Of a DNA stretch of 30,058 bases, positions 1 through 30,058 are shown in pieces. Origin of the DNA: a virus; IMG/VR virus record IMGVR_UViG_3300012003_000013, positions 1 to 30,058 of that record, one strand, 5' to 3'. Under the pieces are notes generated by a model. It was given only the letters and a program-made list of their open reading frames with translations. It was not told where the DNA came from and made no database searches. Positions within the stretch are counted from its first letter, which is position 1; every line of letters begins with the position of its first letter. The position numbers and the translations under genes are program-made.

Positions 1-1664
1 ACTCCCGCTGCGTTGAGAATACTAACATTGTCGGGCTTGACACCACCAAGCACTGTTGAGGTTGCGGTCGGGAGCACGTAGGCTCCCGTAAAGGCTCCTG
101 CACCAAAGTTCCCTCCGGCCGCAGACGTCAGGCTCGAAGACACCACTCCAGCCGCCAGCGCCGTCCCGGTTAGTGTACCCGCCGCTGCTGCCACCATGCA
201 GGTGCTTCCCAGCGCGCAGGGTGTTCCGTTGACGGTCGCAGTCGTCTGCGCTGCCGTGGCCATCGTAGGCGCAGAGGCTCCGTTCAACCATGCAAACCCC
301 GTCCCGTTCAGCCCGCCCAGCGTCGTGCTGGTCAGGTAATACTGCATCGCACCAGCCGTGCCGCCGGGGGTTGCGCCGCTCGTAGGGCAGTTTGTCCCAT
401 TCGCCAGGCAGGGAAGAATCCCGCCCACTTGTATGTCGCCCGCACCGAAGCTCCATAGAGCATTGATCGTCTGCGGGGTTGCCGTCAGAGCCGCTGCCGT
501 GCCGAGCGGATCGTACGCTGTCGAGAAGAGGCTGGATAGCAGCTTGAAGGTGGGGACTGCCGACATAGAGGCTGGCGTGGGTACGTGGTACGCGATCTGG
601 AAATTGTTGCAGAACACAAACGCCGTCTGCGAACAAAGAGCCGTCATCGACTTAGAGCCCGTTGCCCCTCCCCCCGCATCCGCGACCACGGCCCAGTTGT
701 AAGACCCCGCGGGCTCCATCGTTCCGAAGGTGGAGAAGGAGGGGCTCGTAATGGCGAGGAGGCTGGGGTAGGTCCAGGAGATTACGCCGCCTTGGAAAAC
801 CGCCAAGCCGAGGATCAGGTCATTCGCTGCAGTCGTCGTGATGGTAGAGGTAGTCGTGATGGACCCGCTGGAAGGGTAACCTCCAGAGGTACTCGCAGCG
901 CCGGCGATATCGAAGGTCCCGAGTGGGCTATACTCGATGGCGGTGAAGAAATTTGGTCCCTGAGAGGTGCAAGCCCCTCCCCATGTCAACGTGAGCGTGG
1001 TGTTGCCACCGACTGCGCTGGCGATGTGACCATAGTAGCCATACGTTCCGTCCATATTTTGGCTTCCGTCTTGCACAAATGTGTCAGATTGCGCGTCGGT
1101 GACAGTGTAGGTCCTGAGTATATTGCAGGTCGCAACAACCACTACGGAATCGCCAGCCGTGACGCCCGGCAGCGTCACCGTTTGGATCGTTCCACTCCCC
1201 GTGTAGAGATAAGTGTTGGCCGACTGAATGCGCGACGCATTGGCCCCCGGAGGGATCGTGGGGCCAGAAAGCACGCTGTTCGAGGGTTGGCTAATCAGTG
1301 CGAACGCCAGGTTGGGAGTTGTATTCGGATTCGTGACGACGGTGGTAAAGAACGGCACCGCATTGCCCGCGCTAAAACCAGAGCCAGGCAATCCGCCGCC
1401 CACCTGCATCCATCCAGCAACAAGCCCCGTCCCGGTATATACATACTGATTCTTGTTGGTCAGGTCGGTATACGGCAGCCCATAGAACGCGCTGCTGCAT
1501 GTCCCTCCGCAGCTCGTCGACGTAGGCGCTCCGGAGCCCGTCACCGGGACCCAGCTCACGTTTGTCAGGGCACTCGTCTTTTGCTGGGCCGCAGCATTCC
1601 CCGCCAGCAGCAGAGTCGCCGCCAGCAGCCACACACCCAAAGGATTACTACGAATAGAGCGCAT
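1..1664 (-). CDS. Tail fibre/appendage-like protein with signal peptide, cut by window edge
   Basis: One reading frame stays open from the ATG at 1664 to the window edge (554 codons, no stop), so the C-terminus is missing. The N-terminus is a textbook Sec signal peptide: basic start (MRSIRSN), hydrophobic core (VWLLAATLLLAG) and an AAA-QQ cleavage-like site near residues 25-28. The rest is rich in Gly, Ser, Thr and Ala, of the beta-rich type seen in phage fibres. Near the edge it has STVLGGVKPDN, a motif common before repeats in phage appendage proteins. AGGAGAG lies about 8 nt before the start. The ATG overlaps the end of the upstream gene by 17 nt. A host-binding role is inferred from position at the end of the late operon and from composition; the signal peptide is odd for a virion protein. 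A secreted or surface protein is the alternative. Confidence 0.75.
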   Translation of the reverse strand, partial: MRSIRSNPLGVWLLAATLLLAGNAAAQQKTSALTNVSWVPVTGSGAPTSTSCGGTCSSAFYGLPYTDLTNKNQYVYTGTGLVAGWMQVGGGLPGSGFSAGNAVPFFTTVVTNPNTTPNLAFALISQPSNSVLSGPTIPPGANASRIQSANTYLYTGSGTIQTVTLPGVTAGDSVVVVATCNILRTYTVTDAQSDTFVQDGSQNMDGTYGYYGHIASAVGGNTTLTLTWGGACTSQGPNFFTAIEYSPLGTFDIAGAASTSGGYPSSGSITTTSTITTTAANDLILGLAVFQGGVISWTYPSLLAITSPSFSTFGTMEPAGSYNWAVVADAGGGATGSKSMTALCSQTAFVFCNNFQIAYHVPTPASMSAVPTFKLLSSLFSTAYDPLGTAAALTATPQTINALWSFGAGDIQVGGILPCLANGTNCPTSGATPGGTAGAMQYYLTSTTLGGLNGTGFAWLNGASAPTMATAAQTTATVNGTPCALGSTCMVAAAAGTLTGTALAAGVVSSSLTSAAGGNFGAGAFTGAYVLPTATSTVLGGVKPDNVSILNAAG

Positions 1665-2211
1665 AGATCGTCTCTCCTGTCAGAATTGCAAAATTCAGCG
1701 TGAAGCTGTCTGCCGTCACCAGCGTGTAGTCGATGCCCGGCCGCTGCGCCACGCCGCCATAAAAGACCATCGCCACCGGTCCCGGCGCAATGTAGAGCGT
1801 GCCGCTGGCCTGGGGGCCTGCGGGCGAACACACTCCAAATCCCAGCGGCGGTACCGGCGCTGGTGGAACAGGTACAGGGTTGTACGGCGTCGCGGAGCTC
1901 AGATCGATCGTCTGTGTGCCGGTGAACAGGTACGCATTGATCTGTACTGTATTGCCGTTCGCGTCCACCACACGGACGGTGTAGAAGCTGCCCGCCGGCA
2001 GGATGACATCGTTGCCCCAGAGCTTGAAGCTGTACGCTCCGGCCGTGCATATGATCGCCAGCGGAGACGTCTGCGCAATGATGGCCGTCCCACTCACCCG
2101 CGGGACTTGCGAGCCGAACCCGCAGAGCTGCACGATCAGGCTTCCAACCTGGGCAACGCCGAACAGGTCTTGCAGGTTTCCGGCAACCGTGATTTGCGGT
2201 GTGGTTAGCAT
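1648..2211 (-). CDS. Phage appendage/tail protein, N-terminal attachment-like
   Basis: 187 residues. It opens with an N-terminal beta-rich domain (ITVAGNLQDLFG, then SFKLWGNDVILPAGSFYTV around residues 60-80), a pattern I associate with the base of phage tail fibres and baseplate appendages in Acidobacteriota phages. A Pro-rich linker follows (PVPVPPAPVPPLG, about 112-124), then a short C-terminal domain. AGGA lies 6 nt before the ATG. Its last codons overlap the start of the signal-peptide fibre gene, which suggests translational coupling. It is probably a tail fibre or adaptor subunit. The exact role is not visible. Confidence 0.65.
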   Translation of the reverse strand: MLTTPQITVAGNLQDLFGVAQVGSLIVQLCGFGSQVPRVSGTAIIAQTSPLAIICTAGAYSFKLWGNDVILPAGSFYTVRVVDANGNTVQINAYLFTGTQTIDLSSATPYNPVPVPPAPVPPLGFGVCSPAGPQASGTLYIAPGPVAMVFYGGVAQRPGIDYTLVTADSFTLNFAILTGETIYALYS

Positions 2212-2217
2212 GGGGTC

Positions 2218-2628
2218 CTATCGAAAAAACGTTACGGGTCCCACGGTGGCAGCCATGGGGTGTTCTTCCCGGTTTTTTAGAACGTCTTGCTTGAACCATT
2301 CTGAATCGACGCGGTGCAGTTCGCAATAGAAAAGTGCGCTATCGGTCAAATCGACATCCTCGCTGCCATCGAAGATGTCGTCGATGCGCTGTAGAAACTG
2401 GCGGACGGAGGGGTCGTGCAGGTTCACGCTCACAGAGGGGTAGTGGGTTCCCTCCCGCAACGCGGCGTGCTCGAGGATCTGCATCCAGTCTTCTCCAAAC
2501 CATCCAGCCTGCGCGCGGTTGCGCATCACCATCGCAACGGCGGCCATGTTGTTTACCCCGCCATGCCGCGCTCCCTGCTGGATCGCATACGCCGCCAGCT
2601 GGCCCTTGATGTACACGTCGGGCATCAT
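2218..2628 (-). CDS. Possible cell-wall hydrolase (SleB/transglycosylase-like)
   Basis: 136 residues. The N-terminal half (ARHGGVNNMAAVAMVMRNRA, residues about 19-38, followed by a W-rich stretch) resembles the helix of SleB-type cell-wall hydrolases that reads 'EA..N..AVA.V.LNR', and DSALFYCE near residue 97 resembles their later ALFY segment. The usual catalytic Glu of the ARGE motif is not clear, so activity is uncertain. The start overlaps the stop of the upstream gene as ATGA. Lying among virion genes, it could be a virion-associated wall enzyme used at entry. The alternative is an unrelated small structural protein. Confidence 0.45.
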   Translation of the reverse strand: MMPDVYIKGQLAAYAIQQGARHGGVNNMAAVAMVMRNRAQAGWFGEDWMQILEHAALREGTHYPSVSVNLHDPSVRQFLQRIDDIFDGSEDVDLTDSALFYCELHRVDSEWFKQDVLKNREEHPMAATVGPVTFFR

Positions 2629-3428
2629 TGCGTCAGCCCCATGCGGACGTTCCGGTGTGTCTGCAACTGCATCTGGTAAAACTCGCTCGCCGGTCCTCGC
2701 CCTGCTCCAAAGGCGCGGTGTGCTTCCTTCTCGGTAATCACATCAGCCAGGATCAGCACCAGCAGCGCCGTCCGCCAGCCCCGGTACTTCTCTTTCTTCG
2801 GAACGTTGTACTGGTCGAAGCGCATTACGCTCCACTCCTGGCTGTACGGATATTGCAAGCTTGTCACCGTCTTCTCAATCAGCATCCCCGTGGCTTCATC
2901 CTTCACCCACGCATTCACACCCACCAGCCCCTTATTGCTGCCATGGTTCAGCCACAGCCGCGCGCTGGAAATCGTCGGCGTCACAAACTTGTTCAGCACG
3001 CCCCCCGCACCCTCCACCCACTTCAACGCGCTGGGCGTATCGATCCGCGCGTCCACACCACTCCGCTTCAAGATATGCATAAATTCGTAGGCATGGAGAA
3101 TGCGGCCCTTGCGCATCGCTTCGGCCTCTTTGCCCTGCCAGCGTTCCTGCCCATCCCAGCGCTGCTTGCGGGTTGCTTCGTTGCAGTAGTTCTCCTCGAA
3201 CCGCTGCAGCATCATCTCCACCGCCTCCTCGCTGCTGGCGGACGCATAGCGCAGCTCGGCCATCTCCTTCTTCATGGCCTCGTCATACGCCGGGGTCATC
3301 TCTTCGTCATAGTCCTTGAACCATTCGGCGGAGTGCTTTTGCGCGCCAAGGTTCATGCTCCGCACGGTAAGCGGCGGCGCCACCTTCGGCGCTGCCTGGT
3401 GCTCGGGGCGGATGATCACGTTTGCCAT
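2625..3428 (-). CDS. Hypothetical phage protein
   Basis: 267 residues, not recognised. It is soluble, charged and helix-rich: the first third is dense in Glu, Lys and Met (DYDEEMTPAYDEAMKKEMAE), and the middle (RKGRILHAYEFMHILKRSGV) looks like a compact alpha domain. No signal peptide or membrane segment is seen. Its start overlaps the previous stop as TAATG, and its stop overlaps the next start as ATGA, so it belongs to one tightly coupled late operon between the ejection-like proteins and the fibre genes. A virion or virion-assembly role follows from position only. Confidence 0.6.
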   Translation of the reverse strand: MANVIIRPEHQAAPKVAPPLTVRSMNLGAQKHSAEWFKDYDEEMTPAYDEAMKKEMAELRYASASSEEAVEMMLQRFEENYCNEATRKQRWDGQERWQGKEAEAMRKGRILHAYEFMHILKRSGVDARIDTPSALKWVEGAGGVLNKFVTPTISSARLWLNHGSNKGLVGVNAWVKDEATGMLIEKTVTSLQYPYSQEWSVMRFDQYNVPKKEKYRGWRTALLVLILADVITEKEAHRAFGAGRGPASEFYQMQLQTHRNVRMGLTQ

Positions 3429-5842
3429 TATTGGTTCGGCTCCTGATATCCCGCACTGCCTGGATCGTTGTTCTCGGGGGGTTGCTCTCCGTTGCGCTGC
3501 GATCGCAGAATCTCGGCGGCGATCAGTGGCGTGTAGATCTTCGGATTCACGGCGTTGCGTGCCGCATAGTCGAGCAGTTGCCCAACGCGCGGGTTGGTGG
3601 CGGCCTGCTGCAGCACCCAGCGCTCCGCCTTCGCGCCTACCAAAGCTCCACCCTCTGCGCCCATGATGCCGTGCCCCAGGGCGTGCCCCGCAATATATCC
3701 TCCAATGCCTCCTACCGTCGCTCCCACCTTGGCGTGGAGCACGTTGGTGACAATGCCGTGATAGATGTTTTGGGTTATCTGCCGCATGTTGCTCCCCGCC
3801 GGGCTCCTCAGCAGGTCGGCCATGCGGGTCATGTTCTGCATCCCGTCTTCGCCAATCACGCTCTCGATCCGGGGACGGCCATACTTCGCAATCACCTTGT
3901 TCAGGTTGTTCTGCAATTTCGCTCCACTCAACACCCGTCCGCCCGCAACCTGGCTCGCATAGGCTTCATTCACGTTTGCAGCGCTCTCGACCACATTATT
4001 CAACGCTCCCACCACCTTCGACTTCGCCCACAGAGTCGTTGCCTGTTGGCGCTCGGCCGGTGTGATGCCCGGCGCTGCGTCGACCAGCTTGTCGATCTGG
4101 TCCTCGATCTCAAACTTCTTATCCAGATTTCCGCTCTTGCCAGCGGCCGCGCGTTTCAGGTTGAGCTTGCTGTACTCCCCGTTGGTCGCCTCGTCGAGCT
4201 TGTTGTAGATCGGCTGTGCGGCGTTCTGCATCTGGTCCTCTGCGTCGGCAAACGTCCCCACTCCTCCCGCCGCCTTCGCGGAGTCGAGTGGCGCAAAGTT
4301 CGGCAACGTGCGCTGGTGCGCGTGGTACATGCCCAGCTGGTCCTGCAGGCTGTCCCGCGCTGCGGTAATGTCTTTCAGCTGCGCCGCACTCGTTCCCCTG
4401 GGTGGATTTTCGATAATCGCATTCAACCGGCTTAGGTGCATCTGCGCTTCTTCCGGGCTCGCCACCTGGAGATCGCCGCCGCCGGTGATGACGTCGTGGG
4501 CTGGCTGCCGCGCCGTGCTTGTGGCAATGTCCGCGCCGCTGCTTCCCTCCACGCCGGCCACGGTCGCCGCCGGTGCTGAGCTGGTGACGTAGGAAGGGGA
4601 CTTGAAGGCAGCCTGGGCACGCTTGGCTGCAGGCTGTGCTATCTCGCCAGCCGTGGATTCCTGTGTGCCGGTGCCGGGAAGGGTGAAGCTGTACGGCTTC
4701 GATCCCTCCGGTGCTGGCAGCATCCGCGCCGGATCTGTGATGGGCGGTGTCACCACGCGCCCTTTGTTCGCCTCCTCCAGCGCATCGTAGGTCGCCCGCT
4801 GCGCAACGCTCTGGAAGACTTTGGGCGCTGCTGCCTGCTGCGCGCGTCCAACCGCAGGCACTTCCTGCGCCGTGATGTCGCCGCGCGGCCCAGTCCCTGG
4901 CCGCTGCGATGCCAACGTTTGCACATCCTGGCCAGCAATGTTCTCGACGGCCGGAGCCGTCTTCGCCCCAAACCGCTGCATTCCCCGTCCCGCCGCTCCC
5001 AGCGCCAGGTCTGCAACCCCTCCCGCTCCCGCACCCTCCGCGCCAGCCTCCAGCGCTTCCTCGCCAGTCGCTCCATGCGCTCCCGCCTGCGCTGTCGTCA
5101 CTACGCCACTGCGGATCGCGGTGCCCAGTGCGCGGGCAAGTGCCGGGTGCGCCGCCGCCTGCTTCAGGATGGGCGCAATGATCTTCAACTTGTCCGCATA
5201 GTTCGCGCCCTTCACCAGTCCCGTGAGGCCTTCCCCCAGATACTTCAGCTCTGCATCGCCCACTGCGAACTCGGTTGCATTCTCGCCAAAGCGCCCTACG
5301 CCTCCGCCGGGACCAACAGGGGCGGCGGCCGAAGCCTCATCCTTCGCGATCTGTGTGTCGAGGCCTGCATGTTCTCCGAGCCACGGTCCGACTCCAGGAA
5401 TCTTCCGGACGCCACGTTCAATCGTGCCAGCAGTCTCATCGGCGGTTTGCTTGAATCCTTTCGCCGCGTTCTTCATATACTCCGTATCCGACGTCGTGCC
5501 ATCATCGTTGAGGAGTCCCAGGACGCTAGCGCCGCCGCCCGTCCCCCCTGGATCAGCGCGATAGTCGCTGGCGTACCGCCCATGCTCCTGATCGTTGGCA
5601 AAGGTGTATCCGCTATCCAGTGCAGAGCGCACATTGCTGTACGGTATCCCGGCCGCGCCCTTCGCCCCCTTCATCTGGTAGACGCCTTCCTTGTTGGGGT
5701 TGGCGGTGATGCTCGGCGGGGTCATGGCTCCGGGCTTCGGCGTTAGACCTGCGGACAGATCGATTCCTCCGGTCGGCGTCGGTGGGGGAGGAGTGGGGGC
5801 TTGGACGAGGCCCGCTGAAAGATCGATCGCTTGGCCTACCAT
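3428..5842 (-). CDS. Large internal virion (ejection) protein, putative
   Basis: 804 residues. The N-terminus is Pro-rich and carries the same heptad twice, IDLSAGL at residues 6-12 and 27-33. A long Ala/Gly/Glu-rich body follows. A glycine-rich hydrophobic stretch near residues 700-735 (GGIGGYIAGHALGHGIMG) could insert in a membrane. In short-tailed phages, large low-complexity proteins encoded just after the nozzle gene are usually internal virion proteins that form a conduit for DNA through the cell envelope. No peptidase or transglycosylase motif was found. The start abuts the stop of the upstream 617-residue gene. The ejection role is inferred from size, composition and position. Confidence 0.6.
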   Translation of the reverse strand: MVGQAIDLSAGLVQAPTPPPPTPTGGIDLSAGLTPKPGAMTPPSITANPNKEGVYQMKGAKGAAGIPYSNVRSALDSGYTFANDQEHGRYASDYRADPGGTGGGASVLGLLNDDGTTSDTEYMKNAAKGFKQTADETAGTIERGVRKIPGVGPWLGEHAGLDTQIAKDEASAAAPVGPGGGVGRFGENATEFAVGDAELKYLGEGLTGLVKGANYADKLKIIAPILKQAAAHPALARALGTAIRSGVVTTAQAGAHGATGEEALEAGAEGAGAGGVADLALGAAGRGMQRFGAKTAPAVENIAGQDVQTLASQRPGTGPRGDITAQEVPAVGRAQQAAAPKVFQSVAQRATYDALEEANKGRVVTPPITDPARMLPAPEGSKPYSFTLPGTGTQESTAGEIAQPAAKRAQAAFKSPSYVTSSAPAATVAGVEGSSGADIATSTARQPAHDVITGGGDLQVASPEEAQMHLSRLNAIIENPPRGTSAAQLKDITAARDSLQDQLGMYHAHQRTLPNFAPLDSAKAAGGVGTFADAEDQMQNAAQPIYNKLDEATNGEYSKLNLKRAAAGKSGNLDKKFEIEDQIDKLVDAAPGITPAERQQATTLWAKSKVVGALNNVVESAANVNEAYASQVAGGRVLSGAKLQNNLNKVIAKYGRPRIESVIGEDGMQNMTRMADLLRSPAGSNMRQITQNIYHGIVTNVLHAKVGATVGGIGGYIAGHALGHGIMGAEGGALVGAKAERWVLQQAATNPRVGQLLDYAARNAVNPKIYTPLIAAEILRSQRNGEQPPENNDPGSAGYQEPNQ

Positions 5843-7696
5843 TTATGGCACCACCGTATAGCCCTGCTGTTTGGCTTGGGCCTGTGCTGCGTTCGCATCG
5901 CCGCTTGGATTGGCGGCCTTCCATGTGCTTACAGTAAAGACATGCGTCTGTGGGCCTGCAGGCGCGCCGTTCGCTGCTGGCGTCGGCGTCCCATACCACT
6001 GCTGCAGATAGCGGTTATCTCCAATCATCTCTTTCTTCCGGTTGCCCAGCAGGTCGCGCATAGTGTTTGCCGTCGCGTGCATCTGCTTCCCGTTGAATCC
6101 TTTATTGAACAGGGTTTGCGCCTGCTCCAGCTTCGCATCGCTGGTGCCGTTGCCAGTGCCTCCGCCCTGCAGGATCTTCGCAACCTGGTCGCTGGTCTCC
6201 ACCAGCGCCGCACGGTATGCCGCAACCTGCGCGTTGCCACTGGCCAGCTTCGACCACTGCTCCACATCGTTGAGCGCCGGAAACTTCCCTTGCCGCAGCG
6301 CGTCAGACAACTGCACTACGGTTCCAAGGTTGCCGCCATTGTTGTCCCGGCCAGTCAGGGAGTTGAGGAAGTTGAGCGTGTTCTTGGTCTGCGGATTGCT
6401 CGCGAACTTGTAGTCGGCTATGGCCGTCGCGATAGGGAATGGCCTGCCCGTCTCGCGCATGGAGATCTCATTGGCCGCCGCAACGGTTTTGTTGTAGACC
6501 AGACCGGCCTTGCCACTCTTCGCCAGGTTGGAGGGGTCCATCGATCCGTGTACGAGCTGCGCCGCATTCGACTGGATGGTCGCATCGTCGCCAGCCGTGT
6601 TTAGCGCCTTCGCCTCTGCGGCGTTCTTCCCCGCCTCAGTAGCGGATGTTTTGATCTGCTGCTTTTTGTAGTCCCCCTCGTTCTTGTCGGCAAGCATTGT
6701 TTGGTATTTCATTGTTGTGGCCAGGACGTAGGCCCTATAGTCGTCACCGGGAGACCCTGCCGGAACCGTCCGATCCCAGGTCAACTTCGGGCTGCCGTCT
6801 TTATTCATACCGATGTCGGGCACCGGCATATCTTTCGGGAGTGGTCCCGTTCCCCACGCGTCCGGCACGATCGAAACCTCAAATCCATCAGTCTTTCCAT
6901 CCGCGCCGCGATAAGGCGTCACGCTCGGACGGCCGTGGGAAAGGTCCTCAACAATCGTCGGATTGATTTTCGACTCTGCGGTAAAGGCTGCAACCGTGCT
7001 GAAGTGCCCAACGTCGGTAGCCCCGGTATCCCGCAGCATCTGGTGAAACTTATTGTAATTATCTGCATCTGTCTGACTTATCTCCTGGCCAAGGCGCGTG
7101 TTGGATAACACCGCGCCAGCCGTCGTCACCGCCATTTGCTGCAGCTGCGCCTTCCGCACCAGCGCCTTCTGCTGCACGTCGTAATCCTGATTCGCGGTGT
7201 CCTTCTTCTTCTGCTGCTGTTGCTTCACCATCTGCTGTCCAGCCTGGATGCCGCCGCCCAGCGCGCGGCCCATGGCTCCCGGCCCCACCTGGCCAGCGCC
7301 TGCCGCCAGGCCCGTCAACGCTGCGCTGATGATCTGCTTCCACTGGGCTCCGGGCTTCTTTGTAACGGACGTCGCAACCATCTGGCCGTCCGCGCCGCGG
7401 CTGAACTGCACATCGTTGGAGCCACCCAGCGCGGAGAGAATGCTGTGGTACACCCGCGAACCCATGCTCTGCGGCCGCGCCGTTCCATCCGGGCTCACCG
7501 TAATGCCGGCGGGTTGCGCCGTGGGCTGGGCTGCTGTTGCCGGTGGTGTAGCGCTGGGCGCTGTTGCCGGTGGCGTGGGGCTGGGCGTCGGCGTCGACGG
7601 TGTGCCAGCCGTGGGTGCGCTCGATCCCATGCCTACGGGTCCGAGATTCGGTGTAGGGGATGGATCGACAAAAGGAACGTTCGCGCTGCTGTCCAT
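5843..7696 (-). CDS. Internal virion protein, putative
   Basis: 617 residues. Residues 30-65 are a Pro/Thr/Ala-rich linker (TPSPTPPATAPSATPP). Around 115-150 there is a Gly/Ala-rich, mildly hydrophobic segment (ALTGLAAGAGQVGPGAMGRA), followed by a Gln/Lys coiled-coil-like stretch (KQQQQKKKD). The C-terminal half is helical and soluble, and the last 20 residues (AQAQAKQQGYTVV) resemble a short LysM-like or repeat ending but are too short to call. AGGAGAG precedes the ATG closely. It sits between two other putative ejection proteins. A virion-interior role is inferred from context; no enzyme motif is visible. Confidence 0.6.
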   Translation of the reverse strand: MDSSANVPFVDPSPTPNLGPVGMGSSAPTAGTPSTPTPSPTPPATAPSATPPATAAQPTAQPAGITVSPDGTARPQSMGSRVYHSILSALGGSNDVQFSRGADGQMVATSVTKKPGAQWKQIISAALTGLAAGAGQVGPGAMGRALGGGIQAGQQMVKQQQQKKKDTANQDYDVQQKALVRKAQLQQMAVTTAGAVLSNTRLGQEISQTDADNYNKFHQMLRDTGATDVGHFSTVAAFTAESKINPTIVEDLSHGRPSVTPYRGADGKTDGFEVSIVPDAWGTGPLPKDMPVPDIGMNKDGSPKLTWDRTVPAGSPGDDYRAYVLATTMKYQTMLADKNEGDYKKQQIKTSATEAGKNAAEAKALNTAGDDATIQSNAAQLVHGSMDPSNLAKSGKAGLVYNKTVAAANEISMRETGRPFPIATAIADYKFASNPQTKNTLNFLNSLTGRDNNGGNLGTVVQLSDALRQGKFPALNDVEQWSKLASGNAQVAAYRAALVETSDQVAKILQGGGTGNGTSDAKLEQAQTLFNKGFNGKQMHATANTMRDLLGNRKKEMIGDNRYLQQWYGTPTPAANGAPAGPQTHVFTVSTWKAANPSGDANAAQAQAKQQGYTVVP

Positions 7697-7705
7697 GGTT
7701 CTCTC

Positions 7706-8305
7706 CTAAAGCATTACCGCCGCGCCGGCAACGCTGCCCAGCGCTCCTATCGCTGCGTTCCACGCGGAGTTGCTTTGCTCCTGGATCGTGTTTGCCGTCT
7801 TCGCCGCTGCTGATCCTGCACCCGTCGCCGCCGTCGCGGTTCCAACCGGGTTGAGCGTGGATGCCTCGTTTCCGAGCACGCCTGCGGCTGTGTTGAAGTT
7901 CTGCCGTCCCTGCGCATAGTTGGCCTGCAGGATCTGCTGCTGCTCGTTGGATTGCACACCCTCCGCCGTCGCCGCCAGACTTTCATTTTCAGACTGCTGC
8001 ACACCACCCGGCTCGAAGCTGTTGCCGCCGCCCTGCGCCGCCTGGTTCTCCTGCAACGTCCGCTGCGCGTTGGAGAAGTTTTTGGCCGTCTGGTCGGTGG
8101 CCTCGGTATTCAGGTTGGTGTCTTCTGCCTGGCTGAACCCGGTCTGGTTCGGTCCCGCCGCAAGGATGGGCGCAAACGCGCTGTTCAGCGATTGCAGGAT
8201 TCCCTGGCTCTCTCTATAGACCTGCTGATTTTGCTGCATGACCTGGTTGGCAAAGTCGATCTGGTCGGCCTGAACTGTAGTCTGAGACGCGCTGGGTCCG
8301 CACAT
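7706..8305 (-). CDS. Small internal virion protein, putative
   Basis: 199 residues from the ATG at 8305. An upstream in-frame start at 8350 is possible, but the 8305 start follows GGAGAGGGG and sits just after the stop of the GNAT-like gene, so I prefer it. The sequence is Gln/Asn/Ala-rich and helical, and ends in a hydrophobic Ala/Gly segment (AAIGALGSVAGAAVML). Composition, the C-terminal hydrophobic tail and the place next to two larger ejection-like proteins fit a T7 gp14-like inner-core protein. Sequence identity to that family cannot be judged by eye. Confidence 0.55.
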   Translation of the reverse strand: MCGPSASQTTVQADQIDFANQVMQQNQQVYRESQGILQSLNSAFAPILAAGPNQTGFSQAEDTNLNTEATDQTAKNFSNAQRTLQENQAAQGGGNSFEPGGVQQSENESLAATAEGVQSNEQQQILQANYAQGRQNFNTAAGVLGNEASTLNPVGTATAATGAGSAAAKTANTIQEQSNSAWNAAIGALGSVAGAAVML

Positions 8306-8307
8306 AC

Positions 8308-8811
8308 CTATCCCCTCTCCGGTTGCGTAGTATGTGGGGTGTTGCCCCAAGGCTTCGGTTGCGTCAGCTTGAGCCGTTCCAGCTCAAGACTGCGTACCAG
8401 CTCTCCCGGCATCGCCTCGCAGCCCATCTGGCGAATCGCCAGCCGCCGCAACAAAGGCACGACGGAATCGAACAGGATCTCCGTCGCTCCCTTGGCGGCG
8501 CACATCCTGGCCAGCCAGTCCATGCCTTCGATCAGGGCGTCCCGGTTGCGCAGCTTGTCCGCGCTGTGTTCGCTGGGACCGAACTGCGCGTCCAGCCGCA
8601 CCACGTTGGAAGTCTTCCAGAAATAAATCGGCCCCTCTGCGTCACACAGCAGATAGCATCCCACTCCCGGCTGTTTCTCGTAGAAAAACTCCGGCTGGAC
8701 CTTCTTCGCCGCGTGGTCGGGGTCGGCGGCAATCCATTCCTCCAACAGCTTACGGTCGTCCTCCGTCGCCTCGCGGACGGTGTAGGGGCCGAATTGAAAG
8801 AGATCTGCCAT
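8308..8811 (-). CDS. GNAT-fold acetyltransferase-like phage protein
   Basis: 167 residues. The order of elements fits a GNAT fold: an N-terminal VREATEDDRKLLEEWI strand-helix, paired strands GCYLLCDAEGPIYFWK near residues 51-66, and a long helix DALIEGMDWLARMCAAKGATEILFDS later on. The acetyl-CoA loop (Q/R-x-x-G-x-G/A) is not obvious, so it may be non-catalytic. GNAT-like proteins are often encoded beside internal virion genes of T7-like phages, which fits this position. The start overlaps the previous stop as TGATG. Confidence 0.5.
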   Translation of the reverse strand: MADLFQFGPYTVREATEDDRKLLEEWIAADPDHAAKKVQPEFFYEKQPGVGCYLLCDAEGPIYFWKTSNVVRLDAQFGPSEHSADKLRNRDALIEGMDWLARMCAAKGATEILFDSVVPLLRRLAIRQMGCEAMPGELVRSLELERLKLTQPKPWGNTPHTTQPERG

Positions 8812-9086
8812 CAGGGCACCAGTCCAACCGGCAAGAACCTGCGCTTGGGCAGCGGCGCTCCACCATAAAACTGCCGCGTGTACACATCCGCTCCTGAAGC
8901 TGCGGGCGGCAAACTTCCCCCCATCATCGGCGACACGCCAGAATCGACAGGCAGCAGCGGTGCCGGATGCGGTGCTGGCAATGCCACCGTGCTGATCCCC
9001 GGCGTGGCCTCGGTGGGCGACGTCGCCGGGGCGCTCTGCTGCGGTGCAGGTCTCGGCGCGCTAGTTGCTCCACTCTTCGCCTTCAT
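8811..9086 (-). CDS. Small Pro/Ala-rich protein after nozzle gene
   Basis: 91 residues from the ATG at 9086, which overlaps the nozzle gene stop as ATGA; the longer upstream frame lies inside the nozzle gene and is not credible. The first 50 residues are a low-complexity Ala/Pro/Ser/Thr linker. The end (VYTRQFYGGAPLPKRRFLP) is basic and ordered-looking. Not recognised. It is a probable minor virion or assembly protein, judged by coupling to both neighbours. Confidence 0.55.
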   Translation of the reverse strand: MKAKSGATSAPRPAPQQSAPATSPTEATPGISTVALPAPHPAPLLPVDSGVSPMMGGSLPPAASGADVYTRQFYGGAPLPKRRFLPVGLVP

Positions 9087-12000
9087 TTGCCCTCCGGTCG
9101 CAAGCTGCCATAGACGGTATGCGTCAACAATTCGTTCGCCACATCCTCGGCTGCCCATTCAATCAGCAACTGCATGTGACGGCAACTCTGTTGGTTCTGG
9201 CTCTGCGCCATGTGATACCGATCACTGTATAGCGTCTTGGGCGCTGGAAGCAACGGAAGATCCCGCGCGGTCGATTGCAGCATCGTAAACCCCGGCGAGT
9301 TGCTGTACCCGCTCAGCTCTCCCAGCAACACACCCACGGTCGGCCGCGTTCCCAGCAGCAGCGAATCCAGCGTCACAAACTCAATCTCTGCCTCGGTCCC
9401 CGGCTGGCACAGCAGCAGGCTCCCAATCTTCAGGTTCATCGGGTAGGGTGTGCCGTTGTCCGCGTAGGTTGAGTAGTCCCGTTGCAGAATCGGGCCGCTC
9501 GCAGTGGGGCCGATCAAGAGCGCCTTGATGCCCGGCTTCACTTCGACGGACTGGATAGCTCCGCACCCTCCCACAATCTGCCGCTGGGTGCTCCACACGT
9601 TGCCACTCTCCGGCGCTCCAAGGATGCCCATGCGATACCAGCCAGTAGCGCCGTCGCCCACATACAGCGCCATGTCCTCGCTCGATCCTTCGTGGTAGGT
9701 CAGATATGCCGCCGCTGGGTCGAACGGCACGAATTGATCGCCGATAAAGAATCCAACCTCGACCTCGCCGGCACCGGGGTCCCAGCTGACAACGCGGTTG
9801 GAGCTCGTCATCATGTACATGGTGCTGCCATTCACGCACTCCGCGTCATAGCTCAGCAACCCAATCCCCTCCTGGAACATCGCCGGTGCGATGAAGGGCG
9901 ATCCGCTCGTTCCCAGCCCGGTTTCGATGTAGGCGTTGGCGGTGCTGTAGACCAACAGGCCAATGCTGGTCGCGCGGCACTTGGTCAACGCTTCCGGCAT
10001 GTTGAAGTAGTTGCCGGGCGGGAAGGCCTCGCTGCCACTGCCGGTCAGTGTGTCCGGCCCTCCTGACCAAATCAGCCGGTTCTTGACGAACCCCCAGATG
10101 CGGCCCAGATGATAGGCGCTGGGTAGGAATCCTGCGGGCGGGGGATTGTTTGCCCCCGCAATCGCCGCCCGCACCAGAATGTTCAGGGCCGTATCGGGCA
10201 CTGTGTCGTTGTAGATGAATGGCACGCCCCCGCCGGGGTTCGCAATCTCATCGGCCTCCAGCAGCACAGCTCCGCCGTCTGCTGTCCGGTAGATCACGAT
10301 GGTGTCCACCTGCGGATCCGGGCTCCCGAAGCCTTGGACATTGGCGACATATCCCCCCTGTAGCACGATGAGGGCGCTTTGGTCTGAGCTGGATCCAACG
10401 TGCTTCGTCACGCTGTTTTTGTAGGCGTAGGCATAGTAATTGCCCGTCGTGCTTACCGGCGCATAGGCTCCGACGTTCAACCACATCGTCAGTTGCGAGA
10501 ACTTCGCCGTTCCGCTGTCGCTGGCGCTCCCCGTGCTGGTGGCATTGAGAAGGAACCGGGTCTGCGTCGGATCGTAGTACGGCCATGTGCCGTTCAGCGC
10601 CGCGTAAGTCATTCCCGTGATCGTGACGGAGCCTGGGAGCCCCGACACATAGTACGGAAATTCGTTGTTCGCGGTGATTGTCGTGGTACCGTAACCGGCA
10701 GTTGCATAGGCCGTAATCGCGGCCGTAAGCGTCTCCGGAGTGAAGCCCCCGGTCGCACCCCATACCGGGATGGCCGTTCCGCTCACCATCACCGGGTTGT
10801 AGGGTCCTCCCTGCGGCGCCTGGATCTGTTGCAGATATCCATTCGAGTCCAGAATCTTCGTCGCCATCGAAACGTTGCGCGACGGCGTAAAGGACGAAAT
10901 GGTCGAATAGTACGGAGCAACCTGCCCCAGGCATAGCCAGGTGATGCCGTTGTCCGCGACCAGGGCCCCGGCGCTTCCGGCCCAGGTGCTTTGGTTCACT
11001 CCTGAGATGCCTGCGTTCTGCGCGATATAGACATACTCGTAGGACAGCGCTCCAATGAGCGCTTTTACATAAGCTCCTTTGGTGTAGGCCGTCCCAGCGG
11101 TCCATGCACCGGTGCCCAGATACTTCCACGTCACCGTGCCGTCCGTGGTGACCGCGCCGATCGACGTGGTGTTCCAGGTAGGAACCGCCGCCCCCGTGAT
11201 TCCACTTTGTGTAATTTGGAAAAGATGGCTGGATCCGTCGTCGACGACCCCGGACTGCCAGTAGGCCGTATTCGGTGCCCATGCCTCATACGCCATCGCC
11301 GGTGCTTTGCTCTGAAAGATCGTCGGCAGAGCGACCGGTGTAGCAATCCCCCAGTTCTGCACATAGCTGCCGCGGTTGATCCACTGCGCTCCGCCATCCT
11401 GCATCACCGCCCAGAGTGTCGTCGCCCACGTAGGCATCGCCAGGCCGGTGATGCCGGTCCCGCTGGAGGCGATCCCGGTATCGGCCGCGCTGGCATAGTC
11501 GGCATGAGAGACGGCAAAGGTGAGCTGATTGCTCTCCTGTCCACCTGGCAGCACGCTGGCGATCGGGAGCGTTGCGCCATTGAGAAAGGTTGCTGTCGTA
11601 AGCCCGCTAAGTGCCAGCTGAACGCCCACCATTTGGAAAAGATTGTAGGGCACGCTGACCGACGTATTGTTGATCGTCGGCGGCGTTCCTGCCGCATAGG
11701 AGCTGGCCGTGGTCTGTGTAAAGCTGTTGGTCGTCGAAGTGAAGTAACTAGCTTCTGCGCCTGGAGTCTGCGAGACATAAATCCGGTAGCCGGCAACGCC
11801 GCTCATGGGCGGCCACGCCCAATTGATCTCGGACGTTGCCCCGGCCGTCACGACGGCGGCGGATTCATTGCCTGCCTGCGTCACGTTGCCGGTCGGATCC
11901 ACGCCACAGATACGAATGTAATTGTTGCCGGCCGGGATCGTTCCTCCAGTCGCAAGCGCGGTGCCGGTAGGAGTTCCGGCCGAATCTGCGATCTGCGATG

Positions 12001-12649
12001 TGTCCAGCGTGAGGGTGAGAACGTTGTTCTTGATCGAGACGTTGGAGATGAGCAGGTTGAAGCCGCCCACGGCCTGCTGGATGTGCCCGTTGTAATCGAC
12101 GATGAAGTCGCCCAGCGTCGTGTCGCTGGTGGCTGCCCCATCATAGAGCGTGCTGTACTTCCAGATCTGCGCGCTCAGTACCCACTTCTTCAGGTCCATT
12201 CCGTTGCCGAAGAAAAGCTCGTTGCCCACGGGTTGGAATTGCGTCTTCCCAGCTCCCACGCTCTTGTTCCAGATGTTGAGATTGTTGTACAGCCCCGTCG
12301 CGTCAAAGACGCTCTGGGCTGTGTCGGCCATCACATGGATCTGCTCTACCTCGTTGACAATTGGCTTGAAGCTGCACCAGCGGTTGATCCGCGCGAAGTC
12401 TATTCCGTTGTAGATGGAGCTGCCGGGTGCCCGCACCATCGAAAGCCGCACGCTCAACTCGCAGTTCACGCCGCCGATCAGGCGGTCATAGCGCGCTGCG
12501 GAATAGAACTTCTGCTGGATGTACGGAACGGCCCCGCCCGCCATCGGGTTCTGCTGGGTAATCAGCCCGGAGATGTAGGTGGACATGTTCAGGGGCGCGG
12601 ACCTGCTGGGGTCCTTCTGCGCTCCCATCGCCTGTAAGCCGTCTGCCAC
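9083..12649 (-). CDS. Tail nozzle-like protein with inserted carbohydrate-binding-like modules
   Basis: 1188 residues. GTG start at 12649 with GAGGA upstream; ATG at 12628 is an alternative. The N-terminus (MSTYISGLITQQNP, then RYDRLIGGVNCELSVRLSMV and RAPGSSIYN) matches the usual opening of podovirus nozzle/tail tubular B-type proteins. Residues about 255-330 resemble a fibronectin type III domain (PPMSGVAGYRIYVS). Residues about 400-577 hold three related modules with W-x-P/A...G and DG-x-W motifs (DGGAQW, DGTVTWKYLG, DNGITWLCLG), like carbohydrate-binding or chitin-binding type modules. The region after about 840 (GRIWGFVKNRLIWSGGPDTL) returns to a propeller-like nozzle pattern. It probably closes the tail tube and also touches the cell surface. 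Position just after the tail adaptors supports the call. Confidence 0.65.
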   Translation of the reverse strand: MADGLQAMGAQKDPSRSAPLNMSTYISGLITQQNPMAGGAVPYIQQKFYSAARYDRLIGGVNCELSVRLSMVRAPGSSIYNGIDFARINRWCSFKPIVNEVEQIHVMADTAQSVFDATGLYNNLNIWNKSVGAGKTQFQPVGNELFFGNGMDLKKWVLSAQIWKYSTLYDGAATSDTTLGDFIVDYNGHIQQAVGGFNLLISNVSIKNNVLTLTLDTSQIADSAGTPTGTALATGGTIPAGNNYIRICGVDPTGNVTQAGNESAAVVTAGATSEINWAWPPMSGVAGYRIYVSQTPGAEASYFTSTTNSFTQTTASSYAAGTPPTINNTSVSVPYNLFQMVGVQLALSGLTTATFLNGATLPIASVLPGGQESNQLTFAVSHADYASAADTGIASSGTGITGLAMPTWATTLWAVMQDGGAQWINRGSYVQNWGIATPVALPTIFQSKAPAMAYEAWAPNTAYWQSGVVDDGSSHLFQITQSGITGAAVPTWNTTSIGAVTTDGTVTWKYLGTGAWTAGTAYTKGAYVKALIGALSYEYVYIAQNAGISGVNQSTWAGSAGALVADNGITWLCLGQVAPYYSTISSFTPSRNVSMATKILDSNGYLQQIQAPQGGPYNPVMVSGTAIPVWGATGGFTPETLTAAITAYATAGYGTTTITANNEFPYYVSGLPGSVTITGMTYAALNGTWPYYDPTQTRFLLNATSTGSASDSGTAKFSQLTMWLNVGAYAPVSTTGNYYAYAYKNSVTKHVGSSSDQSALIVLQGGYVANVQGFGSPDPQVDTIVIYRTADGGAVLLEADEIANPGGGVPFIYNDTVPDTALNILVRAAIAGANNPPPAGFLPSAYHLGRIWGFVKNRLIWSGGPDTLTGSGSEAFPPGNYFNMPEALTKCRATSIGLLVYSTANAYIETGLGTSGSPFIAPAMFQEGIGLLSYDAECVNGSTMYMMTSSNRVVSWDPGAGEVEVGFFIGDQFVPFDPAAAYLTYHEGSSEDMALYVGDGATGWYRMGILGAPESGNVWSTQRQIVGGCGAIQSVEVKPGIKALLIGPTASGPILQRDYSTYADNGTPYPMNLKIGSLLLCQPGTEAEIEFVTLDSLLLGTRPTVGVLLGELSGYSNSPGFTMLQSTARDLPLLPAPKTLYSDRYHMAQSQNQQSCRHMQLLIEWAAEDVANELLTHTVYGSLRPEGK

Positions 12650-13357
12650 TCAGAATGTCCTCGCTGTCACGCCCTGCTGCGCTGTCAGGCCAGCCACGGC
12701 AACCTGTCCGGTGCGCTGCAGGAAGGTACTCATAAAGATGTTGATCTGGCGCTCGGTCAGGCCGCTCTGCGCGCTCAGCAGGTGCCCGATAAACTTCTGG
12801 CTGTACGCTGCCATGCGCGGATCGTTGGTCAGCATCGCCGCCATGGTCAGGAATCCCCAGTTGTAGATGTAGCTGTACTCGTCGGGAACCGGCGACCACA
12901 GCCCGGCCATCGATTGAACGATGGGCGGCTTGCGCTGGTACGTCACGGTCGTCCCATACGCCTGGTCCGGTGGCGGGGAGATGCGGAAGGTGATGTTGCC
13001 GTTGTTGTCGTCATCCTGCGCTGCAATGTAGGCGGGCCGGTCGGGGCTGGTGCCGTCGAGCGCCAGCACTTTCTTGAAGGTGATCTCCTTGTTCAAGCCG
13101 CCAATGTCGGCAACGCTGGCAACTTCCTCAAATCCGTAGTCGCCGATTGCGACCGTATAGTCCTGCACGCCAATGGCGCAGGTAAAGGTCGCGGTGGAAC
13201 GGTTCCAGCGCCATTGGAACGGCGGCCCCAGCATCAGCTCGAGCGTCATGTTCGCCGCTGTGAGCGCCGGTTCCTGGCTGCCGATCAGGAGTGGCTGGAA
13301 GCGCACAAACGGTGCAGCCCAGTCCACCGTCGCCTGCAGGTTGATCTTGCTCGCCAT
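12650..13357 (-). CDS. Tail adaptor (tubular A-like), copy 2
   Basis: 235 residues. It carries PPFQWRWN near residues 45-52, a QDYT strand, and PVPDEY around 165. These are typical of short-tailed phage head-tail adaptor proteins that form a ring beneath the portal. The same landmarks, in the same order, occur in the adjacent upstream gene (KPFNWKWN, NDYW, PIPDEY), so the two are paralogues. Its ATG follows immediately after the upstream stop (TAGATG). The next gene, the nozzle, starts one base after its stop. Adaptor identity is inferred from pattern and position between portal and nozzle. Confidence 0.6.
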   Translation of the reverse strand: MASKINLQATVDWAAPFVRFQPLLIGSQEPALTAANMTLELMLGPPFQWRWNRSTATFTCAIGVQDYTVAIGDYGFEEVASVADIGGLNKEITFKKVLALDGTSPDRPAYIAAQDDDNNGNITFRISPPPDQAYGTTVTYQRKPPIVQSMAGLWSPVPDEYSYIYNWGFLTMAAMLTNDPRMAAYSQKFIGHLLSAQSGLTERQINIFMSTFLQRTGQVAVAGLTAQQGVTARTF

Positions 13358-14374
13358 CTAGTTGCCCCCGCGGCGCTGCGCCCAGTTGAACGGGTCGGCT
13401 GGCCCCATCGATCCGGAGCCCATCATGTCGCTGCCCATGATGCTGCTCTGCGGAACGAAGCACGCTGCATCGCGTTCCCTGTCGCCCTGCCGGCACGCGT
13501 CCATCATCGCCTGCAGCCACGCCTGCTTCATCAGTGGGAAGCGCGCCTGCATGGACGGGTCGGGGGAGTTGCGATAGGTGTACGCAATCATTCCATCGCG
13601 GAAGTAGCCCTGATACTCGTCGGGGATCGGGTTGAGCTTCTGTTGCAGGTTGGCGAAGGTGGGCGGCGTTACCTGCGCCACTAGGTTGATCTGGTAGACA
13701 ACGCCCTGCTGCGGTGGCAGCGGTCCCACGCGGAAGCCCTGGCCGTTGGGGTTCGCGACGGTCCACACACAGGTTCCATCTATCACCGTCGTTACAGCGG
13801 TCGGCGTCCACGCATTCGCGGCCGCAAGCGGCCCAGTGCCAGTGGCGGCTGTCGTGCCATAGGTCGTCAGGATCAGGAAGTTGCCGTTCGCGTCGATGAT
13901 GTTGGTGGGTGGGTTGTTCGGCGTCTGCGGCGCTCCCAGCGGGTTGGTATACACCTTGCCGTATCCGGGCCAGGTCTTGCCGTAGAGGCTCGCGTTGTAC
14001 TTCCAGCAAACCTTCTCCGGTGGCGAGCTGGCCCACGCGTCGATGGGGAAGTCGCGCACGCACTCCGGGTAGCAGATCGGCTTGGGCAGCGCCGTGTTGT
14101 TGATGTCCACGGCGGTGCAGTTCTCCAGCCACCCAATGTTGGTCAGGTTGGCGAACCAGTAATCGTTCTGCCAACTGATGGTGTAGAACGGTGCGACGTT
14201 GAGGCTGTTCCACTTCCAGTTGAACGGCTTTGCCAGCAGGTCCTTCATCACGTCGGTCGCGTTCGCAATCGCCGCCAGCGTGGAGTATCCGCCAGCAGGC
14301 AACACAGGGCTGAGTTCGCCCTGCGTTGAGATGTAATCGATGATCGACTGAAGAGTGACGCTGCTGAAGGCCAT
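13358..14374 (-). CDS. Tail adaptor (tubular A-like), copy 1, with insertion
   Basis: 338 residues. KPFNWKWN is at residues 49-56 and NDYWFANL near 70. PIPDEY begins the C-terminal helical part. Between these lies an extra region of roughly 100 residues, rich in Asn, Pro, Gly and Thr, that contains a DGTCVW element like the DG-x-W modules of the nozzle protein. It is the longer paralogue of the next gene. SD-like AGGGAAAAGG lies just before the ATG. It probably forms one of two stacked adaptor rings in the tail. A ring built from both paralogues is also possible. Confidence 0.6.
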   Translation of the reverse strand: MAFSSVTLQSIIDYISTQGELSPVLPAGGYSTLAAIANATDVMKDLLAKPFNWKWNSLNVAPFYTISWQNDYWFANLTNIGWLENCTAVDINNTALPKPICYPECVRDFPIDAWASSPPEKVCWKYNASLYGKTWPGYGKVYTNPLGAPQTPNNPPTNIIDANGNFLILTTYGTTAATGTGPLAAANAWTPTAVTTVIDGTCVWTVANPNGQGFRVGPLPPQQGVVYQINLVAQVTPPTFANLQQKLNPIPDEYQGYFRDGMIAYTYRNSPDPSMQARFPLMKQAWLQAMMDACRQGDRERDAACFVPQSSIMGSDMMGSGSMGPADPFNWAQRRGGN

Positions 14375-14386
14375 CGTACCTTTTCC

Positions 14387-14779
14387 CTACTTCTGTTCGT
14401 TGGCGGGCTGTTTGCTGGCCTGATCGCCTTTAGGATAACCCGAGCCGTCATCGACGTTGGTTTGATCGCGAAGCGCGTTTGCAGCTCCGCCCTGTTGGGC
14501 AATTGCCAGGGTGATCGCGCTGGTCTTCGGACGGTTCGGATCTCGGAGATGCTCGTTCGGCTCGTGGAAGGTTATGCGATTGGTGCCGAAGTCGTACTCC
14601 ACTTCCTCTGCTGCTGCTGTCTCCGTCCCAGTGAGGGCGCCCTTCACGGCGCCGGTCAAAGCGTCTTTCGGGGTTGCATCGGTTACGCCTGCATCGGCAT
14701 TACCGATACTTCTCAGCCTTGCGAGGGCTGCTTCCAGATTGGAAATCAGGCTGTTGGTCGTATTTTTCTGGTCGCTCAT
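14387..14779 (-). CDS. Hypothetical small acidic protein
   Basis: 130 residues from ATG 14779, preceded by GGAG at about 6 nt; a GTG one codon earlier is also open. Not recognised. It is soluble, without cysteines, and low-complexity in the second half (DDGSGYPKGDQASKQPANEQ). The N-terminus (LISNLEAALARLRSI) is one amphipathic helix. It lies between the lysis-like cassette and the tail adaptors, 12 nt before the first adaptor gene. Confidence 0.5.
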   Translation of the reverse strand: MSDQKNTTNSLISNLEAALARLRSIGNADAGVTDATPKDALTGAVKGALTGTETAAAEEVEYDFGTNRITFHEPNEHLRDPNRPKTSAITLAIAQQGGAANALRDQTNVDDGSGYPKGDQASKQPANEQK

Positions 14780-14806
14780 CACTTTTCTCCTTGTTGGATT
14801 TTAGAA

Positions 14807-15409
14807 CTATGCCGCTTCGGAGCTGCGCAGAAATCCACAAATTGCCGTCACGCTCGGATCGGTGAAGTCCTGTTCTGGTGTGTTCGGGTTCGGGGGGTGC
14901 GCCAGAAAGGGGATGGTTATCTTGCCCATCACCTCCTGCAAGCCACTGCAGTACTCCTCATTCTTTGGCTCGACGGGAGGAAGGAAGGGTAACAGCTTCC
15001 GCGCAGCGATCGAGATCTCCGTCTGCCAGTTGTAGTTGTCGTCGAGCAACATAAAGCCGAAGTTCAACTCGGCGATAATCGCGGCTTGCGTCAATCCCTC
15101 GCGGCGGCACAACACCATGTCGCCTGGGTAACTGTCCATGTAGTCCTGCAACAGCCCAATATGGACGCCGGACTTGCTCTCGATCACGCACGGGAAGGTC
15201 GCCTCCAGGGTCAGCCATGGCGCGCTGCTCCAGGGCGTCCACACCATCAGCACATGCGATGGTCCGCCAGACACATCCTCGATGGCCTTGCTGATGTCGT
15301 CGCTGCCCCAGCAGAAAACCAGGTCGCCACCCTGGATGCTGTCATAGAACGCATCCTTGGTGACGAGTGGAAGCCCGGAGGCGGCAACCGAGTTGATGTG
15401 CTGGGCCAT
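14807..15409 (-). CDS. Permuted papain-like (NlpC/P60, YiiX-type) amidase
   Basis: 200 residues. Key landmarks of the permuted NlpC/P60 (YiiX/YaeF-like) family are visible in order: QGGDLVFCWG at residues 26-35, SHVLMVW with His52, an acidic residue in TLEAT (Glu69), and EEYCSGLQ with Cys154. The catalytic Cys follows the His, as in the permuted group. Such enzymes cleave amide bonds in peptidoglycan or related substrates. Being in the same cassette as an endolysin and a holin-like gene supports an envelope target. GAGGGACGGA sits just before the ATG. It has no signal peptide. Confidence 0.65.
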   Translation of the reverse strand: MAQHINSVAASGLPLVTKDAFYDSIQGGDLVFCWGSDDISKAIEDVSGGPSHVLMVWTPWSSAPWLTLEATFPCVIESKSGVHIGLLQDYMDSYPGDMVLCRREGLTQAAIIAELNFGFMLLDDNYNWQTEISIAARKLLPFLPPVEPKNEEYCSGLQEVMGKITIPFLAHPPNPNTPEQDFTDPSVTAICGFLRSSEAA

Positions 15410-15425
15410 TCCGTCCCTCTACGAC

Positions 15426-15818
15426 TTAGGCGATTGGGGTAGTGGGAGCGTAGTCGGCAGGGTTGTAGCCGAGGTTGTTTTGCAGATATTCCGCCGTCCC
15501 GTTCTGCGCCATGATCACGTAGTCATCGACCTTCGTCAGCGTTTCTGCGGGGAGTCCCGGAGTTTGCTTCAGCGTGGTCAGGATGCCGATGATCGTGCTG
15601 TAGATCGTCATCGTCTGTGCCTGTACCGACTGACCTGTCCCGATGTTCTGAAGGAGGGGATTGACGGCGTTCTCCAAACCGGTAAGCAATGGAACAAAAG
15701 CGGCGCCACCGGGGACGAGGATGCCGGTCGCGAGATTGCCAGCCAGTTCGAGGACGCCGATCAGCGACTTCCAATCGAAGGTGGACGCGTGGGCTATTAC
15801 AACGGGGGGCATGGTCAT
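15426..15818 (-). CDS. Hypothetical protein in lysis cassette
   Basis: 130 residues from ATG 15818, which overlaps the lipoprotein stop as ATGA; the much longer open frame upstream is the shadow of the lipoprotein gene. A hydrophobic segment (LIGVLELAGNLATGILVPGG, about residues 19-38) may be membrane-associated, and the rest is a helical soluble domain (LTTLKQTPGLPAETLTKV). Not recognised. Position between a lipoprotein and a papain-like amidase suggests an envelope-related role. Confidence 0.55.
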   Translation of the reverse strand: MTMPPVVIAHASTFDWKSLIGVLELAGNLATGILVPGGAAFVPLLTGLENAVNPLLQNIGTGQSVQAQTMTIYSTIIGILTTLKQTPGLPAETLTKVDDYVIMAQNGTAEYLQNNLGYNPADYAPTTPIA

Positions 15819-16237
15819 TTGGTCACCGCCAATGCTGGGAGGACTGATTGCTGCGCTTGGACTGAGTTGACGGCTGTCTGAGCCGCCAGTTGGGTTGCCG
15901 TCCCGCTGTGGTAGGCCAGGTAGACCGTATCCGCCGCGTTCAGGCTCTCGCTGAACGAGTTGAACGCCGACTTCTCGGTCGCGCTGCGTACCAGCGGTGC
16001 CGTGATCGCCGGGTCCGGAACGCACGCCTTGGTCGTCAGGCTGTAGTTGAGTCCCTGCGTCTCGCACTGGGCTGTCAGGTAGAAGACGCGGGCGCTCTTC
16101 AGGACGTCGCCCATCGTCTGATCCGCCGTGTTGCTGAATCCCGGCGCGAGGGCTGCTGGCGGTGTGGTCGACGTCGCCGTCTTGCATCCCAGGGGAAGGA
16201 TGAGCAGTGCTGCCAGGAATAATGTGATTCGCTTCAT
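15815..16237 (-). CDS. Phage lipoprotein (possible outer spanin-like)
   Basis: 140 residues. It begins MKRITLFLAALLILPLGC, a lipoprotein signal peptide with a lipobox (LPLGC) whose Cys18 would be lipidated. The mature part is Ala/Thr/Ser-rich and helical. AAGGAGAG precedes the ATG. It follows endolysin and holin-like genes, where outer-membrane spanin lipoproteins often lie. It is longer than a typical Rz1 (about 60 residues) and is not Pro-rich, so the spanin role is a guess. A superinfection-exclusion lipoprotein is an alternative. Confidence 0.6.
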   Translation of the reverse strand: MKRITLFLAALLILPLGCKTATSTTPPAALAPGFSNTADQTMGDVLKSARVFYLTAQCETQGLNYSLTTKACVPDPAITAPLVRSATEKSAFNSFSESLNAADTVYLAYHSGTATQLAAQTAVNSVQAQQSVLPALAVTK

Positions 16238-16294
16238 AGGTCTCTCCTTGATTCAATATAGGCGCGGTTTGCGCGGCTTTGCTAGGTAAATCGT

Positions 16295-16582
16295 CTAAGT
16301 TTTTGGGATGGTAGCCGCATCCTGACCTGTGACGGTGATTTTTGTGTCTGTGGTTGCAGTCGGGGTCTGTTGGTGTTGCTCGAAGAGTAACTGATCGATG
16401 GTCGGGTTGTGCAGGATGGCGATGGCCGTCAGGATGAAGCCGCCGAGGGGAGCAAGCCGTGGATGGTAGCTGAGGAAATGGTTCACCGCGTCGATCTGGC
16501 TTGAGGCCGCACCCGCCGCAATGAGTCCCAGAATAACTAGCGTCCGCGTCTTGATGGACTTACCGTTGATTGTGAGGTTCAT
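16295..16582 (-). CDS. Holin-like small membrane protein
   Basis: 95 residues from ATG 16582, overlapping the endolysin stop as ATGA; the longer frame above it is an endolysin shadow. It has two hydrophobic helices (LVILGLIAAGAASSQ, about 15-29, and LGGFILTAIAILHNP, about 46-60) joined by a polar turn, and a hydrophilic Thr-rich tail. Size, two membrane spans and coupling to the endolysin fit a class II-type holin. No family could be named. Confidence 0.55.
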   Translation of the reverse strand: MNLTINGKSIKTRTLVILGLIAAGAASSQIDAVNHFLSYHPRLAPLGGFILTAIAILHNPTIDQLLFEQHQQTPTATTDTKITVTGQDAATIPKT

Positions 16583-17070
16583 ACCGCTTCCGTATATTTC
16601 CCGGCCGCTGCGGTGTTCCAAACCGCTTGCAGTCCTGAAGTAAAATCGGCAATCATGGCCGGGCTTGGGGACGGTGGGATCGTAGGCATCTGGAAGTGGT
16701 CGTCGTCGGGGAAATGGATCCAGTCGCCGCCATAGACCAACCCTTGCTGCTTGAGGTAGCGAACCATCGCTTGAAACGGTGCAGACGATGCGTCCCAGTT
16801 CAGCGCTCCCTCCGCTCCTTGCAGGTACGGCACGATATCGACTGCCAACCCGTAGTTGTGATTCGAGTATCCAGCTCTGGCGTTTGTCACCACGTGCCCC
16901 GGCGTCGTGCGGCCCTGGGCATACAGCGCGTTCTGCTGCTCGGCGGTGCGCAGCCCCTGATACACGCACATCGTCACGCCCTGGGCCGAAAGAAACTTCT
17001 GCGCCTGTCGCACCAGAACGGCGAGGGCCGGATCGACTGTGGCTAGTACGGATTCGCTGCGGGGATCCAT
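16579..17070 (-). CDS. Endolysin, M15-type L-Ala-D-Glu/D-Ala-D-Ala peptidase
   Basis: 163 residues. It carries the metallopeptidase M15 (VanY/endolysin) signature: GLRTAEQQNALYAQGRT at residues 39-55, SNHNYGLAVD at 69-78 supplying zinc ligands His71 and Asp78, and GGDW...DDHF near 114-126 with His125 as the third ligand. These enzymes cut peptide cross-bridges or stems in peptidoglycan. No signal peptide is present, so a holin would be needed for release, and a holin-like gene follows directly. The start overlaps the preceding stop as TAATG. Confidence 0.85.
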   Translation of the reverse strand: MDPRSESVLATVDPALAVLVRQAQKFLSAQGVTMCVYQGLRTAEQQNALYAQGRTTPGHVVTNARAGYSNHNYGLAVDIVPYLQGAEGALNWDASSAPFQAMVRYLKQQGLVYGGDWIHFPDDDHFQMPTIPPSPSPAMIADFTSGLQAVWNTAAAGKYTEAV

Positions 17071-17333
17071 TATGCCTTCTCCTTTTGCTTGCTCAGAAAG
17101 CTGATAAACATGTTCTTCTGCTCTTCGTTATTTTTATCGTGGCGCTCCAGCGTTACCAGTCGCCCATCAACGTGTTCCTTCCCTACGTCCACGGTCGAGG
17201 TCAAGGTTCGCATCCCTTTGTAGATAGAAATCAGGAGATGCCCACATAAGGTAAATAGCCCGGCTACCGCTCCCAGCAGTATTCCCAGAATCCACACCAG
17301 CAGCGTCACCGAGACCGCAATCGTATCTTGCAC
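17070..17333 (-). CDS. Single-span membrane protein in lysis cassette
   Basis: 87 residues, GTG start with GGAG about 9 nt upstream. A long hydrophobic segment at residues 6-38 (VTLLVWILGILLGAVAGLFT) is followed by a charged helical tail (DKNNEEQKNMFISFLSKQKE). This layout suits an inner-membrane spanin or a holin accessory (XhlA-like). A partner for the downstream lipoprotein is possible but unproven. It is coupled to the endolysin by a TAATG overlap. Confidence 0.55.
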   Translation of the reverse strand: MQDTIAVSVTLLVWILGILLGAVAGLFTLCGHLLISIYKGMRTLTSTVDVGKEHVDGRLVTLERHDKNNEEQKNMFISFLSKQKEKA

Positions 17334-17368
17334 GTATGAAGCTCCTGTCGTACAAAATTCACTGCTGG

Positions 17369-17890
17369 CTACGCGCTTGCACTCTCAAAATCGACATCCC
17401 GCTGGATGTTGAAGATTGTTCCGCCGCTGGGGCTGTTGTCGGTGGGCAGGTCCATCCACTCCTTGTATTTCTGCATCGCCGCAGCGTAGCCGCGGGGGTC
17501 GGCCTTCTTCGCCGCCGATACCCGCTTTGGGTCGGTCTTGCGCAGCATGAAATAAGGGTCGCGCACGTCCTTGCCGCAGCGCTGGCACATCACGTAGGTC
17601 TCGCCCCACGGCTCGGTATGCTTGATGACGGAGTACTCGGCGGCGCTGCCGGCGAAGATGCCCTTGACGCCGGTCCCGGCTTTCTTGTGGCTGCACGCGT
17701 CCTGCTGCAGTTGCGTCTGCCGGCGGTTGTGCCGTTCCGTGTCGGACTGGCGCTGGCGGTTGCGCGCCGCCTGGTCCTTCTGCGCGTGGATCTGGCCCAC
17801 CTGCTCCTTCATCAGCTCCAGACGCAGTTTGCGCTCTTCGATCTCGAGCTGCTCGAGTTCGGTATTCGGGGACTTGGTGGCGTCTGCCAT
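17369..17890 (-). CDS. Coiled-coil protein with zinc-finger-like Cys pairs
   Basis: 173 residues. Residues 10-62 form a highly charged coiled coil (ELEQLEIEERKLRLELMKEQ). A Cys66-x-His68 pair and Cys102-x2-Cys105 (MCQRCGKD) could bind one zinc ion. The rest is soluble. Not recognised beyond that. It lies directly after the major capsid gene, separated by an 87-nt gap with a hairpin, so it may act in capsid assembly. That is inference from position. Confidence 0.55.
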   Translation of the reverse strand: MADATKSPNTELEQLEIEERKLRLELMKEQVGQIHAQKDQAARNRQRQSDTERHNRRQTQLQQDACSHKKAGTGVKGIFAGSAAEYSVIKHTEPWGETYVMCQRCGKDVRDPYFMLRKTDPKRVSAAKKADPRGYAAAMQKYKEWMDLPTDNSPSGGTIFNIQRDVDFESASA

Positions 17891-17919
17891 GATGCGGCTC
17901 CTGATGGGTCTGAAAGTGT

Positions 17920-17946
17920 GCCGGGATTTCTGGTAAGGCTCCCGGC
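17920..17946. other. Hairpin between capsid gene and next gene
   Basis: GCCGGGA at 17920-17926 and TCCCGGC at 17940-17946 form a perfect 7-bp stem with a 13-nt loop, in the 87-nt gap after the capsid stop. No clear U-run follows on the minus-strand transcript, so it is more likely an mRNA stabiliser or attenuator that keeps capsid mRNA abundant than a strong terminator. Confidence 0.45.
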
Positions 17947-17977
17947 TGGCCTTGTGTGACTACGGTGGAATTTCTTT

Positions 17978-19228
17978 CTAGGTGATAGCGCTGGGCGCGT
18001 CGATGTAGCGCATACGCATGGTCACGTCCGGGGGCAGCGTCGAAACGAAGTTGACGTTGTATCCCGAGCTCCCGGCGATCATGCCCACGGGGTCGGCGAC
18101 CGTGCCGTCCCGCAGTCCGTAGCGGTTCGTGATCATCTTCAGGTTCTGGCGGCGGCCATCGCCGAAGCCCTGCTCTTTGCCCAGGCTGATCGTGATCAGG
18201 CCGTCGTCGCCAAAGATGTACGTCCGGTAGGCCGTCACGCCCGCGTGGCCGAGATAGGTCTGGGTGATGGTCACGAGGCTGGACTCGTACCACGTCACGC
18301 CGGCCAGGTCGATCACTTCGATCTCCTCGCCGTCCGTGTCTCCGGGCAGCTCCTCCAGCTTCATCTGCCCCTCAATGGTGTGCTTGAGGATGTCGGTGAA
18401 GCTGTTGTTGGTGTTGTCATTGAGCAGGTCGCCCCACGGGAAGCTGTGCATGATGCCGCAGAACTTCTGGTTTTCCATGGGCATGATGTTGCGGCCGCGC
18501 ATCGACGCCACCGCCGTGGTGATGTTGTTCTTCGACAGCGGCACGGTGTAGACGTTCTCGATCGCAACACTCGCGTCGATGTTGGAAGCTCCATCCGCCG
18601 TGTTCTTCGCCAGCGTCGATAAAGACAGCGCCAGCCGGTAGGACATCTCTTCCGCGCCATTCTCCAGCGCCGGGTCGATGGCCGTCTGCAGGCTCAGCCG
18701 CGAGTAGTTGATGTAGTCCGCGTAGTTGCCGATGGTGGACTGGTTGGTGAGCACCGTGATCACGATGCCGCTCCCTACCGTTCCCTCTGCGGCCTGGCTG
18801 ATGTTCGCGCCAAACGGTTCATACATGAACAGCACGTTGTTCACGCCGGAATTTTCCGGCAGCTCTCGACGGCTGCTCACCCGGATATAGGGCGTGTTGG
18901 CCTTGAGGTTCTTGATGAACTTGTTGTCGTAGTGGTTCACCAGCGACTGCGGCAGGTTGCCCGTGTTCATGCTGCTGGGGCTATAGCCTGCGGCGAAGTG
19001 CGCTTGCTGCGCATCCGTGGTGCAGGCGAAGGCGATGTAGATGCCCTGGGCTACGCTCAGCGAATGTTTCGCAACCGTGATGGCGAGCGCTTCCGCCGTC
19101 ACCATCAGCATCAGAAAATAGATGGTCAGGCTGCGGAGGAGAAAGAGTGCGGGTTGAATGGTTTGTGCGACCTTCATAGCGACGGGATCGACGCTGCGGT
19201 GCTGCTGGGTGGAAGAAATCCTTTTCAT
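17978..19228 (-). CDS. Major capsid protein, N4gp56-like, with hydrophobic N-terminal extension
   Basis: 416 residues from the ATG at 19228, chosen because AAGGGCGGT lies just upstream; a start at 19273 is also open. From about residue 87 the sequence follows the N4gp56-type capsid pattern: NLPQSLVNHYDNKFIKNLKA, SRRELPENSGV, FGANISQAAEGTVG, then NYADYINYSRLSLQTAIDP and a long helix. The gene lies after a scaffold-like gene and downstream of portal and terminase, as expected. Oddly, residues about 26-71 (for example LFLLRSLTIYFLMLMVTAEA) are strongly hydrophobic, unlike a normal capsid N-terminus. An internal ATG at 18970 would remove them, but no Shine-Dalgarno sequence precedes it. Confidence 0.75.
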   Translation of the reverse strand: MKRISSTQQHRSVDPVAMKVAQTIQPALFLLRSLTIYFLMLMVTAEALAITVAKHSLSVAQGIYIAFACTTDAQQAHFAAGYSPSSMNTGNLPQSLVNHYDNKFIKNLKANTPYIRVSSRRELPENSGVNNVLFMYEPFGANISQAAEGTVGSGIVITVLTNQSTIGNYADYINYSRLSLQTAIDPALENGAEEMSYRLALSLSTLAKNTADGASNIDASVAIENVYTVPLSKNNITTAVASMRGRNIMPMENQKFCGIMHSFPWGDLLNDNTNNSFTDILKHTIEGQMKLEELPGDTDGEEIEVIDLAGVTWYESSLVTITQTYLGHAGVTAYRTYIFGDDGLITISLGKEQGFGDGRRQNLKMITNRYGLRDGTVADPVGMIAGSSGYNVNFVSTLPPDVTMRMRYIDAPSAIT

Positions 19229-19265
19229 GGTGTTACCGCCCTTATATGATTTTTTGCCTTTAGGG

Positions 19266-19282
19266 CGTTTCAATGCGAAACG
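19266..19282. other. Hairpin upstream of capsid gene
   Basis: CGTTTC at 19266-19271 and GAAACG at 19277-19282 form a 6-bp stem with a 5-nt loop in the 73-nt space between the scaffold stop (19302) and the capsid start. It lies about 40 nt before the start codon and could shape capsid mRNA translation or processing. Confidence 0.35.
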
Positions 19283-19301
19283 TTTGCCACTCCATGCCGT
19301 T

Positions 19302-20111
19302 CTACTTACGTGGCCCCAGCGCGTCCATCGCCGCCATAAACCCCGGTTCTTCTTTCAACCTTCGCTCGTACTCTCGTCCGGTCATCGCATCTTTATCAGC
19401 CCAAGTATATTTCTTTTTGCTGGTCGGTGCCGGTGCGGTGCGGCTAATGTCGCCTTCCCGCACCCCGGTTGAAAATGTTGCCATCCGTGGCCTCGCTCCC
19501 GGCACGGGCTGCGCGGCGGGCTCTTCCTCGCCTTCTCCCGCAGGCGTGGCCGGCTTGAAGTCGGCATTGCCCGTGCTCTTGAGCAGGTCCCACGCAATCC
19601 CCATGTTCTTCGCGGTGATGGCCAGTTGGTTGCCCTCAATGTAATTGAAGACTTCCGTCTTGTTTTTGCCGGTGGGGTACCAATCTGGATTCGCGGCCAC
19701 AAATTTGAGGGTCTCTGCAGTCGCCCGCTCCGTCTCTTCCTGCTCGGCCCGCAGATTCTCCCGGCGGGCAAACTCGCTGAGATCGCCAACCTGGGATTCG
19801 AGCAGCCGTTTGACGGCCGCATCGCCCTTGGCTGGGTCGGTAAGGTCGCGGGATAGCTGCATCCGCTCGTCGGCGGTAAGTGGCTTTGGCTCGATGCGGT
19901 TCTCGCCGGTTGCGCGGTCCGGGGTACGTTCTTTCTTGAGCGTGTCGATGGTTCGCGTTGCCGAGACCTGGGCAGTTGCCAGTAGGTCCGCGATTTCTTT
20001 GCGCGTCTTTGCCCGGAAGGTCTGCAGGGGCGACCCATTCTCCGCGTCGAGATCCACAACATATTCGCCCTCATCCGTCTTTTCTCCGTTGTTCCGCCAC
20101 AATACTGCCAT
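19302..20111 (-). CDS. Capsid scaffolding protein, putative
   Basis: 269 residues. It is highly charged and helix-rich with no cysteine, and has a coiled-coil-like centre (FARRENLRAEQEETERATAE) and a long low-complexity Pro/Ala/Glu stretch near residues 195-240. It ends with basic helices (REYERRLKEEPGFMAAMDAL). Scaffolding proteins show this composition and lie directly before the major capsid gene, as here. GGAGAGCACC precedes the ATG. No protease motif was found. Confidence 0.65.
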   Translation of the reverse strand: MAVLWRNNGEKTDEGEYVVDLDAENGSPLQTFRAKTRKEIADLLATAQVSATRTIDTLKKERTPDRATGENRIEPKPLTADERMQLSRDLTDPAKGDAAVKRLLESQVGDLSEFARRENLRAEQEETERATAETLKFVAANPDWYPTGKNKTEVFNYIEGNQLAITAKNMGIAWDLLKSTGNADFKPATPAGEGEEEPAAQPVPGARPRMATFSTGVREGDISRTAPAPTSKKKYTWADKDAMTGREYERRLKEEPGFMAAMDALGPRK

Positions 20112-20135
20112 TTGGTGCTCTCCAATCCGGTGAGT

Positions 20136-20549
20136 TTACAACCCCATGATTTCCGAATCCGTTTCCTCGTCGGTCACGTCATCCGGTGCTTCTGCCTGTC
20201 TGCGCACTGCAAGGAATTCCTCTCGTTCATACTCCACTTTTTTCTGAATCGCAACAAAAATCTGCCAGAAGGCTTTGGACATGCGATGCTCGGCGAGCAC
20301 TGTCTCCGGCTCTGCGGGGTCGGTGTTGATGAGCTTGGTGTCCTGCTCCACGCACGCCATCTCAATCACGTCCAGCAGCACCTGGTAGCCGGGCTGCTCG
20401 CTCAGCTGGTAGAGATGCCCCTGCTGCATCTTGGTCAGCTTACTGCGCAGCCCTGCCGTGTTGGGCTGGCGCATCTGCTTGCCATCGCCGCTGTCGCCCG
20501 TGAAGTAGTTGACGATGCGCCGCAGGGTGCGGCTGTTGCGGATCTTCAT
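20136..20549 (-). CDS. Hypothetical phage protein between portal and scaffold
   Basis: 137 residues, soluble and mainly helical. The N-terminus is basic (MKIRNSRTLRRIVNYF) and the C-terminus acidic (DDVTDEETDSE). Not recognised. Its start overlaps the stop of the 48-residue gene as ATGA. Position suggests a head-assembly role. Confidence 0.6.
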   Translation of the reverse strand: MKIRNSRTLRRIVNYFTGDSGDGKQMRQPNTAGLRSKLTKMQQGHLYQLSEQPGYQVLLDVIEMACVEQDTKLINTDPAEPETVLAEHRMSKAFWQIFVAIQKKVEYEREEFLAVRRQAEAPDDVTDEETDSEIMGL

Positions 20550-20692
20550 TCGGGCTCCTCTTCTTCAATAATCTCTTCTGCCCGCGCCTCGCTCATCACA
20601 GAGAAATCATTGTCAGCCTGCATGAGCGCATCGCCCTCGTCATCGGCCTCAAATTCCTTACTGTAGCTAAAAGAAACCCGCCATTTTGCCAT
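20546..20692 (-). CDS. Very small acidic protein after portal gene
   Basis: 48 residues, found by reading the gap between portal and the next gene. ATG at 20692 comes immediately after the portal stop (TAGATG), and its stop overlaps the next start as ATGA. It begins MAKWRVSFSYSKEFEADDEG and ends in a run of Glu (IIEEEEPE). The exact fit between two coding junctions is the main evidence that it is real. Function unknown. Confidence 0.6.
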   Translation of the reverse strand: MAKWRVSFSYSKEFEADDEGDALMQADNDFSVMSEARAEEIIEEEEPE

Positions 20693-22843
20693 CTACTCCT
20701 CCGGTCCAAGCGCGGCTTCATCGCCCGCGCGTTCGTTGTGCCGCTCGGCGTACTCCATCGGGTCGAGCGCCATGTGGGTGGCAAGGTTCGCCTCGGCCTT
20801 CTGGTCGATCTCGGCGGCTGTTGCCTGGTGCTTTGCCCCGATCTTCGCAATCTCGCCCTGCGACTTCTGCGCTGCCGGGTTGCTGGCCTGCATCGCCTGC
20901 TGCTCCTGCGCGTTCATCTTGCGGATGACCTGACGGCCGTTCTTCCACTCCGTCATCTCGTACACCATCTCCATCATCTCCTTCGCGTCGATCGTCCAAC
21001 CGATGCGGTTCAGCGCGGGCAGAAGCTGCGGGCTCTCAAGGAACTGGATCAGCATGGGCAGAACCTGCGACATCGCCTTCTTCGCCGCCAGGTGCGCTCC
21101 CGCCAGCACTTCAAACTTATCTTCGGAGGCGAGGAAGTTGTCTACGTCGAGCTTGTAATCGTCGCCCATCTCCTGCCCGAGAATCCGGTGGATCTCGGAC
21201 AGCGGCAGACGCTCCTTGTCCATCTCGTCGAGCATCTCGATAAACGGCAGCAGGATGCCGCGAACGAAATGTCCCACCGGGCCTTCAATCTTGGTAGCGT
21301 TGGCGCTGATGATGCCGCCTGCGCCTGTGGCTGTCCGTGCAGCGCTCGAGCCGCCCTTGCCGGGCAAACTCCCCTGCGTAAACGCTTCGTCCGCGCCTGT
21401 GACGCTCTGGGCGTTCTGCCCAGCCTCCTGCAGCACGGCGAAGAGCGACGGGTCAACCCTCGGCTGCTCGACTAGGCTGAAGGCGTCCTTAGCCCCTCGG
21501 CCTACGGGCGCGTCGACGTCGATGATCCCGCCCAGCCGCTGCCGGATCGCCTGGGTCGGCGCGTTGGCGCCGCGATCCCGCACCCACTGCGGGTTGACGA
21601 TGAAGGCCAGCAGGTTCAGGACCGCCTCGATCGTCCCCTTCTCGATGCGCTGATCGTCTCCTGCGAGCCTCCCGACTCCCAGCCCGTACCCGCTGCCGGG
21701 GATGTTCCAGAAGTTCGCGGCGAAGTAGGGAATACGCCCGAGCATGTGTTCTTCGTTGCGGATCAGGACAGTCTTCTCGGTGCCCTCGACCACCAGCACG
21801 GTCTTCACGTAGGTGCGGTCCCACCGCTCCAGCATCTTGACGCCGCGCTCCAGCGGGTCTGCCGTGGTCTGCTCATTGTCTCCCACCGCCGCCGCGGTGC
21901 CGCTGTTGGCGGCCAGCCGCGCCTGCAGGTCGGTGACAGTCTCGGCGTCGCCCTCGTGCTCGAAGAAGTAATCCTTCAGCAGCTCCTCGGAGGGGATGTC
22001 GTAGCCTGCAACCTTCTTCCCGTTGTGGTCGTACATCGCCTGCTCGCGCAACGCGTCCAGGTCGCTGAATGTTGGATAGGTGACTTCCACAACGAACTTC
22101 GCTTTATGCAGCCGGTTGGGATGCTTCCACTTCGGATCGATCAGCACAGTGCCGAGCTCGCACTTCTCGAAGAACGGCTGGCTCCGCGTGAGCGGCACCG
22201 GCGTCACTTCAAACTCGTCACTCTCTTTGGTGTTGATCGTCAGGTCCGGCTGGCCCAGCGGCATCTTGATACTGAGCGGCTGTTTCTTGCGCAGGAACCG
22301 CTTGCGGATCTCGGTCTGCACTTCCCACCCAGCCTTGCAGATGACGGTGCCATGCAGCGTCATCTCCTCCAGCGCATCGACGCAGGTATCCTCGAAGTCG
22401 ATGTTGTCGAGTTGCACGCCGTAGAGAATCTGCTTTGCCTGCGCCGTCTCTTCCGTGGTACTGGGTCGCGGGCGGATCTGGAAGGGTGGCGTCTCGTAGA
22501 AGATCCCGCCCTGCATCGGCTGCACCAGCGAGTTGCAGATGTTGGCGACAGTGAAGCGGCTCACGCTCGCGCCGTCGTTCCACACCCGGTAGGTGCGCGG
22601 AGACTGGTACAGGTTGTTATTCTCCCGCCAGTGCAGCGCCCACTGCTTGTTGTTCAGCCACTCGGCGGCTTTGGCGGCGTCCTGCACCACCAGCTTGCAC
22701 GCGCCATCGTCGGTATACTTCGGGTCGAGCTGCGGCCCTTGCAGCTTCACATCCTCGCGCTCGATCTTGTCGTGCGCGTTGACGCGCTGCGTCGGCAGGT
22801 TCCCGCGCGTCACTCCGTCCTTGCGGTCCATTGGGAAGCTCAT
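20693..22843 (-). CDS. Portal protein
   Basis: 716 residues from ATG 22843, which overlaps the terminase stop as ATGA and has AGGA about 9 nt upstream; the start at 22900 lies inside terminase. Size, order (terminase, portal, scaffold, capsid) and sequence character fit a P22/N4-style portal: WRENNNLYQSP near the start, a central region with QPFFEKCELGTVLIDP and IPYFAANFWNIPGSGYGLGV, long alpha segments such as RGILLPFIEMLDEMDKERLP, and a Gln/Ala-rich helical end. The portal forms the dodecamer at the head vertex through which DNA is packaged and released. Confidence 0.75.
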   Translation of the reverse strand: MSFPMDRKDGVTRGNLPTQRVNAHDKIEREDVKLQGPQLDPKYTDDGACKLVVQDAAKAAEWLNNKQWALHWRENNNLYQSPRTYRVWNDGASVSRFTVANICNSLVQPMQGGIFYETPPFQIRPRPSTTEETAQAKQILYGVQLDNIDFEDTCVDALEEMTLHGTVICKAGWEVQTEIRKRFLRKKQPLSIKMPLGQPDLTINTKESDEFEVTPVPLTRSQPFFEKCELGTVLIDPKWKHPNRLHKAKFVVEVTYPTFSDLDALREQAMYDHNGKKVAGYDIPSEELLKDYFFEHEGDAETVTDLQARLAANSGTAAAVGDNEQTTADPLERGVKMLERWDRTYVKTVLVVEGTEKTVLIRNEEHMLGRIPYFAANFWNIPGSGYGLGVGRLAGDDQRIEKGTIEAVLNLLAFIVNPQWVRDRGANAPTQAIRQRLGGIIDVDAPVGRGAKDAFSLVEQPRVDPSLFAVLQEAGQNAQSVTGADEAFTQGSLPGKGGSSAARTATGAGGIISANATKIEGPVGHFVRGILLPFIEMLDEMDKERLPLSEIHRILGQEMGDDYKLDVDNFLASEDKFEVLAGAHLAAKKAMSQVLPMLIQFLESPQLLPALNRIGWTIDAKEMMEMVYEMTEWKNGRQVIRKMNAQEQQAMQASNPAAQKSQGEIAKIGAKHQATAAEIDQKAEANLATHMALDPMEYAERHNERAGDEAALGPEE

Positions 22844-24615
22844 CCGGTCAGTCCTGGCATCATCTCTTCGAGTCCGTCGTGATTGTGCTGTGGTTCCCAC
22901 TCTACATCAGCGGCCTCTCGTTCTTCTGCGGTAACTTCGGGCGGCATGTTTTCCGGGGCGACATACGAGTTGAAAACGCGGTCGTGCTGTGCCTTGTTCC
23001 GCATCGCCTCCCAGGCCGCGGCATCCTCATAGGTGGAGGCTTCCTGATCTCCAATCAGCTTGGGAAGGGCTGCGCACACGCGGGATACCACATCGGCAAT
23101 CTCCGTCTCGTCGATCATGCCGTAGTGGTAAAGCTGGCGGTGGACTTCGCGGATGATCCGTATCTCGCGGGAGAAAAATAGCCGGTCGGTGGCGAGGATC
23201 GGTTCGCAGCTCTTGATCCGCAGGCCGCGCTCCTTGTCGTCGTTCTGGTAGGGCGTCCATGCGATCGACAGATCCCAACCCTGCCGCAGCGCCTCGTTGC
23301 GGATGGCGGTCTCCTGGAAGCGCGCCCCCGGCGTCTCCTCGATGGAGATCTTGTGGCATCCCTGCCGCTTCGCCATCTTCACGATCTTCAGCGCCTGGGT
23401 GGTCGGTGTCCAGCTTCCCCGCTCCACGTCGACGATGTACATCCGGTTGTCGTGCATCACGCCGCACGCACCCGCTACAATGTCGCTCGCGCCCAGCTCC
23501 AGCCGCCACGCCACATGCACCGTCCCGGTGATGGGCAGCTTCTCTTCGTCAATCGTCGCCGCGAGTAATTTCTCTTTGGGAAAGATCGGTTTGAATCCCC
23601 CCGTCGCCACGTTCATCTGCTGCGTCATGAAGCTGTGCTCATTCTCGTCCCGGCTCTGCATCAGCTTGTCGAAGGGCAGGAACTGCGGAAAGAACAGCTC
23701 CCAGTCGTTCTCCTCCAGCGTCTCGAACAGGTAGCTGTAATCTTCGGCGCGTGCCAGCAGCTTTGGGCGCTCCTTCCACACACGCTCCTTCACCTTCATC
23801 GCAGGCTTCCACATCACCTTGCCGACTTCGGGATTCAGCCGCTCGATCACCAGGCCGTAGACATCCATCGGGCCGTAGCGCGTGCCCGTCATCTCGCGGT
23901 ATCCCCAGCTCATCAGCATCTTTAGGTTGATGAACATGTTGGTTTTCACCTTGTTGATGCCATAGCTGGTCTGCGAGTTGCGGTTGTCCTGGATGTCTTC
24001 GAGCTTGATCACGTCGAAGTGCCAGCCCGACAAGCTGCTCTCGATCGACGTCCCCATGAGTGTAGCGTCGCGGCGGTACTTTTTCCGCGCCGGCGTCACA
24101 AACCAACCCTTCTTCGGCATCTTCGTGATGACGTACTCAGGGAAGAGCAGGTGCAGCGGCTTCGTGTCGCGCTCTGCCAGGCTAAGGAAGTGCCGCGCAA
24201 CCTCTTCCACAAACACATCCGCCAGCGGGCTATCGTCCGTGTTGGCCGCCGTAAGTACGAGCATGGCAATGTCGGGGAAGGCGAGCATCCATTGCACCGC
24301 ATCGACGATGTTGAAGGTGGTTTTGAACGTCCCGCGTGGCATCAGCAGCAACCGCTGCTTCACATCGTCCTGGTCCTGGATGGGTCGCGCCGGATTCTTG
24401 CGCACAAAGAACGCGGCAACCTCTTGATGGGTCTCTTCGGTGATGTTGGGGTAGCACGGCGAGCCGTCCTGCTCAACCAGAACCTTCGTCGCCAGCCAGT
24501 ACAAATCGGTCTGCGCCCGCCAGCGCAGATGATTTTTGTACTCCTCGTCGCGCGTGATGCGAACCAGGTCGATCTCTTCCTCGACGGCCTTACTTTTTGT
24601 CTTTGCCGCCGCCAT
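22840..24615 (-). CDS. terL: Terminase large subunit (packaging ATPase-nuclease)
   Basis: 591 residues. The ATPase Walker A is MPRGTFKTT at 92-100. A Walker B-like WHFDVIKLEDIQDN is at 198-211, with Glu206-Asp207 as acidic residues (LED instead of the more usual DD/DE). The C-terminal nuclease region has LGASDIVAGACG with Asp378, the acidic ISIEET near 424-429, and DETEIADVVSRV near 502-513. It cuts concatemeric DNA and pumps it into the prohead. No separate small subunit is recognised in the window. GAGGGG precedes the start, and the stop overlaps portal. Confidence 0.85.
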   Translation of the reverse strand: MAAAKTKSKAVEEEIDLVRITRDEEYKNHLRWRAQTDLYWLATKVLVEQDGSPCYPNITEETHQEVAAFFVRKNPARPIQDQDDVKQRLLLMPRGTFKTTFNIVDAVQWMLAFPDIAMLVLTAANTDDSPLADVFVEEVARHFLSLAERDTKPLHLLFPEYVITKMPKKGWFVTPARKKYRRDATLMGTSIESSLSGWHFDVIKLEDIQDNRNSQTSYGINKVKTNMFINLKMLMSWGYREMTGTRYGPMDVYGLVIERLNPEVGKVMWKPAMKVKERVWKERPKLLARAEDYSYLFETLEENDWELFFPQFLPFDKLMQSRDENEHSFMTQQMNVATGGFKPIFPKEKLLAATIDEEKLPITGTVHVAWRLELGASDIVAGACGVMHDNRMYIVDVERGSWTPTTQALKIVKMAKRQGCHKISIEETPGARFQETAIRNEALRQGWDLSIAWTPYQNDDKERGLRIKSCEPILATDRLFFSREIRIIREVHRQLYHYGMIDETEIADVVSRVCAALPKLIGDQEASTYEDAAAWEAMRNKAQHDRVFNSYVAPENMPPEVTAEEREAADVEWEPQHNHDGLEEMMPGLTG

Positions 24616-24835
24616 GGTGGAACCCCTCTAAGGTCTCGGCGAAGTGCGCCATCTTCGCAATGTGCGGGTCCTTCGAGTTCTTGGCCTCGGTGAGCTTGGC
24701 GGCCGGAATCTTCGTACCCTCCGCAACGCCAAGGGCGCGGTGAAGGCCGCCCTTGCGCATGTGGCTCAACGCGTGGTGCAGCCCCTTGGGATACGAGGCT
24801 GCACTGTCGCGTTCGTCGCCTTTTTTCGTCGCCAT
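24590..24835 (-). CDS. Small basic conserved phage protein
   Basis: 81 residues with a recognisable layout: MRKGGLHRALGVAEGTKIPA, then KLTEAKNSKDPHIAKMAHFAETL. This GGLHRALGV...GTKIPAAKL...A...SKDP pattern recurs in small phage proteins near head genes, but I know no function. It overlaps the terminase start by 26 nt, and AGGTGG lies before its ATG. A small-terminase role is possible from position only. Confidence 0.6.
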   Translation of the reverse strand: MATKKGDERDSAASYPKGLHHALSHMRKGGLHRALGVAEGTKIPAAKLTEAKNSKDPHIAKMAHFAETLEGFHHGGGKDKK

Positions 24836-24837
24836 GA

Positions 24838-25185
24838 CTACATCCCACCTGGTGCTGGGGCTGCTCCTGCGCCTGCATCGGCTCCCGGCTCGGGCGGCGG
24901 CGGTGCTGGCTCCGCGCCTGCTGGCTCTTCGCCCTCGTCTGGCTGGTCGCTCATCGCGTCGTCGAGATGGTCATGGGCTGCATCCTTGGTGGATGCGATG
25001 GATGTGTGGTGATCTTCGTGGTGCTCTTCGGGTTTTCCGCCGCGCATCTCGCGATGCACCGTGAAACCCCCGCCGCGCGCACGCTCAAAGCTGATCTTGT
25101 GTACGTGGCGCTCCTCGGGCTTGGCCTTTTTCTCTTTGACTTCGCCCATACCCTTCATCGCCGCTTCTTTTTTCTTGTCAGCCAT
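24838..25185 (-). CDS. Small hypothetical phage protein
   Basis: 115 residues. The middle (HKISFERARGGGFTVHREMR, then HHEDHHT and HDHLDDAM) is a His-rich pattern shared by small phage proteins near head genes. The C-terminal third is a Pro/Ala/Gly/Glu low-complexity tail. AAAGGG precedes the ATG. It lies 2 nt from the next gene. Function unknown. Confidence 0.55.
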   Translation of the reverse strand: MADKKKEAAMKGMGEVKEKKAKPEERHVHKISFERARGGGFTVHREMRGGKPEEHHEDHHTSIASTKDAAHDHLDDAMSDQPDEGEEPAGAEPAPPPPEPGADAGAGAAPAPGGM

Positions 25186-25352
25186 TGTGTAGCCCTTTCA
25201 AATTACGTTGCGGTGCCAAGTATCCGAATACGAAGATCCATAGTCTTGCGCGAGGGATGGCCCATTTCTCTCGGCACCGCAAACTAAGACCGCTCCGTAT
25301 GCCCTCCACAGCCGACCTGGTGCGACTGCCAAGCATACGTGTGGTCAACTCG
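25186..25352. other. Gap with two long inverted repeats
   Basis: 167 nt without a gene, between the small operon genes and the upstream structural-like gene. TTGCGGTGCC (25208-25217) pairs with GGCACCGCAA (25273-25282), and CGTATGC (25296-25302) with GCATACG (25333-25339). The transcript could fold into two large stem-loops. No clear terminator U-run or promoter pair was found. Confidence 0.5.
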
Positions 25353-25940
25353 TTAGGAACCCGCTGGCAACAGGCTGAAGTCGCCAAGGGTCGCACTGTT
25401 GCCAGCAAAGACAGCGCTGAAGGTCAATCCGACCGCGATGTAGAACACGGGTTCGGCGGCAACCGCGACGACGGCTCCGGGCTGGGTGATGGTGTTGGGG
25501 GTTCCGTTCAATCCACTCAGGCGGTTCGCAATCGCGGCGGCGGCGGTAAGGGAATTGCCGATGAGGGACTTGAAAATTCCCTGCATCGTCCCGCCGATGC
25601 TCTCGAAGATCAGGTCGGCATCGATCTCCCAGGGAGAAGCGACGCTGGCGAGGCTCACCGCTGTACCGGCACCGAGCAGCGTCCAGTTGGCTGCGGTGAA
25701 GGGAACGGCAGGAATGGCGAGCGCGGCGTAGAGGGAGGGGATGACGGTGGCCGTGCCGCCGGTGATGACGCTGCCGGACGCTCTGACCTTCCAGAGTTGC
25801 TGCTCCAGCCGGCCGGAACCAAGCACGTTGATGGTCGAGGGGAACGCTGGGGATTGCTTGTTTGCGAATAGCAGCGCCGTGGTGACGCTGCCTGCGAGTG
25901 GGGCGGCGGGTGTTGCTTTGTACAGTGCTCCTACGCTCAT
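25353..25940 (-). CDS. Putative virion (decoration/structural) protein
   Basis: 195 residues, Ala/Gly/Thr/Ser-rich with alternating hydrophobic residues, suggesting a beta-rich structural fold. It has no signal peptide or cysteine. Segments such as LFANKQSPAFPSTINVLGSG and EIDADLIFESIGGTM look ordered. AGAGGATAAGAAC precedes the ATG. It might decorate the capsid or form a fibre. It is separated from the head genes by a structured gap. Confidence 0.5.
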   Translation of the reverse strand: MSVGALYKATPAAPLAGSVTTALLFANKQSPAFPSTINVLGSGRLEQQLWKVRASGSVITGGTATVIPSLYAALAIPAVPFTAANWTLLGAGTAVSLASVASPWEIDADLIFESIGGTMQGIFKSLIGNSLTAAAAIANRLSGLNGTPNTITQPGAVVAVAAEPVFYIAVGLTFSAVFAGNSATLGDFSLLPAGS

Positions 25941-26039
25941 GTTCTTATCCTCTCGGGGTGATTGCTGGGGTGCTGGGTTGCCATAAACGGCTGTTCTCCA
26001 GAACGCTACGCCAGAGAGCGGCAGTTTGCAACGTGAAAA

Positions 26040-26324
26040 TTACTGCATGAGCTGGATCTTACTCTCCTCTGGCCCATCTTCACTATGCAGCTTGAGCATG
26101 TTGGGGATGATCGGCTGTTCGGGGTTGACCGGAATTCTGAATGCGACAAGCACGGTGACGAACCCCATCGCGACCTCCAGCTTTTTGCCGCCCTTACTGA
26201 TCCCCGCGATGAGTCCACCCTCGTCCATCTCCCGGATCTCGCCCGTCACGTTCCTGGAAGGGATCTCCAGCGATACCGTATCTCCCACTTTGATCTTGTT
26301 TCGCCTGGCGTCAAACATTGACAT
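26040..26324 (-). CDS. Small SH3/KOW-like beta-barrel protein
   Basis: 94 residues. VGDTVSLEIPSRNVTGEIRE near residues 13-32 resembles the opening of an SH3- or KOW-type barrel (V-G-D-x-V...G.I). The C-terminus is more polar. AAGGAGAAACGA precedes the ATG. Its start overlaps the stop of the upstream small gene by 14 nt. Function unknown. Confidence 0.5.
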   Translation of the reverse strand: MSMFDARRNKIKVGDTVSLEIPSRNVTGEIREMDEGGLIAGISKGGKKLEVAMGFVTVLVAFRIPVNPEQPIIPNMLKLHSEDGPEESKIQLMQ

Positions 26325-26514
26325 TCGTTTCTCCTTGGGTTGATTGTTTCGCTTGCCGCAGTTTGCGCCGATCGATGATCAACGTTGAGCCATCTTCAAA
26401 GCGCACATGCACGAGGGTTCGGTTTGAAGACCCATGGGGGTTGATGATTTCACAGGTAGTCGTCCTGGGGATATGCCCCACAATCCTATAACGAGTCGGC
26501 AGTCTATCTTCCAT
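26311..26514 (-). CDS. Small basic hypothetical protein
   Basis: 67 residues from ATG 26514, preceded by GGAGGT about 9 nt upstream; a start at 26541 lies inside the 43-residue gene and has no such site. It reads as a short beta-rich domain (RYRIVGHIPRTTTCEIINP, then TLVHVRFEDGSTLIIDRRKL). Not recognised. Confidence 0.5.
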   Translation of the reverse strand: MEDRLPTRYRIVGHIPRTTTCEIINPHGSSNRTLVHVRFEDGSTLIIDRRKLRQAKQSTQGETNVNV

Positions 26515-26635
26515 CGTTCCATACCTCCAGCGCAGTCGCAATGCGTTGCGCGCTCCCGCTGATCTCAGCTAGGGCGAGAAAATTCCCCACAAGGGCTAGC
26601 AAGACAAACAAGAGAAGAATTTTGATGTCAGTCAT
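26504..26635 (-). CDS. Very small single-span membrane protein
   Basis: 43 residues, read by hand. ATG at 26635 overlaps the previous stop, and AAGGAGG lies close upstream. Residues 4-23 (IKILLLFVLLALVGNFLALA) form one membrane helix, followed by a short polar tail. Its stop overlaps the next start by 11 nt. Coupling on both sides and a good ribosome site support it. Role unknown. Confidence 0.55.
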   Translation of the reverse strand: MTDIKILLLFVLLALVGNFLALAEISGSAQRIATALEVWNDGR

Positions 26636-27026
26636 GGGCTGTGGCCTCCTTCGTTTCTAGGCCGCGCCATTCCATCCAGCGGCGGCGCAATTCAGCCTTT
26701 GCTTCGGGGGTTGAGAGGCGGTCGAAGCATGCCGTGGTGAGATTGGCGTAGGCGTCCCGCATGTCATCCCAAAAGCATCCGCCGTGGTAACGTCCGTTGC
26801 ACTGGAAAGCATCGGCAATTTCAGCGCATAAAAGACACGTCTTCGCATTCCCGAACGATCCATCATTGAGCCAACTGGCGAGTTCGTAGGATGTGCCCTT
26901 TGGAATCTTTACTCCACACTCTGAACAGTGCCACTCTTTGCCCGATTTCTTGACGATCACGCACCGATACATCGTGCATTCGCCATCGTCGCCGTAATCG
27001 CTGACGCAAACTCCGCAATCACTCAT
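26628..27026 (-). CDS. Cys-rich putative zinc-binding protein
   Basis: 132 residues from ATG 27026; AAGGAGG lies 9-10 nt upstream, and the longer start at 27059 lacks one. Ten cysteines fall in pairs: C4-x2-C7, C17/C22, C34-x2-C37 (WHCSECGVKIPKG), C64-x2-C67, C76 and C84, fitting two or three zinc sites. The C-terminal part is a helix with many Arg and Trp (LRRRWMEWRGLE). It could bind nucleic acid or act as a redox or adaptor protein. No family is recognised. Confidence 0.55.
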   Translation of the reverse strand: MSDCGVCVSDYGDDGECTMYRCVIVKKSGKEWHCSECGVKIPKGTSYELASWLNDGSFGNAKTCLLCAEIADAFQCNGRYHGGCFWDDMRDAYANLTTACFDRLSTPEAKAELRRRWMEWRGLETKEATAHD

Positions 27027-27423
27027 GGGCTGCAGCCTCCTTCGCCGTGTCTCGATCATTCAGCCACACCAGAAACTTTGCCGGTGAAAGATCTGCGGTA
27101 GTATGTGCGCCGTCCTCTTTCACGACGGTAACGATGCTCTCTCTTAGCCGCTTCCACTCCTCAAACTCCTGCGGGTACAACAGCTCCGGTTGCTTCTTCT
27201 CGATCTTACGGAACCGCTGGAAGGCTGCGCGCTGCTCGTTGGTGCTGGGCTTGCGGCAGTAGCGGCAGGCGCTGCCATCGTGCTTCGCGCGGATCATGTT
27301 CTTGCGCAGCGTGGCGCACTCCTCGCAGCAGGTAATCGCCTTGAAGCGCAGCCGCTCTGGCGGCACTGGCGTGGTGCAGATGAGGCAATGTAAAACTACG
27401 TCGTCATAGCTAGTTCGTGCCAT
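27019..27423 (-). CDS. Cys-pair zinc-finger-like protein
   Basis: 134 residues. C13-x2-C16, C32/C33-x2-C36 and C53-x2-C56 (ACRYCRKPS) form three knuckles in the first 60 residues, a treble-clef-like layout. The rest is charged and helical (EFEEWKRLRESIVTVVKEDG). It may bind DNA. GGAGG lies before the ATG, embedded in the upstream gene's last codons, and the start overlaps the RusA-like gene by 14 nt. Confidence 0.55.
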   Translation of the reverse strand: MARTSYDDVVLHCLICTTPVPPERLRFKAITCCEECATLRKNMIRAKHDGSACRYCRKPSTNEQRAAFQRFRKIEKKQPELLYPQEFEEWKRLRESIVTVVKEDGAHTTADLSPAKFLVWLNDRDTAKEAAAHE

Positions 27424-27805
27424 TGGAAGCCTCCGTAATCAAAATCTCAGTGCGTGGATTCGACGCATCGCGCTCTTTGTAAATATGCATCTCTACCACG
27501 GAATCATCAGTGCGGAGCACACCAGCTCTCACGAGGCCGTCATTTATGACCTTGCAGTAATTATCAAGATCGCCCCTGTCTCCCTTGCCGCGATAGACGC
27601 AGAACTCGACGCAATGACGATCCCCAGGCATCGTTGCTCCTCGCGCGAACGTTGCGACCGCTCCAAACCATGCTTTTGTTTCCGGCGTGAGCACGAAGAT
27701 CCGGCGTCCATCGGGGGTCTCCCTGCGGGTAGGAATTTTGTAGTGGTTCGCCGATGGCGGAACTAGCGGAATGGTGATCTTGACTTCTACCGTGTCCATA
27801 CCCAT
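27410..27805 (-). CDS. rusA: RusA-family Holliday junction resolvase
   Basis: 131 residues from ATG 27805; the longer frame begins at a GTG (27850) inside the plus-strand gene and is less likely. ATG at 27799 is a close alternative. Near the N-terminus ITIPLVPPSANHYK is the usual RusA opening. The active-site region GDRGDLDNYCKVINDGL near residues 75-91 supplies acidic residues (D79, D81, D89), and RTDDSVV near 98-104 completes the D-x-DN-x2-K...D-x-L...DD pattern. RusA cuts four-way junctions that arise in phage replication and recombination. Confidence 0.75.
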   Translation of the reverse strand: MGMDTVEVKITIPLVPPSANHYKIPTRRETPDGRRIFVLTPETKAWFGAVATFARGATMPGDRHCVEFCVYRGKGDRGDLDNYCKVINDGLVRAGVLRTDDSVVEMHIYKERDASNPRTEILITEASNGTN

Positions 27806-27810
27806 ATAAT
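27780..27810 (+). promoter_or_regulatory. Sigma70-like promoter, leaderless
   Basis: TTGACT at 27780-27785 (5 of 6 consensus) and a perfect TATAAT at 27805-27810, spaced 19 nt (slightly long). The ATG of the plus-strand gene begins 6 nt after the -10 box, where transcription normally starts, so the mRNA would have almost no leader. The same stretch covers the start codon of the RusA-like gene on the other strand. Confidence 0.5.
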
Positions 27811-27816
27811 GCCCGT

Positions 27817-28023
27817 ATGAAGAAAAAACCGCAAGTAAAAAAATCACCACCGAAGCCTGTATATGAGATCAAGGACTTGCGGATGACGCAGGAAGAATGG
27901 GCAGAAGTCACACTGGCCGCGATGCACGAATCCGGTTTACGTCACATCCCCTACTCGCGCAACAATTTCTGTGTCCGTGCGGTTCTCGCCGTTGTGCGGA
28001 GTAAAGCTGTCGCCTCAGACTAG
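27817..28023 (+). CDS. Small plus-strand protein, possible ribbon-helix-helix regulator
   Basis: 68 residues and the only convincing gene on the plus strand. A basic start (MKKKPQVKKSPPKPVYEIKD) is followed by LRMTQEEWAEVTLAAMHESG and NNFCVRAVLAVVRSK. That strand-helix-helix order, with a helix containing EEW..V..AA, resembles ribbon-helix-helix DNA-binding proteins, but the match is by eye and weak. No Shine-Dalgarno sequence is visible; a strong -10 box lies just ahead, suggesting a leaderless mRNA. Its TAG stop and the minus-strand gene's TAG share the CTAG at 28020-28023. It might repress neighbouring operons. Confidence 0.5.
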   Translation: MKKKPQVKKSPPKPVYEIKDLRMTQEEWAEVTLAAMHESGLRHIPYSRNNFCVRAVLAVVRSKAVASD

Positions 28024-28598
28024 CGAGCAGCTTCCACTGTAACGAGCTCCTTGATTTGCTCGGGTGTCAAATAAATCGGCGGTGGCCCATAGTAGGGTCG
28101 GTTGCGGACTTTTTCTATTCGGGTCTTTTCGAGTAATGCGTCGAGTCGTATCTCCGTCTCAGACCTCTCAGGCTTTCCATGCACCCGTTCTTCCTCGCGT
28201 TCGCGCTCCCATAGCGCCTTAGCCGCTGCGTCCTCTGCCTCACGCTTGGCAGCTTCCTCGCGGTTGCGCTTGTCGGCGTAGAGCGAGCGGCAGTAAGCTC
28301 GGATATCTTCGGGTGCCGGGAAGAATGAGCGCCCATCATGCAGCGCCTTCGATAACCCGTCCCGGAACATCTCCAGGCTGTACCGCGCTGCCATCTCCTC
28401 CCATTCGACCTGATACATTTCCTGACTCTCTTCGGGGATGAATTGGTTTGGAAACCGGCTGCACGTCTGCCGCATCAGGAGGAGCAGCGCCAACCCCGTA
28501 CCTTCGGGCAGCGATATTCCTGAGCCCCTGGTCAGACTGAGCCTGTCGCTCTGCTGCGGCGCTTCGAGGTTGTTTGCGATCTTGCTTAGAGCTTCCAT
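28020..28598 (-). CDS. Helicase-loader-like replication protein
   Basis: 192 residues from ATG 28598, with GGAGAGGG just before it. The first 110 residues are helical and end FFPAPEDIRAYCRSL, resembling the N-terminal domain of phage helicase loaders/inhibitors such as SPP1 G39P (...AL...FFP-x-x-x-x-I). The C-terminal half is a charged coiled helix (KRNREEAAKREAEDAAAKAL). Position directly after the initiator-like gene supports a role in loading the replicative helicase; no helicase or ATPase motif is present. It overlaps the initiator frame by 263 nt. Confidence 0.55.
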   Translation of the reverse strand: MEALSKIANNLEAPQQSDRLSLTRGSGISLPEGTGLALLLLMRQTCSRFPNQFIPEESQEMYQVEWEEMAARYSLEMFRDGLSKALHDGRSFFPAPEDIRAYCRSLYADKRNREEAAKREAEDAAAKALWEREREEERVHGKPERSETEIRLDALLEKTRIEKVRNRPYYGPPPIYLTPEQIKELVTVEAAR

Positions 28599-29457
28599 TT
28601 CCCTCTCCGTTTCCGTTTCGTAAGAACTCTCGTGAGTCCATGCGGTACTCGCGCAGCCGCATAAATTCCGGCACTGGCTTGATGAACTTCCACTGCTCCC
28701 GCGGCACGCCTTGAGTGATGGCTTCTACGCGTCCAAGGATCATCATCGCGGCCTCGCTGCGGCTGCACTTCCCGCGTTCCGCCTCAGCGTCCACGGCCTG
28801 CAAGGTGGCCACAGACTCGGTGTAAGGTACGTCGGATGGCTCCCAGTTGCGCAGCCGCGACCTGGGGTGCGCGATGACAATCTGTGCGACAAGAGGGGCA
28901 ACGTCTTCGCGGTTCGCCGGTGCCCGCGCTGATTTTTCTGGAATGGCTGCTCGGGATGGAGATGGCATTGATTCTACATGTCCGTCACTTTGGTCGGACA
29001 TGTCCGAGACATATCCTAGACCTGTACGCCGCATTTGCTTTCTTGTTGTCTGATCGGCGTGCTCATGCCAGTCGTGAACAATCAGGCGGTGGTCGTCGGA
29101 ACGTTCCAGCCATCTCGTCGCTACGAGAGCCGCAATGGCTGCTCCGGCTGGACCTTCCCACTCGACCCACGCTTCGAGTTCCGCGTCGGTAAACTTTCCG
29201 ATGTTGCCCCTTATGGCGAACTTTCCAGTGAAGTGCCATAGCGCCTCTAAAAGGCCCAGCGCCTGGAACTTAGACAATCCAAGCTCTCGTTTCAAATGTG
29301 CGAATTTTGGGTGCTCAGGGACGGCTCTTAGGGCCACAGTCGGAATATTCCTTCCTCGAAGTGAAGGCAGACTGGAGGTCTTCGAGTCCCTCCAGCCACG
29401 GCGTAGGGGATCAATCCTACGTTTGCCTTTGAATCGCTTTGGCGGCGATTGATTCAC
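28336..29457 (-). CDS. Replication initiator-like winged-helix protein
   Basis: 373 residues from a GTG at 29457; a GTG at 29337 with AGGAAGGA upstream gives 333 residues and better matches where the conserved domain begins. From residue 41 VALRAVPEHPKFAHLKREL, LSKFQALGLLEALWHFTGKF and the later DDHRLIVHDWHEHADQTTRK match a phage replication-initiator winged-helix domain (LG...A.G.LE.LW...A). Residues about 149-175 are a linker whose DNA holds iteron-like repeats. The last 88 codons overlap the helicase-loader-like gene in another frame and look like shadow sequence, so the true end may be near residue 285-290. Confidence 0.6.
   Translation of the reverse strand: MNQSPPKRFKGKRRIDPLRRGWRDSKTSSLPSLRGRNIPTVALRAVPEHPKFAHLKRELGLSKFQALGLLEALWHFTGKFAIRGNIGKFTDAELEAWVEWEGPAGAAIAALVATRWLERSDDHRLIVHDWHEHADQTTRKQMRRTGLGYVSDMSDQSDGHVESMPSPSRAAIPEKSARAPANREDVAPLVAQIVIAHPRSRLRNWEPSDVPYTESVATLQAVDAEAERGKCSRSEAAMMILGRVEAITQGVPREQWKFIKPVPEFMRLREYRMDSREFLRNGNGEGNGSSKQDRKQPRSAAAERQAQSDQGLRNIAARRYGVGAAPPDAADVQPVSKPIHPRRESGNVSGRMGGDGSAVQPGDVPGRVIEGAA
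28976..29016. repeat. Iteron-like repeats inside the initiator gene (possible origin)
   Basis: ACATGTCC at 28976-28983, then the perfect 14-bp palindrome TCGGACATGTCCGA at 28994-29007, then GACATATCC at 29008-29016. These are in the linker part of the initiator-like gene, as in lambda O. They share the core GACAT(G/A)T with the tandem repeats at 29528-29571. An origin role is inferred. Confidence 0.4.
29342..29421. other. Cluster of four short inverted repeats at the 5' end of the initiator frame
   Basis: Within 80 nt: GGAATATTCC palindrome (29342-29351), CCTTC/GAAGG (29350-29354 and 29363-29367), CTGGAGG/CCTCCAG (29372-29378 and 29389-29395) and CGTAGG/CCTACG (29402-29407 and 29416-29421). 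A competing pairing CTCGAAG (29355-29361) with CTTCGAG (29380-29386) is also possible. It lies between the two candidate initiator starts and may be a leader. Confidence 0.4.
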
Positions 29458-29527
29458 TTTATCGATTCACCCGCATAAATGCAAGTGAAATATGAGTTTC
29501 TTTTGTGAGTATACTCATCGCGTTTTG

Positions 29528-29571
29528 TCGTACATGTCTCGTACATGTCTCGGACATATATAGGACATATA
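29528..29571. repeat. Four tandem 11-bp repeats (iteron-like)
   Basis: TCGTACATGTC, TCGTACATGTC, TCGGACATATA and TAGGACATATA follow one another without gaps, one helical turn each. They lie just upstream of the initiator-like gene and could bind its product or a regulator. Confidence 0.6.
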
Positions 29572-29600
29572 AATCGAAATGGGCGCACGTCTCGGACCCC

Positions 29601-29657
29601 CAGGGGCAGGTACAGCTCCAGGGGCAGGTACAGCTCCAGCTCCAGGGGCAGGTACAG
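29601..29657. repeat. Triplicated 18-bp direct repeat
   Basis: CAGGGGCAGGTACAGCTC occurs at 29601-29618 and 29619-29636. A third, shorter copy is at 29643-29657 after an extra CAGCTC. The set is flanked by a 7-bp inverted repeat, GCGCACG (29583-29589) and CGTGCGC (29658-29664). Purpose unknown. Confidence 0.7.
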
Positions 29658-29696
29658 CGTGCGCGAACGCTCCACTCGGCTCGGGCGTGAATTAGT

Positions 29697-29826
29697 GCAT
29701 ACCCCATCACAACTCACTAACACTCGCTGACCGCCATCCATACCCTTCAGATTCTATGATGATTTGGGGGCATACCCCACAGCCTACAAATAGCACATAA
29801 AAAGTGGCAATAGAGGACATAAAAAG
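29697..29826. repeat. Paired direct repeats in the upstream region
   Basis: GCATACCCCA occurs at 29697-29706 and 29770-29779; the second copy sits in a TGGGG-loop-CCCCA stem at 29765-29779. ACATAAAAAG occurs at 29795-29804 and 29817-29826, exactly 22 nt (two helical turns) apart. These suit operator or iteron sites; no convincing -35/-10 pair was found nearby. Confidence 0.4.
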
Positions 29827-30058
29827 CGTGTATGACTGGATCCGTGATGGTCAGAAAGATAGAAGCAGAACAATGAAAGACTGTTGGAGGGTAGAGGTAG
29901 GAGAATGGGATAGATAAATCACTGTTCTAGATGTGTCCATAGAGTAATGTGAAAGGGACTCGACAAAGTAGTCACTGAAATGATATTTATTCTAATAATT
30001 CACGAAAGTACGAAACATCGTCTTATCAGAGCTTTTATTAGAATAAATATCATTTCAG
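29827..30058. other. AT-rich gene-free right end
   Basis: No gene or clear promoter was seen. Base composition is visibly more AT-rich than the rest of the window. The stretch ends in a perfect inverted repeat (listed separately). It may be non-coding phage end sequence, or sequence of different origin joined at a contig end. Confidence 0.5.
29975..30058. repeat. Perfect 24-bp inverted repeat at window end
   Basis: The arms are 29975-29998 and 30035-30058, perfectly complementary over 24 bp with a 36-nt loop between them. The outer arm ends on the last base of the window. It starts CTGAAATGATATTTATTC. It could be a terminal hairpin, a recombination site or a fold-back assembly artefact. Confidence 0.7.

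Follow-up and report, generated by a model that had tools for sequence, protein, structure and literature searches.

A candidate hydrophobic head-assembly helix ahead of the shell domain of an N4-gp56-like phage capsid protein

Tailed-phage major capsid proteins are usually treated as soluble. The window analyzed here, which is the whole 30,058-nucleotide stretch of the viral record IMGVR_UViG_3300012003_000013, encodes a major capsid protein in which the shell domain starts around residues 81–88 and is preceded by an 80-residue hydrophobic segment. We asked whether this segment is a genuine part of the protein and what it might do. A preliminary description of the locus had offered three possibilities: that the prohead associates with a membrane, that the segment is a leader which is cleaved off, or that it adds a structural arm.

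The capsid gene and the position of its extension

The features of the window that bear on this question are as follows.

complement 19228-17978, minus strand: major capsid protein gene, 416 aa, N4-gp56-like with an HK97 fold
18989..19228, minus strand: N-terminal extension, residues 1-80, with a basic start and a hydrophobic centre; 88 of 148 relatives have an extension at this position
19010..19186, minus strand: single continuous helix modelled by AlphaFold2, residues 15-73
18950..19009, minus strand: low-confidence tether between helix and shell domain, residues 74-93 (pLDDT < 50)
17978..18988, minus strand: HK97-fold shell domain, residues 81-416 plus stop, from profiles and fold alignment
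19240..19243, minus strand: AAGG, a weak ribosome-binding site for the extended start
19302..20111, minus strand: scaffold-like gene, 269 aa, directly upstream of the capsid gene and named from its position
20693..22900, minus strand: SU10-like portal protein (PF23899, E = 4.9e-20)
22840..24615, minus strand: terminase large subunit (phrog_38, E = 2.9e-28)

The terminase and portal genes lie upstream, followed by the scaffold-like gene and then the capsid gene. The product of the scaffold-like gene is not hydrophobic, and no convincing family match was found for it. At the related loci, a scaffold-like gene of 266–451 aa precedes the capsid gene whether or not the extension is present, and a Y..(R/K)(L/I)...P.F-like stretch often recurs at the C-terminal end of its products.

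The frame and coordinates first assigned to the capsid gene were correct, with the ATG at 19228 on the minus strand and residue 87 at 18970. The TIGR04387 profile (N4-gp56 capsid) matched residues 89–356 to profile positions 3–273, in agreement with the earlier placement of an N4gp56-like pattern from about residue 87, but the score (34.5 bits, E = 1.3e-8) fell short of the curated cut-off of 60 bits. By this cut-off the capsid protein is, as judged from its sequence, a divergent N4-gp56 relative and not a TIGR04387 member. A profile without a curated cut-off, phrog_1357 ('major head protein'), matched residues 85–388 (E = 2.2e-10), and the family profile matches on the protein start at residues 85–89.

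Structure prediction, which the preliminary description had proposed, modelled the extension as a long helix ahead of the HK97-fold shell. The AlphaFold2 helix of the window (residues 15–73) had a pLDDT of 71–89 in 10-residue blocks between residues 11 and 70. The model of a relative, L165, contained one helix at residues 7–49, and in both models the helix leads through a low-confidence tether to the shell. The shell model aligned to many HK97-fold capsids, the best being that of cyanopodophage Pan3 (Z = 21.1 over 295 residues). The capsids of Pan3 (9vye), Ralstonia phage GP4 (8h89), cyanophage A4 (9jwb) and N4 (9e99) share the fold (Z = 18.0–21.1), but the long helix of the window has no aligned counterpart in them. 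Alignments with Pan3 and GP4 start at their residue 2, corresponding to window residues 87–88. Capsids whose N-terminal domain is removed or unmodelled align from later residues (HK97 from 108, GTA from 94 and HFTV1 from 114–115), and model residue 88 was aligned with HK97 residue 108 (structure 1ohg). These start points place the extension in the delta-domain slot, ahead of the mature N-arm. HK97 residue 108 lies just after the HK97 cleavage site.

N-terminal domains in the delta slot are known, but the known ones are polar, scaffold-like helices. Like the delta domain of phage HK97 gp5, the extension is N-terminal to the mature N-arm and predicted to be helical. Unlike that domain, it is strongly hydrophobic, is accompanied by a separate scaffold-like gene and goes with no protease match in three families. 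What is new here is a strongly hydrophobic predicted helix in a slot known for delta domains; the shell itself is divergent N4-gp56-like.

Relatives with and without the extension

Relatives were collected in four scans of viral contigs, which yielded 206 loci (L019 twice); these together with Tunturi 3 (L011) and the window copy (L001) made 208. L001 (capsid on the other strand, no match) and L052 and L074 (no usable start) were dropped. Truncated frames and same-contig repeats were then collapsed to 148 non-redundant relatives, among which near-identical sequences and fragments remain, so that the counts are not independent. By the first start calls, 88 of the 148 had an extension of 20 residues or more, mostly 50–56 aa long; the start calls of L003, L101, L151, L172 and L193 were reset by hand after these counts. 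The remaining 60 are core-only, opening directly on the shell domain with an M(A)GYSPAS-like sequence. Long contigs with the extension are mostly ~38–45 kb, and the large core-only clade includes contigs of ~84–99 kb and Tunturi 3. The extension-bearing capsid is common to many uncultured relatives.

When four capsids (window, L165, L082 and L204) were compared by tblastn with 50,697 phage records, the one match with at least 80% coverage was Tunturiibacter phage Tunturi 3. Its major head protein (PP885686.1) is ~48% identical to that of the window in the shell domain, but it lacks the extension, starts MGYTPAG and is encoded in a 97.6 kb genome. Passages of PMC11924767 describe Tunturi 3 as a cultured podovirus with a head of 76.7 nm. 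Weak partial matches were MW202801, in which the annotated capsid start is close to the match, and the unannotated gut records MT835662, MT835607 and MT836150. Two scans of bacterial genome contigs detected no capsid relatives. Group I introns (Rfam RF00028, 73–83 bits, above the gathering score) interrupt the capsid gene of three related phages (L120:7054-7292, L153:6399-6615 and L135:7056-7269), and a below-threshold candidate was seen in a core-only relative (L195:5068-5208).

A core tree was constructed from shell domains only, with the extension excluded, using 135 rows with at least 300 core residues. The extension trait requires 6 changes on this tree (at least 5 by well-supported branches) versus ~43 in shuffles, a count that does not separate gain from loss. 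Extended capsids lie on both sides of the root, which is a midpoint and not an inferred root, so that the extension may be old with several losses. Two cases, L004 and L183, look like clean loss in their sequences. L004 is sister to the window plus L003, and L183 is nested among extended capsids in their clade; in both, the leader and the surroundings of the ribosome site are similar to those of the extended forms, but the protein begins M-A-G-[YF]-S-P. The shell domains of L003 (with the extension) and L004 (without it) are 89% identical, and a coarse ORF comparison of their gene contents found no evident replacement partner in L004. Transfer of the hydrophobic segment into the scaffold-like gene of core-only phages was rejected, as the segment was absent from that gene in L004 (as L014), L018, L156 and L183, and also in L088, L163 and L173.

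The extended start had been credited with a good ribosome site. For the window this is too strong, as AAGG is spaced 11 nt from the start. The nearest relative, L003, has a stronger GAGGT with a spacing of 6 nt, and in L083 AAGGAGGT stands 7 nt from the start. The later ATG of the window is, as had been noted, without any ribosome-site match upstream. GGAG or GAGG occurs 5–16 bases before 58 of the 88 extended starts versus 8% of random positions. No start codon was found within 10 codons of the core boundary in 14 of the 88 extended capsids, and a start codon with a 4-base ribosome-site match was found within that distance in only 16. In general, then, these capsids are unlikely to be made in a short form through internal initiation. 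An inverted repeat (6 bp, 5-base loop) lies at 19266-19282 of the window, 38–54 bases ahead of the capsid start; in L003 and L004 this pattern begins 55 and 62 bases, respectively, ahead of theirs, and these are its only 3 occurrences in 1.52 Mb of related loci, all before capsid starts.

Pooled over 22 pairs that were hand-picked from the tree and not drawn at random, the extension has a pN/pS of 0.40, against 0.11 for the core, which shows purifying selection on the extension, though several-fold weaker than on the shell. The dN/dS of the extension was 0–0.54 in 21 of the 22 pairs and 1.04 in L167–L176. On these sequence comparisons it is well supported that the extension is a translated, conserved and selected N-terminal segment, and the suggestion of an added structural arm stands in this sense.

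Hydrophobicity and kinship of the extensions

About 45 strongly hydrophobic residues had been claimed for the segment, and residues 1–80 indeed contain 43 (AILMFVWC), together with 9 charged residues (D, E, K, R). In Kyte-Doolittle hydropathy over 19 residues, the highest windows score 1.92 (from residue 27) and 1.98 (from residue 34). Among the relatives, the median of the maximum 19-residue hydropathy was 1.76 for extensions versus 1.10 for cores; the extension is the most hydrophobic part of the capsid protein. A hydropathy window of at least 1.6 within the first 60 residues was present in 60 of the 88 capsid extensions versus 22 of 1047 (2.1%) other ORFs of at least 150 aa from the related loci. 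Shuffled extensions had a median maximum of 1.38 and 18% of shuffles reached 1.76; the hydropathy is thus in large part a matter of composition, with a further contribution from clustering. Net charge was more positive before the hydrophobic peak than after it in 76 of 88 extensions.

On a crude insertion-energy scale, group medians of clades W, A, E, C and D were -0.1 to 1.3; signal and transmembrane segments of the same phage scored 0.5 to 1.2, holin-like segments -1.8 and cores 3.7–5.6. Clade B, which accounts for 55 of the 88 extensions, had a poorer score (median 3.6) and a Glu conserved inside the helix. Hydrophobicity in the window and in most clades would allow the putative membrane association raised in the preliminary description, with a weaker fit in the largest clade.

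Hydropathy periodicity in clades B, C and D was 98–100 degrees, which is alpha-helical, with 126 degrees almost as high in clade B. By this pattern and by structure prediction, the extension is predicted to be helical. Extensions of these clades are 76–83% apolar and 4–12% charged; polar positions recur at P-5, P0 and P+3 around a conserved proline, and the common pattern is P-x-h-[EQY]-h-h-x-A-x-G-[SG]. Profile matches across clades reached 2e-6 (C to D), 6e-7 (D to C) and 8e-5 (D to B), compared with 2e-4 to 8e-3 for the best shuffled decoys, and the clade B profile matched clade C only at 0.03 or worse. The window extension is an outlier that the profile of clades B, C and D did not recognise (E = 0.7–2.3), and it shares with the extensions of L003, L005–L007, L009, L187, L008 and L040 that these profiles hardly or never matched them. 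We therefore infer its common ancestry with the others from position and the core tree.

A search of 49,824 six-frame ORFs with the clade B, C and D and pooled profiles detected only capsid frames and no stand-alone or re-fused copies; beyond capsid frames there were two E = 0.0099 matches on the opposite strand, in L040 and L186 (one contig). No Pfam family was found for the seven extensions searched, and no PDB sequence matched the extension at E up to 10. PHROG 6756, a weak match to the L204 extension (E = 0.0028), was seen again in only one of 20 records, that of L202, where it falls in an open frame of 400 aa, and was rejected.

A possible role in head assembly

The presence, selection and position of the extension are well supported, and we infer a membrane role from its properties. 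Our tentative reading, to which we give a probability of about 0.45, is that the extension is a modular hydrophobic, delta-like head-assembly helix that self-associates and/or contacts a membrane. Lying ahead of the mature N-arm, the helix would be on the inner face of the procapsid, by analogy with HK97. It would act during head assembly by associating with copies of itself and/or with the host inner membrane, and it may hold or concentrate capsid subunits, with the shaping of the shell left to a separate scaffold-like protein. Some close relatives with an otherwise same shell domain cleanly lack the extension. For this reading count its occurrence on both sides of the midpoint root, purifying selection, the ribosome sites before extended starts, the cross-clade profile matches, the helical periodicity and apolar make-up, the insertion scores outside clade B, the charge distribution and the alignment with HK97 residue 108. 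Counting against it, L004, L183 and the cultured Tunturi 3 manage without the helix, a separate scaffold-like gene is present in either case, shuffling points to composition, and the window extension is unmatched by the B/C/D profile. The extension is probably membrane-active or self-associating. Hydrophobicity, the basic start and scores near those of same-phage signal and transmembrane segments argue for a membrane; the conserved Glu and poorer insertion score of clade B argue against it, as does the fact that a single N-in membrane helix would put the shell domain in the periplasm.

The alternative that survives best, although we consider it doubtful, is a delta-like bundle of protein only, in which the helices would pack together beneath each capsomer within the procapsid, out of any contact with lipid. 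The delta-domain position, helical periodicity, conserved Pro, small and polar positions and the clade B Glu are consistent with such a bundle, but an apolar fraction of 76–83% with 4–12% charged residues is high for a soluble one. Further, the scaffold-like neighbours offered no hydrophobic partner segment at 16 of 17 loci (maximum Kyte-Doolittle value 0.36–0.98; 1.86 in L029). Between membrane contact and a purely protein bundle, the membrane seems a little more likely.

A cleaved leader fared worse: its host signal-peptidase version was weakened and its phage-protease version found no support. Removal of a propeptide by a phage prohead protease, on the model of HK97, would suit the delta-domain position, but the prohead-protease families PF04586, PF01343 and PF00574 each matched 0 of 20 related records, making this improbable. 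Still less probable is an export-type signal peptide, cut by host signal peptidase to give the mature capsid protein. Sec-like features, namely the basic start and hydrophobic stretch, are present, and a cut near the boundary would leave nearly the N-terminus of core-only relatives. However, A-x-A signal-peptidase motifs occur in 39 of 88 extensions versus 35.0 expected by shuffling, which is the chance level, a conserved motif lies within the hydrophobic part, and export would separate the shell from DNA packaging. A mis-called start, with the true start at the shell domain and the upstream frame serving as leader RNA, would accord with the starts of core-only relatives and the later ATG of the window, but is very improbable and was rejected on account of protein-level selection, the ribosome sites before extended starts and the scarcity of usable starts at the core boundary (none in 14 of 88, ribosome-site-matched in 16).

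Elsewhere in the window, a fibre-like ORF at 1664-3 (minus strand), which runs off the window, has a signal-peptide-like N-terminus, MRSIRSNPLGVWLLAATLLLAGNAAAQQ. Similar starts occur on ORFs of L003, L004, L165, L177 and L196, and these phages may thus commonly export virion-like proteins.

Use of a membrane in head assembly has a parallel in T4, whose prohead initiates at the membrane, but there a separate membrane scaffolding protein works with the connector. Passages of a 2011 review (PMC3185693) state that T4 was the only phage for which proheads had been shown to associate with a membrane, and the portion of PMC11445458 covered here holds nothing on membrane-bound heads. The major coat protein of filamentous phages, pVIII, likewise contains a transmembrane helix and in certain cases a cleaved leader, as described in parts of the same review (PMC3185693), but its fold and virion are unrelated. 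No description of a hydrophobic capsid extension was found in the open-licence PMC literature, as judged by titles and abstract starts.

That a widespread group of uncultured tailed phages anchors capsid subunits in the host membrane through the subunits' own N-terminal helix during assembly is, in our estimate, rather unlikely. If so, an HK97-fold head would be assembled with the help of the inner membrane or of lipid taken into the procapsid, and some lineages would have lost membrane anchoring and made do with purely soluble assembly. A helix that is present or cleanly absent in close relatives offers a natural comparison for membrane-contact assembly of HK97-fold heads, with L003 and L004 as a ready pair, and the same comparison bears on whether delta-like domains need be polar scaffolds.
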